Below are positions 1 to 64,000 of a DNA stretch of 64,000 nt, in pieces (position 1 is the first letter of the stretch; each line of letters opens with the position of its first letter). Source of the DNA: Bifidobacterium asteroides DSM 20089 (lineage in GTDB: Bacteria > Actinomycetota > Actinomycetes > Actinomycetales > Bifidobacteriaceae); assembly GCF_002715865.1 (NCBI RefSeq), contig NZ_CP017696.1, forward strand, positions 992,001 to 1,056,000. The letters run 5' to 3'. The position numbers were made by a program, and so were the translations under genes. The notes under the pieces were generated by a model. That model did not search any database, was not told the origin of the DNA, and was given only the letters and a program-made list of their open reading frames with translations.

Positions 1-294
1 ATCGGCAACTACACGGCCCAGATGGGCGGCCTGGATGCCATCACCTTCACAGCCGGCGTGGGCGAGAACGATGAGATTGTGCGTCGCCGGGTCATCGAAC
101 AGCTGGAGCCCTTCGGCGTGAAGCTGGACCAGGAGAAGAACGACCAGCGGTCCAAGGAGGCCCGGATCATCTCCACCCCCGACAGCACGGTCGCCGTCTG
201 CGTCATCCCCACCAACGAGGAGCTCTCCATCGCCCGCCAGGCAGAGGTCGTCGCCAGCCAGGGCGACGCCTATGGCAACAAGTTCCAGGCCTGA
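1..294 (+). CDS. ackA: Acetate kinase, C-terminal part (cut by window edge)
   Basis: The reading frame is open from base 1 and gives the last 97 residues of acetate kinase, which makes ATP and acetate from acetyl phosphate, the final ATP-yielding step of the bifid shunt. The stretch TFTAGVGEND, followed by a helix rich in charged residues, is the conserved C-terminal signature of the family, and the end (PTNEELSIARQ) is also typical. The N-terminal nucleotide-binding part lies outside the window, so start and regulation cannot be seen. A strong hairpin follows about 80 bases downstream. Confidence 0.95.
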   Translation: MGNYTAQMGGLDAITFTAGVGENDEIVRRRVIEQLEPFGVKLDQEKNDQRSKEARIISTPDSTVAVCVIPTNEELSIARQAEVVASQGDAYGNKFQA

Positions 295-372
295 CCTTTG
301 ACCGGACTTGTCCTCTCAATCTGATTCTTGGTCAAATGATGGATGATTGGGATCCGGGTTTCGCCTGAAAAC

Positions 373-420
373 CGAGAAGGCCGGTGACCACGGCAATGCA
401 TGTGGTCACCGGCCTTCTCG
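373..420. terminator. Bidirectional terminator between ackA and the phosphatase gene
   Basis: A perfect 19-bp inverted repeat (373-391 with 402-420) has a 10-base loop and lies between two convergent genes. On the minus strand the stem is followed by GGTTTTC, so it should work best for the minus-strand gene; on the plus strand no T run follows. Confidence 0.8.
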
Positions 421-426
421 TATAGG

Positions 427-1227
427 TCAGTCGCCCAAAGCCTCCAGAGCTTCCTTGTGCAGAAGACCGTTGCTGGCAAGGCCATTGCCACCCCAGGGAC
501 CCGGGTTGCCGGCCAGATCCGTAAAGCTGCCGCCGGCTTCGGTCACGATGGGGACCAGCGCGCCCATGTCATAGAGGTCCAGTTCCGGCTCAGCCGCCAA
601 ATCGATGGCCCCCTGGGCCAGAAGCATGTACTGCCAGAAGTCGCCGAATCCACGCAGACGCCAGATTCGATCGGTCAGGTCGAGAAGCTGCTCACGGCGG
701 CCTATGGCCTTCCAGCCGGTCAGCGATGACAAGGACATGGAGGCGTCTTCCATCCGGTCCACTCTTGATACGTGGATGGCCTTGGGGGCTTCGCCCTGGC
801 GAGCCATGTAGGCTCCCTGACCCCGCGCGGCATACCAGCGGGTGCCCAGCATGGGGGCCGATACCGTGCCGACCACCATCTGATGGTCTACCTCCAAGCC
901 AATCAGAGTCGCCCAGACGGGGACTCCGCGCACATAGTTCTTGGTCCCGTCAATCGGATCGATAATCCAACGCCTGCCGTTGGACTCCTGCTTTCCCAGC
1001 TCCTCGGCATAGATGGTATCGTTGGGCCTTGCTCGGGCCAAAACGCGACGAATCACTGCCTCCGCCTCTTTATCAGCCTGGGTGACTGGGGTATTGTCCG
1101 CTTTGCGTTCCACCTTAAGATCGGGCGACTTGAAGTAGCCCACGGTGACCTGATCGGCCTGATCGGCCATGGCGATGGCCAGGTCCAGATCCTCCTGCCA
1201 GGTCTGCCTTTCATCCTCGATGCTCAT
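427..1227 (-). CDS. Inositol monophosphatase-family phosphatase (probably histidinol-phosphatase)
   Basis: This 266-residue protein belongs to the Mg-dependent FIG/IMPase superfamily. The metal-binding motifs are visible: EE at about residues 75-76 and DPIDGT at about 90-95, with a C-terminal MGALVPIVTEAGG segment. In actinobacteria this subgroup often acts as the histidinol-phosphatase HisN, but substrate cannot be decided from sequence. I chose the ATG at 1227 because AAGGAG lies just upstream; the longer open frame to 1296 runs into aroA. It is 32 bases downstream of aroA and may be cotranscribed with it. Confidence 0.85.
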   Translation of the reverse strand: MSIEDERQTWQEDLDLAIAMADQADQVTVGYFKSPDLKVERKADNTPVTQADKEAEAVIRRVLARARPNDTIYAEELGKQESNGRRWIIDPIDGTKNYVRGVPVWATLIGLEVDHQMVVGTVSAPMLGTRWYAARGQGAYMARQGEAPKAIHVSRVDRMEDASMSLSSLTGWKAIGRREQLLDLTDRIWRLRGFGDFWQYMLLAQGAIDLAAEPELDLYDMGALVPIVTEAGGSFTDLAGNPGPWGGNGLASNGLLHKEALEALGD

Positions 1228-1259
1228 AACACGGCTCCTTTCGCTTGAATCGCTTTGGT

Positions 1260-2618
1260 TTAGCCTTGACCCTCGTCCGCCAGCATTCGCTTCCACATAC
1301 CCGGGAAGTCAGGCATGGTCTTGGCCGTGGTACCGATGTTGCGCACCCGGATGCCAGGTATCTTAAGACCAATCATGGCGGCGAAAGTAGCCATGCGATG
1401 GTCGGCATAGGTCTCCATGACGGCCCCATGCATACGCTGAATCGGCACAGGCTCAATTGCCAGGCCATCATCCAGTTCGCGGGCTCGACCTCCTATTCTG
1501 ATGATTTCCGTGGCCAGCGCCTTCAGCCGGTTGGTCTCATGACCACGCAGGTGGCCGATGCCGTGCAGGCGACTAAGCCCGTCCGCAAAAACCAGGATGG
1601 CTGCAATAGAGGGCACAATCTCCCCCGCGGGAGACAGATCGAAGTCGCCGAGCCCATGGATGGCTTCCCCTCCGGTCACCCTGCAGGTGGCGCTACCCTG
1701 TCCGCCGGGAACCATGTCTACCTTCGCGCCCATGGTCTCCAAATACTTGGGCAGCAACCCGCCTGGCTGCGTGGTATCGTCTGGCCAGTTGGGCACACTG
1801 ACTTGTCCGCCACCTATCAGAGCCGCTCCCAGGAAGGGGGCCGCATTCGACAGATCGGGCTCCACCTGGACCTGATCAGGCAGCTGCGTCCCAGCAGGCC
1901 CTCTGCCTTCAACGCTCCACCTGCAGCGGTCGGGATTGGCCTGAACCTGAACTCCGGCCTGACGCAGATCCTCAACGGTCATGGTGATGTGTGGAAGGCT
2001 GGGAAGATGCTGCCCGGAGTGGACGATGGTCGTCGGGCCATCAGCCCTGGCCGCCAGCAGCAGGAGCCCGGAAATGAACTGCGAGGATGCCGAGGAGTCT
2101 ATGGTCACCTCTCCGCCAACCAGGTGAGCCGGCGGCGTGAGCACAAAGGGCAGGAAGCCCTCCTGGCCCAGGTAATCTATCTTGGCTCCCAACTGGGTCA
2201 GGCCGTCCAACAGGGGCTTCATAGGTCGCCGATAGGCCTGCTGGTCCCCGTCGAAGTGTGTGGGGCCATCAGCCAGCATGGCCAGGCCCGGCACGAAGCG
2301 CATAACGGTTCCAGCCAGTCCGCATTCTACCCGGGCGCCGCCACGGAAACGTCCGCCTGCCGGTGGAACAACTGTCACTTCTGTGGGACTGTTCGGGTCA
2401 ACCCGACAGCTCACGCCAAGGGTCTCCAGAGCCTGAATCATCAGGTCCGTATCACGCGATCTGAGCAGACCAGTCAGCCTGACGGGTCGACTTCCCAAGG
2501 CCGCCAGAATCAGATACCTGTTCGAGAGGGACTTGCTCCCCGGTATGGTCACCGTTGCATCCAAGGGGCCACCAGCCTGCGGTGCCTCCCACGTCTCTTC
2601 CGCTGTCATGGTAACCAT
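1260..2618 (-). CDS. aroA: 3-phosphoshikimate 1-carboxyvinyltransferase (EPSP synthase)
   Basis: AroA joins shikimate-3-phosphate to phosphoenolpyruvate in aromatic amino acid synthesis. The 452-residue length is normal. The N-terminal GSKSLSNR motif (about residues 27-34) binds substrate phosphate; further on, GLAGTVMRF and LRGHETNRL correspond to the PEP-site and late signature motifs. Two in-frame ATGs (2618 and 2609) lie in a 9-bp direct repeat and neither has a strong ribosome binding site, so the start is uncertain by three residues. The phosphatase gene follows on the same strand. Confidence 0.95.
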   Translation of the reverse strand: MVTMTAEETWEAPQAGGPLDATVTIPGSKSLSNRYLILAALGSRPVRLTGLLRSRDTDLMIQALETLGVSCRVDPNSPTEVTVVPPAGGRFRGGARVECGLAGTVMRFVPGLAMLADGPTHFDGDQQAYRRPMKPLLDGLTQLGAKIDYLGQEGFLPFVLTPPAHLVGGEVTIDSSASSQFISGLLLLAARADGPTTIVHSGQHLPSLPHITMTVEDLRQAGVQVQANPDRCRWSVEGRGPAGTQLPDQVQVEPDLSNAAPFLGAALIGGGQVSVPNWPDDTTQPGGLLPKYLETMGAKVDMVPGGQGSATCRVTGGEAIHGLGDFDLSPAGEIVPSIAAILVFADGLSRLHGIGHLRGHETNRLKALATEIIRIGGRARELDDGLAIEPVPIQRMHGAVMETYADHRMATFAAMIGLKIPGIRVRNIGTTAKTMPDFPGMWKRMLADEGQG

Positions 2619-2734
2619 GGTAACCGCAGGCGCAGAGCTGTTCCCACTCCCTGTTCACCCGCCAAGGGTCCAGCGGGGACCTGGCCCTGTGCTATATTGA
2701 TACATTGTGCTCATACGTTGATGCTTATGAGCGC

Positions 2735-2808
2735 CGGGCTATAGCGCAGCTTGGTAGCGCGCCTGCTTTGGGTGCAGGATGTCGCCGGTTCAAATCCGGC
2801 TAGCCCGA
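2735..2808 (+). tRNA. tRNA-Pro(UGG)
   Basis: The 74-base cloverleaf is complete: acceptor CGGGCTA pairs with TAGCCCG, D arm GCGC/GCGC, anticodon stem CCTGC/GCAGG around loop TTTGGGT (anticodon TGG), T arm GCCGG/CCGGC, discriminator A. The 3' CCA is not encoded. Its last nine bases overlap the stop end of the convergent MFS gene. Confidence 0.97.
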
Positions 2809-4086
2809 CTTTTGCCTTCGTCCCATGTCGGGAGTCGGATCCTTGGCGTTCATGCCAAGCAATCCCGTAAAGAAAATGGCCAGAGCCAGCAGGCCTGTCA
2901 AGCCCGCATAAAGAGACACGGTAATGACGATGCCGACCAGATTGCCTAGGGCCAGAAAAATCATCTGACCCAGAGGCGCCCCTATCATCATGACAGTCTG
3001 TACCACTCCCATGGTTGCAGCCAGGTGGTCCTCGCCCACAGTACTGATGAGCATGGTCATGAACCGAGGATTGATCTTGCCCAGAAGATAGTTCATGACC
3101 AGGAGCGGGAGGAAGAGCAGGGCAGGAATGTGCAGCCATACCAGGTTGACCCCTACCATGGCGGCTGCGGCCATGACTCCGGTCAGCAGGTGGGCCATGG
3201 GCAGCCGCCGGAGCGAATCTGAGGCAAGGAGTGCACCGAGGATGAGTCCCAGGGAGGAGATGCCGTTGACGGCGGCTATGGTCGTTCCGTAGCTTCCCCA
3301 CCAGACTTCGGGCATGGAAATCAGCCCCAGGTTGAGCAGGGGCTGCAGGGCCGTCCCCAGAAGGTTGACCAGACAGCCGAAGCCCACCATCAGGATCAGG
3401 AAGGTGGAGCTGCGGAACTCCCCCAAAGTCACACGGAGGCTGTAGGACAGGCCCACATGCTTGCCCACAGGTGAACCGTTGTCTGAGACCTCCGCCCTGG
3501 CGAATTCCCTATAGCCTATGGCTACCAAAAGCCCTGCCAGCAGGAAGGTGGCTACGTTGATCAACGCGAATACAGTGAATTTGTTGCCCAGGATGGCAAT
3601 CAACACTGCACCTCCGCCTGCACTGATGACAGCCGCGACATTGGATGCAGCGGAAGTGATCGAGGTCGCCTGGTGGAGCTGGCCTGGCTGGACCAGGTGT
3701 TTGAGGACCGGCATCCACAGACTGCTCGCATATCCCTCCAGCATGGAAGATGCCATGTCCATGGCTACCAGCAACAGAAAGACGAGTAGGCTCTTGGACC
3801 TTCCGATCGCCATGGCAATGACCAGATAGATACAAACCTGAACCAGTTTGATCACCAGTTGCATCCGTGTTTTGCGCACGGTCCTGTCGGCCAGGTATCC
3901 GATCGGGATGGCCGTCAGGGCTGGAGCCACCCAGGCCATTGAGACTACGGAGACGGCCAGTTCGACAAAGGGCATGGTCTGTGCATAGACGATGAAGACG
4001 ATGTTGAAGAGTTCACCACCGACCGTATTAAACAGACTGGCCAGAACCATGGTCACGAAAGGCTTGTTCTTCAGAAGCTCCTGCAT
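2800..4086 (-). CDS. MFS transporter, probable multidrug exporter
   Basis: This 428-residue protein has about twelve hydrophobic segments, with the MFS loop motif seen as GYLADRTVRKTR after the second. No substrate can be read from sequence; it resembles the drug-exporter-like MFS proteins common in Gram-positive bacteria. It starts 12 bases after the ABC permease gene on the same strand, so it is probably the third gene of a TetR-controlled efflux operon (inference). No good ribosome binding site precedes the ATG, which may mean translational coupling. The final codons overlap the end of tRNA-Pro on the other strand. Confidence 0.8.
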   Translation of the reverse strand: MQELLKNKPFVTMVLASLFNTVGGELFNIVFIVYAQTMPFVELAVSVVSMAWVAPALTAIPIGYLADRTVRKTRMQLVIKLVQVCIYLVIAMAIGRSKSLLVFLLLVAMDMASSMLEGYASSLWMPVLKHLVQPGQLHQATSITSAASNVAAVISAGGGAVLIAILGNKFTVFALINVATFLLAGLLVAIGYREFARAEVSDNGSPVGKHVGLSYSLRVTLGEFRSSTFLILMVGFGCLVNLLGTALQPLLNLGLISMPEVWWGSYGTTIAAVNGISSLGLILGALLASDSLRRLPMAHLLTGVMAAAAMVGVNLVWLHIPALLFLPLLVMNYLLGKINPRFMTMLISTVGEDHLAATMGVVQTVMMIGAPLGQMIFLALGNLVGIVITVSLYAGLTGLLALAIFFTGLLGMNAKDPTPDMGRRQKSG

Positions 4087-4098
4087 GTCAGTGGCCGA

Positions 4099-4794
4099 TC
4101 AGGGCAGTTCGATCTTCATGAGGGTCCGGTGAAGCAGCCACCAGGCCGGCAGGGAGGCCAGGAAGATGATCAGAAGCACCAGCGCAGACAGCAGCGGGGA
4201 GAGGGAGAGCAGGTTACCCACCACAGCATCCAGCAGGAGCAGGACCCCGAACATGATGGGCAGGGAGCGCTTCCAGAAGCCTAGGCAAAGGGCGATGCCG
4301 ACCAGTCCCACCAGTCCTGTGAGACTGGTGGCCAGCATGAGGAGAACCTGTCCGAGCAGACCGCCTGGCGAACCCGTCCCGAGCGAGCCAACAAGGCGGT
4401 CGACCAGCAGCATGACAGTGAGGGTGATGACCGCCCCCGCCGAGTAGGACAGGGCCGTGAAGAGGCCTACGAATACCAGCTTGGCCAACAGTATTCGGCC
4501 CCGCGATACAGGGCATGACAGGGTGAGCGCCAGGTTCCTTCCTGTGTAGGGTTCGATGAAAACCAGGTTGCAGAGGGCAGCAGCCACCAAAGAGAAACCC
4601 ACCAGAAGGATGACCATGGCCATCTGCAGCACGAAGACCAGACTGGACAGCCGAGGGTCGGACCGGCCGCCCGTGTGGCCGATGGCCAGGAACATGCCTC
4701 CCAGTGCCAAGGCTGCAGCCACCACTGCCAATCCTGCGAAGATGCAGGGCCATAGTCTCGTCTTTTTCAGCTCCAATTTCAGCAGCGTCTTCAT
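4099..4794 (-). CDS. ABC-2-type transporter permease
   Basis: The 231-residue protein has about six hydrophobic segments, beginning right after a short basic N-terminus (MKTLLKLELKKTR), which is the layout of ABC-2 export permeases. It is the partner of the ATPase encoded one base upstream. GGAGGG lies seven bases before the ATG. Function is export of an unknown compound, or self-protection; this family cannot be assigned a substrate from sequence. Confidence 0.8.
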   Translation of the reverse strand: MKTLLKLELKKTRLWPCIFAGLAVVAAALALGGMFLAIGHTGGRSDPRLSSLVFVLQMAMVILLVGFSLVAAALCNLVFIEPYTGRNLALTLSCPVSRGRILLAKLVFVGLFTALSYSAGAVITLTVMLLVDRLVGSLGTGSPGGLLGQVLLMLATSLTGLVGLVGIALCLGFWKRSLPIMFGVLLLLDAVVGNLLSLSPLLSALVLLIIFLASLPAWWLLHRTLMKIELP

Positions 4795-4795
4795 A

Positions 4796-5527
4796 TCAGC
4801 CCTCCATGGCCTTGATCAGGGTTCGCTCGGCGGTCTCCTGGCCCTTACTGAGCAGTTCCGGCACGCTGGCCCGCAGGCTGACCCTGCCGTCCGCCACCAC
4901 CATCACGCGGTCGGCAGTGCGCAGCACCTCGGAGAGGATGTGGCTGGAAAAGAGGACCGCACTGCCTTGGGCGGCCAGACTTCGCAGGCTGTCTCGCAGC
5001 TGTCCGATAGCTACCGGGTCCAGCCCGTTGAGCGGCTCGTCCAGTAGGTAAAGGTCGGGATGATGGCCCATGCATCTGGCCAGGGCCAGCCTCTGCCTCA
5101 TACCCGTGGAATACCTGCCAACGGGCGTGGCTGAATCCGCAGTCAATCCAACCTTCTCCAAAAGTTGGCTGATTCCAGTGATCTCGGCGACCCTACGCCC
5201 CCCGTCTGCCAGCGCAAGGTAGGCCAGGTCAATCTCCAGGTTCTCCCTGGCATTGAGGGACTCGTAGAAGACGGGCACGTTGATGGACACCCCCATTCTG
5301 GCGAGAATGCCAGGATAGCCTTCGCTAAGAGGTTTGCCCAGAAAGCGGACCCGACCGCCGACGGGCCTTTGCATTCCGGTCAGAATCTTCAACAGCGTGG
5401 ACTTGCCAGCCCCGTTGACACCCAACAAGCCCAGAACCTCGCCCTGCCCCATGGTCAGATCCAGTCCGGACAGCACCTCCCTGCCTTCAAATACTTGGAC
5501 GATACCGTCCGCCTCCAGCACCTTCAT
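4796..5527 (-). CDS. ABC transporter ATP-binding protein (ABC-2 exporter)
   Basis: This 243-residue ATPase has the full set of motifs: Walker A GVNGAGKST near residue 36, a signature replaced by STGMRQR (usual in CcmA/drug-export ATPases), Walker B YLLDEPLNGLD, and the switch His in SSHIL. AAAGGAG precedes the ATG. It heads the operon ATPase-permease-MFS. A palindrome identical in its 13-bp core to one in front of the tetR gene lies 17 bases upstream of the start, so the operon is probably repressed by that regulator. Confidence 0.9.
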   Translation of the reverse strand: MKVLEADGIVQVFEGREVLSGLDLTMGQGEVLGLLGVNGAGKSTLLKILTGMQRPVGGRVRFLGKPLSEGYPGILARMGVSINVPVFYESLNARENLEIDLAYLALADGGRRVAEITGISQLLEKVGLTADSATPVGRYSTGMRQRLALARCMGHHPDLYLLDEPLNGLDPVAIGQLRDSLRSLAAQGSAVLFSSHILSEVLRTADRVMVVADGRVSLRASVPELLSKGQETAERTLIKAMEG

Positions 5528-5543
5528 GAAACTCCTTTCTAAA

Positions 5544-5556
5544 ATACCACTGGTAT
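5544..5556. promoter_or_regulatory. Probable TetR operator of the efflux operon
   Basis: ATACCACTGGTAT is a 13-bp palindrome with one central base. It lies between the end of the tetR gene and the start of the ABC ATPase gene, just ahead of the ribosome binding site. The same core, extended to 15 bp, occurs upstream of tetR at 6434-6448. Two copies, one per promoter, is the classic layout of an autoregulated TetR system. Confidence 0.75.
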
Positions 5557-5560
5557 GTTT

Positions 5561-5594
5561 GATGGAAACAAAAACCAGGCACTCGTTGAGTGCC
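5561..5594 (-). terminator. Terminator of the tetR gene
   Basis: GGCACTC and GAGTGCC form a 7-bp stem with a 3-base loop (5578-5594), followed on the minus strand by TGGTTTTTG. It separates tetR from the efflux operon and puts the operator in the promoter region of the latter. Confidence 0.75.
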
Positions 5595-5644
5595 CGAATC
5601 TTGCCAGTAGCCGGAGCACTCCTGCCTTAAGAGATCTATCGGCT

Positions 5645-6358
5645 CTAAGCGACCCCTTGATCCTGATTCAGGTCAGATTCCACTTGCGTGGACTCCCCAC
5701 CTGTGGCAGTCAGTGGATTGCTCTTCAGATGTGCATGCAAGTGCACAGCTGCGCGAATGACCCGATCATCGATGACCGGAGCCCCTATTCCCTTGAGCAT
5801 ATCGGCCAACAGGGTGAACTTGGAGACCACCTGGTCCCGGGTCATGGTAGAGAATCGGATCCCTATCCACATGTTGAGCAGGATGTATAGCACCTGGGCC
5901 AGATCCTCGGGATTGCAGGGGGCGATGGAACCGTCTTCCACACCTTCCCGGACGTAGGGGGTGATCACATCCACAATCCTGTCCATGGATTTCAGGTACA
6001 TCTCCCCCACCATGCGGGGGCTCTTCAACAGGGTTCTGGCTGAAAAGGTCACATCGAGACGCGAGTAAGCCGACAGGGAGGCGATCAGCTCGTTGCGCAG
6101 TTTTTCCAGACCAGTTTTTCCGGGCCATTGCCCCAGCCAGTCCCCCTGGGATGAGGAGGAAGCCATGCGCTCTGTAACCGCACGGAAAATGGCCGTCTTG
6201 GAAGGAAAATGGTAGTAGACCGCCCCCTTCGTCATACCGCCCAGACCATCGACGATGTCCTGGATGCTGGTCCCGTCATATCCCTTTTCCAGGAAGAGCC
6301 GCTGGGCCACATCAAGGATCTGATTGCGATGTCCTTCGGGATCCTTCGGCGTGCCCAT
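5645..6358 (-). CDS. TetR/AcrR family transcriptional regulator
   Basis: The 237-residue protein starts with a TetR helix-turn-helix: RNQILDVAQRLFLEKGYDGTSIQDIVDGLG followed by the recognition-helix region MTKGAVYYHFPSK. The rest is a helical ligand-binding domain with no recognisable ligand. I chose the ATG at 6358 because AGGGGAG lies upstream and the HTH then begins where it should; the open frame extends to 6466 but crosses the promoter and operator. It most likely represses itself and the ABC/MFS operon through the shared palindrome, with release by an exported compound (inference). Confidence 0.9.
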   Translation of the reverse strand: MGTPKDPEGHRNQILDVAQRLFLEKGYDGTSIQDIVDGLGGMTKGAVYYHFPSKTAIFRAVTERMASSSSQGDWLGQWPGKTGLEKLRNELIASLSAYSRLDVTFSARTLLKSPRMVGEMYLKSMDRIVDVITPYVREGVEDGSIAPCNPEDLAQVLYILLNMWIGIRFSTMTRDQVVSKFTLLADMLKGIGAPVIDDRVIRAAVHLHAHLKSNPLTATGGESTQVESDLNQDQGVA

Positions 6359-6433
6359 GCGGTGCTCCCCTTTCTGTCGGCGCATCAAAGCTTGACCATC
6401 CTGGCCAGACCATCCTGTCCGACAAAAAGCTAT

Positions 6434-6448
6434 CATACCACTGGTATG
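6434..6448. promoter_or_regulatory. Probable TetR operator in the tetR promoter
   Basis: CATACCACTGGTATG is a 15-bp palindrome with a single central base and contains the 13-bp operator core seen at 5544-5556. On the minus strand it overlaps a TATGAT element that could be the -10 box of tetR, with TTGGTC further upstream as a weak -35. Binding there would block tetR transcription. Confidence 0.75.
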
Positions 6449-6484
6449 TTCTGCTTGACCAATCATGAACTTTATGTCTCGACA

Positions 6485-7168
6485 TCAATCCTTCTGCAGA
6501 CGATGGATGGCCTCGTGCTGAATGGCAACCACCGCCTTGGCATCGGCGACTCCTGCTGCGCAGAGCTCCTGCCAGGAGACCCAGGCCGACTGGATGTGCT
6601 CGCCCGGGTCGAAGTCGGTTGGCCCCTGATGCCAGCGACGCAAATGCAGGACCACGATGTGTCCGAGTTCGTTGCTCATGCCCAGGGAGGAGTAGACATC
6701 GGGAGCGGCATCAATCCAGCCGTTCTCCGGATCCAGATGGCTTTCCGAGCCCGGAGCACCCTCAGGCCCGGGTACCAAACCGGTCTCCTCACGCAGCTCG
6801 CGCAGGACGGCCTTGACGGGGCTCTCGCCCGGGTCGATGAAGCCGGCTGGCAGGCCGAATACATAGGCCTGGGCGCCCACCCGGTACTCACGGGTCAGCA
6901 GATAGGCATCGGCAGTGCAGTCGTGCACCAGCATGACCACGCAGGGGGCGTGACGGATGAGCTGTCTGTCGATGATCTCCTTAGAACCGTCACGCCGGAA
7001 CATGGCCACCTGCTGTTGGTCGATAACGAATATCGGACCGCGGAAGACCTCCCTATCATCCACCAGCTCGGGTACACGGGTCATATCGATGCCCTTGGCC
7101 CCCTGGGCATCCCGGTCGGCCAGTCTGTCGGCCAATCGTGCCTGCAGATCCTGTGCTTCATCGCTCAT
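6485..7168 (-). CDS. NUDIX hydrolase, ADP-ribose pyrophosphatase type
   Basis: A 227-residue protein with a complete Nudix box, GFIDPGE through REETGLV at about residues 109-131, which binds the catalytic Mg ions. The N-terminal half (PIFVIDQQQV to EYRVGAQAYVFGLPAG) matches the ADP-sugar pyrophosphatase branch, where EYR and PAG line the substrate site. It lies downstream of the Nif3-like gene in a run of four same-strand genes headed by pdtaR. Likely a nucleotide-sugar housekeeping role. Confidence 0.88.
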   Translation of the reverse strand: MSDEAQDLQARLADRLADRDAQGAKGIDMTRVPELVDDREVFRGPIFVIDQQQVAMFRRDGSKEIIDRQLIRHAPCVVMLVHDCTADAYLLTREYRVGAQAYVFGLPAGFIDPGESPVKAVLRELREETGLVPGPEGAPGSESHLDPENGWIDAAPDVYSSLGMSNELGHIVVLHLRRWHQGPTDFDPGEHIQSAWVSWQELCAAGVADAKAVVAIQHEAIHRLQKD

Positions 7169-7203
7169 GCAATCATTCCTCCTCGATCATCAACCCCCAG
7201 CCG

Positions 7204-8121
7204 TCAGCGCACCACCATGGTCCAAGGGTCTGTGACGATTGATGAGACCTCCACCTGTGGACGAACACCAGTAGCCATCTCCAGGGCCCTGGCAATGTCT
7301 CCCTTGGCGTATCGGAACCAGAGACTTTCGATGGCCGAGTGCGGGGTGTTGATCAGCATGGGTCTGGGCTGATTGGGACGACCCGCCATCCGGGCCTCAT
7401 AAAGGGCCTGCTGGTAGGCATCCGTGGCAGGATGATGGCGCAAATCGCTGGTGATGTAGACATCTGCCCCCGTGGACCGAACCAGGTCGAACTCGGAGTC
7501 CCCCGAGCCGGGCAGCAGGGCGACCGTGGAAACCATGGCCTCGGGCACACCGACCGCCTGAACCCCCAGAGCCGTCTTGGGCAGGAGGCCCACCACTGTA
7601 TGGACCAAATCCTCAAATGGAATGGGCTCCGAAAGCCGTCCCCAACGACCCAGGCCTACCTGAATCCCCTGATCGGCGTGCAGGTCGCGCTCAGAGACCG
7701 GCCGTGGGGCAAGCGGTCTGGACTCCTGCAGATCCAGGGCATCGGCAGCAGCCTGGGCCACGCCACGGTATGCGGCATCAGCGTTGGTGTGCCCCACCCA
7801 GAGCCCGCAGTGGCCCTCAATCAGCCTGGTCACTATATCCCCTCGGAAGTCCAGGCCGGAGACCTGGTGGACTGACCTGAAGAAGAGCGGATGATGGGTG
7901 ATCAGCAGGTCGGCCTGGTGGTCCAGAGCCTCCTGGACCACATCGGGCCGAGGGTCCACGGCGCACCAGATCCGTCTGACCGGCCAGGACGGATCCCCAG
8001 CCACCAGACCCGGATGATCCCAGTCCTCCGCGTAGTCCAGAGGGTAGAGCCCCTCCAGCAGATCCACCACCTGGCCCAGGGGCACCGAAGGCCTCTGAAC
8101 CTCATCCTGTCGGTCAGACAT
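7204..8121 (-). CDS. Nif3-like dinuclear metal-centre protein
   Basis: This 305-residue protein is a member of the widely conserved NIF3/YbgI family. DWDHPGL near the N-terminus, ITHHPLFF, and HTNAD provide the histidine and aspartate metal ligands; the C-terminal part contains SDLRHH and TPHSAIE, also conserved. Family members form toroidal hexamers and their reaction is still debated. The start at 8121 is preceded by GAGGAGGG; the ORF extends upstream to 8163 without a better signal. It lies 48 bases after polA. Confidence 0.88.
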   Translation of the reverse strand: MSDRQDEVQRPSVPLGQVVDLLEGLYPLDYAEDWDHPGLVAGDPSWPVRRIWCAVDPRPDVVQEALDHQADLLITHHPLFFRSVHQVSGLDFRGDIVTRLIEGHCGLWVGHTNADAAYRGVAQAAADALDLQESRPLAPRPVSERDLHADQGIQVGLGRWGRLSEPIPFEDLVHTVVGLLPKTALGVQAVGVPEAMVSTVALLPGSGDSEFDLVRSTGADVYITSDLRHHPATDAYQQALYEARMAGRPNQPRPMLINTPHSAIESLWFRYAKGDIARALEMATGVRPQVEVSSIVTDPWTMVVR

Positions 8122-8169
8122 GACGATCCCTCCTCGGATCCTGCTGGTCCCAGGCCACTCCATGTCAGG

Positions 8170-11064
8170 TCAGTGAGCAGCCAGCTCCCAGTCCTGGCCG
8201 ATGCCGGTGGACACGTCCAGGGGCACGGCCAATTCTACGGCATGTTCCATGGAATCCTTGACCAGCTTGGTGGCCTTGTCGGTCTCTCCGGGAGCTATTT
8301 CCACCAGCAGTTCATCGTGGATCTGCAGGGAGATGCGGCTCTTCAGCCCCTGGTCGGACAAGGCACGGCTGGCCTTGATCATGGCGATCTTCATGATGTC
8401 CGCAGCCGATCCCTGGATGGGCGCGTTGAGGGCGGCCCTCTCGGCGGCCTCGCGGGTGGGACGACGCTTGGAGCGCAGCCCAGGGAAGTAGCGCCTCCGG
8501 CCGAACATGGTCTCGGTGTAGCCCTTCTCCCGGGCATCGGCCACCAGGGACTCCAAGTACTCATGGACCTTGCCGAAGGTGGCAAAGTACTTGGCACGCA
8601 GTACATCAGCCGCAGCCGGGCTGATCTTAAGCTGCTGGGCCAGACCGTAGGTGCTCAGCCCATAGGCCAGCCCGTAGCTCATGGCCTTCACGTGGGAGCG
8701 TTGGTCTCCGGTGACCTCCTCCATGGGGATGTCATAAACCAGGCTGGCCACGTACCGATGGAAGTCGGCACCCGACTTGAAGGCATCGATCAGGGCCTGG
8801 TCCCCGGAAAGGTGGGCCATGATTCTCAGCTCCACCTGGGAGTAGTCCGAGGAGAGCAACGCCTCATACCCGTTGCCAGGCACGAAGGCCGAACGGATCT
8901 CGCGGCCCCGGGCATCCCTGTTGGGGATGTTCTGCAGGTTGGGATCGACCGAGCTCAATCGACCTGTGGCGGCAACAGTCTGTTCATATGTGGTGTGCAA
9001 CCTGCCATCCCGGGGATTGACCGCCTCGCGCAGGGTCTGCACGATCTGCTTGAGCTTGTTGGTCTCCCGGTGCTTGAGCAGCGCGCCCAGGAAGTCGTTG
9101 GCCCGCTCGTTGTTGACCGACTTTATATACAAGTCCTGCAGGACCGAGACGTTGGTCGAGTAGGAACCTGTCTTGGTCCTGTGGGTAGGCACCAGGCCCA
9201 TATCGTCGAAGAGCACCTTGCTCAGCTGCTTGGGGCTCTGCAGGTTGACACGGCTGCCGGCCTTATCCCAGGCTATTTCCTGGGCCTGGTGGGCCTCTGC
9301 GGCAAACCGGTCGTGCATCTCCTTCAGGCGGGCATCGTCCACCTTGGCGCCCTCGGTCTCCATCTGCGCCAGGACTGCGGAGGTGGGCAGCTCTATGGTG
9401 CGCAGCAGGCCGTACTGGTGACGCTCGTCCATAAGCTCCTGCAGACGCTCGGAGACCATCATGACATACTGAGCCTGGCGGAGAATCCGAGTCCCCCGTC
9501 GGCGTTCGTCCTCATCCTCTCGACCGTCCAAGGCCAGGGCCCCCTGGGTGGCCTCAGGTTCCTCCTCTACGGGGATGGCCAGGAAATGGGCGACAGCCTG
9601 CTCCAAATTGTCGGCATGAAAATCAGGCTCAGCCAGATAGCCTGCCAGCTTGGTGTCGAACAGGGGCAATGGCATATGCAGCCCCTGGCTCTCCAAGAGG
9701 TGCAAGTGCTCCTTGTAGCCATGGACCACGCAGGTGCCGATCCGCTGGTCGATCAGCTCCTGGATGGCCGCGCGCATATCTTCGTCAATATCTTCTGCCA
9801 TGAGGACCAGACCGTGGCCATCCATGGAGAGAATGGACAGCTCCTCCAGGCCATAGTCGCCATGCTTGGCCCAGCCGATGGCGTGCAGAACCCAGTGCTC
9901 CTTCATGGCCTCGCTGCAACGCATGGCATTCTGGTCGGAGTCGCCGATGTCCTTGATTTTATCCAGGGAATCGGCCATGGCCTTGACATGGTCCGCAGAG
10001 CGTCGGCAAAGGGCCTTGTCCGGCAGATGCTTCTCGCACCAGTCCCGCAGCTGGTCAGCGGATTCGGCCTTATCGCGCTCGGGCTGGGTGAACTCCTCCT
10101 GCTTGTTGCTGACATCGACAAGGGCGGAAGCTGGAGAGTAATCGTAATCGGCAACGGTATTGAAGCCCCGCAGGATCTTCTTACGGGTCTGCGGGCCGAA
10201 CTGCAGCTGCTCGAAGATGGGCAGGACCTGATCCGTGTGGATGGTGCCGAAACGCAGATCCTCCACCTTCACACCCAGGTCCAGGTCACGCACCAGGGCG
10301 TTGACCTTACGGTTGAGCCGAACCTGGTCGGCGTTCTCCGCCAGGGCCTGGCCCTTCTTGCCGCCGATTTCGTCAGCGTGCTCCAGAATGGAATCCAGCG
10401 ATCCATACTTGTTGATCCACTTGGCGGCATAACCGTCGCCCACGCCAGGCACACCGGGGATGTTGTCAGCCCCCTCGCCTCGCATGGCTGCCAGATCCGG
10501 GTACTGCTCCGGGGTCACCTTGTAGCGGTCCATGATGGCCTGGGGCGTCATGTGCTTGAGATTTTTGAAGTGGTGGCCGGGGTAGAGCACGGTGATGTCG
10601 TCGTCCACCAGCTGGAAGGCATCCCTGTCGCCCGACAGGACCAGGGTCCTGAACCCGGCCTGCTCGCCCATGGTGGCCAGGGTGCCGATGATGTCGTCGC
10701 CCTCATAGCCGGGCTTTTCGATATAGGTGATGCCCAGGCCCTTGAGCAGATCCTGGATCAGGGGCAACTGGCTCAGCAGCTCCTTGGGAGCGGCCTCACG
10801 GGTGCCCTTGTACTGTGGCAGCATGGCGTTGCGGAATGTGCCTCCCTTGACGTCAAAGGCCACGCCCATGTGGGTGGGCTTCTCCTTGGCCATGACATCC
10901 GCCAGCATGGTGGCAAAGCCCCACACCGCGTTGGTGGGCTGCCCTGTCGAAGTGGTGAAACTCTCGACGGGAAGAGCATAGAAGGCCCGGAAGGCCAGCG
11001 AATGTCCATCGACGACCAGCAGGGTGCGGCCGTCCTTGTCCTGCTTCTTCGTCTGGTCTTCCAT
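8170..11064 (-). CDS. polA: DNA polymerase I
   Basis: The 964-residue protein has the three-part Pol I plan. The N-terminal 5'-nuclease begins at VVDGHSLAFRAFYALP. The middle 3'-5' exonuclease-like region lacks the DxE metal-binding motif, so proofreading is probably absent, as in other actinobacteria. The C-terminal polymerase has motif A (DYSQVELR), motif B (RSHVKAMSYGLAYG) and motif C (IHDELLVE). Tyr replaces the Phe of E. coli in the O helix, as in mycobacterial Pol I. It starts 7 bases after pdtaR. Confidence 0.97.
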   Translation of the reverse strand: MEDQTKKQDKDGRTLLVVDGHSLAFRAFYALPVESFTTSTGQPTNAVWGFATMLADVMAKEKPTHMGVAFDVKGGTFRNAMLPQYKGTREAAPKELLSQLPLIQDLLKGLGITYIEKPGYEGDDIIGTLATMGEQAGFRTLVLSGDRDAFQLVDDDITVLYPGHHFKNLKHMTPQAIMDRYKVTPEQYPDLAAMRGEGADNIPGVPGVGDGYAAKWINKYGSLDSILEHADEIGGKKGQALAENADQVRLNRKVNALVRDLDLGVKVEDLRFGTIHTDQVLPIFEQLQFGPQTRKKILRGFNTVADYDYSPASALVDVSNKQEEFTQPERDKAESADQLRDWCEKHLPDKALCRRSADHVKAMADSLDKIKDIGDSDQNAMRCSEAMKEHWVLHAIGWAKHGDYGLEELSILSMDGHGLVLMAEDIDEDMRAAIQELIDQRIGTCVVHGYKEHLHLLESQGLHMPLPLFDTKLAGYLAEPDFHADNLEQAVAHFLAIPVEEEPEATQGALALDGREDEDERRRGTRILRQAQYVMMVSERLQELMDERHQYGLLRTIELPTSAVLAQMETEGAKVDDARLKEMHDRFAAEAHQAQEIAWDKAGSRVNLQSPKQLSKVLFDDMGLVPTHRTKTGSYSTNVSVLQDLYIKSVNNERANDFLGALLKHRETNKLKQIVQTLREAVNPRDGRLHTTYEQTVAATGRLSSVDPNLQNIPNRDARGREIRSAFVPGNGYEALLSSDYSQVELRIMAHLSGDQALIDAFKSGADFHRYVASLVYDIPMEEVTGDQRSHVKAMSYGLAYGLSTYGLAQQLKISPAAADVLRAKYFATFGKVHEYLESLVADAREKGYTETMFGRRRYFPGLRSKRRPTREAAERAALNAPIQGSAADIMKIAMIKASRALSDQGLKSRISLQIHDELLVEIAPGETDKATKLVKDSMEHAVELAVPLDVSTGIGQDWELAAH

Positions 11065-11071
11065 AGGCGGG

Positions 11072-11719
11072 CTAACGGTCGTTCTGGTTGGCCACGTTGT
11101 TGATGACCACGTCGGCCACCTCCTGCATGGTCAGCCTACGGTCCATGGAGGTCTTCTGGATCCAGCGGAAGGCCTCGGACTCGGTCATGCCCATACTCTC
11201 CATGAGCAGGCCCTTGGCCCGGTCCACCCGCTTGCGGGCCTCGAAACGGGCCTTCATGTCGGTGACCTCGTCCTTCAGGGCGTTGATCTGGTCAAAACGG
11301 GAGATGGCCACCTCAAGGGCCGGCAGCAGCTTTTCCGGGGCAAAGGGCTTAACCACGTAGGCCATGGCCCCCGCATCGGCCGCCTTCTCGACCAGGCTCT
11401 GCTGGGAGAACGCCGTCAGCATAACCACCGGGGCCAGATTCTCCTTGCCGATCTCAGTGGCGGCGGTAATGCCATCAGTACCGGGCATCTTCACATCCAT
11501 GACCACCACGTCGGGCCTCAGCTCGCGAGTCAGATCAATGGCCTCCTGGCCGCTGGCCGCCTGACCGACCACGTCATAGCCGGCATCCTCGAGAGCTTCG
11601 ACGGTATCGAGCCTGATCAAAGCCTCGTCCTCCGCCACAACCACGGTCCGCCCTTCGGGGGAATCGCTGCGGTTCTTACTCTCTGAAGCCACTTTCAACC
11701 TCGTTTCCTGAAAGTCCAT
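11072..11719 (-). CDS. pdtaR: ANTAR-domain response regulator PdtaR
   Basis: A 215-residue regulator with an N-terminal receiver (acid residues EDEA, phospho-acceptor in DVVVMDVKMP, Lys in VVKPF) and a C-terminal ANTAR RNA-binding domain (RVDRAKGLLMESMGMTESEAFRWIQKTSM). ANTAR proteins bind two-hairpin RNA motifs to prevent termination. The partner kinase PdtaS is about 29 kb away at 40879-42378. The order tRNA-Leu, pdtaR, polA resembles that of mycobacteria (known synteny, recalled rather than searched). Confidence 0.92.
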   Translation of the reverse strand: MDFQETRLKVASESKNRSDSPEGRTVVVAEDEALIRLDTVEALEDAGYDVVGQAASGQEAIDLTRELRPDVVVMDVKMPGTDGITAATEIGKENLAPVVMLTAFSQQSLVEKAADAGAMAYVVKPFAPEKLLPALEVAISRFDQINALKDEVTDMKARFEARKRVDRAKGLLMESMGMTESEAFRWIQKTSMDRRLTMQEVADVVINNVANQNDR

Positions 11720-11767
11720 CCGGGCTTCACCAAAACCGGTGAGGGACGGATGGGGTTCGCTTTATCG

Positions 11768-11841
11768 TGCCCCCGGTGAGACTCGAACTCACACTGCACG
11801 GATTTTGAGGCCGTTTCCTCTACCAATTGGGATACGGGGGC
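11768..11841 (-). tRNA. tRNA with leucine anticodon CAA and a short variable arm
   Basis: Reverse-complemented, the 74-base sequence folds as a class I tRNA: acceptor GCCCCCG/CGGGGGC, anticodon loop CTCAAAA (anticodon CAA), a variable loop of only five bases (GCAGT), T arm GTGAG/CTCAC, discriminator A. Normal bacterial tRNA-Leu has a long variable arm, as does the tRNA-Leu(UAA) at 44690. The last anticodon-stem pair is a C-T mismatch and one D-stem position is C-A. CCA is not encoded. Leucine identity is inferred from the anticodon only. Confidence 0.85.
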
Positions 11842-11959
11842 TTTTCATTACCACAGAGAATCTACCATACTTTGGCGACGACGCAAGGTTATTCGTGTTG
11901 AATCTGCCTTAGAATGAAGACAGTTATGTATACAGGCACATCAGCAGTCGAAGGAGAGC

Positions 11960-12556
11960 ATGATGACCACTCAGATCTATCGACGGTTCGATCCTTGGCG
12001 TACCTCCCCCGTCCAGGAGAAGGCCCGCAAGCAGATTATGGACAGCCACTACTTCAGCGTCGACAGGGTCACCTATGAATCCAGCGACAATCAGACCTTT
12101 GACCGCAGCATCGTCAGCGAAAAGCATGGGGACACCATCGCCGTCCTGGCCATCACCGATGACGGGAGGATCCCCCTGGTCGAGCAGTACCGCCTGCCCA
12201 CCCACCGCTGGACCCTTGAGCTGCCGGCCGGCCATCCGCTCAGCGACAAGGAAGCTCCCATCGATGTAGCCACCAGACGTCTGCGCGAGGAGGCCGGATA
12301 CAAGGCTGCCTCCTTTAACCAGTTCGCGAGGTTCATCAACACCCCGAGCTTCTCCACGCAGCACACGACGCTCTTCTATGCCGAGGGCCTGACCCCGGTC
12401 CAGCCTGCCAGCCTGGCACCAGAGACCCCCCACCAGAATGTACGGCTCTTCACCGTGGACGAGGCCTATGACATGGTGATCGCAGGGACCATATTGGATG
12501 CTAAAACAACCATCGCCATTCTGCGGGCCAAAATCGGACTGTCCGACCTGCACTGA
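11960..12556 (+). CDS. NUDIX-family protein with an altered Nudix box
   Basis: A 198-residue protein resembling ADP-ribose pyrophosphatases (EQYRLPTHRWTLELPAGHPL). The Nudix box is recognisable but altered: there is one extra residue between the first Gly and Glu, and RRLREEAGY replaces the usual REUxEExGU. The two glutamates that bind metal are kept, so activity is possible. AAGGAG precedes the ATG at 11960; ATG at 11963 is an alternative. It stands alone, ending near a bidirectional terminator it shares with pyk. Confidence 0.82.
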   Translation: MMTTQIYRRFDPWRTSPVQEKARKQIMDSHYFSVDRVTYESSDNQTFDRSIVSEKHGDTIAVLAITDDGRIPLVEQYRLPTHRWTLELPAGHPLSDKEAPIDVATRRLREEAGYKAASFNQFARFINTPSFSTQHTTLFYAEGLTPVQPASLAPETPHQNVRLFTVDEAYDMVIAGTILDAKTTIAILRAKIGLSDLH

Positions 12557-12633
12557 TGCTGTTCCTGCAGCAACTGCCTGCTGCCGATACGGCTTGAGCA
12601 GCGAGCCAACTGGCGCACGAACATTCGCATAGC

Positions 12634-12684
12634 GAACCGGTGGCATCTCCCCTACCTTGGCAGGCGGGGAGATGCCACCGGTTC
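12634..12684. terminator. Bidirectional terminator between the NUDIX gene and pyk
   Basis: A perfect 19-bp inverted repeat (12634-12652 with 12666-12684) with a 13-base loop. It lies between two convergent genes. TTTGCT follows on the plus strand; no long T run follows on the minus strand. Confidence 0.75.
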
Positions 12685-12765
12685 TTTGCTGTGCCGGCGT
12701 CAAATGAACCTAATGGTCCATCTGCCTGGTTGACTCAGTCGACAGCCAGGCGGCAGGCCGGAGAA

Positions 12766-14208
12766 TCAGTCGTTGGCGCCAACCGTGTGCACGTAGATGC
12801 AGTCGGTGTTTCCTGGCTCATACTCACCCTGGGCGCTGCTGAGCACCACCAGGCAGTCGCCGTCGGAGACCTTGCCCTGCTTCTTCAGAGTGGAGTCCAC
12901 GAAGGCCATGAGGCCTGCACGGTTGAAGTCGTGGTAGTCCTGCTCGCACATGAACGCCTCGGTGCCCCAGCTCAGTGCCAGCCAATGATAAGTGTGCTCA
13001 TCGGTGGTCAGCGCATAGATGGGGGCGGCCGGACGCTCACGGGAGACGCGGTGCACGGTGTTGCCGGTCTGCGTGAAGGCCACGATGGCCTTGGCGTTGA
13101 TCTTGTCTGCCAGATCCACGGCTGCGGAGGAGACGGCACCGGAGTTGGACATGTCCAGGTTGTGCATATCCGGAATACGGTCAAACCCGTGGGTGGTGGC
13201 GTACTCGGAGATCCGGGCCATGGTGGAGACCGTGGTGTCGGGGTAGTCGCCCACGGCGGTCTCGTTGGAGGTCATGGTGGCGTCGGCACCGTCCAGGACG
13301 GCGTTGGCGCAGTCGGAGGCCTCGGCGCGGCTGGGGATGGGCGAATGAACCATGGAGCCCAGGACCTCGGTGGCGACGATGACCGGCTTGGCGTACTGCC
13401 GGGCAAGCTCGATGCAGCGCTTGGTCACCAGGGGGACCTGCTCGAAGGGCATCTCTACGGCCATGTCGCCGCGGGCGACCATGATGCCGTCGAAGGCCTT
13501 GACGATCTCCTCCAGATTCTCAACCGCCTGGGGCTTCTCGATCTTGGCCACGATGGGGATACGACGACCCTCCTCGTCCATGATCTCATGGGCGCGGTCA
13601 ATGTCGGTGGCGAAGCGGACGAAGGACATGGCAATGATGTCGGCGCCGGTGCGGATGCCCCAGCGCAGGTCCTCCTCGTCCTTGGGGGTCAGTGCCGGCA
13701 GGCTCACGGCCACGCCGGGCAGATTGATGCCCTTGTGCGAGGAGACCGGACCAGGCACGACAACCTTGGTGTGAACCTGATTGCCCTCGACCTTGGTGAC
13801 CTCCAGGCGTACCTTGCCGTCATCGATCAGGATGGGATCGCCGGGATGGCAGTCTCCGGGCAGACCCTTGAAAGTGGTGGAGGTCATGTGCTCGTCACCC
13901 TCGACATCGTCGGTGGTGATGGTGAACTCCTGGCCCTCCTTGAGGATGACCTTGTCTTCGCCCTGCTCGTTCTTCTTGAACCAGCCGCAACGAATCTTGG
14001 GACCCTGCAAATCGACCAGGGCCGCCACGTTGCGTCCGGTCTCCTTGCTGGCCTGACGCACGTTGTTGTAAACCTTGAGGTGATCCTCGGGGGTGCCGTG
14101 GGACCGGTTGAGCCTGGCCACATCCATGCCTGCCCTGACCAGCTTGGTGATGTTCTCCAGCGACTCCGAAGCCGGCCCGATGGTATCGACGATCTTGGCT
14201 TTGCGCAT
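12766..14208 (-). CDS. pyk: Pyruvate kinase
   Basis: The 480-residue enzyme makes pyruvate and ATP from phosphoenolpyruvate and ADP. It starts MRKAKIVDTIGPAS, has the phosphate-binding LNRSHG segment, the active-site signature IVAKIEKPQAVENL with its catalytic Lys, and the metal-binding MVARGDMAVEMP. The C-terminal allosteric domain is present. AGGTAGC lies upstream of the ATG. A LacI-family-like palindrome about 75 bases upstream suggests sugar-responsive control. Confidence 0.96.
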   Translation of the reverse strand: MRKAKIVDTIGPASESLENITKLVRAGMDVARLNRSHGTPEDHLKVYNNVRQASKETGRNVAALVDLQGPKIRCGWFKKNEQGEDKVILKEGQEFTITTDDVEGDEHMTSTTFKGLPGDCHPGDPILIDDGKVRLEVTKVEGNQVHTKVVVPGPVSSHKGINLPGVAVSLPALTPKDEEDLRWGIRTGADIIAMSFVRFATDIDRAHEIMDEEGRRIPIVAKIEKPQAVENLEEIVKAFDGIMVARGDMAVEMPFEQVPLVTKRCIELARQYAKPVIVATEVLGSMVHSPIPSRAEASDCANAVLDGADATMTSNETAVGDYPDTTVSTMARISEYATTHGFDRIPDMHNLDMSNSGAVSSAAVDLADKINAKAIVAFTQTGNTVHRVSRERPAAPIYALTTDEHTYHWLALSWGTEAFMCEQDYHDFNRAGLMAFVDSTLKKQGKVSDGDCLVVLSSAQGEYEPGNTDCIYVHTVGAND

Positions 14209-14283
14209 ATGCTACCTGCCTGTTCTTTTTCTTACTTGCCGTTCTATTGTACAGACTCGGCCTGAAGTGAACCAGTATTTTCC

Positions 14284-14295
14284 GTTAGCGTTAAC
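14284..14295. promoter_or_regulatory. Possible LacI-family operator upstream of pyk
   Basis: GTTAGCGTTAAC is a near-palindrome (10 of 12 positions symmetric) with the central CG of LacI/CcpA-type operators. It lies about 75 bases upstream of the pyk ATG, on its 5' side. LacI-type global regulators of glycolysis are known in bifidobacteria; the match here is inferred from motif shape only. Confidence 0.4.
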
Positions 14296-14333
14296 AATCC
14301 TTGTGGTTCAAGGGATTGTTATTTATTTTTTTC
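14293..14333 (+). terminator. Hairpin with a T run on the plus strand at the end of terC
   Basis: AACAATCC...GGATTGTT forms a stem of about 11 bp (14293-14320, one bulge) followed on the plus strand by ATTTATTTTTTT. The T run is the complement of the terminal Lys codons of terC. For minus-strand transcription from terC into pyk, the hairpin is preceded by A's rather than followed by T's, so it looks like a terminator for antisense transcription, or a poor one for terC. Confidence 0.5.
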
Positions 14334-15321
14334 CCTGTGAGGCTGATTCAAGGGACTGATGGCGGCTCTTGATCACAGAGGCCAGTGCGGCTATGCCGAT
14401 GGTCAGGACGATGACCAATAGGGATACCCAGGTCGGTATCTCCGGCACGACCGTCAGGGGCTGTCCGCCATTGATAAAGGGCAGCGTGTTGCCGTGCAGT
14501 GCCTCCATGATCAGCTTGACTCCGATGAAGGCCAGAACGACAGCCAGTCCCAGGGGCAGATACTCCAGCTTGTCCAGCAGGGAACCCAGCAGGAAGTAGA
14601 GCTGCTGAAGTCCCAGCAGGGCGAATACGTTGGAGGTGAAGACGATGAAAGGATCCTTGGTCAGGCCGAAGATGGCCGGAATGGAGTCGAAGGCGAACAT
14701 GACATCTGTAGTGCCGATGGCCAGGAAAACCACCAGCATGGGTGTGAAGTATCGCTTGCCCTCGAAGGTGGTCCGCAGATGCTCACCGTCGTAATGGCTG
14801 GTGATGGGGATGACCCGGCGCAGGGTACTGATCAGCCCGTTCTCGTGGTACTCCTCCTGCTTGCCCCGGCTGGAGACCATGTTCCAGGCGGTATAGAGCA
14901 GGAAGAGGCCGAATATGAAGAATACCCAGGTAAAGCGGGTGATCAACGCCGTCCCGGCCAGGATGAAGACGCCGCGCAGCAGCAGGGCGATGGTGATGCC
15001 GATGCTGAGCACATAGCGCTGAAGTCGCAAGGGCACAGCGAAGTTGCTCATGATGATGACGAAGACGAAGAGGTTATCGATGCTGAGCGAATATTCGGTC
15101 AGCCAACCCGAATAGAACTCGATGGCCGGCTTGGACCCGGCCACCTTCCAGATCAGCGCACCGAAGATCAGAGCCATGACCACGAAGAAGGCAATATGCC
15201 GCACGCATTCACCGGTCGAAGGCACATGTGGCCGCCGTCCGATCACCAGAAGATCGACCACGAAGAAGACGGCCAGCACAACCAGGCTCACAACCATGAA
15301 CGGCAGAGGTGTCTCGGACAT
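14323..15321 (-). CDS. TerC/Alx family integral membrane protein
   Basis: The 332-residue protein has about nine membrane segments and the TerC signature EYSLSIDNLFVFVIIMSNFAVP, with conserved acidic residues in the membrane; a second such segment is IGTTDVMFAFDSIPAIFG. TerC/Alx proteins are linked to manganese export, in some bacteria under the yybP-ykoY riboswitch, or to metal loading of secreted enzymes. I find no convincing yybP-ykoY RNA upstream. I chose the ATG at 15321; the longer frame needs a TTG at 15342. Confidence 0.9.
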   Translation of the reverse strand: MSETPLPFMVVSLVVLAVFFVVDLLVIGRRPHVPSTGECVRHIAFFVVMALIFGALIWKVAGSKPAIEFYSGWLTEYSLSIDNLFVFVIIMSNFAVPLRLQRYVLSIGITIALLLRGVFILAGTALITRFTWVFFIFGLFLLYTAWNMVSSRGKQEEYHENGLISTLRRVIPITSHYDGEHLRTTFEGKRYFTPMLVVFLAIGTTDVMFAFDSIPAIFGLTKDPFIVFTSNVFALLGLQQLYFLLGSLLDKLEYLPLGLAVVLAFIGVKLIMEALHGNTLPFINGGQPLTVVPEIPTWVSLLVIVLTIGIAALASVIKSRHQSLESASQGKK

Positions 15322-15406
15322 ATCACCAGACTTTAGCGGCAAGATATGACGTGCTGATCGCTCCGCATGTATGTCTCATCATCCTCACAGAAGGCGTCCT
15401 GCAGGT

Positions 15407-15443
15407 CGGGCCTGTGATGCTCTTGCCTGACATCACAGGCCCG
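15407..15443 (-). terminator. Hairpin after uvrB
   Basis: A 13-bp perfect stem (15407-15419 with 15431-15443) and an 11-base loop lie just downstream of uvrB and upstream of terC. There is no T run after it on the minus strand, so intrinsic termination is uncertain. Confidence 0.5.
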
Positions 15444-15495
15444 CAATATGGCCGAGGCGCACCACCGGCCAAGGGCTCCGACCCAAAAGCCAAAC

Positions 15496-17607
15496 CTACT
15501 TCTTGGCCTCGGTCATCTGCCGCAGCTCCTTCTTCAGATCCTTGATTTCGTCGCGCAGACGGGCTGCAAGCTCGAACTGCAGCTGTTGCGCAGCCGTGTG
15601 CATCTGATCGCTCAGCTGACGGATCAGGTCGGCGAGGTCCTGTGCCGGCAGACCGGCCTGGAGGATCTCCTGGTGCCGCTTGTCGGCCTCCTCCTTGTCG
15701 TAGAGGGGCACGCCCAGGTGGGAGTTGCCGGCCTTGTTGGCGTTGCGATAGCCGCCCGCCAGCAGGGTCTGGGTGTCCACGTCCTCCTTGGCCAGCATGT
15801 CGTTGACGTCGCTGATCTTCTTGATCAGCGGCTTGGGATCCACACCGTGTGCCTTGTTGTAGGCGATCTGCTTGGCCCGGCGACGGTTGGTCTCGCTGAT
15901 GGCCTTGTCCATGGAGTCGGTGACCTCGTCCGCGTACATGATGACCTTGCCGGACACGTTCCTTGCCGCACGGCCGATGGTCTGGATCAGGGAGCGGTAG
16001 GAACGCAGGAAACCCTCCTTGTCTGCATCCAGAATGGCCACCAGGGAGACCTCAGGCAGATCCAGCCCCTCGCGCAGGAGGTTGATTCCCACGATGACGT
16101 CAATCTTGCCCTCGCGCAGCTCCCGCAGGAGCTCCACCCGCCGCAGGGTGTCCACGTCGGAGTGCAGGTACTCCACCTTGATGTCGCGCTCCAGCAGGTA
16201 GTCGGTCAGGTCCTCGGCCATCTTCTTGGTAAGCGTGGTCACCAGAACCCGCTCATGACGATCCACCCGGGTCTTGATCTCGTCCAGGAGGTCGTCCACC
16301 TGGCCCTTGACAGGTCTTACCTCCACCTCGGGATCCAGCAGTCCGGTGGGCCGGATGACCTGTTCCACCACCCCGTCGGACAGGCCCATCTCATAGTCGC
16401 CCGGCGTTGCCGACAGGTAGACGGTCTGGCCCACCTTGTCCAGAAACTCAGGCCACTTCAGCGGACGGTTGTCCATGGCCGAGGGCAGACGGAAGCCGTG
16501 CTCGACCAGGGTCCGCTTACGGCTGGCATCCCCCTCATACATGGCACCGATCTGGGGAACGGTCACATGGGACTCGTCGATGACCAGCAGGAAGTCGTCG
16601 GGGAAGAAGTCCAGCAGGGTGTGGGGCGGCGTCCCGGGTTCGCGCCCGTCGAAGTGGCGGGAATAGTTCTCCACTCCGGAACAGGTGCCGATCTGGGTCA
16701 GCATCTCCAGGTCGTAGGTGGTGCGCATGGTCAGCCTCTGGGCCTCAAGCTCCTTGCCCTGCTTGCGCAGCTGGCCCACACGCCAGTCCAGCTCCTCCTT
16801 GATGGTCTTCAGGGCGCGCTCCATCCGCTCAGGACCGGCCACGTAGTGGGATGCGGGGAAGATGTGCACAGAGGTCTCATGGGCGATCTCATCCCCGGTC
16901 AGCGGGTGCAGGGTGGAGATGCGGTCGATCTCATCGCCGAAGAATTCGATGCGGACGGCCAGCTCCTCATAGACGGGGATGATCTCGACCGTGTCGCCGC
17001 GCACGCGGAAGGTGCCACGGGTGAAGGCGATGTCGTTGCGCTTGTACTGCATGTCCACGAACTTGCGCAGCAGGTCGTCCCGGTTGATCCGGTCCCCCTC
17101 GTGCAGGAAGAGCATGCGTCCGGCATACTCCTCGGGCGTGCCCAGGCCGTAGATGCAGGAGACGGTGGCCACCACCACGCAGTCGCGCCTGGTCAGCAGA
17201 TTGGCCGTGGCGGCGTGCCGGAGCCGCTCCACGTCGTCGTTGATGTTGGAGTCCTTCTCGATGTAGGTGTCCGTCTGGGGAATGTAGGCCTCGGGCTGGT
17301 AGTAGTCGTAGTAGGAGACGAAGTAGGAGACCGCATTGTCGGGCATGAGCTCGCGGAACTCGGCGCAGAGCTGGGCGGCCAGGGTCTTGTTGGGCTCCAG
17401 AATCAGAGTGGGCCGCTGCAGGCGCTCAATCAGCCAGGCCGTAGTCGCGGTCTTGCCGGTGCCGGTGGCGCCCATGAGCACCACGTCGTTTTCGCCATTC
17501 TCAATCCGCGTAGCCAGCTCCTCGATGGCCTCTGGCTGATCGCCGGAGGGTTTGTAGGGAGACTTGACCACGAAGGGCTTATCGGTCCGCTCAATGTTGA
17601 ACCCCAT
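15496..17607 (-). CDS. uvrB: Excinuclease ABC subunit B
   Basis: UvrB is the damage-verifying helicase-like subunit of nucleotide excision repair. The 703-residue protein has Walker A GATGTGKT, the beta-hairpin region [12 protein letters not shown], helicase motif DESH, motif [11 protein letters not shown], and a C-terminal UvrC-binding coiled coil ([25 protein letters not shown]). GGGAG precedes the ATG. A LexA box lies 103 bases upstream, inside the 3' end of coaE, so uvrB probably has its own SOS promoter. Confidence 0.98.
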
Positions 17608-17645
17608 GAAACTCCCTTCCAGGATGCGTCATTCGCCAAGGCCCG

Positions 17646-18278
17646 TCAGCCGCTGTGGGAGGAGCCCTGGGCCAAGGATTTCAGCTCTTCATATATCCTA
17701 TCAACAGACTCGAACATTTGTTCGATAGGTTGGGACCCGTCCACCAATAGGTCGGCCTGAGCGCGCCGCGCACTGCTGTTGGTCTGTGAGCCGATGCGCT
17801 CAACAGCCTGACTCTGAGTCATATGCCGCTGATTCACCATGCGCGCAATCCTCACCTGGCTGGGGGCTTCCACCAGCAGAACCCTGTCAAAGTGAAAAGG
17901 TATGGCTGAGCGCACCTCGGTCAGCAGGGGCACTTCATGAACCACCACCTCGGAACCCTCCAGCCAGGGCCGCTCGGCCTTGGCGGCCAAGTCATAGACC
18001 AGCGGATGGATGAGATCGTCCAGATCCTTGCGGTCCCGGTCGGCCGTCGGCCCTCCGAAGACCCGCGCAGCCAGGGCTGACCTGTCCACTCCCCCATGGC
18101 CGTCCCCGCAGTCTGCTCCGAACCGCCCGAGGACCGCCCCTACCCCAGGTCCGCCCGGAGCGATGACCTCGTGGGAGAGCCTGTCGTAGTCGATGATTTT
18201 GGCGCCGTTCCGAGCCAGCCGAGCCGCCACCGTGCTCTTGCCGGCCGCAATCCCGCCGGTCAATCCCACACGTATCAT
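17646..18278 (-). CDS. coaE: Dephospho-CoA kinase
   Basis: CoaE phosphorylates dephospho-CoA, the last step of coenzyme A synthesis. The 210-residue protein starts MIRVGLTGGIAAGKST, with the P-loop GGIAAGKS, then DYDRLSHEV, the lid-region HPLV and the family segment VVHEVPLLTE. The start at 18278 is set by GGGAGG upstream and by the P-loop position; the open frame to 18350 is spurious. It sits between rpsA and uvrB, an order resembling other actinobacteria. Its last part contains the LexA box for uvrB. Confidence 0.95.
   Translation of the reverse strand: MIRVGLTGGIAAGKSTVAARLARNGAKIIDYDRLSHEVIAPGGPGVGAVLGRFGADCGDGHGGVDRSALAARVFGGPTADRDRKDLDDLIHPLVYDLAAKAERPWLEGSEVVVHEVPLLTEVRSAIPFHFDRVLLVEAPSQVRIARMVNQRHMTQSQAVERIGSQTNSSARRAQADLLVDGSQPIEQMFESVDRIYEELKSLAQGSSHSG
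17710..17725. promoter_or_regulatory. LexA (SOS) box upstream of uvrB, inside coaE
   Basis: TCGAACATTTGTTCGA is the same 16-bp sequence found at the umuDC promoter (26068-26083) and fits the actinobacterial LexA consensus CGAAC-N4-GTTCG. It lies 103 bases upstream of the uvrB start within the coaE reading frame. A TATATG sequence, a possible -10 box, lies about 15 bases downstream on the minus strand. Confidence 0.8.
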
Positions 18279-18314
18279 CCACACCTCCCGTATATACCTT
18301 ATGGCGGCACATAT

Positions 18315-18352
18315 GAATGGAGGGGCCCGACCGAGGCCGGACCCCTCCATTC
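18315..18352 (-). terminator. Terminator-like hairpin after rpsA
   Basis: An 11-bp stem (GAATGGAGGGG with CCCCTCCATTC, 18315-18325 and 18342-18352), extendable past one mismatch, lies between rpsA and coaE. No T run follows on the minus strand, so it may attenuate rather than stop transcription into coaE. Confidence 0.6.
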
Positions 18353-18364
18353 ACTGCCTAATGC

Positions 18365-19870
18365 TCACTTCTTTTCCTTGAGCAGCTGCTCGCGCAGGGC
18401 GGCCAACTGGTCGTCGGAGGCCAAAGTGCCCTCGGAGCTGGACTCCGAGCTGTAGTTGGTGGTCTCCTCGGAGCTCTGACGGTGGGAGTGAGAACCGGAG
18501 GCGGGCGCCTGGGAGGACCTGCTGTCCTCGGCGGCCGAAGCCTCGGCGTTCTCCAGCTCCTTGGCCACGAAGGCCTTGTGCTGCTCCCAGAGGTCGTGGG
18601 CGGCCGCATACTGGGACTCCCACTCCTCCCGCTGCTTCTCGTAGCCGGCGATCCACTCATTGGTCTCGGGGTCGAAGCCCTCGGGGTACTTGTAGTTGCC
18701 GTCCTCGTCGTACTCGGCAGGCATGCCGTAGATGGCCGGATCGAAGTCCTCGGAGGTCGGGTCGACGGAGTCGTCGGCCTGCTTGAGGGACAGGGAGATA
18801 CGGCGGCGATCCAGGTCGACGTCGATGACCTTGACGAAGATCTCCTCGCCCTGCTTGACCACGGTCTCGGGGTTCTCCACGTGGCGGTTGGCCAGCTCGG
18901 AGATGTGGACCAGGCCCTCGATGCCGTCCTCGACGGAGACGAAGACGCCGAACTGCACAATCTTGGTGACCTTGCCCTTGACGATCTGTCCGGGCACGTG
19001 GGTCCGGGCGAAGCGCTGCCAAGGATCTTCCTGGGTGGCCTTGAGGGACAGCGAAATGCGCTCGCGGTCCATATCCACATCCAGCACCTCGACGGTGACC
19101 TTGTCGCCCACCTTGACGACCTCGCTGGGGTGATCGATGTGCTTCCAGGAGAGCTCGGAGACGTGGATCAGGCCGTCCACACCGCCCAGGTCGACGAAGG
19201 CGCCGAAGTTGACGATGGAGCTGACCGTGCCCTCGCGGATCTGGCCCTTCTTGAGCTGGGCCATGAAGGTCTCGCGCACCTCGGACTGGGTCTCCTCCAG
19301 GTACTGGCGGCGGGAGAGGACCACGTTGTTGCGGTTCTTGTCCAGCTCCAGGATCTTGGCCTTGATCTTCTGTCCGATGTAGGGAGACAGGTCGCGCACG
19401 CGGCGCATCTCGACCAGGGATGCGGGCAGGAAGCCACGCAGGCCGATGTCGACGATGAGTCCGCCCTTGACGGCCTCGATGACGGTGCCCTCGACGACAC
19501 CGTCAGCCTCCTTGATCTTCTCGATGTCGCCCCAGGCACGCTCGTACTGGGCACGCTTCTTGGAAAGGATCAGACGGCCTTCCTTGTCCTCCTTGGTGAC
19601 GACCAGAGCCTCGATGGTGTCACCGACCTGGACTACGTCGTCGGGATCGACATCCTTCTTGATGGAAAGCTCGCGGGAGGGAATCACACCCTCGGTCTTG
19701 TAGCCGATGTCCAGCAGAACCTCGTCATGGTCGATCTTAACGACCGTCCCCTCGACCAGATCCCCATCGTCGAAGTTCTTGATGGTGGAATCGACTGCCT
19801 TGATGAAGTCTTCCTCGGATCCGATGTCATTGACCGCGACCTGGGGGACTTCCTTCTTGTTCTCTGCCAT
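18365..19870 (-). CDS. rpsA: 30S ribosomal protein S1
   Basis: The 501-residue protein has four S1 RNA-binding repeats, recognised by phrases such as GDLVEGTVVKI, VVEGTVIEAVKGGLIVDI, REGTVSSIVNFGAFVDLGGVDGLIHVSELSW and KGKVTKIVQFGVFVSVEDGIEGLVHISELA. Four repeats is the usual actinobacterial form, against six in E. coli. A Ser-rich tail ends in a short basic helix. The leader is A+T-rich and has no Shine-Dalgarno-like sequence in the 30 bases before the ATG, a feature linked to autogenous control by S1 in E. coli. Confidence 0.97.
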   Translation of the reverse strand: MAENKKEVPQVAVNDIGSEEDFIKAVDSTIKNFDDGDLVEGTVVKIDHDEVLLDIGYKTEGVIPSRELSIKKDVDPDDVVQVGDTIEALVVTKEDKEGRLILSKKRAQYERAWGDIEKIKEADGVVEGTVIEAVKGGLIVDIGLRGFLPASLVEMRRVRDLSPYIGQKIKAKILELDKNRNNVVLSRRQYLEETQSEVRETFMAQLKKGQIREGTVSSIVNFGAFVDLGGVDGLIHVSELSWKHIDHPSEVVKVGDKVTVEVLDVDMDRERISLSLKATQEDPWQRFARTHVPGQIVKGKVTKIVQFGVFVSVEDGIEGLVHISELANRHVENPETVVKQGEEIFVKVIDVDLDRRRISLSLKQADDSVDPTSEDFDPAIYGMPAEYDEDGNYKYPEGFDPETNEWIAGYEKQREEWESQYAAAHDLWEQHKAFVAKELENAEASAAEDSRSSQAPASGSHSHRQSSEETTNYSSESSSEGTLASDDQLAALREQLLKEKK

Positions 19871-19925
19871 TAATTAAATTGTTTCTTGTATAGTTGGTGG
19901 ATATTTTTACCGTATTGAGTTATGT

Positions 19926-19947
19926 GTTCGCGCCTGCAGGCGCGAAC
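19926..19947. repeat. 22-bp perfect palindrome between folD and rpsA
   Basis: The 11-base arm GTTCGCGCCTG is directly followed by its exact reverse complement, giving a 22-bp palindrome without a spacer. It lies between the end of folD and the rpsA promoter region. No T run follows on either strand. It could be a folD end-hairpin or a binding site of a dimeric regulator of rpsA. Arms are in the GTTC...GAAC order, opposite to a LexA box. Confidence 0.6.
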
Positions 19948-19973
19948 ATTCCCTATGGTAGGAGACACCACGG

Positions 19974-20894
19974 TCATTGTCGCCGGGGAGCCTCGGGCGT
20001 GTCGCAGGCAGGAATCCCTGCGGCTCGCTCAGCGGATTCGACCACATTGACCAGGAGCATGGCACGGGTCATGGGTCCCACACCGCCGGGGTTGGGCGTA
20101 TAGGCGGATGCAGACAGCCTGGCGGCCGGATCTATGTCGCCCTTGATCCTCCAGCTCCCCTCCTGCTGATCCCAGATCCGGGAGACGCCTACATCCACCA
20201 GGACGGCACCCTGGCGAACCTGATCCTGACCTACCAACCCTGCTCGGCCCACGGCTGCGATGATTACGTCGGCCCTGCGCAGATGGGCATCAACATTCCT
20301 GGTGCGGGTATGGCAAAGCGTCACGGTGGCATCCACCCCGCGGTTGGTCAGGAGCAGACCGATGGTGCGGCCCACGGTCAGTCCTCGGCCCAGCACGCAG
20401 ACATCCTTGCCGGCCAGGTCAATCCCGTAATGGTCCAGCAGGTACAGAATCCCCCGCGGTGTGCAGGGCAGGGGGGTCCGCACCCGGCCGTCGGCATGCA
20501 GAACCAGCTGGCCTAGGTTGTAAGGATGCATGCCGTCGGCGTCCTTGGCCGGATCGATGCGCTCGATGATCTCAGTGGGATCCACGCCATCCGGCAGGGG
20601 CAGCTGGACGATGTAGCCGGTGCAGTCAGGATCCCGGTTGAGCTGATCCACCGCAGCCAGAATCCGCTCCTTGCCGGCATCGGCAGGCAGATCCACTCGG
20701 ATGGACCGAATGCCAACCTGACGGCAGTCCCGGTGCTTGCCCTCTACATATTTGAGCGAACCAGGGTCATCCCCCACCAGAATGGTCCCCAGGCCAGGAG
20801 TGCGCCCCATGGCCGTCAGCCTGGCCACGCGAGCGCGCAGGTCCTCCTTGAGTTCCGCAGCCGCCGCTTTTCCGTCCAGTTTCACCGCAGTCAA
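19974..20894 (-). CDS. folD: Bifunctional methylenetetrahydrofolate dehydrogenase/cyclohydrolase
   Basis: FolD interconverts 5,10-methylene- and 10-formyl-tetrahydrofolate. Motifs include [18 protein letters not shown] with the catalytic Lys, [17 protein letters not shown], and the NADP-binding [13 protein letters not shown], where GRGLTVGR replaces the common GRSNIVGK. The end [15 protein letters not shown] is diagnostic. I place the start at TTG 20894 ([16 protein letters not shown]) because GGAG lies upstream and the length (306 residues) fits the family; the open frame runs to 21131 with an 80-residue extension that has no folD counterpart. Confidence 0.92.
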
Positions 20895-21043
20895 TACATC
20901 TCCATCATCCAAGCGGGCGCAAACCCTTGCTGAAGTCGTCTGAGCCAGCCTAGCGCAGATTCCTCCACCAATGGAACTGCCGTCCAAGGGCCGGTCCGGG
21001 AGGACCCGACGGATGAGGTTGCGCGCTGTCCCATCCCCAGCGA

Positions 21044-21061
21044 TAATGAGAATCATGCTCA
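21044..21061 (+). promoter_or_regulatory. Possible Zur-like metal-repressor site
   Basis: TAATGAGAATCATGCTCA has the ATGA-N3-TCAT core and flanks of the Zur boxes described for mycobacteria and related actinobacteria, with a few mismatches in the right half. It lies 45 bases upstream of the metal ABC ATPase gene, where a repressor would act. Assignment is by similarity to a remembered consensus. Confidence 0.5.
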
Positions 21062-21106
21062 ATAAGAGCAGGATCACTACTTTGAATCCCTGCTGGAAAG
21101 GACGCC

Positions 21107-21982
21107 ATGGATACGGACACGGATAGGACATCCACGCAGGCCTGCATCGTCTTCGACCATGCCGCCATCCGCAGATCCGGGCGACTGATCTGGTCGGAGG
21201 GAACCTTCACCATCCCCTCGGGAACCGTGACCGCCATCGTAGGCACCAACGGCACTGGCAAGACCAGCATGATGCAGGCCGAACTGGGCCTGCTCCCCTT
21301 GGATGCCGGCAGCCTGCAGGTCCTGGGACAGCCGGCCGGCCAGGCCAACGACCGCATCGGCTATGTACCCCAGAGCTACACCTCGGACATCGACTCCAAC
21401 CTGACGGCTGAGCAGTCCGTCCTGCTGGGGCTGACCGGCACCCGCTTCGGCATCCACCCCGTCACCCGGCAGGACCGCGAGCGCGCCAAAAAAGCCATGC
21501 GCTTCGTCGGCGTGGAGGACAGGGCCCATCTGCGCCTCTCCCAGCTCTCCGGCGGCCTGCGCCAACGGGTGGCCATCGCCCAGGCCCTGGTCTGCGATCC
21601 CGATCTGCTCATGCTGGACGAGCCCCTGGCCAATCTGGACCTGGCCGGGCAACGCGCCACCGTCCACTTGCTGGCACAGCTCAACAGCCGACTGGGGATG
21701 ACCATCCAGGTGGTGGCCCATGACCTGAACATGTTGCTGCCGGTGCTGACCGGGGCGGTCTACCTGCTGGACGGGCACCCCCACTACGCCCGCATGGACG
21801 ACATGCTGGACTCCGACCTGCTCACCCACCTCTACGGCACCAAGGTGGAGGTGGTCACCACACCCCAGGGGGACATGTTCGTGGCCCCCGACATGGACGA
21901 GCCGATCGGCCCCGTCCACAATCGCTATCAACCCAGCCAGGTGGCCCGCCTGCACGGGACGGACCGGGAAAGGACCTCATGA
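21107..21982 (+). CDS. Zinc/manganese-type ABC transporter ATP-binding protein
   Basis: The 291-residue ATPase has Walker A GTNGTGKT (about residues 46-53), Q-loop VPQ, signature LSGGLRQR (147-154) and Walker [13 protein letters not shown]. The overall pattern (early SGRLIWSE, then [17 protein letters not shown]) fits the ZnuC/MntA group. It overlaps the permease gene by four bases (ATGA). Metal choice between Zn and Mn cannot be made from sequence, though a Zur-like site upstream favours zinc. Confidence 0.87.
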
Positions 21983-22806
21983 CCACACCAGTCTTCGACC
22001 CCCATTGGATGGAGATCCTCGCCGCCCCCTTCATGCGCAACGCCATGGTTGCTGGATTGTGCATCGCCGTGGCCGCCGGAGCCATGGGCTACTTCACCAT
22101 CGCCAGGCACTCCACCTTCGCCGCCCATGCCCTGGCCCACATCGGCCTGCCCGGGGCCACGGGCGCCGTCCTGCTGGGGCTGCCGGTATCTGCAGGCATG
22201 GGCCTGTTCGCCCTGGGCGGGGCGCTGGTCATCGGAGCCCTGGGCAAGCGGGCATCCCAGCGGGAGATCGCCACGGGCACGGTCCTGGCCTTCGCCACCG
22301 GTCTGGGACTCTTCTTCGCCAGGATGTCCAGCTCGGCCTCCCAGCAGATGCAGGCCATCCTCTTCGGATCGATCCTGACCATCACCCGAGGGCAGGTCAT
22401 CGGCTTCCTGATCTTCGATGCGATCCTGCTGATCCTGCTGGCCCTGATCTACCGGCCCCTGCTCTTCAGCTCCCTGGACGAGCAGGTGGCCCAGGCCCGC
22501 GGCGTGCCCATCGGGCTGATGAACCTGACCTTCATGGCCATCATGGCGGGGGTCATCACCATCGCCGTCCCTGCAGTGGGGACCCTGCTCATCTTCGCCC
22601 TGGTCGTCACCCCGGCGGCCACGGCCAACATCCTGGTGGCCTCTCCCCTGCGGGCCATGCTCCTGTCAGGATTGATCTGTCTGGTTTCCATCTGGGGAGG
22701 CCTGGTGATTTCGGCCATGGTGCCAGCCCCGCCAAGCTTCATCATCGTGACCCTGTCCACCCTCTTCTGGGCTCTGGCCAAGGGATGGGCGGCTCTGCGC
22801 GCCTGA
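21979..22806 (+). CDS. Zinc/manganese-type ABC transporter permease
   Basis: The 275-residue protein has about eight membrane segments and belongs to the ABC-3 (ZnuB/MntB) family: MRNAMVAGLCIAVAAGAMGYFTIARHSTFAAHALAH... near the N-terminus and a C-terminal region with GTLLIFALVVTPAATA are typical. It is translationally coupled to the ATPase gene. No gene for a metal-binding lipoprotein lies on either side in this window, so that partner must be encoded elsewhere or be missing. Confidence 0.87.
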   Translation: MTTPVFDPHWMEILAAPFMRNAMVAGLCIAVAAGAMGYFTIARHSTFAAHALAHIGLPGATGAVLLGLPVSAGMGLFALGGALVIGALGKRASQREIATGTVLAFATGLGLFFARMSSSASQQMQAILFGSILTITRGQVIGFLIFDAILLILLALIYRPLLFSSLDEQVAQARGVPIGLMNLTFMAIMAGVITIAVPAVGTLLIFALVVTPAATANILVASPLRAMLLSGLICLVSIWGGLVISAMVPAPPSFIIVTLSTLFWALAKGWAALRA

Positions 22807-22812
22807 TGCCGG

Positions 22813-23292
22813 TCAGTCCACCAGGGCGGTGGCCATGACGGCGATGCCCTCATCGTGACCGGTGAAGCCCATGCCATCAGTGGTCGTGGCGGTCATCCGA
22901 ACCGGCGCTCCGACGGCCTGGCTCATGGCCTGCTGGGCCAGGTGACGACGGGAGGAAATTCTGGGGCGCTGGCCCACAATGACCAGGGAGGCGTTGAGCA
23001 ATCTGCGACCGTGCTCATGCAGGCGGTCCATGGTCTTCTCCAGCATGGCCGCACCGTGCATGCCCGCTCCGGGAGCCTGTGATCCCAGGCCGAACAGGGT
23101 GCCTATGTCGCCCAGGTCGGCGGCTGACAGAATAGCGTCTATCAGGGCGTGAGCGGCTGCATCGCCGTCAGAATCGCCCAGCAGGCCGGGGGTTCCGTCA
23201 TTCCAGGACAGGCAGGCCAGCCAGAGGGGACGCCCACCAGTTGGGTCGAAGCGATGGGCATCAAAGCCCAGTCCGACGCTTGGATCCCCCAT
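22813..23292 (-). CDS. ispF: 2-C-methyl-D-erythritol 2,4-cyclodiphosphate synthase
   Basis: IspF makes the cyclic diphosphate of the non-mevalonate isoprenoid pathway. The 159-residue length is normal. The metal-binding GFDAHRF near the N-terminus, GDSDGDAAAHALIDAILSAADLGDIG with its His ligand, and the C-terminal ATTTDGMGFTG are all present. It starts 14 bases after carD and faces the metal-transporter operon tail to tail. ispD is not adjacent. Confidence 0.96.
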   Translation of the reverse strand: MGDPSVGLGFDAHRFDPTGGRPLWLACLSWNDGTPGLLGDSDGDAAAHALIDAILSAADLGDIGTLFGLGSQAPGAGMHGAAMLEKTMDRLHEHGRRLLNASLVIVGQRPRISSRRHLAQQAMSQAVGAPVRMTATTTDGMGFTGHDEGIAVMATALVD

Positions 23293-23306
23293 GACCGGTC
23301 CCAGCC

Positions 23307-23921
23307 TCAGCGCTTGGCCTTGCCCTTGCCCTTGGCCTTGGCGGCCTCCTGGGCCACACGTGCCAGGGTCTTGGAAGCCGGCTCCTTGGGGGACTTGGTA
23401 TGGTGCTTGTCATCGCCGGGCATGGGCTCCGCATAGCCCAGGTTGACGTCCAGCAGACGCTGGGCCTCGTCCTCGTCCAGCTTCTCGGACAGGGCAATCT
23501 CGGATGTCAGAATCTTGCGGGCCTTGATCAGCATCCGCTTCTCGCCCGCCGACAGCCCGTGCTCGTCCACATCGCGCTGGGAGAGGTCGCGCACCACCTC
23601 GGCTATCTTGTTGACCTCGCCGGTGGCGATCTTCTCCACGTTCAGCTTATAGCGACGGGACCAGTTCATCTCCTTCTCCTCGACCACCGGGGTGCGCAGG
23701 ATCTCGAAGACCTTGGCCACCGCCTTGGCGTCGACGATGTCCCTGACGCCCACCTTGGCCGCGTTCTCGACGGGGACGTTGATGACCAGCCCGTCAGAGG
23801 AGAGCACAGACAGCTGCAGGTACTTGCGGGTGACGCCCTTGACGGTCCGTTCGGTGATGGCATCCACCCTGGCGGCCCCATGACGCGGATAGACGACCAT
23901 GTCACCGACCTTGTAACCCAT
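23307..23921 (-). CDS. carD: CarD-family RNA polymerase-binding regulator
   Basis: CarD binds the RNA polymerase beta subunit and stabilises open complexes, mainly at rRNA and ribosomal protein promoters in actinobacteria. The N-terminal RNAP-interaction domain begins MGYKVGDMVVYPRHGAARV; the helical DNA-binding part includes NWSRRYKLNVEKIATGEVNKIAEVVRDL. The 204-residue length exceeds the roughly 160 of mycobacterial CarD because of a Lys/Ala-rich tail. GGAGGACAT before the ATG at 23921 fixes the start; the upstream extension to 24092 is spurious. Confidence 0.95.
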   Translation of the reverse strand: MGYKVGDMVVYPRHGAARVDAITERTVKGVTRKYLQLSVLSSDGLVINVPVENAAKVGVRDIVDAKAVAKVFEILRTPVVEEKEMNWSRRYKLNVEKIATGEVNKIAEVVRDLSQRDVDEHGLSAGEKRMLIKARKILTSEIALSEKLDEDEAQRLLDVNLGYAEPMPGDDKHHTKSPKEPASKTLARVAQEAAKAKGKGKAKR

Positions 23922-24144
23922 ATGTCCTCCAGAACGAGTCGATAAAATACCATACAATAATGTCATTGCGCATGGACTTGCCGACGGGGCTCGGAGGTGA
24001 CGCGATTCTCTGCGAGCACACTTCCCCTGGAGGCTCTGAAGACTATTCTGGAAGAAACGACGGTGGTGGAACAAATGCCGGCAAGGCTCCACCCCGCATG
24101 ACGAGCATCGTTTTGCGGATCAGTGATCGAAGACAGAGGTAGGC

Positions 24145-24888
24145 ATGATCAAAAACACAAGCCGCTACACTACACCCAGCACCATCCTGGTGGTTGAGGA
24201 CGAACCCACCTTGGCCACCGCCATCGCCCAGCGCATCACCGCCGAAGGGTGGACGGCACGGGTGGCCTCGGACGGTGCCAGCGCCGTGCAGGCCGCATCC
24301 CAGATCAAACCCGACCTGGTCATCATGGACATCATGCTGCCCGTCATGGACGGGCTGGAGGCCACCAAGCGAATCGTGGCCGAGCGGCCGGTGCCGGTGC
24401 TGATTCTGACCGCCCGGGATGACGAGGCCGACAAGGTGACCGGTCTGGGTGCCGGGGCCGACGACTACATGACCAAGCCCTTCTCCATGCGCGAGCTGAT
24501 TGCCCGCTGCAAGGCCCTTCTGCGCAGGGTGGAGCGGGCCAAGGTCATTGCCAAGAACTCCGAGAACGAGAAGGTGCTGGACTTCGGATCCCTGGTCATC
24601 GATCCGGCCCAGCGCATCGTGACCCTGCGTGGGGAGCAGATCCACCTGACCCCCACCGAATTCGACCTGCTGGCCACACTGGCCCGCCGACCCAAGTCCG
24701 TGCTCACCCGCGAGAAGCTGCTGGAGGAGGTCTGGGACTGGGTGGATGCCTCGGGCACCAGGACGGTGGACTCCCACGTCAAGGCCCTGCGCCACAAGCT
24801 GGGCTCACAGATGATCCGCACCGTGCATGGAGTGGGATACGCCTTCGAGCCGCCCGAAGATCAGGAACAGGGCCAGGACCAGCGGTAG
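24145..24888 (+). CDS. OmpR/PhoB-family response regulator
   Basis: The 247-residue regulator has a receiver domain (VVEDEP acid pair, phospho-acceptor in DLVIMDIMLP, TAR and KPF) and a C-terminal winged helix (ILTP-type LTPTEFDLLATLARRPKSVLTREKLLEEVW...RTVDSHVKALRHKLG...IRTVHGVGYAF). GAGGTAGG lies before the ATG. The kinase gene follows after nine bases. Targets are unknown. Confidence 0.92.
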   Translation: MIKNTSRYTTPSTILVVEDEPTLATAIAQRITAEGWTARVASDGASAVQAASQIKPDLVIMDIMLPVMDGLEATKRIVAERPVPVLILTARDDEADKVTGLGAGADDYMTKPFSMRELIARCKALLRRVERAKVIAKNSENEKVLDFGSLVIDPAQRIVTLRGEQIHLTPTEFDLLATLARRPKSVLTREKLLEEVWDWVDASGTRTVDSHVKALRHKLGSQMIRTVHGVGYAFEPPEDQEQGQDQR

Positions 24889-24897
24889 CGGCTGCGG

Positions 24898-26037
24898 ATG
24901 CACGCCATGAGCAAGGACGGCGGAAGCAGGCGCAAAAGGCCCAGTCTGAGTGCGCGCTTGGACCGCGAACGGCCCATCGGATCCTTCGCCTCATTGAAGG
25001 TGGAACTGAGCGTCCTGATCATCATCTCCACAGCCATCGCCTTCGTGATGGCCTGGTTCCTGCTGAAGATGGGCTGGAGCGGCTGGATCGCCATGCCGCT
25101 GACCCTGGTGGTGGCCCTGGGAATCACCTACTTCTTCTCCCGGGGACTCACCGCTCCCCTGCGGCAGATGCGGGATGCGGCCGAGGCCATGGCCGATGGG
25201 GACTACACGGTCCGGGTCCACGCCACCACAACCAGCCATGACGAGGTAGGGCTTCTGGCCCAGTCCTTCAACGAGATGGCCGAGGAACTCCAGCACGCCG
25301 ACCAGATGCGCCGGGACATGGTGGCCAATGTCAGCCACGAGTTGCGTACCCCCGTCTCGGCCCTGCAGGCCATGGTGGAGAACATGGCTGACGGGGTGAC
25401 CGAGCCCACACCAGCCAACCTGGAGGGAATTCTGGAGCAGACCCACCGCCTGTCCGACCTGATTGCCTTCCTGCTGGATCTGTCGAGGATGGAGGCCGGG
25501 GCCGCCAGCCTACAGATCGAGGACTTCGACTTCGGGGACTTCATCGACGAGACCCTGCAGCCCCTGGTCATAGCCGATGCCGGGCACGCCCACGACATCC
25601 AGGTGGATCTGGAGAAGGGCCTGAGAATGGAGGGCGACCAGGACCGGCTGCGCCAGCTCTTCACCAACGTCATCAGCAACGCCCTGAAACACTCTGCCGA
25701 CGGCACCACGGTGCTGATCCAGGCCCACGAGGACCGGCAGCGGGAGACCATAGTCACCAACGTGGTCAACTTCGGCTCGCAGATACCCCCCGAGGCCCGC
25801 ACCGACATCTTCCGACGCTTCGTCAAGGGCAAGGCCGGGCCAGGCACGGAGTCGGGCGGCACCGGGCTGGGGCTGTCCATCGCCCGCTGGGCGGCCCAGC
25901 TGCATGGAGGCCAGGTACAGGTGGTGGACGATCCGCGTGGAGCGGACTTCGAGATAACCCTGCCCAGATATCACCGCGATCCAGACGAGGACGAGGGGGA
26001 CGGGGACCTCTCCGACGGGCCCGACGCGCCGCATTGA
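24898..26037 (+). CDS. Sensor histidine kinase with almost no extracytoplasmic domain
   Basis: The 379-residue kinase has two adjacent membrane segments at about residues 38-55 and 62-80 with only a few residues between them, then a HAMP linker (RGLTAPLRQMRDAAEAMADGDY), a HisKA box (DMVANVSHELRTPVSALQAMVENM) and an HATPase domain (LFTNVISNALKHS, GTGLGLSIARWAAQLHGG). The minimal outside loop suggests sensing within the membrane or through a partner. Its stop codon overlaps the -35 box of the umuDC promoter. Confidence 0.92.
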   Translation: MHAMSKDGGSRRKRPSLSARLDRERPIGSFASLKVELSVLIIISTAIAFVMAWFLLKMGWSGWIAMPLTLVVALGITYFFSRGLTAPLRQMRDAAEAMADGDYTVRVHATTTSHDEVGLLAQSFNEMAEELQHADQMRRDMVANVSHELRTPVSALQAMVENMADGVTEPTPANLEGILEQTHRLSDLIAFLLDLSRMEAGAASLQIEDFDFGDFIDETLQPLVIADAGHAHDIQVDLEKGLRMEGDQDRLRQLFTNVISNALKHSADGTTVLIQAHEDRQRETIVTNVVNFGSQIPPEARTDIFRRFVKGKAGPGTESGGTGLGLSIARWAAQLHGGQVQVVDDPRGADFEITLPRYHRDPDEDEGDGDLSDGPDAPH

Positions 26038-26083
26038 CGGGGAGGCACACCTCGACTCATAATGAAATCGAACATTTGTTCGA
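26034..26083 (+). promoter_or_regulatory. SOS promoter of umuDC with LexA box
   Basis: TTGACG at 26034-26039 and CATAAT at 26058-26063 form a sigma-70-type promoter with an 18-base spacer. The 16-bp LexA box TCGAACATTTGTTCGA at 26068-26083 covers the expected start site, so LexA should block initiation. The -35 box overlaps the stop codon of the upstream kinase gene. Confidence 0.82.
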
Positions 26084-26107
26084 ATGTCATCGAGTTCGAG
26101 GTGTGCC
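26044..26107 (+). repeat. Inverted repeat enclosing the LexA box and the umuD ribosome binding site
   Basis: GGCACACCTCGA (26044-26055) and TCGAGGTGTGCC (26096-26107) are a perfect 12-bp inverted repeat. The right arm contains the GAGGTG ribosome binding site and ends at the base before the umuD ATG. The left arm lies between the -35 and -10 boxes, so it is present in read-through RNA but absent from RNA started at the SOS promoter. The LexA box forms a second hairpin inside. Confidence 0.8.
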
Positions 26108-26728
26108 ATGGTCGCTACCATCCATGGGTCGCCGGAGGCGGCCCCTGCTTCCTCCCTGCCGGAGTGCCGGGTCGATGCCCTGAGCCTCTTCCGAGGGCAC
26201 CCCAGTCCCGTCCCCCAGGCCCTGGAGGCCGTCCATGCCGGCTTCCCCTCAGTGGCCCAGGACTACTTCAGCGGCGACTTCAGCTTCGACCAGAACGTCA
26301 TTGTCCATCCCGACGCCACCTTCATCATCCATGTGGCCGGCGATTCCATGACCGGCGCCGGCATCTTCGACGGGGACCTGCTGGTGGTCGACCGGTCCCT
26401 GGAACCGCGTGAGGGGGACATCGTCATCGCCATCCTGGACGACGAGCTGCTGGTCAAGCGGCTGGCCAGACGCAATGGACGGACCATGCTGCGGGCCGAA
26501 AACCCCGCCTACCCCGACTTCATGCCCCAGGAGGGCGAGGAACTGGTCATCTGGGGGGTGGTCATCGGCAACTACCACTGGCAACGGGTGGATGCCAAGG
26601 GTGAACCTCGGAGCGGCTCTCCCCTGCCTCAGGTCACCTATCCCGGCCACACCCTGCACGGACGCAGGCGTACAGGGAGCCAGGACCGGAAACCCACCTA
26701 CCCTTCCACGGGGTGGGGGTCGGCATGA
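26108..26728 (+). CDS. umuD: UmuD-like SOS protein (LexA/S24 peptidase family)
   Basis: The 206-residue protein is the self-cleaving partner of the Y-family polymerase. A cleavage site of the AG type ([11 protein letters not shown]) precedes the catalytic Ser in GDSMTGAG and the catalytic Lys in ELLVKRL. E. coli UmuD has 139 residues; here there is a longer N-terminus and about 45 extra C-terminal residues rich in Arg, Gly and Pro. I chose ATG 26108 (GAGGTG four bases upstream); the ATG at 26084 directly abuts the LexA box and would leave no leader. Confidence 0.9.
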
Positions 26729-28077
26729 GTGCGCAGAGACCGGTTGATCCTGCAGCCGGAACCGCTCTGACAGGCCGGGTGGTCCTGGCTGACGCCAACT
26801 CTTTCTTTGCCTCCTGCGAGGCCGTCTTCGACCCCTCCCTGGCTGACCGCCCGGTGGTCGTGCTGTCCAACAACGACGGCTGTGTGGTGGCCCGCAACCG
26901 CCCGGCCAAGGCCCTGGGCATCACCAACGGCACACCCTGGTTCACCATTCGTGAACGGGCCCTGCAGGACGGGGTGGTGGCCCGCAGCTCCAACTATGAG
27001 CTCTACGCCAGCCTCTCCCGACGCATGATGGCCATCATGGCCCATTTCCTGCCCAACCAGGAGGTCTACTCCATCGACGAGTGCTTCATGGACAGCATCT
27101 GGAACGACAAGCGCACTGTCGAGATCTGCCGGGAACTACGCGCCGCGGTCCTGCGGTCCACCGGCATTCCCGTCAGCGTGGGGGTGGCGCCTACCAAGAC
27201 CCTGGCCAAGGTGGCCAACCACTGGGCCAAGGACCATCCCTCGACCGAGGGGATCACCCTTTGGAGCCAGGTGGAGGCCCAGTATGGCGACCAGGCTCTG
27301 GCGTCAGTGCCCGTCAACCAGGTCTGGGGGGTGGGCCGACGACTGACCGGCAGACTCATGGGCATGGGCATCACCACCGCCCTGGACCTGCGCGATGCCG
27401 ATCCCTCCCTGATTCGGCACCGATTCTCCGTCATGCTGCAGCGCACCGTTCTGGAATTGAGGGGACGGCCCTGCATCGAGCCCGAGGGAGATGCCGCCAG
27501 GGGCGTGCGCACCAATCAGATTCTGTGCTCGCGCATGTTCTCCCACCCCATCGAGGGCTACCCCACTCTGGCCCAGGCGTTGAGCATATACGCCCAGAAG
27601 GCCTGCCGCCGTCTACGTCGGCAGCATGGCCTGTGCGGAAAAGTGCAGGTCTTCTGTTCCACCAGCCCCTATGCGCCCCAGCAGTTCTGCGCAGCCAGCC
27701 GGACCGTCCTCCTGGAGGATCCCAGCGACGATCCGCTGGTCATCGCCGGCGCAGCCAGCCGGGCGCTCAAGGGCCGGGTGGATCCGCACGCCCGCTGGAT
27801 CCGGGCCGGGGTGGTTCTGCTGGACCTGACCGATGCCGACCACTTCCACACCCTGGAAGGCCTGGACGCAGCCCGGGACACCCATGGCCTGGGGGACGTC
27901 CTGGAGAACGCCACCCGTCGTTTCGGCCCCTTCCGTGTGGGCGTAGGCTACGGAGGCATCCGTGGCAAGGGCCGGGGCGATGAGGACACAGGGGCCGATT
28001 GGGCCATGAACCGGGGCATGCTCTCCCCCCGGTCCACCACCCGCTGGGACGAGATGGCCGTGGCCCAGGCCCGTTAG
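26725..28077 (+). CDS. umuC: Y-family DNA polymerase UmuC (Pol V catalytic subunit)
   Basis: The 450-residue protein carries out error-prone translesion synthesis. Catalytic residues are seen in [17 protein letters not shown] and in [10 protein letters not shown]. The phrase [15 protein letters not shown] is typical of UmuC rather than DinB. The C-terminal part includes the little-finger region and a UmuC-type tail. The ATG overlaps the umuD stop (ATGA), so the two are translationally coupled under the LexA promoter at 26034. Its 3' end overlaps convergent comF by four bases. Confidence 0.95.
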
Positions 28078-28853
28078 AGATCCTCCTGGCCTGGAGGAAC
28101 GGCCGCCAGAGCCAAGGCAGCCAGCGGTAGGGCGCCTACAGCCTCCAGAGAACGAGCGCACTGGCGGATGGTGGATCCCGTGGTGATGATGTCGTCCACC
28201 ACCAGGACGGGATGGCCGGCCAGCCGTGAGGGATCTGCAACCGCAATCCGGCCTGCCAGCCGACGAGAACGGTCCCGGCGACCGCCAGCCTGGACGGACT
28301 TGGTTCTTACGGAGTCCATGGTCAGAGCCGATTCCACCCGGGCATCCAGACCATGCCACTTCAATGCCTGGACCAGGGACAGAAGGATCGGCTGCAGATG
28401 AACCCTCCCCCGCTTTCGCAGGGAGGCGGCCGAGGAGGGGGCGGGAACCACCAGAATCGCTTTCGCAGGCTTGGACCGGAGCAGAGGATCGATCAGCCTG
28501 GACAAGGCCGGAGCCAGATCGGCCATGACCTGGCACAGGGGTGCGTCCAAGGGCCGGTTGTCATGGTCCTTCCAGGCCAGAATGATCCGCCGGACAGGTC
28601 CGCGATATGGAGCGCAGGCCAGGGCCAGGCCTACGGCATAGGCGGGCGCGGGTACCGTCAGGGGTCGGAAGAGCAGGGATCTGCAACTGGGGCAGAGCAG
28701 GAAATCAGGACGGTCACAGCCTGCGCAGGCTCGAGGAGCCAGCAGATCCAGGGCCGAACTGGCCAAGACTGATGCGACGGCACAGGCGGCCCGTCGGAAC
28801 CGGCCGGATACCAATGGAAGATTGCGCATACCGCCCAGCCAACCCTCAACCAT
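28074..28853 (-). CDS. ComF-family phosphoribosyltransferase-like protein
   Basis: The 259-residue protein has an N-terminal zinc-ribbon (CAGC...CPSC at about residues 43-58) and a C-terminal PRPP-binding loop [13 protein letters not shown], the two marks of the ComF/GntX family. In naturally competent bacteria ComF helps DNA import; in others the role is unclear. Start is uncertain between 28853 and 28829 as neither ATG has a clear ribosome binding site. It stands alone, convergent with umuC. Confidence 0.85.
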
Positions 28854-28910
28854 AGAGGACAGGCAAGCAGGACAGGGCCATGTGCATGAACAGGCCGTCT
28901 GTTCGCAGAT

Positions 28911-29723
28911 TCAGACCAGGTCAGCCTCCATAGCCCGGATCAGGTCCAACGCATCGGCCGGATTGTGCACACGCAGAGCCATGGCACCGGCCAGCGCCGC
29001 TGGATAATCGTTGCCATCCGGATCCATCCGGTCACCAACGAAGGCGATCTGGCCGACATCCACGCCCAGTATCTTGGCCAGGGAGGTCATGGCGTAGGCC
29101 TTGTCGATGCCCTTGGCTGAGATGTCCACGCTGGTGGAGCCGCCGGACCGCACCTGCAGGTGGGGCAGGTCGGCGGCCACGGCCCTGGCCAGGGCATCCT
29201 TGCGGCTGTTGTCCGGATCCCAGGCCTCCTTGGCGTCGACAGGAGCCTGCTGACCCAGGGCGGAGAAGGTTATCTGGCTGCCGCGATCCTCGATGCGAGG
29301 ACCCCAGACCTGCTCCTCCCAGTCGCCCAGCTGCTTGGCCCTGCACTCCAGGCTGGCCTCGGCGGCCTGCCGGTCCTGGGCGCTCAGGTCGTGGGCGTAG
29401 ACGCATTCCCAGCTTCCGTCCTGCCAGCGGTAGTAACGGGTGCCACTGGTGGGCATCAGATGCAGCTGGTCGAAACGGGTGTCGTCGGGCAGGACATCCA
29501 GCACCTGGTCGCGGAACTGGCTGAACCGTCCGCCCGAGACGATGGCCACGGGTCGAAGCCGGGTCAGGGCGGCGAAATGGACAGCCATGGTCTGGTCCAT
29601 ACGGGTCTTGGACAGCGCCAGGGTATTGTCCAGATCGAAGGCCAGCACCCGTGCACCTGCGCAGATGGACCTTATGTCTTGGCTGCCCCACCAGGCCACG
29701 TTCACCGCACCGTCCTCCGCCAT
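28911..29723 (-). CDS. HAD-superfamily (IIB) hydrolase, phosphomannomutase-like
   Basis: The 270-residue protein has HAD motif I DLDNTLA, motif II in VAIVSGGR, a conserved Lys in KGIDKAYAM, and motif IV GDRMDPDGNDYP. The cap region with RGSQITFSALGQ resembles the eukaryotic-type phosphomannomutase/sugar-phosphate phosphatase group. The ATG at 29723 is preceded by GGGAG; two ATGs upstream lack proper spacing. Its place next to a cell-surface gene group suggests sugar-phosphate metabolism (inference). Confidence 0.78.
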   Translation of the reverse strand: MAEDGAVNVAWWGSQDIRSICAGARVLAFDLDNTLALSKTRMDQTMAVHFAALTRLRPVAIVSGGRFSQFRDQVLDVLPDDTRFDQLHLMPTSGTRYYRWQDGSWECVYAHDLSAQDRQAAEASLECRAKQLGDWEEQVWGPRIEDRGSQITFSALGQQAPVDAKEAWDPDNSRKDALARAVAADLPHLQVRSGGSTSVDISAKGIDKAYAMTSLAKILGVDVGQIAFVGDRMDPDGNDYPAALAGAMALRVHNPADALDLIRAMEADLV

Positions 29724-29793
29724 GATTGCTCCCATCCGCTTGTCGATCATCGCTCCATGCTACAAGACACCCTGAATCGACAATGCCTTCGAG

Positions 29794-30249
29794 ATGAGGG
29801 CTATGGTGAGTGTCATGATCAACGATCAGCCGCCTTGGGCCCGCACTGTTTACCGGGACAGCCATGGCCGGGGGATTCGTCGGCCCACCTTCGGCACCCG
29901 TCTGCCCCGCTATCGCACCAGGTGCGGGATCTTCGACGATCTGACCGCAGCACAGATCCGGCGGCTGGGCGCGGGCTGGCCCCAGCTGGTCAAGCCCGTC
30001 CAATTCGCCGTCGAGGATGTGCCGCCCTCCGATCCAACCCCCTGGGAGGACCGGTCGGACCTCTTCTCACGTAGCTTCCCGGCGAGCCGTGGCATCCCCG
30101 CCAGAATCGTCCTCTACCGGCTGCCCATCCAGAGCAAGACCCGAGACCGCACGGAGCTGGAGCTGATCATCCGCGACGAGCTGGTCCTGCAACTGGCAGA
30201 CCTTTACGGGCGCGACCCCGAGGAAATCGACCCCATGTGGGGACGCTGA
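29794..30249 (+). CDS. Metallopeptidase-family protein lacking the HExxH motif
   Basis: The 151-residue protein resembles the small actinobacterial metallopeptidase family found next to whiB2 (DUF1025 type): the core VQFAVEDVPP...ARIVLYRLPIQSKTR fits the family's central sheet. Where HExxHH is expected the sequence reads RDELVLQLADLYG, so the zinc-binding histidines are missing and it is probably not a peptidase. The start is uncertain among ATGs at 29794, 29803 and 29815; the last has the best upstream GGTGAG. Divergent from the HAD gene. Confidence 0.65.
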   Translation: MRAMVSVMINDQPPWARTVYRDSHGRGIRRPTFGTRLPRYRTRCGIFDDLTAAQIRRLGAGWPQLVKPVQFAVEDVPPSDPTPWEDRSDLFSRSFPASRGIPARIVLYRLPIQSKTRDRTELELIIRDELVLQLADLYGRDPEEIDPMWGR

Positions 30250-30259
30250 GGGCCGAATC

Positions 30260-31783
30260 TCAGGGCAGGACGGTGGAGTCCGGGCCGGAACGGATCACGG
30301 TGGTGGCAGGCATAAGCCCGTCAGGGGCCATGACCGCCAAACCGGCCAGGCCAGCCTGGTTGACCGCGTCCACGCCCAGCCGTGCGTTCCAGATCAGCCG
30401 GGAGGAGCCATGCCCGGAGTTCTCGTTCAGCCGCACGGCGGCCACCTGGTCGCCCAAATCGTGGGTTGAAAGCCCATGCGCGCAACCTGCTTCCATAGTC
30501 AGCGAGCGCTCCCCCAACTTGTTGCCTTTTTCGTCGAATCCAACCAGTTCGGCCTTGACCGGATCGGTCGATGGATTGACCAAGGTCAGGACGGCCTGAG
30601 CGGGCCGGGATATGGTCAGGGCCGAGGAGGAGGCGGCAGTCCCCGCAGGAATCAGAGCCAGGTCGGACTGGGACTGGTCCTGACTGCCCTGGCTGGTCAC
30701 CTGCAGGACTGCGTGGACGGGCCGGTCGGCATGCACCTGCAGAGCCAGCTTGTCATCGGGCACGCCGCCCAGATCCACTGCCGTTGCCTGAGAACCCTGC
30801 AAATCCAACCGCCGCAAGGATTGCTGGCCGCCCTCATCCATCCAGGACAGGTCCACAGCAGTGGCCTGGGAACCCTGCAGAAGAAGTGTGGCATGGTCTG
30901 CCCCGCGCAGGCCGGGAATGACCAGATCACGGCCGGGAGCCACCAGGGCAGTCGCCTGATCCGATCCGCGTGGCTCAAGTCCGTCCATGACATTGATGGA
31001 GACCGACATGGCCACCGGAGCCTGGGAGCTGCGAGCCTGGACATAGATGGCCTGCTGTCCAGGAGCCGCCGCAGACAGGTCGTATGAGGCGTGGCCGCCG
31101 GGAGCCACGGTCATGGTCTTCCCGGTCTCCAGGGACAGGTGTCCTGAGGAGTGCGACCCCTGGACCTCAAGACTGATCACCGTGGCCTTGGATGACGGAT
31201 TGTAGACCATCAGCCGCTGGGTGGTCCCTCTGCTGGTGGCGGGCAGCAGGAAGTCCCCGTCCATGACGGCCCGGGGACAGGCCAGCGCCTGGATTCCTCT
31301 AAGATCGCCCTTGGTGGCCCAGGAGACCATGCCGGCGGCAGCCCCCGTGCCCGGTTGAGACTTGAGCATCCGGGAATCGAAGGCAGTGGCCGAAGAGCCG
31401 GGGTCGAGCGAAGCGGCCATGACCTTCTGCCCATCCAAGAGATCGGGATCGATCACCGGGGTGCGTTGCCCACCCCCCATTGGGGTCAGGCTGGAACTGC
31501 CGATGGATCCGAAGGCGGCGGCGGTGACACGGGAGCTCAGATCGCCCTCCGATGCCTTGAACTGGTCATCGCCGACCTTGTCCTCGTCCGCCACCGCCAT
31601 TCGAGCCGGACAGTATGCCGCTACCTCTCGCTGGCTGACCCGACTGGAAACGACCGTCGATCCTCGGGCGCCATCAGCCAGTGAGGCAGGAGGCGCCCAG
31701 ATCAGAAGAGCGGCAATCAGGACCGCCACCAGGGGCGCCGTGACCAGAGCAGCCACCGAGGATCCCTTGCTTCGTACACTCAT
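30260..31783 (-). CDS. Secreted or membrane-anchored DUF5719-type protein
   Basis: This 507-residue protein begins with a basic stretch and one hydrophobic segment (VAALVTAPLVAVLIAALLIW), then a long extracytoplasmic part rich in Ala, Gly, Ser and Asp with repeated beta-like phrases (e.g. SQATAVDLSWMD and SQATAVDLGGVP). It has no catalytic motif I recognise. It is translationally coupled (ATGA) to the large glycosyltransferase gene, an arrangement conserved in actinobacteria near whiB2. Probable envelope function, details unknown. GGGGAG lies before the ATG at 31783. Confidence 0.75.
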   Translation of the reverse strand: MSVRSKGSSVAALVTAPLVAVLIAALLIWAPPASLADGARGSTVVSSRVSQREVAAYCPARMAVADEDKVGDDQFKASEGDLSSRVTAAAFGSIGSSSLTPMGGGQRTPVIDPDLLDGQKVMAASLDPGSSATAFDSRMLKSQPGTGAAAGMVSWATKGDLRGIQALACPRAVMDGDFLLPATSRGTTQRLMVYNPSSKATVISLEVQGSHSSGHLSLETGKTMTVAPGGHASYDLSAAAPGQQAIYVQARSSQAPVAMSVSINVMDGLEPRGSDQATALVAPGRDLVIPGLRGADHATLLLQGSQATAVDLSWMDEGGQQSLRRLDLQGSQATAVDLGGVPDDKLALQVHADRPVHAVLQVTSQGSQDQSQSDLALIPAGTAASSSALTISRPAQAVLTLVNPSTDPVKAELVGFDEKGNKLGERSLTMEAGCAHGLSTHDLGDQVAAVRLNENSGHGSSRLIWNARLGVDAVNQAGLAGLAVMAPDGLMPATTVIRSGPDSTVLP

Positions 31784-34700
31784 AGCTGCTCCCCTCCAAA
31801 GTAGCCTGGACGCGGCAGAGCCACCAGACAGTATCCCAGCAGGACCAGGGCCAGGGTCCACAGCCAGACCCTCCTCCAGGTGCTGGCCTCTGCTTTCGTG
31901 ACCCCAGTCATGTCAACACCCACATTCTTGCCGGACTGCGAGCTCAGGCGGAAATAGGTTCCCTGGGCGTTGGCTACCACCTGCTGGGCGCCATCGCTGG
32001 CGGTGATGTTGGACACCAGGTCATCGTTGGGCGTGGACCCCAAGCCCACAGCATCGGAACGGTCGACGGGCACATAGATTCCGCCAAAGCCCAGGTCGGC
32101 CACAGCGGCTACGGCCTTGGAGTCGGCATTGGCCATCAGGGCAGCCGCCGAATGCGAGAGGATATCCTCGCCGGCCAACCGACTGCCATTCACCCTCTGG
32201 ACACGCAGGGCGGGCGAGGCATCGATCAGCTCTCCTCGTAAGGTGTGCAGACCGGTGTAGGCTACGCGGCCATGGGAGGGCGAAGTCAGCACCAGCACCC
32301 GGTGGGACGGATCCTTGTCCAGGTAGTCTTCCGCCACTGCCGGAAGTTGCCGGCCGTCCGCGGACAGGGGCCCACCGACAGGCGCCACCAGACCGGCCAC
32401 CGCCACTGCAAGAGTGACCAGGGCCAGGACCAGGCCCAGCAAGAGTCTCAAAACCCGTCCGCCACCATCAATCGCAACAGCGGATGTTGAGGAGGACTGC
32501 GCAGGAGGCAGAGGCGGACGATCAGCATCGCTGTCAGGGGCCTGGTCATGCCCGGGAGCAAGGGGCGAGAAGGGACGAACAGCCCTGCCGGCCAGAAGAC
32601 CCAAGCAAGCCAGCAGCCCCATGAAGGCCATCATCATGCCGGGCAGGACCGAACCGGCCACTGGGCCAGCCTGGTCCAGACCAGTGCAGACCGCCTGCGA
32701 AATCAGCGCCAGGACCAGGCCCAACAGGACCGTAATCCAAAGTATCCTGGCCGCCTTGAGCGCCCGAGGCACAACCAGAGCAACAAAGGCCAGCAGAGCC
32801 ACCGCCAGTAGACAGCAGGCCAATGTGGTCGGGCGCCAGAGTTCAGGTCGCCACCTGATAAGCCCCGGGACCGAAGCATCCAAGCCCAGCAGGCGGGCCA
32901 GCAGTTCCCCCAGGCTCCCGGTTCGAGGCTGGCCGGTTAGGTCCCCCGTGGGAATCATCAGGTCTGCGAAAAGCTGCCTCCAAAGCCCCTCCTTGGCATG
33001 ATGCAGGGAGTTGACCAGGGTGGGCGCCAGTGCCAGCAGCGAAGGCAGGGGCATCAGCAGCAGCATGATCCGATGAGAGGGCACCAGGCAGATTGCCATG
33101 ATAAAGAGCGGAATCATGGCCAGTATGAGCTGAGGTTCGGCTGCCAGGACCGGCAGGAAGCAGATGGAAGCCAGAGCCGCCTGCTGCACCGAAGCCTTGG
33201 GGTGCACGGGGGCCTCGGTCTGATACAACCCCACAGCCTTGAAAACGAAGGCAAAGGCGGCAGGCATAAAGGCCATGACTGTCAGCATGGGCAACTGCAG
33301 ACCATCCACGATGCCCAGGGCGAATGCCAGAAAGGCCCAGGTCAACCCCAGCAGGACGCGGATGGGATTGGATCTGGTGACCACGCCTGTCAGGGCCCAG
33401 AAGGACAAAGCGGCCAATCCCGTCTCCGCCAGGAGCATCAAGGCCATGGCCTGGGCCACATGACCGCCAGTCAGCAGGGCGAAAGGCAGGAGCACAAGGA
33501 GGAAGGGAGCAGGAACTGCGGGCTGTCCCACGCCCCCGGCCCAGGACCAGGAGGTGGTGGCCGCCGCCAGAAGACGGGACCAGTCGGCCCCTGACGAGGG
33601 CAGGGAGGGCGCATGGATGGCCCCTCCCGAGAAGACGGCGCGACAGATGGGCCAGTGGGTGGCCACCAGGGCCACCAAGACTGCTATGGTCATCCCTGAC
33701 GCCCAGGCCAGGCGGCGCAGGAACTGCTGGCGCAAATGAGCCAGGGCCAGGTGGCTGAGCATAGGGTGTTCCTGCTGGTCGTGGAAAGCATGCCTGCGCT
33801 GCCGCCACTGCCGTATCTGCTGGCTGTTGGCCTGAAGAATGTCCAAGCGACGGGGACCGCCATGGCAGGCGGAAGTCAGACGGCGACGCATGGTCAGCAA
33901 GGCTGCAGGACGAGCCAGAATCCGCCAGGGCGCACACAGGCGGCAGAGGGCCCTATAAGGCCGTTTGCCGATGAGATCAATGGCCATGAACCACAAAGCC
34001 GCCAGAACCCGCCAGAGCCAAATCAACGGCCACCATGGCAGGGCAAAATCAGTCATCAGGTAGCGCTCCCGAGCCAGTATCGGACCCATGGAGGCATCCA
34101 AGGGATGGTCAGGCTGCACCGGCCGTCCATTCCGGTCACGCAATCCGCTCATCCGGGCGCTGGCATGGGCCATCCGGGCGTTGGGCACCACCACCACCCG
34201 TCCCCCCGACAGGCAGATACGACGACAGAGGTCGTCGGCTTGGCCGAAAGTGCCAGCCCAGCCGCCTGGACCACCCAGATTCCTCATTGTCTGCATGGGC
34301 ACCAGAGCGCCAGCCAGGCTCACTGCGAAGACATCCTGGCGCGCGTCATACTGCTCCTGGTCGGGCTCGCTTTCCACTACAAGGCTCACCGTTCGGTGAT
34401 GGTAGGCATACCGACCCACGTCCCGCAGTCCCACGCCCTGCCAGTCATACTGCTTGGCGCCCAGCAGGGAGGCGGTGGGATTGCTGTGCCAGGTGTCCAC
34501 CAACTTGTCCAGGCAATGATTATCCAATGGACGGCAGTCGTCGTGCAGAAGCCAAAGTGCGCGGATCCGACCGGGCAGACGGGCATAGCCAAGCGCCTTG
34601 TCCACGGCATCGCCGAAGGAGGAGGCGCCCCGGGCGCGAACCACCTGCACCTCCACCCGCGCTGGCCCGTCCACCGGAAACTGCGCATAGAGAGGCCCCA

Positions 34701-34920
34701 CAGTGGTACCCGAGCAATCCGCGATGACCAGGACCCTGGGCAAGAGGCTCTGTCGCAGGAGGGCACGCAGGGTGTCAGACAGGTAGGTCAGGTCATGCTC
34801 GACCGTGATCACCGCCGCAACCGCATCCTCCACATGTGGGCTGGCGGCAGGCGAACATTCTTTTATGCCTGCAGAGAGGACCTGCCGGACATCCTGGGCT
34901 TGAGGCGCGACGAAACTCAT
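31780..34920 (-). CDS. Large membrane glycosyltransferase (GT2 domain plus many membrane segments)
   Basis: The 1046-residue protein has an N-terminal GT2 domain (VAAVITVEHDLTYLSDTLRALLRQSLLPRVLVIADCSG; acid motif WLLHDDC; GWAGTFGQADDLCRRI) and then about twelve or more membrane segments, followed by an outside domain (PSHRVLVLTSPSHGRVAYTGL) and a last membrane helix near the C-terminus. It probably builds or exports an envelope glycan. I chose the ATG at 34920; the longer frame uses a TTG. It is followed by the DUF5719 gene. Confidence 0.82.
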   Translation of the reverse strand: MSFVAPQAQDVRQVLSAGIKECSPAASPHVEDAVAAVITVEHDLTYLSDTLRALLRQSLLPRVLVIADCSGTTVGPLYAQFPVDGPARVEVQVVRARGASSFGDAVDKALGYARLPGRIRALWLLHDDCRPLDNHCLDKLVDTWHSNPTASLLGAKQYDWQGVGLRDVGRYAYHHRTVSLVVESEPDQEQYDARQDVFAVSLAGALVPMQTMRNLGGPGGWAGTFGQADDLCRRICLSGGRVVVVPNARMAHASARMSGLRDRNGRPVQPDHPLDASMGPILARERYLMTDFALPWWPLIWLWRVLAALWFMAIDLIGKRPYRALCRLCAPWRILARPAALLTMRRRLTSACHGGPRRLDILQANSQQIRQWRQRRHAFHDQQEHPMLSHLALAHLRQQFLRRLAWASGMTIAVLVALVATHWPICRAVFSGGAIHAPSLPSSGADWSRLLAAATTSWSWAGGVGQPAVPAPFLLVLLPFALLTGGHVAQAMALMLLAETGLAALSFWALTGVVTRSNPIRVLLGLTWAFLAFALGIVDGLQLPMLTVMAFMPAAFAFVFKAVGLYQTEAPVHPKASVQQAALASICFLPVLAAEPQLILAMIPLFIMAICLVPSHRIMLLLMPLPSLLALAPTLVNSLHHAKEGLWRQLFADLMIPTGDLTGQPRTGSLGELLARLLGLDASVPGLIRWRPELWRPTTLACCLLAVALLAFVALVVPRALKAARILWITVLLGLVLALISQAVCTGLDQAGPVAGSVLPGMMMAFMGLLACLGLLAGRAVRPFSPLAPGHDQAPDSDADRPPLPPAQSSSTSAVAIDGGGRVLRLLLGLVLALVTLAVAVAGLVAPVGGPLSADGRQLPAVAEDYLDKDPSHRVLVLTSPSHGRVAYTGLHTLRGELIDASPALRVQRVNGSRLAGEDILSHSAAALMANADSKAVAAVADLGFGGIYVPVDRSDAVGLGSTPNDDLVSNITASDGAQQVVANAQGTYFRLSSQSGKNVGVDMTGVTKAEASTWRRVWLWTLALVLLGYCLVALPRPGYFGGEQL

Positions 34921-34978
34921 GCGTTCCAGTCTACGCAATCCAGGTCACCGGATGCCCCGCTCGGGCACCTGCGGCGAT

Positions 34979-35296
34979 TCAGACCTGACGCTGCGCGCGC
35001 ATCCGCTTCTTGTAACGGCGGCGCTCCCGTTCACTCATGCCACCCCAGATGCCAAAGCGCTCGTCGTGTTCGACTGCCCAGTCCAGGCACTCCTTTCGGA
35101 CGGTGCAGTCGGCGCAGACCCGTTTGGCCTCCTGAGTGGAGCCTCCCTTGCCCGGGAAGAATGCCTCCGGGTCGGTCTGTGCACAGAGCGCCTCGCTTCG
35201 CCAGGATGGTCCGATATTGACTTCGAACCATTGCATCAGCGGCGTCAGCCTATTTTTAGTTGTACTGCTGTATCGAGTGTCTATAAAACCACTCAT
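34979..35296 (-). CDS. whiB2: WhiB-family regulator, WhiB2/WhmD-like
   Basis: The 105-residue protein has four cysteines in WhiB spacing (CAQTDPEAFFPGKGG...CADCTVRKEC) that bind a 4Fe-4S cluster, the GIWGG turn, and a basic DNA-contacting tail (ERRRYKKRMRAQRQ). Position next to a GT2 gene, a DUF5719 gene and a metallopeptidase-family gene supports orthology to WhiB2, linked to septation. The ATG at 35296 is preceded by GGGGTC; a shorter start at 35236 is possible. Confidence 0.88.
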   Translation of the reverse strand: MSGFIDTRYSSTTKNRLTPLMQWFEVNIGPSWRSEALCAQTDPEAFFPGKGGSTQEAKRVCADCTVRKECLDWAVEHDERFGIWGGMSERERRRYKKRMRAQRQV

Positions 35297-35541
35297 AGCG
35301 ACCCCCCAGTCCCTAGTGTGTTTACACACTTTTATTACAGCCGCTGCGGAGGTCTTCTGTCAACCCCTAAATGACTGCAAGCGCAACTGGGCAACACGTG
35401 GAGGCGGCGGTATCGCCCGAAGAGGAGCTGCGGATGGGGGTCAGACTATACTATGACTGGTTTAAGCACGCGTTACCGCCATCCCGGTCCTTTCAGCCGG
35501 CATGGCCCCTACAGCGACAGCCGATGAGGAAGGCATAACCA

Positions 35542-36996
35542 TTGACGTCCCCAACCAGAAAGATGGGTCTGCCCAACATCAAGGCGGGCAGGAACGGCAA
35601 GCCCCAGCACAGCGATGGGTTCCGCAGCAGCCACTCCCTGCGCACGGGCATCTGTCTGGCCCTCACCTTCGTTCTTTGCTTCCTGGCCTCTACGGTGGCG
35701 GCCTTCTGGACCGACATCAACGGTCACATGCACGTGCTCGAGCCCATCAGCCTGACCCAAGGCCATGGAACCCCTGAAGACATCTACAAGGGCAAAACCT
35801 TGAACGTCCTGGTACTGGGCCAGGACACCCGCGAGGGCAAGGGCAATTCGGTCCTGGGCGGCGGCGGGGATGACCTGGAGGAGAACCACCAGTCCGACAC
35901 GGCCATGGTGGTCCAGATCGCAGCCGACCGCTCATATGTGAACGTGGTCTCCATTCCCAGGGACTCCATCGTGAACGCACCGGCATGCGTCACCAGCAAG
36001 GGCGAGACCATTCCGGCCCGCCACCAGGTCATGTTCAACTCCATCTTCGCTGACGGCTACAACCAGGGCGGCGATGTGAATTCGGCCGCCAGCTGCTCCC
36101 TGTCCGCGGTCCAATCCCTGACCGGCCTGGACATCCAGCAGTTCGTGGTGGCCGACTTCAATGGATTCAAATCCATCATCGACGCCCTGGGCGGAGTGGA
36201 TATATGCATCCCCACGGATACCAAGGACACCTACACCGGCATTGACCTGAAGCAGGGCCTGCACCATCTTGACGGAACCCAGGCCACCGAGTACGCCCGT
36301 ATGCGCCACGGAACCGGCGCCGACGGATCAGACATCATGCGCACCACCCGTCAGCAGTACCTGGTCAAGAGCCTGGTCAACGAGGCCAAGACCGTCGATA
36401 TTTATTCAGACCTGCCCAAGGCCTACCGTCTGACCACCACCTCCCTGTCAACCCTGCAGCTGAGCGAGGGCCTGGGCAGCTTCCAGACCCTGCTGGGCCT
36501 GGGCAACTCGCTCAAGCATATAGACACTGCGCATATCTACGCCAGGACCATACCTGTCGAGGAATGGTCCCAGGACAGATACCGGGTGGTGTGGACTGAC
36601 GAGGCCGACACCATCTGGCGGCTGCTCCGGGAGGGGAAGCCCTTGACCCAGGCCAATGAGGCTGCAGAGTCGGCATCCTCATCGGACAAGCAGGCCGGCA
36701 ATAATCATGATGCCCGGAGCGACAAAACCTCACAGGGTTCCACCCGGACAAGAGGCAACGGCTCTGACACAGGGGACGGCACCCAATCCCCATCTGCGTC
36801 AGCCACCGCTCTGCCCAAGCCCGATCCCCGTACCGGACTGATCACCATGCCTGACAAGACCCTGATTGATCCGGACACGGGCGGAATCGTGGATCCGGAC
36901 GATGGAGCCATCAGGGACGCGAACACCGGACAGTACATCGGCATGGCGGACCGCTACCTGTTCGCTACAGTCTGTGCCGTTCCGGCGCAGAGATAG
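35542..36996 (+). CDS. LytR-CpsA-Psr family glycopolymer transferase (first copy)
   Basis: The 484-residue protein has a short cytoplasmic N-terminus, one membrane helix (LRTGICLALTFVLCFLASTVAAFW) and an extracytoplasmic LCP domain with LNVLVLGQDTREG, SDTAMVVQI, SIPRDSIV, INALGGV-like IIDALGGVDICI and ATEYARMRHGTG with conserved Arg/Asp residues. LCP enzymes attach teichoic-acid-like or polysaccharide chains to peptidoglycan. A Ser/Thr-rich tail follows. TTG at 35542 has GGAAGG upstream; ATG at 35563 is the alternative. Confidence 0.88.
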   Translation: MTSPTRKMGLPNIKAGRNGKPQHSDGFRSSHSLRTGICLALTFVLCFLASTVAAFWTDINGHMHVLEPISLTQGHGTPEDIYKGKTLNVLVLGQDTREGKGNSVLGGGGDDLEENHQSDTAMVVQIAADRSYVNVVSIPRDSIVNAPACVTSKGETIPARHQVMFNSIFADGYNQGGDVNSAASCSLSAVQSLTGLDIQQFVVADFNGFKSIIDALGGVDICIPTDTKDTYTGIDLKQGLHHLDGTQATEYARMRHGTGADGSDIMRTTRQQYLVKSLVNEAKTVDIYSDLPKAYRLTTTSLSTLQLSEGLGSFQTLLGLGNSLKHIDTAHIYARTIPVEEWSQDRYRVVWTDEADTIWRLLREGKPLTQANEAAESASSSDKQAGNNHDARSDKTSQGSTRTRGNGSDTGDGTQSPSASATALPKPDPRTGLITMPDKTLIDPDTGGIVDPDDGAIRDANTGQYIGMADRYLFATVCAVPAQR

Positions 36997-37066
36997 CCGA
37001 TTAAGCCCCCTGGAGTCATTCAGGCATGCTATTGCTTACCTAGTCGGCCAAAGGAAGGTTAAGGGT

Positions 37067-38329
37067 ATGCGGACTGGATCAGACCAGGGAGGACAAGGAC
37101 AGGAGCCTCCTAGCTTCATGCCCGCCGGACATCACCGTCCGGCGGCCGACCCCAGAGGCCCAGGTAGCGAGGCCAGACACGGCCATAGCCAGACTCCTCC
37201 CAGCTTCTCCCCCTCCTCCGGGACTGGGCATCAGCCGGCGCAGACCAGCAAAGCCCGGAAGGCCAGACGCACCAGCGGCTCCTCCAAGACCACACCCAAG
37301 CCAACGACCATGGCTGCACCTGTCGGAAACGACTGGAGCAGCAGAAGCGGCCGGAACATGCGCAACGGCACTGCCCTCGTCCGCAGACACCCCGTGCGCA
37401 GGTTCATAACCATTTCGCTGTTGGTCCTGCTGCTGGCACTGGTCGTGCTGGCGGGTGGAGGATGGTTCTGGATCAATGGCAAACTCACCCGCGACAAAAT
37501 GCTGACCGATGCCTCTGACTCAGTAGCCGACACCTGGCTCCTGCTGGGGTCGGACCAGCGCGACGGTTCTCCGGGAGCCGGACAGGATGACAGCATCACC
37601 GGCTTCCGCACCGATACCATCCTGGTGCTGACCAGGCCACGCCACGGAGCCGCATCCTTGATTTCAATCCCCCGGGACTCCTTGGTCAAGCAGGACGGGG
37701 ATTACATGAAAATCAACGCAGTGGCCTACACATCGGGCTACCGGGCCCTGACGGGTCAGATCGAGGACATCACCGGCCATAAGGTCAATCACGTGGCCCT
37801 GATTCGCTTCGGAGGCCTCAGTAAGGTGGTCGACGCTCTGGGCGGCGTCAGGCTTTGCTACGACGCAGACGTCAACGACCCCAAATCAGGCATGGTCTGG
37901 TCAAGTGGCTGCCATCAGGCTGACGGCAGTATGGCCCTGGCCTTCACCCGCATGCGCTACTCGGATCCCAAGGGGGATTTCGGGCGTGCCGAACGCCAGC
38001 GCCAGGCCATTTCGGCCATCGCCGCCAAGGCACTCAAGCCTTCGGTTATTCTCAATCCGGCTACGGCCGGCAAGGTCCTTTCGGCGGGGCTGGATGCCTT
38101 GGTGGTGGATGAGCGAACCAACCCCATAGATCTTGTGCGCATGGTCCTGGCCTTCCGTAGTGCCAGCGGCAGCAAGGGCGTCACCGGAAGCGTCTACTGG
38201 ACAGATCCCGACTACTATCCGGGCGGGGGTATAGGCTCCACCGTTCTGCTGGATCAAGCCCAGAACACCGATCTATTCAACCAACTGGCCCAGGGTAGCC
38301 ATGCCCCAGGAACCGTCGGTGGCATGTAG
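37067..38329 (+). CDS. LytR-CpsA-Psr family glycopolymer transferase (second copy)
   Basis: The 420-residue protein is a paralogue of the preceding gene. A long Pro/Ser/Lys-rich cytoplasmic part of about 110 residues precedes a membrane helix (FITISLLVLLLALVVLAGGGWFW) and an LCP domain (TWLLLGSDQRDGS, FRTDTILVL, ISIPRDSLV, VDALGGVRLCYD, ALAFTRMRYSDPKGDFGRAERQR). The Arg and Asp residues of the active site are kept. GGAAGG before the ATG at 37067 fixes the start; the frame continues upstream through the first LCP gene only as a shadow. Confidence 0.88.
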   Translation: MRTGSDQGGQGQEPPSFMPAGHHRPAADPRGPGSEARHGHSQTPPSFSPSSGTGHQPAQTSKARKARRTSGSSKTTPKPTTMAAPVGNDWSSRSGRNMRNGTALVRRHPVRRFITISLLVLLLALVVLAGGGWFWINGKLTRDKMLTDASDSVADTWLLLGSDQRDGSPGAGQDDSITGFRTDTILVLTRPRHGAASLISIPRDSLVKQDGDYMKINAVAYTSGYRALTGQIEDITGHKVNHVALIRFGGLSKVVDALGGVRLCYDADVNDPKSGMVWSSGCHQADGSMALAFTRMRYSDPKGDFGRAERQRQAISAIAAKALKPSVILNPATAGKVLSAGLDALVVDERTNPIDLVRMVLAFRSASGSKGVTGSVYWTDPDYYPGGGIGSTVLLDQAQNTDLFNQLAQGSHAPGTVGGM

Positions 38330-38386
38330 CATCCACCACCAATCCCAGCCACATTCCACATTCGACCACATGCCAGGTTTACCCTG

Positions 38387-40393
38387 GTGCTCCACAGTCA
38401 GACCCTTCATGCTGAAGACATGATAAAGGCCTATTCATCAGCACATGCATTTCCGTTGTCTACCGCCGGGCCGAGAGTCGCGGACAAGGCTGCTGATGGC
38501 GATTGGCACCCTGCTGGCATCAAAGAGCGAAAATCCAAACGGGGAAGGGCCCAGGTCATTCTGACCTTGGTTGCCCAAACGGCTCCAGCACTGGCCCAGG
38601 CGGGCATGATCTGGTACGTGGTCGGCCAGGGCCGCTGGATGTTGCTTCTCCTCTTGCTACCCAGCCTGACAGGTACCCTGGCCATGGTGCTTTTGAGCCT
38701 GTTGCGAACGCATCGTCAGCCATCGCAATCTCTCCCCGCCCAGGCACAATTGGAATACGGCATAGCATCGAATCGTGCATCCCCATCGACAAGCACGGAG
38801 GACCAGACACAACGGAATCTGACTGAGCTGGCCTCCTACCCAGGCCCTCGGCTTGAATCCCGACTGTTGGGATCGGGGGCTTCGGGGGCACACGGCCTGC
38901 TCTGGCAGGGCATCGTCCATGCCTGGCTTGCCACATCCGGGAAGACGGCACCGGCAGTCATCGGTGTCCGTCCTGATCACAGTCCGCTGGTCATCGATCT
39001 GCCACGCGACGGACCCCACGCTCTGGTGGCAGGCACCACCGGATCAGGCAAGTCGGTCTTCCTGCAGACCTGGTGTCTGGCCCTGGCCGCCAGTCAGCCT
39101 CCGGACAGGCTCAATCTGGTCCTACTGGACTTCAAGGGCGGTGCCGGATTCGGCCTGTTGGCCCGTCTGCCGCACACTGTGGGCTGCGTGACCAATCTTG
39201 ATCTGGATCGGGCCGTACGGGCCCTGAACGGCCTTCAGCGGGAGCTGGAACGCCGCCAGCGCCTGGTTGCCAGAGCAGGAGTGGAAGACACAGCCCTGAT
39301 GACCGACCCACCGGCGCGACTGGTGGTGGTCATCGACGAGTTCCAGACCCTGCGCCAACTCCTGCCTGACTATCTGGACAGGCTGACTTCGTTGGCCTCC
39401 CAGGGCAGGTCCCTGGGCATGAATCTGGTGGCCTGCACCCAGCAGACCATGGGGCAGGTCAACGCTCAAATGCGGGCCAATATGAACCTGGGAATCTGTC
39501 TGCGAGTACGGGACCCCCTGCAATCCAGGGAGTTGCTGGGCTCCTCCTGCGCTACAGCGATTGACCCTTCCTGCCCTGGTATGGGCTTTCTGGAGCATGG
39601 CCTAGGCCCGCAAGCCTTCCGCACCTGCCCAGCGGCTGACCCGCAGACCCTGGTTGGCCAGATCATCAAGGCCAGTCGCTTCTGCGACAACCGACCGCCG
39701 GCGCCGCTCTTCTCCCCTCCCTTGCCAGAACATGATCCGGCCTGCGGAAAGATCCTCTGGCAGTCGGGACGGCCTCTGATACCCCTGGGACACATGGATG
39801 ACGGTGTTCTGCTCCATCTCTACCGCCTGCCGCTCAAAGGCCATACGGCCCTGATCGGACCGCCAGGGCGAGGCAAGAGCACCCTGCTGGCCCTTCTGAC
39901 TCGTTCCCTGCTCACCCTGCTGAAGCCGGGAGCCCGACCAGAACCAAACTTCGATCTGCGCATCACACGTCGAGGCGCCCACAGCTACAGCAGCCGGGAC
40001 TTCCCGGGTCCGGTGCCGGCACCTCCTCATGGCCGGCAGGGTGACGGCCGTGGGCTGGTTTGGATTCTTGACGATGCCCAGGATCTGCTGGATCCGCTCT
40101 GCCAGGATCCTCTGGCCTCGCTTTTGCGTGAGGCTCTGGGACAAGGGGGCACCACGGTGGTTCTGGCCGTGGACACAGCCAGCGCCCTACGCAGACCTGA
40201 GCGTTTCAGCCGTCGTCTGGTGTTCCCCTGTGGCGAACGCGGAGCCGACCTGGCGGCTGGCATCCCCGCCGATCAGCTGGCCAACCTGTCCACTCGGGCC
40301 AGTGCCATTCCTGGACGGTGTCTGGTTCTGGAGGGGGGTCTCGCCATTCCGCTACAGGTGTTCTCTTTAGCCGTAAAACAAATGAACCCTTGA
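38387..40393 (+). CDS. FtsK/SpoIIIE-EssC-like membrane ATPase, isolated
   Basis: The 668-residue protein has two N-terminal membrane helices (about residues 55-78 and 84-106) and two ATPase domains. The first has Walker A GTTGSGKS (216-223) and Walker B VVVIDEF (313-319); the second has GPPGRGKST (491-499) and WILDDAQD (559-566). This layout fits a shortened EccC/EssC-type secretion ATPase more than chromosome-translocating FtsK, which has one ATPase domain and a gamma domain. No WXG100, EccB or EccD gene lies nearby. The GTG at 38387 is tentative; ATG 38420 is possible. Confidence 0.8.
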   Translation: MLHSQTLHAEDMIKAYSSAHAFPLSTAGPRVADKAADGDWHPAGIKERKSKRGRAQVILTLVAQTAPALAQAGMIWYVVGQGRWMLLLLLLPSLTGTLAMVLLSLLRTHRQPSQSLPAQAQLEYGIASNRASPSTSTEDQTQRNLTELASYPGPRLESRLLGSGASGAHGLLWQGIVHAWLATSGKTAPAVIGVRPDHSPLVIDLPRDGPHALVAGTTGSGKSVFLQTWCLALAASQPPDRLNLVLLDFKGGAGFGLLARLPHTVGCVTNLDLDRAVRALNGLQRELERRQRLVARAGVEDTALMTDPPARLVVVIDEFQTLRQLLPDYLDRLTSLASQGRSLGMNLVACTQQTMGQVNAQMRANMNLGICLRVRDPLQSRELLGSSCATAIDPSCPGMGFLEHGLGPQAFRTCPAADPQTLVGQIIKASRFCDNRPPAPLFSPPLPEHDPACGKILWQSGRPLIPLGHMDDGVLLHLYRLPLKGHTALIGPPGRGKSTLLALLTRSLLTLLKPGARPEPNFDLRITRRGAHSYSSRDFPGPVPAPPHGRQGDGRGLVWILDDAQDLLDPLCQDPLASLLREALGQGGTTVVLAVDTASALRRPERFSRRLVFPCGERGADLAAGIPADQLANLSTRASAIPGRCLVLEGGLAIPLQVFSLAVKQMNP

Positions 40394-40470
40394 AAAAAGT
40401 CACTCATCGTGCTTATCTTGCATAGGGTAGTGATAAAGCATCGATAAAAACTTCTTGGAGGCTTAGGTAG

Positions 40471-40749
40471 ATGAGTAATGCGTTTGATTGGCGCGCCAAG
40501 GCTGCTTGCCGTGACAAGGACCCTGAGCTGTTCTTCCCCGTCGGCAACACCGGTGCAGCCTATCAGCAGATCGAGGAGGCCAAGGCTGTCTGCAGGACCT
40601 GCAAGGTCATTGACGCCTGTCTGAAGTGCGCACTGGACACCAATCAGGATTACGGTGTCTGGGGCGGGCTGAGCGAGGACGAACGCAGGGCTCTGAAGCG
40701 CCGGGCCATGCGCGCGCGCAGGTCCCAGGCCATGCAGATGCAGTCCTGA
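40471..40749 (+). CDS. whiB1: WhiB-family regulator, WhiB1-like
   Basis: The 92-residue protein has the full WhiB layout: Cys in AACRDKDPELFFPVG, then VCRTCKVIDAC, the GVWGG turn, and a basic tail (RRALKRRAMRARRSQ). It probably carries a nitric-oxide-sensitive 4Fe-4S cluster, as known for WhiB1. It faces pdtaS tail to tail, an arrangement also known around whiB1 in mycobacteria. TTGGAGG lies before the ATG. A terminator follows. Confidence 0.92.
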   Translation: MSNAFDWRAKAACRDKDPELFFPVGNTGAAYQQIEEAKAVCRTCKVIDACLKCALDTNQDYGVWGGLSEDERRALKRRAMRARRSQAMQMQS

Positions 40750-40776
40750 ATCCTTCTCGATTGCGCCAAACAGCAG

Positions 40777-40812
40777 AGGGGCGATGGCTTGATGCCACCG
40801 CCCCTTTCTTTT
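40777..40812 (+). terminator. Intrinsic terminator of whiB1
   Basis: AGGGGCGATGGC pairs with GCCACCGCCCCT (one A-C mismatch, 5-base loop, 40777-40804) and is followed by TTCTTTTCC. It lies between whiB1 and the convergent pdtaS. Confidence 0.85.
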
Positions 40813-40878
40813 CCTGAAATGCAACCTTCGGTTACAGTCTTCCTGACTACAAGGTGCCCCGTTTGAAAGTACCCTGCA

Positions 40879-42378
40879 TCACACGTCCTGGGCCACGCGC
40901 AGCTTGATGTTGATGACCACCCGGGTGCCACCATCCCGGCGGGGTTCCCACTTGACCGTGCCCCCGAAGTCGTTGGTGACGAAGGTGTTGATGATCTGCG
41001 TGCCCAGCCCGGACCCGGTGGAACGAGCCTGACCCTGATCCGATTCGGTGCTGTAGCCGTTTCCGTCATCCTCGACCACCACGTTGAGGTTGTTGCCGCC
41101 CCGGCCCACAGATATGGTGATATGCCCTTCGTCACGGCCCTCAAAGCCGTGCTCGACCGCGTTGTTGACCAGCTCGGTCAGCACCAGGGACAGGGGGGTG
41201 GCATCCTGCGCGGGCATCATCCCGAACTTGCCCACGTAGGAGATGGTGATGTGCTGGTCGCTGGTGGTGGCCAGGTCCACGCTCATCTTCAGTAGGTTGG
41301 CGATCACCTTGTCGAAGTCCACAATCTCGTCGGCGGTCTGGCTGAGGCCCTCATGAACCACGGCGATGGTCTGGACGCGGCGCTGGGCCTCCTCCAGCTC
41401 CTTGCGGACTTCGTCGGACTTGGTGCGCCGGGCCTGCAACCTCAGCAGGGCCGACACGGCCTGAAGGTTGTTCTTGACACGGTGGTGAATCTCGGAGATG
41501 GTGGCGTCCTTGGTCTGCAGCTCCTTCTCCCTACGGCGCAGCTCGGTCACGTCCCGGCAGAGCACAATGGCGCCGGTCCTGCCCTGCTTGCCATACAGGG
41601 GCAAGGAGCGCATGGAGACGGCCGACCCGTTGGCGTCCAGCTCCGAGTCCACGGCCGCCTTGCCCGACAGGACCAGTGGCAGGGAGTCGGGCACCGGATC
41701 GTTCTCCTTGAGCAGGGAGGTGCCGATCTCGCTCAGGTACTGACCAATCATGGTCTCCACCGAGCCCAGCCTGCGGAAGCAACTGATGGCATTTGGCGAG
41801 GCGTAGCGCACCACGCCGCTTGCCGTCAACACAAAGAAGCCGTCGGCCACCCTGGCGTTGTGCCGCTGGTTGAGCACCGAATCCGCGTAGGGGAACTCGC
41901 CGCGGGTGATCATCTCGAAGAGCTCCTTGCCCGCATTGATGCTCTCGCTCTCATAGCGGCCATTGGATTCACGGGTGGCCATGTTGGTCTCGCGGACCAC
42001 CAGGCCCAGGGTTTTGCCCTGGTGTCGGATAGGGGCGTAGACGTCGCAGACCGTGGCGCGGCCGATGGTGCGCAGCTTGTTGGACCGCAGCACCCCCTTG
42101 GACCGCATGGCCGCATCCAGCTCCTCACGTCGGTCCGCCGGGAAGTGCTCCCCCACCACATCCTCGGTGCGCAGGGACATGACCGTGGAGGGTCGGCACT
42201 GCTCGGCCACGGTGAACTCCCCCTCGCCGGTACGCAGCAGGAGCAGCAGGTCCGCAAAGCTCAGATCGGCGATGACCTGCCAGTCGGCCACCAGGTGGTG
42301 GAGCCACTCACGGTCCTCCTCATTGCAGTCGTCGCAGGATGCCAGAATCTCGGAAAAATCAGCCATGCCCTCCATCAT
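40879..42378 (-). CDS. pdtaS: PdtaS-like sensor histidine kinase
   Basis: The 499-residue kinase has no membrane segment. It begins with a GAF-like domain, followed by a PAS domain (ARVADGFFVLTASGVVRYASPNA) and a HisKA_2/HWE-like domain with EIHHRVKNNLQAVSALLRLQARR (phospho-acceptor His) and an HATPase (VLTELVNNAVEHGFEG, GSGLGTQIINTFV). This is the architecture of PdtaS, which phosphorylates the ANTAR regulator PdtaR, encoded here at 11072. The start may be 42378 or 42366; the latter has GGAGGG but at short spacing. Confidence 0.92.
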   Translation of the reverse strand: MMEGMADFSEILASCDDCNEEDREWLHHLVADWQVIADLSFADLLLLLRTGEGEFTVAEQCRPSTVMSLRTEDVVGEHFPADRREELDAAMRSKGVLRSNKLRTIGRATVCDVYAPIRHQGKTLGLVVRETNMATRESNGRYESESINAGKELFEMITRGEFPYADSVLNQRHNARVADGFFVLTASGVVRYASPNAISCFRRLGSVETMIGQYLSEIGTSLLKENDPVPDSLPLVLSGKAAVDSELDANGSAVSMRSLPLYGKQGRTGAIVLCRDVTELRRREKELQTKDATISEIHHRVKNNLQAVSALLRLQARRTKSDEVRKELEEAQRRVQTIAVVHEGLSQTADEIVDFDKVIANLLKMSVDLATTSDQHITISYVGKFGMMPAQDATPLSLVLTELVNNAVEHGFEGRDEGHITISVGRGGNNLNVVVEDDGNGYSTESDQGQARSTGSGLGTQIINTFVTNDFGGTVKWEPRRDGGTRVVINIKLRVAQDV

Positions 42379-42534
42379 ACAAAGGGCCCTGGGAAGCAGA
42401 CAGGCGGGTCATGCCAAGGGCGATGATGACATGCGCGTCCGATACACAGGTCTGGGGTAGGGTGGTTCACGGATGTTTCACCCCTGCGATCCGACCCGAC
42501 AGGCCGGAACCAGTCAAGGGGCCAAGGGAGGGCC

Positions 42535-43455
42535 ATGGCAACCAGGACCAGCGAGGACGGCAGATCGTCCGAGGATCAGGAGGTCGATCCCGATCTCGAG
42601 CGCCGTCGCCAGCAGCGCCGCCAGGAGCTGACCTACCTGCGCCGGGATGCAGAGGTGGCCCACGAGGCCCATCTGCAGGCCCGGGCCGATGCGGTGCGTG
42701 CCAAGGCCAAGGCCAAGGCTGCACGGATCCTGGCCAAGGCTGAGATCAAGGCCTCACGAATCGAGGGAATCCCCGACATGGAGATCGAACGCAAGGTCCG
42801 TCTGGATGTGCACGGCCGTCCCAAGCCCCTCTTGCGCGGCTGGATCCACGCCGTGGCCGCCCCACTGGCCCTGGCCGCCGGCATCGTGCTGATCTGCCTG
42901 GCCCACGGCACCGGCCTCAAGCTGGCCTGTGCGGTCTTCATGGTCGCCTCACTGGCGCTCTTCGGCAACTCGGCCCTCTACCACCTGGGCGACTGGACCC
43001 CGGGTACCACGGACGTGCTGCGCCGCCTGGACCACGTCAACATCTTCCTGCTCATCGCCGGCACCTACACGCCGATCTCCTTCGCACTGGACCCCTTCTG
43101 GCGGCGGATCATCATCCTGGGCATGTGGGGGGCCAGCCTGGTGGCCATGATCGTCCACGTCTTCTGGATCGAGGCTCCCCGCTGGCTCTACACCCTGGTC
43201 TACGTGGTCTTCGGAGTCTCGGGTGTAGGTTTCCTGAAGCTCTTCTGGGACTCCCCCATGGCCGGTCCGCCCGTGGTATGGCTGATCGTAGCCGGCGGCC
43301 TGGCCTACATCCTGGGGGCTGTGGTCTACGGGCTGCGCCGACCGGACCCCTGGCCTCGGGTCTTCGGCTTCCACGAGCTCTTCCACTGCGGGACGGTCAT
43401 CGGCTACGCCTGCCACATCGTGGCCATCTACCTGGTGGTCTGCAACCTACGCTGA
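42535..43455 (+). CDS. Hemolysin III/PAQR family membrane protein with coiled-coil N-terminus
   Basis: The 306-residue protein has an N-terminal charged coiled coil of about 90 residues rich in Arg, Ala and Lys, which most family members lack, followed by seven membrane segments. The PAQR/HlyIII motifs are seen: NSALYHLGDW, RLDHVNIFLLIAGTYTP and a C-terminal FGFHELFHCGTVIGYACH with the metal-binding histidines. Function in bacteria is not settled. GGAGGGCC lies upstream of the ATG. Confidence 0.87.
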   Translation: MATRTSEDGRSSEDQEVDPDLERRRQQRRQELTYLRRDAEVAHEAHLQARADAVRAKAKAKAARILAKAEIKASRIEGIPDMEIERKVRLDVHGRPKPLLRGWIHAVAAPLALAAGIVLICLAHGTGLKLACAVFMVASLALFGNSALYHLGDWTPGTTDVLRRLDHVNIFLLIAGTYTPISFALDPFWRRIIILGMWGASLVAMIVHVFWIEAPRWLYTLVYVVFGVSGVGFLKLFWDSPMAGPPVVWLIVAGGLAYILGAVVYGLRRPDPWPRVFGFHELFHCGTVIGYACHIVAIYLVVCNLR

Positions 43456-43606
43456 GAGCAACTCTCCAGTTGAACCGCCTTTTCAACAAGGACAATGGGC
43501 CAGGATCAAGAATCAAGCAGTCACCCATAGACGAAGCCGCCCTCCGTCGACGATGGCGGGGAGCGGCTTCATTCAGGTCGGGTCGGGACAGTAAGGGGTG
43601 GTCCCG

Positions 43607-44086
43607 CTACTTGAGGGGCCTGGCATCCTTGACGGTGACCGAGATGTCCTTGCCATTGGGTGCCTTGTAGGTCACGGTCTGGCCCTTCTTGGCACCCATA
43701 AGTGCCGCCCCAATGGGCGACTCGGGGCTGATGACGTCATAGTCGGTTGCCACGGTCAGATCCCTGGAGCCCAGCACATAGACCATTTCGTTGCCGGCCA
43801 TGGTCAGGGTCACCAGCGAGCCATTGCCCACCGTGCCCGCCTTGGGGGCCTTGAGGATCTTGGCATTGCGAAGCTTGACGATCAGCTCGTTGATCCGCCC
43901 CTCGTTCTTGCCCTGCTCCTCGCGGGCAGCCTGATAGCCGCCGTTCTCGCTCAGATCGCCCTCGGCCCGAGCAGCCGCGATGCGTTCGGTGATCTCGTCG
44001 CGGTACTCGCCCTGACGGTGATCAAGCTCCTCCTTCAGTTTGTCGTAAGCAGCCTGTGTCAGCAGAATCGTCTTTTCCTCAGCCAT
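43607..44086 (-). CDS. greA: Transcription elongation factor GreA
   Basis: GreA rescues backtracked RNA polymerase by stimulating cleavage of the transcript end. The 159-residue protein has the N-terminal coiled coil with the acidic tip (AARAEGDLSENGGYQAAREEQG) and a C-terminal FKBP-like fold ending in SPIGAALMGAKKGQTVTYKAPNG. Length and motif order are normal. GGAGGAATCAC precedes the ATG. It lies downstream of the FKBP gene, separated by a terminator. Confidence 0.97.
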   Translation of the reverse strand: MAEEKTILLTQAAYDKLKEELDHRQGEYRDEITERIAAARAEGDLSENGGYQAAREEQGKNEGRINELIVKLRNAKILKAPKAGTVGNGSLVTLTMAGNEMVYVLGSRDLTVATDYDVISPESPIGAALMGAKKGQTVTYKAPNGKDISVTVKDARPLK

Positions 44087-44150
44087 GTGATTCCTCCTTG
44101 TTTAATGCACTTGTCTCTTGGCCCGACCTGAACTGCAAAGTCAAGGGTAT

Positions 44151-44179
44151 GAAAAAGGCGCCGGCCCTCACCGGCGCCT
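44151..44179 (-). terminator. Intrinsic terminator of the FKBP gene
   Basis: AGGCGCCGG and CCGGCGCCT form a 9-bp stem (44156-44164 with 44171-44179, 6-base loop); on the minus strand the stem is followed by TTTTTC. It lies between the FKBP gene and greA. Confidence 0.85.
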
Positions 44180-44191
44180 GGAGACCCCTGT

Positions 44192-44599
44192 CTACCGTGT
44201 CGATATGATGTCGATCACGAAAACCAGGGTATCGTCGCCGCCGATGCCGGCCTGGGGCATCCCCTGACGACCATATCCGTACTCCGGCGGAATGGAGACC
44301 ACCAACCTGGACCCCACGTTGTGGCCAGGCACCGTCTGGTCCCAGCCGCGAATGATCTGCCCCACGCCGATGCCGAAGCTGGCCGGCTGATGACGCTGGA
44401 AGCTGGAGTCGAAGACCTGATCCGAACCCCAAACGACACCGTGATAGTTGACGGTGACGGTATCGCCCTTGCGAACGACAGGTCCGTCCCCCTCGACCAG
44501 CTCCACGGCGCGCAGCCCGCTGGGCGCCGGACCATGGAAGGTTATGGTCGGCGTGGCGCCGAATTCGGCGTTCACCTCGGGCATGGATTGGTCACTCAT
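44192..44599 (-). CDS. FKBP-type peptidyl-prolyl isomerase
   Basis: The 135-residue protein is a single FKBP domain: GDTVTVNYHGVVWGSDQVFDSSFQR, the isomerase-site segment FGIGVGQIIRGWDQTVPGHNVGSRLVVSIPPEYGYG and the C-terminal TLVFVIDIIS. It has no signal peptide, so it is cytoplasmic. GGAGTT lies before the ATG at 44599; the open frame continuing to 44785 only translates the tRNA-Leu gene. Confidence 0.93.
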   Translation of the reverse strand: MSDQSMPEVNAEFGATPTITFHGPAPSGLRAVELVEGDGPVVRKGDTVTVNYHGVVWGSDQVFDSSFQRHQPASFGIGVGQIIRGWDQTVPGHNVGSRLVVSIPPEYGYGRQGMPQAGIGGDDTLVFVIDIISTR

Positions 44600-44689
44600 G
44601 ACAACTCCTTTGGTTTTCTTGCGTACCAGAGTATCGGTTCGTCGGCCGGGTGACAAGTCGCGACACTGCCGCCCAAGCCGATGAGGCCT

Positions 44690-44775
44690 TGGTGCCCCGG
44701 GTGGGAATCGAACCCACAAGCCGGTGAAGGCGGCGGATTTTAAGTCCGATGCGTATACCATTTCGCCACCGGGGC
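44690..44775 (-). tRNA. tRNA-Leu(UAA), class II with encoded CCA
   Basis: Reverse-complemented, the acceptor GCCCCGG pairs with CCGGGGC, the anticodon loop is CTTAAAA (anticodon TAA), there is a long variable arm (about 14 bases, CCGCC...GGC), the T arm is GTGGG/CCCAC and the discriminator is A. CCA is encoded at 44690-44692. This is a normal tRNA-Leu shape, in contrast to the one at 11768. Confidence 0.96.
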
Positions 44776-44799
44776 CGTAACCCATAACGCCTTAGTATA

Positions 44800-45816
44800 T
44801 CATTCGCGCAGGAGGGTCCGACCGTAGTCCAGGACCAAGCCATCCAGAAGGCCGTGCTCGCTGGCCACATAGGTTCCCGAAGCCAACGCACTGGGGCTGG
44901 CCTGGCCCAGCCGCTCCAGCAGACGGCTCCAAATCAAGGCGCCGCCGCCGATGACATCCACACGGCCGGGATGGATGGTCTTGAGTTCCCGACGCGCCTG
45001 CCGACTCATGTTCAACACCTGGTCGTCAACCCTGCGAGCCGCATCGACTGAAACGGACCGGCCGTCGACGGCATGGCGATCATAGACCTTGCATCCCAGG
45101 GCCAGGGCGCTCATGGTGGTGACCGTGCCGGAGACTCCGATCAGGCTGCCTACCCCGGCTACAGGAACCTGTTCGAAGGCCCGGTCGATCCAGCCGTCAA
45201 CATCCTCAAGCGCCTGGTGGATCTGCTCCCGGGTGGGCGGATCGTCCAGCAGATGGCGCTCGGTCATCCGCACGGAGCCGATGTTCATGGAGTAGGAGGC
45301 CCTGACCTGGTCCACGGGCAGATCGCTCCCGTCCCCGCCCAGGACCAGCTCGGTGGATCCGCCACCCAGATCGACCACCAGGTAGGGCGCAGGAGGCATG
45401 TCGGCGCTGACCCGCTGCTCCAGTACGCTGACCGCGCCCAGAAAACTCAGGGAGGCCTCCTGGGAGCCGCTGATAACCTCGGGCTTGACCCCCAGGATGG
45501 AGCGCACCCCTTCCTCAAAGCTTTCGCGATTGTGGGCATCCCTGGTGGCCGAAGTGGCCACAAAGCGAAGGCCATCCACCGGGTGATCCTGCAGCTGCCG
45601 GGCGAAGAGCCGGCAGGCCTCGAAGGCCCGATCCAAAGCCTGGTCGGAGAAGCGGTGGTTGCGGTCCACGCCCTCACCCAGCCGGATGACCCGCATCAGC
45701 CTGGGAGCCACCGGATGGAGCCCCTGCCGATCCACCCGGGCTATCAGCAGCCGTATGGAATTGGTGCCGCAGTCCACGCCCGCCACCGTAACCTGATCCA
45801 TGGAAGCCCCCTTCAT
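44800..45816 (-). CDS. Ppx/GppA family phosphatase (exopolyphosphatase-like)
   Basis: The 338-residue protein has the ASKHA fold of the Ppx/GppA family: VAGVDCGTNSIRLLIARV (phosphate loop 1), FVATSATRDAHNRESF, VVDLGGGSTELVLG (phosphate loop 2). It hydrolyses polyphosphate or (p)ppGpp-related substrates. AGGAG at five bases from ATG 45816, which overlaps the DUF501 stop (ATGA), supports that start; 45801 is an alternative. Order eno-divIC-DUF501-ppx is conserved in actinobacteria. Confidence 0.92.
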   Translation of the reverse strand: MKGASMDQVTVAGVDCGTNSIRLLIARVDRQGLHPVAPRLMRVIRLGEGVDRNHRFSDQALDRAFEACRLFARQLQDHPVDGLRFVATSATRDAHNRESFEEGVRSILGVKPEVISGSQEASLSFLGAVSVLEQRVSADMPPAPYLVVDLGGGSTELVLGGDGSDLPVDQVRASYSMNIGSVRMTERHLLDDPPTREQIHQALEDVDGWIDRAFEQVPVAGVGSLIGVSGTVTTMSALALGCKVYDRHAVDGRSVSVDAARRVDDQVLNMSRQARRELKTIHPGRVDVIGGGALIWSRLLERLGQASPSALASGTYVASEHGLLDGLVLDYGRTLLRE

Positions 45817-46526
45817 TGGTTCTCCTGCCGGTTCTCTTGCCGTGATGCCTCGGTCCAAGGCTGGGCGCACCTGCAGACCTGCGGATCAAACGCCTGACGC
45901 ACCAGGTCCAGAACCCGGTCACCCAGGGGATTGACCCCAGGGCCCATGACCAGGGACTGGGCGGTCAGAGCATGCAGACACTTGACCCTTTTGGGCATGC
46001 CACCGGCAGAGATTCCGGCGATGTGACTCTCGTCGTCGCCCAGACGCTGGGCCAGGGCAGAGCGGAAGGCCAGATAGAGCTCGTGGGCCCTACGGTAAGC
46101 GCTGGCCAGACGCGGATCCGAGCCCAGCTCTGTATTCCAGTCGGCCATGACGCCGTCAGCCTCAAGTCGGGAGACGGCCTTGACTGCCTCGGGACTGGTC
46201 AGATAGCAGGTTGTCGGAAAGGGCGTGCCATCTCCCAGCTGGGGCCGGGTGACCACAGCCAGTGGATTGCCACAGACGCAGCGGGCCCCCACTGCCACCA
46301 TGCCCCGCGGATAGCGACCCAGCTGGCGGTTCACGACGGCTATCTGATCCTGTATGGCCGGGGTCGCCAGAAGCTCATGGACACGATCCCTGACGGCCTC
46401 CAGGTCCTGGTCAGTAACCAGGCCAGAGACTTCGACCTCATTCTGCCCGACCTTGGGCTCGACCCGGACCTTGTCTGCGGCTTGAGATTCCACTGCTGCC
46501 TGGGGCCTTCCCTGGGCCTTGATCAC
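45813..46526 (-). CDS. DUF501 domain protein
   Basis: The 237-residue protein carries the DUF501 domain, seen as RQLGRYPRGMVAVGARCVCGNPLAVVTRPQLGDGTPFPTTCYLT, with conserved cysteines (CVCG) and C-terminal Cys pair VCRCAQ. Function is unknown; the family sits between divIC and ppx in many actinobacteria, which hints at a link to division or phosphate metabolism. It begins with GTG (GAGGA upstream) and is coupled by ATGA to the Ppx gene. Confidence 0.87.
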   Translation of the reverse strand: MIKAQGRPQAAVESQAADKVRVEPKVGQNEVEVSGLVTDQDLEAVRDRVHELLATPAIQDQIAVVNRQLGRYPRGMVAVGARCVCGNPLAVVTRPQLGDGTPFPTTCYLTSPEAVKAVSRLEADGVMADWNTELGSDPRLASAYRRAHELYLAFRSALAQRLGDDESHIAGISAGGMPKRVKCLHALTAQSLVMGPGVNPLGDRVLDLVRQAFDPQVCRCAQPWTEASRQENRQENQ

Positions 46527-46605
46527 GCTGTCCTCATCTTTCCTGATCGTTTCCTGCTACTAAGCTCGTTAACCAATGGCGTGACGCAATCCGAGCCTTC
46601 GGAGT

Positions 46606-47166
46606 TCACTGCGCTCCCCCGCCCTCGGATTGAGAAGAGTCATCAGAGCCACCTGGACTACTTGAACCAGATGGACTGGCAGAGCCGGTCGGACTGGATT
46701 GCCCCTTGCCCCTATCGGCAGCAGGATCCTGGTCGGCCTTGGCGAAGGAGTAGGCCATCTCCTGATACCAGGGCAGGGAGTTCTTCCTCGGGGCCCGGAC
46801 CCCCTTGCTTCCGGCCTGGTCCTCGTCCTTGTTTCCCGTGACCGCCTCCGGATGCAGGACCCGGATGGCATCCTCGTCGGGGAAGACGAATCCCAGCCGA
46901 TCCCGGGCCTGGGCAGTCACATAGGCCTTGTCGTCCCAGCGTCTGATCTGGTTCTCCAGATCACGTTTGTGCTCGACAAGCTGGGCCTGCTGGTTGCGCA
47001 GGCCGTTGAGCTCGGAAAGATTGATGGCGTAGGCGTGGAAGGTGGAGACCAGCTGAATCAGCCCCAGGGCCACGATGATGACCGCCACAAAGAAAGTGAT
47101 GGGTCCCAACGACCGCCTGCTTGTCCGCCGGTCGGCGCCGTCACGTTTATTGTTGGCCATACCCAT
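46606..47166 (-). CDS. Septum formation initiator (DivIC/FtsB-like)
   Basis: The 186-residue protein has a basic N-terminus, one membrane helix (ITFFVAVIIVALGLIQLVSTFHAY), an outside coiled coil (LNGLRNQQAQLVEHKRDLENQIRRW) and the segment YVTAQARDRLGFVFPDE conserved in DivIC proteins. It acts in the divisome at the septum. The last 55 residues are Ser/Gly/Asp-rich and probably disordered. The start may be 47166 or 47160. It lies between eno and DUF501. Confidence 0.88.
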   Translation of the reverse strand: MGMANNKRDGADRRTSRRSLGPITFFVAVIIVALGLIQLVSTFHAYAINLSELNGLRNQQAQLVEHKRDLENQIRRWDDKAYVTAQARDRLGFVFPDEDAIRVLHPEAVTGNKDEDQAGSKGVRAPRKNSLPWYQEMAYSFAKADQDPAADRGKGQSSPTGSASPSGSSSPGGSDDSSQSEGGGAQ

Positions 47167-47216
47167 AAAAATACCCGCGGCAGCCGACGCGGACCACCAC
47201 GGGTGAGAGACTTCAG

Positions 47217-47254
47217 GGTCGGGTCAAAACCTGCAAAGGCTCCGAGACCCGACC
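47217..47254 (-). terminator. Hairpin after eno
   Basis: GGTCGGGTC (47217-47225) and GACCCGACC (47246-47254) form a 9-bp stem with a 20-base loop, just downstream of the eno stop. There is no T run, so termination may be weak and allow transcription into divIC. Confidence 0.5.
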
Positions 47255-47263
47255 AGCACGGCC

Positions 47264-48592
<1,329 letters not shown>

Positions 48593-48602
48593 TTACAGGA
48601 TA

Positions 48603-51600
48603 CTAGTTTTGTTGGACGGGCGAGGGACCCGCTGGCGTGCCATCGTCGGAGGACTTGGGCAGCCCCCAGGCAAGGTCGTCCAGCAGGGTGTCCACCCAGG
48701 CGGTCATGGCCGCCGAATCCATGGGTCCCGAACCCAGGGAGCCCGCGAATGGCGCCGGAATCAGCAGGGTCTGCGTCACCGGGCGGTACTGGCTGCCCTT
48801 GTATATTCGTGCGATCCTGGCCTGGAGGGAGTCGGGCATGGTCACGGGCCTGATGCGCACCCTGGAGCCCTGGGAGGCGATCTCCGCTATGCCCAGGGAG
48901 CGAGCCTTGGCCCGCAGCCTGGCCACCGCGAAGAGGGTGTCGAACTGGGCCGGCGGACGACCATACCGGTCGGTCAGCTCCTCGTGCAGGTCGCGCAGAT
49001 CCTGCTCGTTGCGGGCCGAGGCCAGCTTGCGGTAGGCCTCCAGACGCAGCTTGTCCGAGTCGATGTAGTCCACCGGGATGGAGGCCTCCAGGGGCAGGTC
49101 GATGCTGACGGTGACCGGCTCGGTCCGCCCGGGTTCCTTGTACTCTTCCACAGCCTCGGAGACCATGCGCACGTAAAGGTCGAAGCCGACCCCCTCGATG
49201 TGTCCGGACTGCTCGTCACCCAGCAGGTTGCCGGTGCCACGCAGCTCCAGGTCCTTCATGGCCACGTCGTAGCCGGATCCCAGGGCCGTGTTCTGGGCGA
49301 TGGTGGCCAGCCGGTCGTGGGCGGTCTGGGTCATGGGCTTGCTGGGGTCGTAGAGGAAGTAGGCGTAGGCGCGCTCCCGGCCACGTCCCACCCGGCCGCG
49401 CAGCTGATGGAGCTGGGAGAGCCCGAAGCGGTCGGCCCGGTCCACGATCAGCGTATTGGCATTGGGAATATCCAGGCCGGTCTCGACGATGGTGGTGCAG
49501 ACCAGCACATCGATGTCCCGGTGCCAGAAGTCCCGGATGACCCCGTCCAACTGCTTCTCCCCCATCTTGCCGTGGGCCACACCCACCTTGGCCTCTGGGA
49601 CCAGGGTCTGCACCTTGGCCGAGACCTTGCCGATGTCCTCCACCCGGTTATGGATGTAGAAGATCTGGCCCCCGCGCAGGAGCTCGCGACGAATGGCCGC
49701 AGTCACCTGGGCATCCTCGTAGGCACCTACATAGGTCAGCACCGGAAGACGGTCCTCGGGTGGCGTGGCCAGGGTCGACATCTCCCGGATGCCGGTCACC
49801 GCCATTTCCAGAGTGCGCGGAATGGGCGTGGCCGACAGGGACAGGACGTCCACGTTGGTCCGCATGGCCTTGAGGGTCTCCTTGGCCTCCACGCCGAAGC
49901 GCTGCTCCTCGTCCACGATCATCAGACCCAAATCCTTGAAGCGGATGCGCGGGTTGAGCAGCTTATGGGTGCCGATGACCACGTCCACGGCCCCGCTGGC
50001 CAGGCCCTCCGTAGTGGTCTGGTTCTCCTTTGCGGTCTGGAAGCGGCTCATGGCGGCCACATCCACCGGGAAGCCCTCGAAGCGCTCGGTGAAGGTCTGG
50101 TAGTGCTGCTGGACCAACAGGGTCGTGGGCACCAGGACCACTACCTGCTTGCCGTCCTGGACCGCCTTGAAGGCGGCACGGATGGCTATCTCGGTCTTGC
50201 CGAAGCCCACATCCCCGCAGATCAGGCGATCCATGGGCACCGGCTTTTCCATATCGGCCTTGACATCGTCGATGGCGGTCAGCTGGTCGGGGGTCTCCTG
50301 GTATGGGAAGGCATCCTCCAACTCTTTCTGCCAGGGGGTGTCGGGGCTGAAGGCGAAGCCCTTGGTGCGCTGCCGGGCCGAGTAAAGCTTGACCAGGCCC
50401 TGGGCAATCTTGTGGACATGCTTGCGGGCCTTGGCCTTGGTGGCTGACCAGTCGGATCCGCCCAGCTTGTTGAGCCTGGGAATCTCGGCACCGATATAGC
50501 GGCTGACCTGATCCAGCTGGTCGGCCGGCACGAAGAGCTTGTCTGGCGGCGCGTTGCGCTTGGAGGGGGCGTACTCCAGGACCAGATACTCCCGGCTGCC
50601 CTTGCTGGGGCCCACGCCCACGCTGCGCTGGCGCATGCCCAGGAAGCGGCCGATGCCGTGCTGGTCGTGGACCACATAGTCACCGGGCTTGAGCTCGTCC
50701 AGGTCGATGGCCTTGCGCCGGCGGTTGGAGGTCTTGCTGCCGGCGGCCACACTGGTGCGGCCCGTCAGGTCACGTTCGGTCAGCAGGGCCAGATGGGCGG
50801 ACTGGTCCACGAAGCCGTCCACAGCCAGGGAGCGGTGGTACTCCAACCCAGTGATCCCCGTGGTCTGCACGGCCCGACGCAGACGGCTCAGCGTTCCCTG
50901 GGCCGGAGCGGTCACCACAACCCGGTCGCCGCGCTCCAGCAGGGATGCAATGCCCGAGGCGGCCCGATCCTCGTCGCCTCGGTACTGGTCCGGGGCCAGG
51001 GCATCCAGACGCTCGGCCCCCTCCCGGTCCGGATCCACCGACAGGTCGGTCAGCTTCCAGACCTCCCCCCTGCGGTACTCCAAAGATGAGATGGCCTCGT
51101 CGTAGTCCAGGAAGCTGGCCCTGTCGAAGCTGATGGGTGCGCCCGAGCCCTGTCCTGAGGCCGCTACATGCCAACTGGCGGCCAGGAACTCGTTGGCGGT
51201 CTTGACCAGGTCCTGGGCGGAGCGGGCCAGCAGTTGCGGCTCCGACAGCAGAATCAGAGCGCCCTCGGGCAGCATGGACCCCACCGGCACCAGGTCGTCG
51301 ACCAGGGCAGGCAGAAGGGATTCCATGCCCTCCACCGGAATGGCCTGGGCGATGGATTCCAGCATGTCGTCGGCGTTGGGGATGCTCCCGATCAGGGAGC
51401 GTGCGCGGGCTCGGACCTGGTCGGTCAGCTGCAACTCGCGGCAGGGCGGCGCCCAGATCCGGTCCAGGTCGGGGCCGTAGGTGCGCTGGTCTGAGGCGTG
51501 GAAGCTGCGGATGGTGTCCACCTCGTCGCCGAAGAACTCAATGCGCACCGGGTGGGCCATGGTGGGGACGAAGACATCCAGGATGCCGCCTCGGACGGCG

Positions 51601-52223
51601 AACTGGCCGCGTTCCATGACCAGGTCCACCCGGGTGTAGGCGTTGCGGACCAAAGCTTCGACTGCCTGGTCCAAGGGCAGGTCCTGGCCGCGTAGGAAGA
51701 CCAGGGGCTCCACATCCTGCAGACCCTTGACCACCGGCTGCAGCAGGGAGCGCACGGGCATGACCAGGATGCGGATGGGTCCGAAGTCAGGGTCGCCCTG
51801 GACCGGGTGGGCCAGCCGCCTGAAGACGGCCATCCGGGAGGCCACGGTGTCTGCCCGGGGCGAGAGCCGTTCGTGAGGCAGGGTCTCCCAGGAGCGCAGC
51901 AGGGCCACATCACCCGGGTCGCCCTCATACCAGGAGCGGATGGCGCCGGTCATCTCCTGGGCATCACGTTCGGAGGGGACCACCAGAACGACCGGGGCAC
52001 GTCCGGCTGCGGCAGCTGCCAGGGCTGGCCTGATGCCCTGGGGAGCCTGGACCATAAGGGAGGTGTCGGTGTCGGCAGCAGGCTCGGAGTCTCCTTGGAC
52101 CAACCTCTTGAAGGCGGCATCCGCCTGCAGGTTGTCCAGAAGAGGACGCAGGGACCCATTCAGCGATTCCTGGGGCTCTTTCTTACCAGTCTCCTGCACT
52201 GACTGAATGTGCTCATCGACCAT
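48603..52223 (-). CDS. mfd: Transcription-repair coupling factor
   Basis: Mfd removes RNA polymerase stalled at lesions and recruits UvrA. The 1206-residue protein has the UvrB-like N-terminal module, the RNAP-interaction domain (DLDELKPGDYVVHDQHGIGRFLG), and RecG-like translocase motifs: ICGDVGFGKTEIAIRAAF, LIVDEEQRFGV, QLRGRVGRG. The C-terminal TRCF domain follows. Its start overlaps the end of pth by 11 bases. With uvrB and umuDC it makes this window rich in DNA repair genes. Confidence 0.97.
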   Translation of the reverse strand: MVDEHIQSVQETGKKEPQESLNGSLRPLLDNLQADAAFKRLVQGDSEPAADTDTSLMVQAPQGIRPALAAAAAGRAPVVLVVPSERDAQEMTGAIRSWYEGDPGDVALLRSWETLPHERLSPRADTVASRMAVFRRLAHPVQGDPDFGPIRILVMPVRSLLQPVVKGLQDVEPLVFLRGQDLPLDQAVEALVRNAYTRVDLVMERGQFAVRGGILDVFVPTMAHPVRIEFFGDEVDTIRSFHASDQRTYGPDLDRIWAPPCRELQLTDQVRARARSLIGSIPNADDMLESIAQAIPVEGMESLLPALVDDLVPVGSMLPEGALILLSEPQLLARSAQDLVKTANEFLAASWHVAASGQGSGAPISFDRASFLDYDEAISSLEYRRGEVWKLTDLSVDPDREGAERLDALAPDQYRGDEDRAASGIASLLERGDRVVVTAPAQGTLSRLRRAVQTTGITGLEYHRSLAVDGFVDQSAHLALLTERDLTGRTSVAAGSKTSNRRRKAIDLDELKPGDYVVHDQHGIGRFLGMRQRSVGVGPSKGSREYLVLEYAPSKRNAPPDKLFVPADQLDQVSRYIGAEIPRLNKLGGSDWSATKAKARKHVHKIAQGLVKLYSARQRTKGFAFSPDTPWQKELEDAFPYQETPDQLTAIDDVKADMEKPVPMDRLICGDVGFGKTEIAIRAAFKAVQDGKQVVVLVPTTLLVQQHYQTFTERFEGFPVDVAAMSRFQTAKENQTTTEGLASGAVDVVIGTHKLLNPRIRFKDLGLMIVDEEQRFGVEAKETLKAMRTNVDVLSLSATPIPRTLEMAVTGIREMSTLATPPEDRLPVLTYVGAYEDAQVTAAIRRELLRGGQIFYIHNRVEDIGKVSAKVQTLVPEAKVGVAHGKMGEKQLDGVIRDFWHRDIDVLVCTTIVETGLDIPNANTLIVDRADRFGLSQLHQLRGRVGRGRERAYAYFLYDPSKPMTQTAHDRLATIAQNTALGSGYDVAMKDLELRGTGNLLGDEQSGHIEGVGFDLYVRMVSEAVEEYKEPGRTEPVTVSIDLPLEASIPVDYIDSDKLRLEAYRKLASARNEQDLRDLHEELTDRYGRPPAQFDTLFAVARLRAKARSLGIAEIASQGSRVRIRPVTMPDSLQARIARIYKGSQYRPVTQTLLIPAPFAGSLGSGPMDSAAMTAWVDTLLDDLAWGLPKSSDDGTPAGPSPVQQN

Positions 52224-52812
52224 TGAACAGCTCCTGAGCCTGGCTGAGGCCCTTGGTGATCACGATTTCTGCGGCATCCGCGCCGTCGGCCAGGAACTCG
52301 GGCAGGCGCTTGCGCTGATCGCCGACAAAGGTGCCCAGAACCCAATCCACGGTGCGGCGATGGGCGTCCGGACCCCTCCGGGCATGCCCCACACCCATGC
52401 GGACCCGGGCATAGGCGTTGCTGCCCAGGGAACGGTCGATGGAACGGATGCCGTTGTGCCCGCCCGAGGACCCACCGGCCTTGACCTTGATCCGGCCGAA
52501 CTCCAGATCCATGTCGTCATGGATGACCACGACCCGCCCAACCGGTATGTGGTAGTAGGAGCAGATCGAGGCCAGGGCATCGCCGGAGTCGTTCATGAAG
52601 GTCAGCGGCTTGGCCAGGAAGAAGGGTATGCGGCGTCCTTCAAGATCCAGGGTGCCACGGCCCAGCTGGGCCAGACCCTTGTGGTCGCGCAGGTTGACCG
52701 ACCAGCGTTCGGCCAGCAGATCGGCGCACATGAAGCCCATGTTGTGCCTGGTGCCCTTGTACTCGTCACCCGGGTTGCCCAGTCCGGCTATCAGCCAGAA
52801 ATCGGATGCCAT
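52213..52812 (-). CDS. pth: Peptidyl-tRNA hydrolase
   Basis: Pth frees tRNA from prematurely released peptidyl-tRNA. The 199-residue protein begins ASDFWLIAGLGNPGDEYKGTRHNMGF, with the catalytic His in TRHNMG, and has FLAKPLTFMNDSG, VIHDDMDLEFGRIKVKAGGSSGGHNGIRSI. AGGAGG lies 10 bases upstream of ATG 52812; the frame extending to 53004 is a shadow of the GNAT gene. It overlaps mfd, which suggests cotranscription. Confidence 0.96.
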   Translation of the reverse strand: MASDFWLIAGLGNPGDEYKGTRHNMGFMCADLLAERWSVNLRDHKGLAQLGRGTLDLEGRRIPFFLAKPLTFMNDSGDALASICSYYHIPVGRVVVIHDDMDLEFGRIKVKAGGSSGGHNGIRSIDRSLGSNAYARVRMGVGHARRGPDAHRRTVDWVLGTFVGDQRKRLPEFLADGADAAEIVITKGLSQAQELFNGR

Positions 52813-52852
52813 GTAGGTGATACCTCCTGCTCTCAAACGGGACGGTGAGATT

Positions 52853-53383
52853 CTACACAGGCTCCCCGACCCCTTTACGCTCAAGGGACAGGCTCCAGTA
52901 GGAGACGTCATGCAGGACGAACCGGTCCCAGGCGGCCTGGGGCAGGAGGCCGAAGCGGCTGAACCCGAACCGGTGCAGCAGAGCCTTGGAGGCCGAATTG
53001 TCATCGAAGATGATGGCCACGGCCAGACGCATGCCCTCCTGCCGGGCGCGCTCCAGCAGGGAATGGACCATCAGGGCGCCCAGACCCCGTCCACGGCTGT
53101 CGCGATCCACGTAGTAGCTCAGCTCGCAGGTCTCCTGGTAGCCGGGTCGGTCGTAGTAGGCCGACAGTGAACCGAAGGCCAGCACCCGGCCCTCCTGCTC
53201 CAGAACCAGAACCGGATGGCCCTGGTCCGGATCATGGGACAGTAGCCATTGCAGGCGCTGGTCCAGGCTGACCGGGGCCGTATCCGCCGTGGAACCACCA
53301 TCCATGACCGCCTGGTTGTAGATGGCGGTGACCGCCTCCAGGTCCCCGCGACGGCAGAGCCGGATGCGCGGGGTGGCGCTCAC
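52853..53383 (-). CDS. GNAT acetyltransferase, phosphinothricin-acetyltransferase type
   Basis: The 176-residue protein is a GNAT-fold enzyme: IRLCRRGDLEAVTAIYNQAVMDGGSTADT at the N-terminus and SRGRGLGALMVHSLLERAR, the acetyl-CoA pyrophosphate loop. The pattern (YNQAV, STADTAPVS, FGFSRFGLLPQA) fits the bar/phosphinothricin group, which often acetylates methionine sulfoximine or amino acids. Its ATG overlaps the UPF0182 stop (ATGA). Confidence 0.85.
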   Translation of the reverse strand: MSATPRIRLCRRGDLEAVTAIYNQAVMDGGSTADTAPVSLDQRLQWLLSHDPDQGHPVLVLEQEGRVLAFGSLSAYYDRPGYQETCELSYYVDRDSRGRGLGALMVHSLLERARQEGMRLAVAIIFDDNSASKALLHRFGFSRFGLLPQAAWDRFVLHDVSYWSLSLERKGVGEPV

Positions 53384-56300
53384 TTGTTGCCGCCCTCCTG
53401 GTCGGATGCCTCCTTGAGGGCTTCACGCAGACGGTTCTGCGCCTCGCCGTAAGCGCTGAAGTCGCCCTTCTTCAGAGCGGCATCGCCGTCGCTCATGGCC
53501 TGGTTGGCCTTGTCCAAGGCCTGTTTCAGAGCCTGCCCGCCTGTCTCAGACGTCCCGCCGGACCCGGTGGACTTATCAGGGGCCTTGTCGGATTGCTCGC
53601 TCTGGTCGGCATCGGACTTGGTGCGTCCGGTGTTGTCGGCATCGCCTGCCGATGCGCCCGAGTTGCCCTGGAAGGTCTTGTCAAGGGCCGCATCCAGGGT
53701 GGCAGAGGAGGAGACCTTGTCTCCGAAGGCCACCAAAACCCGCTTGAGCAGGGGGAAGCTGGTGGCACCGCTGGACTGGACGTAGACCGGCTGGATGTAG
53801 ATCAGTCCGCCACCTATTGGCAGGGTCAGCAGGTTGCCGCGTTTGACCTTGGTGGATCCGGACTGGAGCAGGTTGAGCTCGGTGGAGACCGCAGCGTCCG
53901 AGTTGAAGTTGTTCTGGGCCTGCCCAGGGCCGGGCACATTGGAGTTCTTGGGCAGCTCCATCAGCCGGATGGTCCCGTAGTCCGGTCCTATCACCCCCTT
54001 GGTCGACCCGGCGTCGGAGTCCACGGACAGGAACCCGGTCAGAATCTCCCTGGTGGAGGTTCCGGCGGGGATGAAGGTGGAGGTCAGCGAGAAGGCGGGC
54101 TTGTCGGTCCCCGGGGTCTGCAGGGTCAGATAGTAGGGAGGCTGCTTGATACCCGCCTTCTGCTCCTTGCTGGTCCCGGTCGGATCCACGGGGGTCTGCC
54201 AGAAGTCCTCGCCGGAGAAGAACTGGCTGGCCGAGTTGACGTGGTACTGGGACAGGAGCTGGCGCTGCACCTTGAACAGGCTCTCCGGGTAGCGCATGTG
54301 GCTCATCAGGTCGCCCGAGATGGACGAGAGCGGCTTGACCTGGCCGGGGAAGACCTTCTGCCAGGCCTTGAGCACCGGATCCTTGGCATCCCAGGCATAC
54401 AGATCCACCGAGCCGTCGTAGGCATCGACCGTGGCCTTGACGGAGTTGCGGATGTAGTTGGCCTTCTGGGAGCCCAGCCCCTTGACGGCCTCGGAGCTCA
54501 GGGTGGTCGTGTCCTGGGTGATGGGACCCAGGTCCACCTTCTGGGAGTAGGGGTAGGCGTCAGAGGTGGTGTAGCCGTCGACGATCCACTTGACCCTGCC
54601 GTCCACCACAGCCGGGTAGACGCGCCCGTCCAGAGTCAGATAGGGGGCGATCTGGGCCACGCGCTCCTTGGGCGAGCGGTTGTAGAGAATCTGCGAGTCG
54701 GGCGTGACGCGATCCGAGAAGAGGATCTGGTCGGATCCAAAGCGGATGGCGTAGAGGATCCGGGCCAGGAAGTTGCCCACCGAGGGGCCGCCGTTGCCCT
54801 TGAAGGTGTTGGTGGCTCCCTTGGAGCCGGTGGGATAGTCGAACTCCCAGCCTGACGAGCCCTGGGGCGCGCCGACGATGGAATACTCGGGAGCATTGGG
54901 CGAGAAGTAGATTCGCGGCTCGTAGTGCTGGCTGTCGGTCAGCTTGCCCTTGGTGGGGATGTCCTGCTCGAAGAACTCGGGCTGCCCGTCCGGGGTGACC
55001 TTGTTGCCGTAGGCGGCCACGATGCCGTAGCCATGGGTGAAGACCGTGTGGTCATTGACCCAGTTGCGGTTGTCGTTGCCCTCCAGGTCCAACTCGCGAG
55101 CGCCGATGACCGTGTCCTGGCTGACTCCATCGATGTCGTACTTGTCGACGGCCAGGGTGTCCTCGAAGGTGTAGTACTGCTTGGACTGCTGCAGCTGCCG
55201 GAAGGTGGGCGAGACCACCTGGGGATCCAGCAGACGAATCTGTGCGGTGGTCTCCGCATCACGGGAGAGTGCGCCCGACTGGACTTCGGTGGTGGCGTCA
55301 TAGGCCTCGGTCTTGAGCTTGTCCAGCCCGTAGGCCTTGGTGGTGGCGGCGATGTTGCGCTGGATGTAGGCGGATTCCATCTCCTGGGCGTTGGGGTTGA
55401 CCCGGAAGCGCTGGACCAGGGCCGGCCAGAAGACGGTCAGCAACAGGGACAGGACGACGGTGACGGCCACAGCCAGGACGGGAATCCTCCACTGCCTGAC
55501 TGCCGAACCCAGGGATCCGGCATGGACCCGGCCGGGTTCCAGGGTGGGTGAGCGCAGAATCCAGACGGCCAGGATGATGCCAAGCAGAGCCATGACCACG
55601 GACATGATCAGGGTGACGGGGATGGCCGCCTTGACCGAGGTGTAGGAGGCGCCGGTGATCCGGTCGCCCTCCTCGGTCAGCCTGCCGAAGACGCCCAGGG
55701 CGGTGTCGCCGGCCCAGACCAGCATGAACAGGACCAGCCAGACGGCCACCTGCCTGCGGGCGGAACGGGTCATCTCCAGAATGCCGCGTCCGTGTACGGG
55801 CATGGTCAGGCGAATGCCGCCCATGAGGAAGTTGGTGACCAGACTGAAGACCGTTGCCGCCAACAGCATCATCAGCAGGGAGGAGACCAGCAGCTGCAGG
55901 CCGGGCAGGATGAAGACATAGAAGCCGGTGTCCAGGCCGAACTGGGGGTCGCGCACCCCGAAGGACTGGGCATTGAAGAGCAGGAGCACCTGCTTCCAGT
56001 CGGCGTTGAACTGGAAGCCGAAGAAGACGCCAACGACCAGGGAGACCACCACGGCCACCTTGAGCGCGGTGCGTGAGGAGACGCCCTTGCCCACCTCGAT
56101 CAGATCGCCCCTGACCCTGATGGTGGACCCGTCAGGCGAATCGGGACGGCTGCGGATGGCCAGGATGGCCGAGAGCAGGGTCACCGCAGCCAGCAACAGG
56201 GCGTAGGCCAGCCACAGACCCACCTTGATGCCCAGCTGGGTCCAGACGATCTGCGCCGCTCCCAGCTGGGAGAACCACATGACGTCAGTGATGAAGCGGC

Positions 56301-56586
56301 TGAGCGCGAACAGGAGCAGGAAGACGACCAGGAGGACGGCCACAACCACGGCGAGGATCCTCGAACCCCGGGAAGGTCCGTCACTGCCCTTCTTGCGGGA
56401 GGTGAGCCGGGGGTCACCCGGTCCGGGGAAGCGGAAGCGGGGTGTGCCGCCACCACCCTGGCTGGGACCCTCCCCATCGGTTTGCACGTGCAGGATGACC
56501 GGGTCGTCTTCATTGCGACGCCGGCCTGGTCCGCCTGGACCACCCTCAGGGTCGAATATGGAACCGAAGAAATCAAAGAATGACAT
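53380..56586 (-). CDS. UPF0182 family membrane protein
   Basis: The 1068-residue protein begins MSFFDFFGSIFD and has seven membrane segments in the first third, then a long outside domain, matching the actinobacterial UPF0182/COG1615 family of unknown function. Family phrases such as QWKQVLLLFNAQSFGVRDPQFGLDTGFYVF-like NADWKQVLLLFNAQ and YGIVAAYGNKV are present. The last 90 residues are rich in Asp, Ser and Gly plus a predicted coil. It is the first of a coupled group with the GNAT gene. Confidence 0.92.
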   Translation of the reverse strand: MSFFDFFGSIFDPEGGPGGPGRRRNEDDPVILHVQTDGEGPSQGGGGTPRFRFPGPGDPRLTSRKKGSDGPSRGSRILAVVVAVLLVVFLLLFALSRFITDVMWFSQLGAAQIVWTQLGIKVGLWLAYALLLAAVTLLSAILAIRSRPDSPDGSTIRVRGDLIEVGKGVSSRTALKVAVVVSLVVGVFFGFQFNADWKQVLLLFNAQSFGVRDPQFGLDTGFYVFILPGLQLLVSSLLMMLLAATVFSLVTNFLMGGIRLTMPVHGRGILEMTRSARRQVAVWLVLFMLVWAGDTALGVFGRLTEEGDRITGASYTSVKAAIPVTLIMSVVMALLGIILAVWILRSPTLEPGRVHAGSLGSAVRQWRIPVLAVAVTVVLSLLLTVFWPALVQRFRVNPNAQEMESAYIQRNIAATTKAYGLDKLKTEAYDATTEVQSGALSRDAETTAQIRLLDPQVVSPTFRQLQQSKQYYTFEDTLAVDKYDIDGVSQDTVIGARELDLEGNDNRNWVNDHTVFTHGYGIVAAYGNKVTPDGQPEFFEQDIPTKGKLTDSQHYEPRIYFSPNAPEYSIVGAPQGSSGWEFDYPTGSKGATNTFKGNGGPSVGNFLARILYAIRFGSDQILFSDRVTPDSQILYNRSPKERVAQIAPYLTLDGRVYPAVVDGRVKWIVDGYTTSDAYPYSQKVDLGPITQDTTTLSSEAVKGLGSQKANYIRNSVKATVDAYDGSVDLYAWDAKDPVLKAWQKVFPGQVKPLSSISGDLMSHMRYPESLFKVQRQLLSQYHVNSASQFFSGEDFWQTPVDPTGTSKEQKAGIKQPPYYLTLQTPGTDKPAFSLTSTFIPAGTSTREILTGFLSVDSDAGSTKGVIGPDYGTIRLMELPKNSNVPGPGQAQNNFNSDAAVSTELNLLQSGSTKVKRGNLLTLPIGGGLIYIQPVYVQSSGATSFPLLKRVLVAFGDKVSSSATLDAALDKTFQGNSGASAGDADNTGRTKSDADQSEQSDKAPDKSTGSGGTSETGGQALKQALDKANQAMSDGDAALKKGDFSAYGEAQNRLREALKEASDQEGGNK

Positions 56587-56595
56587 GTACCCAGC

Positions 56596-57759
56596 CTACA
56601 TGAGACGGCGGTCTTGAATGGCTTGCCGGTAGACCTCCTCCACCTGATCGGCCACGGTGGTCACGTCGTAGCGGTCCAAGAGCGCCAGCTGGTCATGGCG
56701 CACCTTCCGCCTCCAGGAGGGGTCCCCCAGAGCCTGGGCGATGCGCCGGGCCAACAGTTCGGGGGTGTTGGGCGAGTCGACGGTCACCAGAGCCCGTTCA
56801 TCGCCCATCAGGGTGGACCGGTAGCCGGGATTGTCCCCAGCCAGCACCGGAGCCGTGCCCGAAGCGATGGCCTCCAAGAGGACGATGCCGAAGGATTCGC
56901 CCCCGGTGGAGGGAAAGACGGTCAGGTCGGAGGAGGCCAACAGGGCGGGCTTGTCCTTCTCGTCCACAAAGCCGGGGAAGGCCACCGGGGTGCGTAGGAC
57001 GGCGGCCTTTCGACGGCAGTCCTCCAGCAGCGGACCCCTGCCGGCCATGGTCACATGCAGGCCTTCGGGCAGGATGCCGGCCCGCTCCCCCGCCCGGAGG
57101 GCCGAAATCAGGATCCCAGCCCCCTTGCGGGCCACGAACCGTCCCAGAAAGACCAGATGCTGCCCCTGGCCGTGCAGGCGCGCCACCTCTTGGTCACCGG
57201 CGGCCTGACGGGCCCGGCGCAGGTCAGCCACGTCCACAGGGTTGGCCACCACCCTGCTGGACACACCGGCAGTCTTCCGGGCATAGCTGGCCGCCACTGG
57301 CGAGACTGCGATGACCCTGTCGATGCGTCTATGGGTCCTGCGGTTGATCATCCCCAGCAGCCGGCCGCCCAGCAGCTGCGGGCTTCCCGTGGGGGCGATG
57401 TGGTAGGTGGCCACCAGGGCCGTTGACGGGTTTGCGGACCGAATGACCCGCCCTGCCAGGAAGGGACTGTATGGTGCCTGGACGTGCAACAGATCGAAGT
57501 GCCCCGCCTCCAGGACCCGGCGGATGGGCGCCTTGGGCGCAGGCAGAGGTATGCGCATCCTGTTGCCGTTGAAAGAGACCATGACGTTGCGGGAGAGGGA
57601 ATGAACCCCGTCAACCGGCGGATGGGCGGTCTGCCCGACCAGATACTGAACCTTATGGCCCCGCCTGCCCAGCTCCCGTCCCAGGGTCAGAATGTGTTGC
57701 TGGACCCCGTCAAACACATCCAGGGTGTCATCGAAGACGAACCCGATGCTGAGCGTCAC
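56596..57759 (-). CDS. GT4-family glycosyltransferase
   Basis: The 387-residue protein is a GT-B fold retaining glycosyltransferase: MTLSIGFVFDDTLDVFDGVQQHILTLGRELGRRGHKV (donor-side N-terminal domain), the linker VFLGRFVARKGAG, and the C-terminal motif STGGESFGIVLLEAIASGT with the Glu of the GT4 EX7E motif. It resembles phosphatidyl-inositol mannosyltransferases but the sugar cannot be assigned. Its ATG overlaps the stop of the upstream reductase gene. Confidence 0.87.
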   Translation of the reverse strand: MTLSIGFVFDDTLDVFDGVQQHILTLGRELGRRGHKVQYLVGQTAHPPVDGVHSLSRNVMVSFNGNRMRIPLPAPKAPIRRVLEAGHFDLLHVQAPYSPFLAGRVIRSANPSTALVATYHIAPTGSPQLLGGRLLGMINRRTHRRIDRVIAVSPVAASYARKTAGVSSRVVANPVDVADLRRARQAAGDQEVARLHGQGQHLVFLGRFVARKGAGILISALRAGERAGILPEGLHVTMAGRGPLLEDCRRKAAVLRTPVAFPGFVDEKDKPALLASSDLTVFPSTGGESFGIVLLEAIASGTAPVLAGDNPGYRSTLMGDERALVTVDSPNTPELLARRIAQALGDPSWRRKVRHDQLALLDRYDVTTVADQVEEVYRQAIQDRRLM

Positions 57760-58388
57760 TGAACGTCCCGATCCGCTCCGGGCTCGGTCCCTGCGGCCAG
57801 TTGACGGCCCTTGAGGGCCAGGGCCACCAGGTGCCGGTCAGCGGCCTCCCGCTCCTGCTGCTCATCGTTGCCTGAGTCCAGATTGTCCACATAGATGGTC
57901 TCCACCTGAGCGACCTGGCAGTACTTGAGGAAAGTCTGCCTGCGCAGCTGGTTGTCCAAGGCCTCACCGATGCCGCTGGACCGGTACCATTCCTTTTCCC
58001 CACCGGTCAGCATGACCAGCTCCACCCGACGCCCGGCCAGGCCCCCCGGGGTTCCATCGGCGTTATAGGCGAAGCCCCGGCAGATGACCCGGTCGATGAA
58101 GCCCTTCATGATTGCCGGCATGCTGTACCAGTAGACGGGGAAGACCAGGGCCAGCACGTCCGCATCCTTGATGCGCTCCTGCATGGCCTGAACATCCTCG
58201 GGCATGGGTCCCTGGCCCAGGTAGTGGGTCCTGTCCTCCATGCCGAAGACGGGATTGAACCCCTCGGCGCAAAGGTCGATCAACTCGGTGCGAGCCCCGC
58301 CTTCGGCCGCCCCGTCCAGCAGGGCATTGCCCGCCGCATCGGTCAGACTCTTGGGTTCGGGGTTGGCCGTGACTGCCACGATCTTCAT
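57756..58388 (-). CDS. NAD(P)H-dependent flavodoxin-fold oxidoreductase
   Basis: The 210-residue protein starts MKIVAVTANPEPKSLTDAAGNALLDGA, the flavodoxin-2/NQO-like fold, with flavin-contacting phrases VFPVYWYSMPAIMKGFIDRV and GGEKEWYRSSG. It probably uses FMN or FAD to reduce quinones or similar compounds. GGAGCG lies upstream of the ATG at 58388. The gene is divergent from the riboswitch-controlled transporter operon; the 367 bases between hold the M-box RNA. Confidence 0.87.
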   Translation of the reverse strand: MKIVAVTANPEPKSLTDAAGNALLDGAAEGGARTELIDLCAEGFNPVFGMEDRTHYLGQGPMPEDVQAMQERIKDADVLALVFPVYWYSMPAIMKGFIDRVICRGFAYNADGTPGGLAGRRVELVMLTGGEKEWYRSSGIGEALDNQLRRQTFLKYCQVAQVETIYVDNLDSGNDEQQEREAADRHLVALALKGRQLAAGTEPGADRDVQ

Positions 58389-58522
58389 AGGGATTCGCTC
58401 CTTACATGTCATTTCGCACCTGCACCGACTGCGTGCAGACCCTTGTCATTGTCAGTCCTGGCAAGGACGGCAACACTGGTTAGGCAAATGCTTGACACTG
58501 CCCCCGGGGCCCATCTATGTTA

Positions 58523-58676
58523 TTGGGTGGTCGGTAGGTGAAGCTACCGCATGGACAAGGCATGCTGCCGCAAAGTGGTGGAGACACCCCGCGCAGGTCA
58601 ACAGTCCCCGTCGGGTCAAGGCAGGGACTAATGCAGGGCCAAATACCATGCGAAGCCGAAGCTTGAACGATGACAA
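58523..58676 (+). ncRNA. M-box (ykoK) magnesium riboswitch
   Basis: The leader of the transporter operon contains the M-box conserved blocks in order: GGTAGGTGAAGCTACC then GCATGGA, GCTGCCGC, GGTGGAGACACC, GGTCAACAG, a GTCCC/GGGAC hairpin, AATGCAG, and GCCGAAGCTTGAACGATGAC. These match the B. subtilis mgtE leader class from memory, block by block. It lies about 80 bases upstream of the GTG start. A hairpin (GGTCGGCT with GGCCGATC, about 58678-58697) follows; I cannot tell whether control is on transcription or translation. Confidence 0.85.
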
Positions 58677-58755
58677 TGGTCGGCTCATGGGCCGATCGCC
58701 ACGCCGTCTTCGAGGCTGCCGACAGGGATGTTCCGCACCTTGGAGGGAGGCCATC

Positions 58756-60519
58756 GTGAATACTGTCGCACTGCCAGGAATGCTCCGTTCGCCACTGAAC
58801 GACGACCGCAGCCAGGCATCGCGCTCCACCCGCATATGGACGGGCCTGGCCGTAGCCATAGGCGCACTGGTCCTGCTGGGGGCCCTGGCCTACCTGCTGC
58901 CGGCCCTGGGTGCGCCCATCGGCCCTGCAGGCGTACCATCGCACGTCTCCACCGAACCGACCAACCTGCCCTACTACGCGCTGCGCTCCCTCTTCCGCAT
59001 GTTCGCGGCCCTGATCATTTCCCTGGTCTTCGCCTTCCTCTACGGACTGGCCGCCGCGCGCTCCCGCCGCCTGGGCGCCGTGCTCATCCCCCTGCTGGAC
59101 ATCCTGCAGTCGGTGCCTGTGCTGGGCTTCCTGTCGGCCACCATCTCCATCTGGCTGGTCCTTTTCCCCGGGTCCATCATGGGCGTGGAGGCGGCCTCCA
59201 TCTTCGCCATCTTCACCAGCCAGGCATGGAACATGGCCTTCTCCTTCTATAACTCCCTGACCAGCGAGCCCGCCGACCTGGACGAGGCGGTGAGGCTGAT
59301 GCGCCTGACCCGATGGCAGCGCTTCTGGAAGCTGGACGTACCCAACTCCATGATCCCCCTGCTCTGGAACTGCATGATGAGCATGGGCGGCGGCTGGTTC
59401 TTCCTGACCGCCTCCGAGATGATCTCGGTCAACAACAGGACCCTGGCCCTGCCCGGCATCGGCTCCTTTGTGGAGGAGGCCACCGCCGAACAGGACCTGG
59501 GCAAGGTGGGTCTGGCCATCCTGACCATGATCGTGGTGGTCCTGCTGATTGACTTCCTGCTCTGGAAGCCACTGACCGCCTGGGCCGAGAAGTTCCGCTA
59601 CACCAGCAGCCAGTCCACCGAACCACGACGCAGCCTGGTGTTGACGGTCATCCGCCTGTCCGGAGTCAAGGACCTATTGGGCCTGGTAGGACACCCCCTG
59701 GCCGACCTGCTGGACCGGATCACCCGCCCCCTGGGTCGCACAGGAGCGCGCTGGAGCCGTGGAGGCGGACGCAGGCGGGCAAGCGACCTGGTCTGGTGGG
59801 TCTGCCTGGCCCTGATCGGTCTGTGGGGACTCTGGCAGCTGGACCGTCTGGTCATCCGTCCGCTGGGCCTGGGCGAGGTCGGGCATGTCTTCCAGCTTGG
59901 TCTGCTGACCTTCCTGCGGGTGCTGATTCTGATGGTGGTCTGCACCATCGTCTGGGTGCCCATCGGCGCCCTGATCGGCATGAATCCGCGCATCTCCCGC
60001 TACCTGCAGCCCCTGGTGCAGATCCTGGCCTCCTTCCCGGCCAACTTCATCTTCCCCTTCGTCACCATGGTCTTCATCATCTGGCGGATCGACATCAACT
60101 GGGGCAGCATCCTGCTCATGGCCCTGGGCACCCAGTGGTACATCCTCTTCAACGTCATCGCCGGGGCCTCCTCCATTCCCGACGATCTGCTGGAGATGTC
60201 GCGCAGCCTGGGCCAGAACCGCTGGCAGCGATGGAAGACCCTGATCCTGCCGGCCCTGTTCGGCTCCTGGTGCACCGGCGGCATCACAGCGGCCGGTGGG
60301 GCCTGGAACGCCTCCATCGTTTCCGAGGTGGTCTCCTACGGCAAAACCGAACTGACGGCCAAGGGCCTGGGTGCCTACATCGCCCAGGTGACCGCCACTG
60401 GCGACACCCCCCGCATCATCCTGGGGGTGGCCGTCATGAGCATCTTCGTGGTCCTGGCCGACCGGTTCTTCTGGTCTCCCCTGCAATCACTGGCACAACG
60501 GCGCTATTCCCTGACATGA
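58756..60519 (+). CDS. ABC transporter permease with duplicated domain (COG4986-like)
   Basis: The 587-residue protein has two homologous permease halves, each with about five to six membrane segments. Coupling helices are seen as DEAVRLMRLTRWQRFWKLDVP in the first half and DLLEMSRSLGQNRWQRWKTLILP in the second. The family is usually described as anion-type (nitrate/sulfonate-like) because of its relatives. GGAGG at five bases before GTG 58756 fixes the start; the frame upstream crosses the riboswitch. The ATPase follows 20 bases on. No binding-protein gene is present. Confidence 0.85.
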   Translation: MNTVALPGMLRSPLNDDRSQASRSTRIWTGLAVAIGALVLLGALAYLLPALGAPIGPAGVPSHVSTEPTNLPYYALRSLFRMFAALIISLVFAFLYGLAAARSRRLGAVLIPLLDILQSVPVLGFLSATISIWLVLFPGSIMGVEAASIFAIFTSQAWNMAFSFYNSLTSEPADLDEAVRLMRLTRWQRFWKLDVPNSMIPLLWNCMMSMGGGWFFLTASEMISVNNRTLALPGIGSFVEEATAEQDLGKVGLAILTMIVVVLLIDFLLWKPLTAWAEKFRYTSSQSTEPRRSLVLTVIRLSGVKDLLGLVGHPLADLLDRITRPLGRTGARWSRGGGRRRASDLVWWVCLALIGLWGLWQLDRLVIRPLGLGEVGHVFQLGLLTFLRVLILMVVCTIVWVPIGALIGMNPRISRYLQPLVQILASFPANFIFPFVTMVFIIWRIDINWGSILLMALGTQWYILFNVIAGASSIPDDLLEMSRSLGQNRWQRWKTLILPALFGSWCTGGITAAGGAWNASIVSEVVSYGKTELTAKGLGAYIAQVTATGDTPRIILGVAVMSIFVVLADRFFWSPLQSLAQRRYSLT

Positions 60520-60539
60520 GAAGTCTGAGAGGTTCGACA

Positions 60540-61892
60540 ATGACCAAGATCAATTCCAACGGGATCATCACGGCCGAGCACGTGACCAAGACCTACCAGT
60601 CCGACAAGGGCGCGGAACTGACCGTCCTGGACAACATCGACTTCACCCTGCACGAGGGCGAGGTGGTGGCCATCCTGGGCCGCTCCGGCGCCGGCAAGTC
60701 CACCCTGCTGCGCATCCTGGCCGGCCTGGTCCCGGCCAGCAAGGGCAGCGTCGAATACCGGGGCAAGCAGCTGGACGGGCCCAACCCCGGCGTGGCCCTG
60801 GTCTTCCAGAGCTTCGCCCTGATGCCCTGGCTGACCGTCAAGGACAACGTCGAACTGGGCCTGCAGGCCCGAGGAGTTCCCAAGAAGGAGCGCGAGAAAC
60901 TCTCCCTGGCCGCCATCGACGCCATCGGCCTGGACGGCTTCGAGAGCGCCTACCCCAAGGAGCTCTCCGGGGGCATGCGCCAGCGTGTGGGCATCGCCCG
61001 GGCCCTGGTCCTCAAGCCTGATGCCCTCTTCATGGACGAGCCCTTCTCGGCCCTGGACGTGCTGACCGCCGAGAATCTTCGCCAGGAGGTCCTCAAGGTC
61101 TGGTCCGAGGAGGCAGGCAGCGTCAAGTCGGTCCTGATCGTCACCCACAACATCGAGGAGGCGGTGGAGATGGCCGACCGGGTCCTGGTCCTGGACTCGC
61201 ATCCCGGCCGGGTCATCGCCAACGTGCCCGTCAATCTGGACAGGCCTCGGGACAAGCAGTCCGACCTCTTCCAGTCCTGCGTGGACTACCTCTACTCCAT
61301 CCTGACCGGTCAGCGCGACAGCGAGGACATCCGCCGCCGTCTGCAGACCAAGGTGCGCAACCGTCAGGCTGTGCGGGACTCGGTTCGGGACGAGGACACG
61401 GCCGAGCGCAACCTGCCCGACGCCACCCCCGGCGGCCTGGCCGGCCTGGCCGACGTCATGGTCAACCAGCCCAACGGCATGGACCTGGCCGACCTGGCCG
61501 CCAAGCTCTCCTTCGAGGTGGACGACCTCTTCCCCCTGATCGACGCCGGACTCATGCTGGGCATCTTCCAGGCGGACAACGGGCATGTCAGGCTGACCGA
61601 CCAGGGTCGTGCCTGGCACGACGCGGACATTCTGGAGAGCAAGGAGATGTTCTCACGGATGCTGATGGACCACGTTCCGCTGATCCGCATCATCGACCGG
61701 GCCCTGAAGAACAGCGACGACAAGAGCCTGCACGGCTCCCTGATCCTGGACCTGCTGAGGGCCCACCACTCGGACAAGGAGGCCGTCCAGCAGTTCGACA
61801 CCGCCATCACCTGGGGCCGCTACGGCGAGCTCTTTGACTACGATGCCGACGACGACCGGCTGACCCTGGACCCGGAGAACCACACCGAGTGA
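60540..61892 (+). CDS. ABC transporter ATP-binding protein with C-terminal AAA-associated domain
   Basis: The 450-residue protein has an ATPase with Walker A GRSGAGKS (47-54), Q-loop Gln 90, LSGGM (142-146), MDEP (165-168) and switch His 203. Residues from about 270 form a separate helical domain (GLADVMVNQPNGMDLADLAAKLSFEVDDLFPLIDAGLMLG, then MFSRMLMDHVPLIRII) of the AAA_assoc_C type, predicted to be a regulatory winged-helix-like unit. It follows the duplicated permease, and the two form one transporter. ATG 60540 was preferred over 60516. Confidence 0.87.
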   Translation: MTKINSNGIITAEHVTKTYQSDKGAELTVLDNIDFTLHEGEVVAILGRSGAGKSTLLRILAGLVPASKGSVEYRGKQLDGPNPGVALVFQSFALMPWLTVKDNVELGLQARGVPKKEREKLSLAAIDAIGLDGFESAYPKELSGGMRQRVGIARALVLKPDALFMDEPFSALDVLTAENLRQEVLKVWSEEAGSVKSVLIVTHNIEEAVEMADRVLVLDSHPGRVIANVPVNLDRPRDKQSDLFQSCVDYLYSILTGQRDSEDIRRRLQTKVRNRQAVRDSVRDEDTAERNLPDATPGGLAGLADVMVNQPNGMDLADLAAKLSFEVDDLFPLIDAGLMLGIFQADNGHVRLTDQGRAWHDADILESKEMFSRMLMDHVPLIRIIDRALKNSDDKSLHGSLILDLLRAHHSDKEAVQQFDTAITWGRYGELFDYDADDDRLTLDPENHTE

Positions 61893-61943
61893 GCAGCCAC
61901 GACAGCTGTGGCGACTGCGGTCCCCTTGCACTCCTAACATGAG

Positions 61944-62008
61944 CCTCGGGCGATGGAACCCGCCCGGGGCTTGAGCCCCGAACCGCAAACCGCTGACAGT
62001 TCCTGCAC
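61944..62008 (+). ncRNA. Fluoride riboswitch (crcB RNA)
   Basis: The sequence has the crcB-RNA blocks: GGGCGATGGAACCCGCCC (P1), an inserted hairpin GGGGCTTGAGCCCC, then AACCGC, GCTGA and GTTCCTGC. The loop GGAAC can pair with GTTCC, which is the diagnostic pseudoknot. The third stem is weaker than usual. It precedes two crcB genes, the best known target of this RNA. Confidence 0.8.
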
Positions 62009-62045
62009 CATGATTCGACGACCCCGTCTGCGGGCCGGGTGCAGG
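62002..62045 (+). promoter_or_regulatory. Hairpin competing with the fluoride riboswitch
   Basis: CCTGCACC (62002-62009) and GGTGCAGG (62038-62045) form an 8-bp stem. The left arm includes the end of the riboswitch (GTTCCTGC), so the two folds exclude each other. This suits an expression platform. No T run follows directly, so whether it terminates transcription or acts otherwise is unclear. Confidence 0.55.
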
Positions 62046-62102
62046 CGCATACCATTCAGCCCGACCCTGCGGATGCTGATCCGTCGGGAACCGAGGCCTC
62101 CA

Positions 62103-62540
62103 ATGACCAAACCCCCTACCGGACCTGACATGGCCACGGCCCTGGTGGTGATGCTGGGCGGAACCCTGGGCACCGGCTGCCGGTACGCCTTGAGCCTGCT
62201 GCCGGGCCAGAGCGGTCCGCTGCATCCGGGAACCCTCCTGGCCAACCTGATCGCCTGCGCAGGCTACGCCCTGCTGACCGCCTTTCTGGCCGGGCTTCCC
62301 AAAAGCGCACATGCACGCCGAAGGCAGCTGACCAACAAGGGCCTGGGCATGGGCCTGTGTGGAGGGCTTTCGACCATGTCCACCCTTTCGCTGGAATTGG
62401 TCCAGGGCCTGTCGGGCGGCCAAGTCCGGGCAACCCTTGCCTACCTGCTGGTCTCCTTCGTCGGAGGCCTCTTGGTCTCCTCGGCCATGGCAGGGCTGGG
62501 AGTGCGTTTGGCCGCACGCATCCAGGCGGGTGCGCGATGA
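62103..62540 (+). CDS. crcB: CrcB/Fluc fluoride channel, first subunit
   Basis: The 145-residue protein has four membrane segments. GGTLGTGCRYAL and LLANLIACAGYALL are the Fluc motifs, and GLCGGLSTMST occupies the place of the Phe-box GGFSTFST, so both phenylalanines are replaced. Gram-positive Fluc channels often work as pairs of unlike subunits. GAGG seven bases upstream supports ATG 62103; an ATG at 62130 is possible. It overlaps the second copy by four bases. Confidence 0.87.
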   Translation: MTKPPTGPDMATALVVMLGGTLGTGCRYALSLLPGQSGPLHPGTLLANLIACAGYALLTAFLAGLPKSAHARRRQLTNKGLGMGLCGGLSTMSTLSLELVQGLSGGQVRATLAYLLVSFVGGLLVSSAMAGLGVRLAARIQAGAR

Positions 62541-62917
62541 CCATTACGTTTACGTTGCTGGTTTGCCTATGCGGCGGCATGGGGGCCGGACTGCGCTACC
62601 TGCTGGATACCCTGGTCAAGGCCCGCTGGCAGGTGGATCTGCCCCTGTCGACCATGGTCATCAACCTGCTGGCCGGATTGGCTGCAGGGCTGGTGGCCGC
62701 CCTGGCCACCTTCCACGGACTGCCTAACTGGGGACGGCTGCTGCTGGCCACAGGACTGCTAGGTGGCTTCTCCACCTTCTCGACAGCGGTCAACGAAGTG
62801 TTGGCCCTGGCTCGGCAGAGACGGCACCTGGCAGCCCTGGGCTATCTAGCAGCTTCGATCTTCCTGCCGCCTCTGTTGACGGCCCTGGGCTTCCTGCTGG
62901 CAGGACCCGGCATGTAG
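62537..62917 (+). CDS. crcB: CrcB/Fluc fluoride channel, second subunit
   Basis: The 126-residue protein has four membrane segments and the intact Fluc motifs: CGGMGAGLRYLLD, TMVINLLAGLAAG, and GLLGGFSTFSTAVNE with both Phe residues of the Phe box. The ATG overlaps the stop of the first crcB (ATGA), giving equal, coupled synthesis for a likely heterodimer that exports fluoride. The convergent BASS gene ends 32 bases further on. Confidence 0.92.
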   Translation: MTITFTLLVCLCGGMGAGLRYLLDTLVKARWQVDLPLSTMVINLLAGLAAGLVAALATFHGLPNWGRLLLATGLLGGFSTFSTAVNEVLALARQRRHLAALGYLAASIFLPPLLTALGFLLAGPGM

Positions 62918-62949
62918 CAGGTCCGGCCAGCAATCGAGGCGTTCCAGAA

Positions 62950-63957
62950 TCAGGCGCGAGCCGGTTCCGGACGACCCTGGGCGGAGTCTGCGGCAATCCC
63001 CAGCCGGTCGTCATGCCGACGCCACCAGGCGGACAGCACCGAGCCGGAGATGTTGTGCCAGACGCTGAAGAAGGTTGAGGGGATGGCCACAATCGGGTCG
63101 GCGGCGAATGCCTGCAGGGCCAGGGTCGCGCCCAGTCCCGAATCCTGCATGCCCACCTCGAAGGTGATGGCCTTCTGCTGGGCGTAGCGGAACCCCTTGG
63201 GATAGAGGCGGTACATGAGCCGGCTGAAGAGGAAGCCCAGCCCGTACCCGCACAGGTTGTGGAGCATGACCACCGGCAGGACCAGGGCGGTGGCGGCGGT
63301 GAAGAGCTTGGCATGGTTGACGGAGACCACCACGCCGATGATGATCAGGATGGCGATCTGCGAGACCGCCGGCAGGGCCACGGTCACCTTCTGCACCTTC
63401 TCCTTGAAGAAGGCGTGGACGGCCAGGCCCAGGGCGATGGGGATCAGCACCACCTCAAGGGCGGTCAGGAAGAGCTGCTTGGTGGGGATGGCCACATACT
63501 GGCTGGCCAGCAGGTTCATCAGCATGGGAATCATGAAGGGCGCACACAGGGTGGAAAGCAGACCTATGGACACATCAAGGGCCACGTCTCCTCGTGACAG
63601 GTAGGACATGACGTTGGAGGAGGTCCCCGAGGGGCAGCAGCCCACCAGGATGACACCCACAGCGATCATGCCGTCCAGCCGGAAGATGCGGCAGAGCAGC
63701 ACGGCCAGCAGGGGCATGATCAGGTAATGGGCTATGGTGCCGACGATGACCATGAGCGGCATCTTGACGATTCGCTTGAAGTCGTCCAGGCTCAGGGTCA
63801 GTCCCATGCCGAAGAGAATAATGCTCAAGAAGTAGTTGGTGTAGCTGCGGGCCCAAATGCTAATCTGCGGGACAAAGAAGTTGATGGCGGCCCAAACCAG
63901 GACCACCAGAATGAACCACTTAGTCAACCAGTCACTGAACCGCTGCACCTTTTGCAT
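62950..63957 (-). CDS. Bile acid:sodium symporter (BASS) family transporter
   Basis: The 335-residue protein has nine to ten membrane segments. Family marks are FGMGLTLSLDDF, VGCCPSGTSSNVMSYLSRGDVALDVS (Na-site region) and ITFEVGMQDSGLGATLALQAF. BASS proteins move bile acids or organic anions, and bacterial members also carry keto acids or vitamins; substrate cannot be told. GGAATC lies just upstream of the ATG. The remaining 43 bases of the window are its promoter region and hold no gene. Confidence 0.88.
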   Translation of the reverse strand: MQKVQRFSDWLTKWFILVVLVWAAINFFVPQISIWARSYTNYFLSIILFGMGLTLSLDDFKRIVKMPLMVIVGTIAHYLIMPLLAVLLCRIFRLDGMIAVGVILVGCCPSGTSSNVMSYLSRGDVALDVSIGLLSTLCAPFMIPMLMNLLASQYVAIPTKQLFLTALEVVLIPIALGLAVHAFFKEKVQKVTVALPAVSQIAILIIIGVVVSVNHAKLFTAATALVLPVVMLHNLCGYGLGFLFSRLMYRLYPKGFRYAQQKAITFEVGMQDSGLGATLALQAFAADPIVAIPSTFFSVWHNISGSVLSAWWRRHDDRLGIAADSAQGRPEPARA

Positions 63958-64000
63958 GATTCCTGACCACTTCCTCTCGATAGTTCTCTCTGTGGTAGAG

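Follow-up and report, generated by a model that had tools for sequence, protein, structure and literature searches.

An M-box RNA in front of a fused-permease ABC transporter

The stretch of Bifidobacterium asteroides DSM 20089 DNA analyzed here (64,000 nucleotides in full, hereafter the window) carries an M-box riboswitch aptamer followed on the same strand by genes for an ABC permease and an ABC ATPase. The features are as follows:

58492..58521, + strand: sigma-70-like promoter, TTGACA-18-TATGTT (consensus scan, 10/12 matches)
58523..58681, + strand: M-box riboswitch aptamer (RF00380; 93 bits, cut-off 44; covariation in relatives)
58682..58755, + strand: link between aptamer and permease, with Shine–Dalgarno (SD) sequence GGAGGGAGG at 58742-58750 (from sequence)
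58756..60519, + strand: fused ABC permease, 587 aa (two BPD_transp_1 stretches, Pfam 108.3 bits)
60540..61892, + strand: ABC ATPase, 450 aa (ABC_tran, 113 bits)
61491..61844, + strand: AAA_assoc_C domain (PF09821) at ATPase residues 318-435 (120.9 bits, cut-off 27.6)

The RF00380 match spans the full model (positions 1-169, cmscan; the E-value is 3.5e-19 for the whole 64 kb window and 2.7e-20 when 5 kb is searched) and is the only M-box both in the window and in the 2.19 Mb genome. An initial annotation had recognized the RNA by its conserved blocks; all of these are present in the window sequence in the order it gave, and the covariance-model score bears the identification out. Among 25 aligned Bifidobacteriaceae copies, 11/40 pairs predicted by RNAalifold show changes on both sides with the pair kept in at least one sequence, and because of these compensatory changes we take the match to be structural. 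A chance match or a mis-scored RNA is ruled out by the bit score, the covariation, and the presence of the RNA in 41 genomes. The aptamer shares its full-length model, core blocks, and 5′-leader placement with the leaders of B. subtilis mgtE and C. acetobutylicum nrmT. It differs from known M-boxes in governing an ABC permease/ATPase pair, where those govern MgtE, CorA, MgtA, or NrmT, and in that the window holds no intrinsic terminator (0 found, terminator scan).

The consensus scan found one promoter-like site where shuffled sequences predict 0.0, and TTGAC..TATAAT-like sites lie at the same place 5′ of the M-box in compared relatives. Since the site ends at 58521, transcription probably starts upstream of the M-box RNA, and not downstream of 58676, the placement that the initial annotation had held would speak against its reading. 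The permease most likely starts at the GTG at 58756, behind the SD sequence and 74 bases past the aptamer match. An open frame continues upstream of the permease through the aptamer; we assign it no role.

From the lack of a terminator in the window, we infer that control is exerted at the level of translation. Across 25 family loci, which are related sequences, the link region masks the SD (mean exposure 0.21 versus 0.35 in shuffles, Wilcoxon P = 4e-5). In the window itself SD exposure is 0.36 versus 0.29 in shuffles, with 41/60 shuffles as low. For a P1-strand/anti-SD switch, crude constrained folding showed no consistent effect among the 21 of 25 loci that could be scored (the pattern missed the aptamer end in the 4 dropped): when the 3′ P1 strand was freed, the shift in SD exposure exceeded 0.1 in 3/21 loci, up in one and down in two.

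The gene products are as first described, a two-in-one permease with two BPD_transp_1 stretches and an ATPase combining ABC_tran with a C-terminal AAA_assoc_C domain, and no gene for a binding protein adjoins the pair, in line with the initial description, although one may be encoded elsewhere. A flavodoxin-fold gene lies upstream on the opposite strand, and downstream come two crcB genes. In 69 other loci, once the permease, the ATPase, and opposite-strand clusters (read as shadow frames) are set aside, the next most recurrent ORF cluster occurs in 18; these neighbors were compared as ORF clusters.

Linkage of the M-box and the ABC genes across genomes

M-boxes are present in 41/189 Bifidobacteriaceae genomes, one per genome, and in 41/41 the RNA is followed on its own strand by the permease at a distance of 16-726 bases (one genome has only the C-terminal half of the permease). 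The same permease stands behind the M-box in 4/7 M-box genomes of one genus (59 genomes) from another actinomycete family. That genus's other three M-boxes precede an MgtC-family gene (1) or P-type ATPases best matching the magnesium type (2), although all three matches are below their cut-offs and both P-type genes are cut by the locus end. In Citrifermentans bremense, the same permease/ATPase pair comes behind an M-box plus a hairpin bearing a T-run. The survey suggested at the outset finds the linkage in every M-box genome of the family and recurring in two other lineages, which supports the proposal that a magnesium-sensing RNA governs a transporter for magnesium or magnesium homeostasis. 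In one species (genome G024), the pair is trailed after about 90 bases by a magnesium-type P-type ATPase gene (TIGR01524, 657.6 bits summed over pieces, cut-off 610.75) with the same orientation.

The transporter also occurs apart from the RNA. M-boxes precede 11/79 loci taken from genome contigs (10/10 in Bifidobacterium, 1/69 in others) and 2/9 close carriers in a phylum sample. They are absent from 26/66 Bifidobacteriaceae carriers, and close relatives show clean M-box loss. A search for other known RNAs before M-box-less copies found only tRNAs; it covered 16 of the 26 Bifidobacteriaceae loci, 14 named loci (2 from Actinomycetota and 12 from other groups), and 17 further Actinomycetota loci.

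The link between M-box and ABC transporter is itself already noted for Bifidobacterium breve UCC2003, where a 2017 study placed a YKOK leader before Bbr_0406-07 (permease COG4986), found the leader expressed, and suggested metal homeostasis in one sentence (PMC5746004). What that study says of the locus concerns one species and includes no gene-content test, leader peptide, or other lineages. On the essentiality of Bbr_0406-07, the main text of the B. breve TraDIS paper names neither gene nor magnesium (PMC5514069). M-box linkage previously led to the magnesium transporter NrmT, counted as the fourth bacterial class; none of the classes in that account is an ABC system (PMC4072509), and the string "abc" is absent from its text.

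Evidence bearing on the substrate

Domains of the CorA, MgtE, MgtA, and NrmT classes were not found in the M-box-governed genes; nothing beyond BPD_transp_1, ABC_tran, AAA_assoc_C, and weakly scoring P-loop models matched them. Gene content across the family points toward magnesium. Among 19 high-quality Bifidobacteriaceae genomes without CorA, 8 have TIGR01524 (MgtA) over its cut-off but lack PF09821, whereas PF09821 is present in the remaining 11, which have no CorA, MgtE, NRAMP, or TIGR01524 over cut-off. These 11 still encode P-type ATPases below the magnesium cut-off, and they count as about one event because they group in a single clade of the permease tree. Among the carrier types screened, the ABC system is the one candidate magnesium importer recognized in them. 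Together with the P-type ATPase gene in G024, this pattern lends further support to the early suggestion of magnesium-linked transport.

Judged from its many relatives, the ABC transporter is probably an unrecognized kind of magnesium importer, and with moderate confidence we read the window locus as a magnesium-repressed operon for such an importer. The promoter would start an RNA that opens with the 159-base M-box, which we infer responds to Mg2+ in B. asteroides. With ample cytosolic Mg2+, the folded aptamer would hold expression low; when Mg2+ is low, the aptamer would open and permease and ATPase would be made. The fused permease, with two membrane halves in one chain, and two copies of the ATPase would then spend ATP to bring in Mg2+, either as such or in a complex, with no dedicated binding-protein gene adjoining. 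Residues E145, E221, and E524 of the transporter are invariant. Specialists in transport would not expect ATP to drive ABC-type import of an ion that cells keep at millimolar concentrations. The idea is directly testable, because the gene-content pattern singles out organisms for which the pair should be essential.

One alternative, which we consider unlikely though still of some weight, is that the M-box only times expression and that the pair imports some other substrate useful when magnesium is scarce, such as an anion, a polyamine-like organic cation, or a chelate. Structural similarity is consistent with this, since the nearest solved folds belong to nitrate and bicarbonate importers. The permease model (AlphaFold pLDDT 84.4) best matches the FbpBC permease and CmpB, and the ATPase model (pLDDT 88.8) lies nearest to the NrtBCD and CmpBCD ATPases, with chains aligning alone at 34-37% identity (Foldseek, among the best 50 of 1925 matches). 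Likewise, the best NCBIfam matches are to nitrate, taurine, and SaoP/SaoA families, all under their cut-offs (for example, ntrB at 75.4 versus 209 and the PRK11248 taurine ATPase at 214.8 versus 357), and CorA is also present in 35/41 M-box genomes of the family. However, a non-magnesium substrate would leave unexplained both the 11 genomes without CorA, MgtE, NRAMP, or MgtA above cut-off and the exchange, in one genus, with MgtC-like and magnesium-type P-type ATPase genes behind the M-box.

The pair has the BPD_transp_1 permease fold and an ATPase in common with the NrtBCD, CmpBCD, and TauABC importers, and differs from them in its fused permease halves, its PF09821 C terminus, and the lack of an adjacent binding protein. 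CmpC and NrtC ATPases carry a solute-binding-like C-terminal domain. For PF09821, Foldseek gave no fold name, the best 50 of 1925 matches all being ABC-ATPase chains; on our reading of its secondary structure, the predicted model comprises two winged-helix-like units and is neutral on the second-sensor role first proposed for it. If the pair is a magnesium importer, the nitrate/sulfonate-type annotations that its relatives presumably received by similarity would need re-examination.

It is considerably less likely that this subset of M-boxes and the transporter serve another divalent cation, for example Mn2+. M-boxes have been reported beside mycobacterial manganese-transporter genes, and their association with divalent ions other than magnesium is also reported (PMC12810186); M-box scores in Bifidobacteriaceae (85-124 bits) are below the top score in the phylum sample (155 bits). 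Against this, an NRAMP gene is present separately in the genome of the window, the CorA-less gene pattern points to magnesium, and Shin et al. considered the same idea for NrmT with data that favored magnesium (PMC4072509). It is very improbable that the M-box here is a mere remnant that no longer regulates anything: the missing terminator, SD masking in the window no stronger than in shuffles, and clean loss among close relatives would fit, but the aptamer core is kept with compensatory changes in 25 distinct family copies and the B. breve leader is expressed (PMC5746004).

A short acidic leader ORF

In species other than the window's group, the ABC genes are preceded by a short conserved ORF whose N-terminus is acidic early on (40/40 distinct N-termini), and in most bifidobacterial species seen this leader is the first ORF behind the switch. 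The bifidobacterial leaders include MADDLPSS and MKHDS types. Between switch and transporter in the window's group it was found in 0/7, and there the permease's own ribosome-binding site occupies the position expected for that of the leader. Searches elsewhere found leaders in 2/67 loci outside Actinomycetota (shuffles 0.98), in 0/8 distant Actinomycetota relatives, in no viral contigs, and none of such kind within about 500 bases before corA (G000, G139, G024).

Salmonella MgtQ, MgtL, and CorL are likewise short uORFs before magnesium transporters (PMC8092293, PMC11552253). Early acidic or proline residues are common to MgtQ, MgtL, and the bifidobacterial leaders and are fewer in CorL, while hosts and sequences differ and the bifidobacterial leaders are predicted ORFs. 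The M. tuberculosis pe20 M-box is of similar build, with a short conserved ORF coming after it; this uORF2/Rv1805A has a strong SD, is subject to translational control plus Rho, and encodes a peptide called mycobacteria-specific (PMC12810186). In contrast, leaders of the pe20-type build occur here in bifidobacteria and other Actinomycetota, though not in the window's group. A shared leader peptide would offer a common explanation for the orphan mycobacterial uORF.

We propose only tentatively, as a possibility we rate below even chances, that the transporter represents a novel primary-active class of Mg2+ importer, with no other in the CorA-less clade, and that M-box and acidic leader form a two-stage magnesium sensor which, in Actinomycetota, this and other magnesium transporters have in common. 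The nascent acidic chain would destabilize the ribosome at low Mg2+, and the leader could act alone after M-box deletion. The leader ORF persists where the M-box has been lost.

The M-box locus of the window

An RNA of a known class does lie ahead of the transporter. The initial annotation had placed an M-box, a Mg-sensing riboswitch (RF00380, ykoK leader), before an ABC transporter, and the covariance model bears this out, scoring 93 bits over its entire length (cmscan; cut-off 44 bits). Instead of a transcription start downstream of 58676, which had been named as an argument against this reading, we find a promoter-like site 5′ of the RNA, and the C-terminal AAA-associated domain (AAA_assoc_C, PF09821) proposed for the ATPase was recovered by profile. 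The locus comprises:

58492–58521, promoter-like TTGACA-18-TATGTT, just 5′ of the M-box
58523–58681 (+), M-box RF00380
58756–60519 (+), fused ABC permease P0001, start GTG 58756, 587 aa
60540–61892 (+), partner ABC ATPase P0002, start 60540, 450 aa, PF09821 at residues 318–435

The permease start is most plausibly this GTG, behind GGAGGGAGG. A whole-genome search found no second M-box, and a site scan of the window found no terminator-like site 3′ of the M-box. Permeases of named relatives are 96–99% identical, which assigns the window to the group of Bifidobacterium asteroides. A fluoride-riboswitch-like RNA (RF01734, 29.5 bits, under the cut-off of 34) lies at 61940–62012, immediately 5′ of two adjoining crcB genes (CRCB domains in frames 61953–62537 and 62537–62914), so that some 3.3 kb separate the Mg switch from the fluoride switch.

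The permease model (pLDDT 84.4) resembles CmpB and the fused permease of the ferric-ion importer FbpBC. Ten residues are conserved in every row of an alignment of 88 permeases of many phyla (E145, E221, E524, Q118, Q156, N159, N205, Q460, N466, and N518), of which E145 may line a cation path. The ATPase is similar to its counterparts in NrtBCD and CmpBCD, and in the model its C-terminal part looks like two helix units with a strand hairpin, winged-helix-like. We know of no experiment on Mg import or on a leader peptide for this transporter, which is a strong candidate for a new class of Mg importer. For B. breve Bbr_0406-07, an M-box has been reported within the 5′ region, which is expressed, and metal homeostasis has been suggested (PMC5746004), and ykoK is listed among RNA motifs in a paper whose main text does not name bifidobacteria (PMC3766115); we found no closer published link of an M-box or Mg riboswitch to an ABC transporter or to Bifidobacterium in the openly licensed literature.

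Pairing of M-box and ABC permease across lineages

M-boxes occur in 41 of the 189 Bifidobacteriaceae genomes, one per genome, and in 41/41 the permease lies 3′ on the same strand after a gap of 16–726 bases; the survey of other genomes proposed initially upholds the association of this RNA with the permease/ATPase pair. PF09821 exceeds its cut-off in 66 genomes of the family, comprising 40 of the 41 M-box carriers and 26 genomes without an M-box. The one exception, genome G142, has its M-box 1.9 kb from a contig end, past which the ATPase would fall. A purpose-built model, R1, made from 26 M-boxes, found no M-box at the 26 M-box-less loci (top score 10.7 bits, E 0.72). At locus L014 of genome G112 the M-box is followed immediately by the C-terminal half of the permease only, a deletion or an assembly fault.

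The pairing recurs elsewhere. M-boxes were present in 34 genomes of a 396-genome phylum sample, the window's included, and among 30 loci compared, all from other genomes, with three more genomes contributing no locus, one (G476) has this permease behind the M-box. Profiles named the gene at five of the 30, with best matches to MgtE in three (one over cut-off) and NRAMP in two (below cut-off). The genus of G476 carries M-boxes in 7/59 genomes: four precede the ABC permease, one an MgtC-family gene, and two P-type ATPases best matched by the Mg type, although all of the last three score under the cut-offs and the P-type genes extend past the ends of the loci. Since other members of G476's family have rv1535-like M-box loci ahead of an ileS-like gene, we take this family to be Mycobacteriaceae. 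In a comparison of named genomes (at least 79 loci), 11 among the 79 loci listed have an M-box: 10/10 from Bifidobacterium and 1/69 others, that of Citrifermentans bremense (Rfam 136.4 bits), where a hairpin and T-run follow the aptamer. The M-box label requires nine changes on the permease tree, at least six of them forced by starred branches, in a quick tree whose long branches, G476 included, make details unsure. These data indicate that three or more distant lineages acquired or retained the pairing, which is absent from most relatives outside the family. Distant permease relatives of the same phylum (L195–L202, 28–42% identity) have partner ATPases of 249–264 aa, too short for the PF09821 domain.

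Magnesium transporter content of Bifidobacteriaceae

Every cell must import Mg. CorA is present in 142/161 high-quality genomes of the family, and MgtE exceeds its cut-off in 0/189. The 19 CorA-less high-quality genomes divide cleanly: eight have the Mg P-type ATPase family TIGR01524 over cut-off and no PF09821, and 11 (G049, G071, G090, G113, and G118–G124) have PF09821, with neither TIGR01524 over cut-off nor NRAMP. The ABC pair is the only recognised candidate for Mg import in these 11, where other carriers, including P-type ATPases below cut-off, are possible. The 11 lie within one clade on the permease tree and therefore represent about one evolutionary event.

The M-box is retained in five of the 11 and absent from six. 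Five of these six loci were inspected (L156, L158, L159, L174, and L176) and have similar junctions, promoter-AGCACG being joined to TTAAGGAGGTGAT. The promoter (TTGACA...TATAAT, AGCACG) leads there almost directly to the ribosome-binding site, as if the switch had been excised. Such removal fits a transporter turned housekeeping. These M-box-less loci are interspersed with carriers on the tree, a pattern suggestive of repeated loss or exchange. At locus L178 (genome G024) a Mg-type P-type ATPase gene, its frame seemingly interrupted near the start, lies 3′ of the ABC pair in the same orientation.

An acidic leader peptide behind the M-box

A leader peptide, a short acidic ORF ahead of the transporter genes, is an unexpected extension of the M-box/transporter finding. 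The gap from M-box to permease is 253–726 bases in 24/41 loci, 73–76 in 16/41 (the window's group), and 16 in G112. Scanning for ORFs of 20–120 codons preceded by a ribosome-binding site, we found a leader in 24/24 long-gap loci and 24/26 M-box-less loci (shuffles about 2 each). Of the ABC loci elsewhere, such leaders occur in 5/10 from other Actinomycetota (shuffles 0.2; L189 and L190 repeat L188), in 2/67 of other groups (shuffles 1.0), and in 0/8 distant relatives. The N-termini are alike (MADDLPSS, MSDELPSS, MDDVPHHS, MDSDSAHQ, MKHDSSS) and the remainders are not. D or E occurs within residues 2–5 in 40/40 distinct N-termini (residue permutation: mean 14.7, maximum 26), in a set picked on ribosome-binding-site strength, not acidity, that includes G307, G568, and G476 from outside the family; a 14-codon candidate at L081, without an early acid, fell outside through the length limit. 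Serine codons at positions 2–14 are AGT in 90/132 cases (68%) vs. 105/1888 (6%) in permease genes, and 90/91 AGT triplets in the first 45 leader bases are in frame, counts that overstate independence since many loci are close kin.

The leader ORF is gone at the window locus, and the same scan found one in 1/7 loci of its group (shuffles 1.4). The last conserved aptamer bases lie 85–87 bases from the permease start in three scored loci of this group and 85–183 bases from the leader start in 18 relatives. On the simplest reading, whichever ribosome-binding site comes first after the aptamer would be the switch target, the leader's in most species and the permease's own in the window; RNA folding of these loci gave no proof of this target.

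A stricter scan, requiring an early acid and an AGT codon, found leaders in 11/30 phylum M-box loci (shuffles 0.42, at most 3) and in all 6 additional loci from the genus of G476 (shuffles 0.05):

MSSSDSPD, four M-box loci, genus taken to be Mycobacterium
MPEDGERPS, L068, before MgtE
MESDPGSR, L054, before a putative NRAMP-like frame
MDDVRSR, MDDPASR, MSDDGSSR, before MgtC-like and P-type genes
MSDGPSIS, before the ABC permease

Most MgtE-type M-box loci of the phylum sample have no such leader, and none precedes corA in three genomes. Since acidic leaders are found behind M-boxes of other genes as well, their association in Actinomycetota seems to be with Mg control and not with the ABC genes. 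The M. tuberculosis pe20 M-box has such a uORF, with translational control involving Rho, termed specific to mycobacteria (PMC12810186). In the MgtQ leader of Salmonella, Asp2 and Glu5 reduce translation of the leader itself and increase that of MgtB (PMC8092293), and MgtL relies on acidic residues and proline (PMC11552253). The leaders described here, known from sequence, resemble MgtQ and MgtL in their acidic residues, a parallel that suggests ribosome-based Mg sensing. Acidic leaders with AGT serines stand 80–140 bases past the M-box at L042, L044–L046, L052, L054, L064, L068, L071, and L223–L225, ahead of MgtE, NRAMP-like, MgtC-like, and Mg-type P-type ATPase genes, that of L064 lying off the contig.
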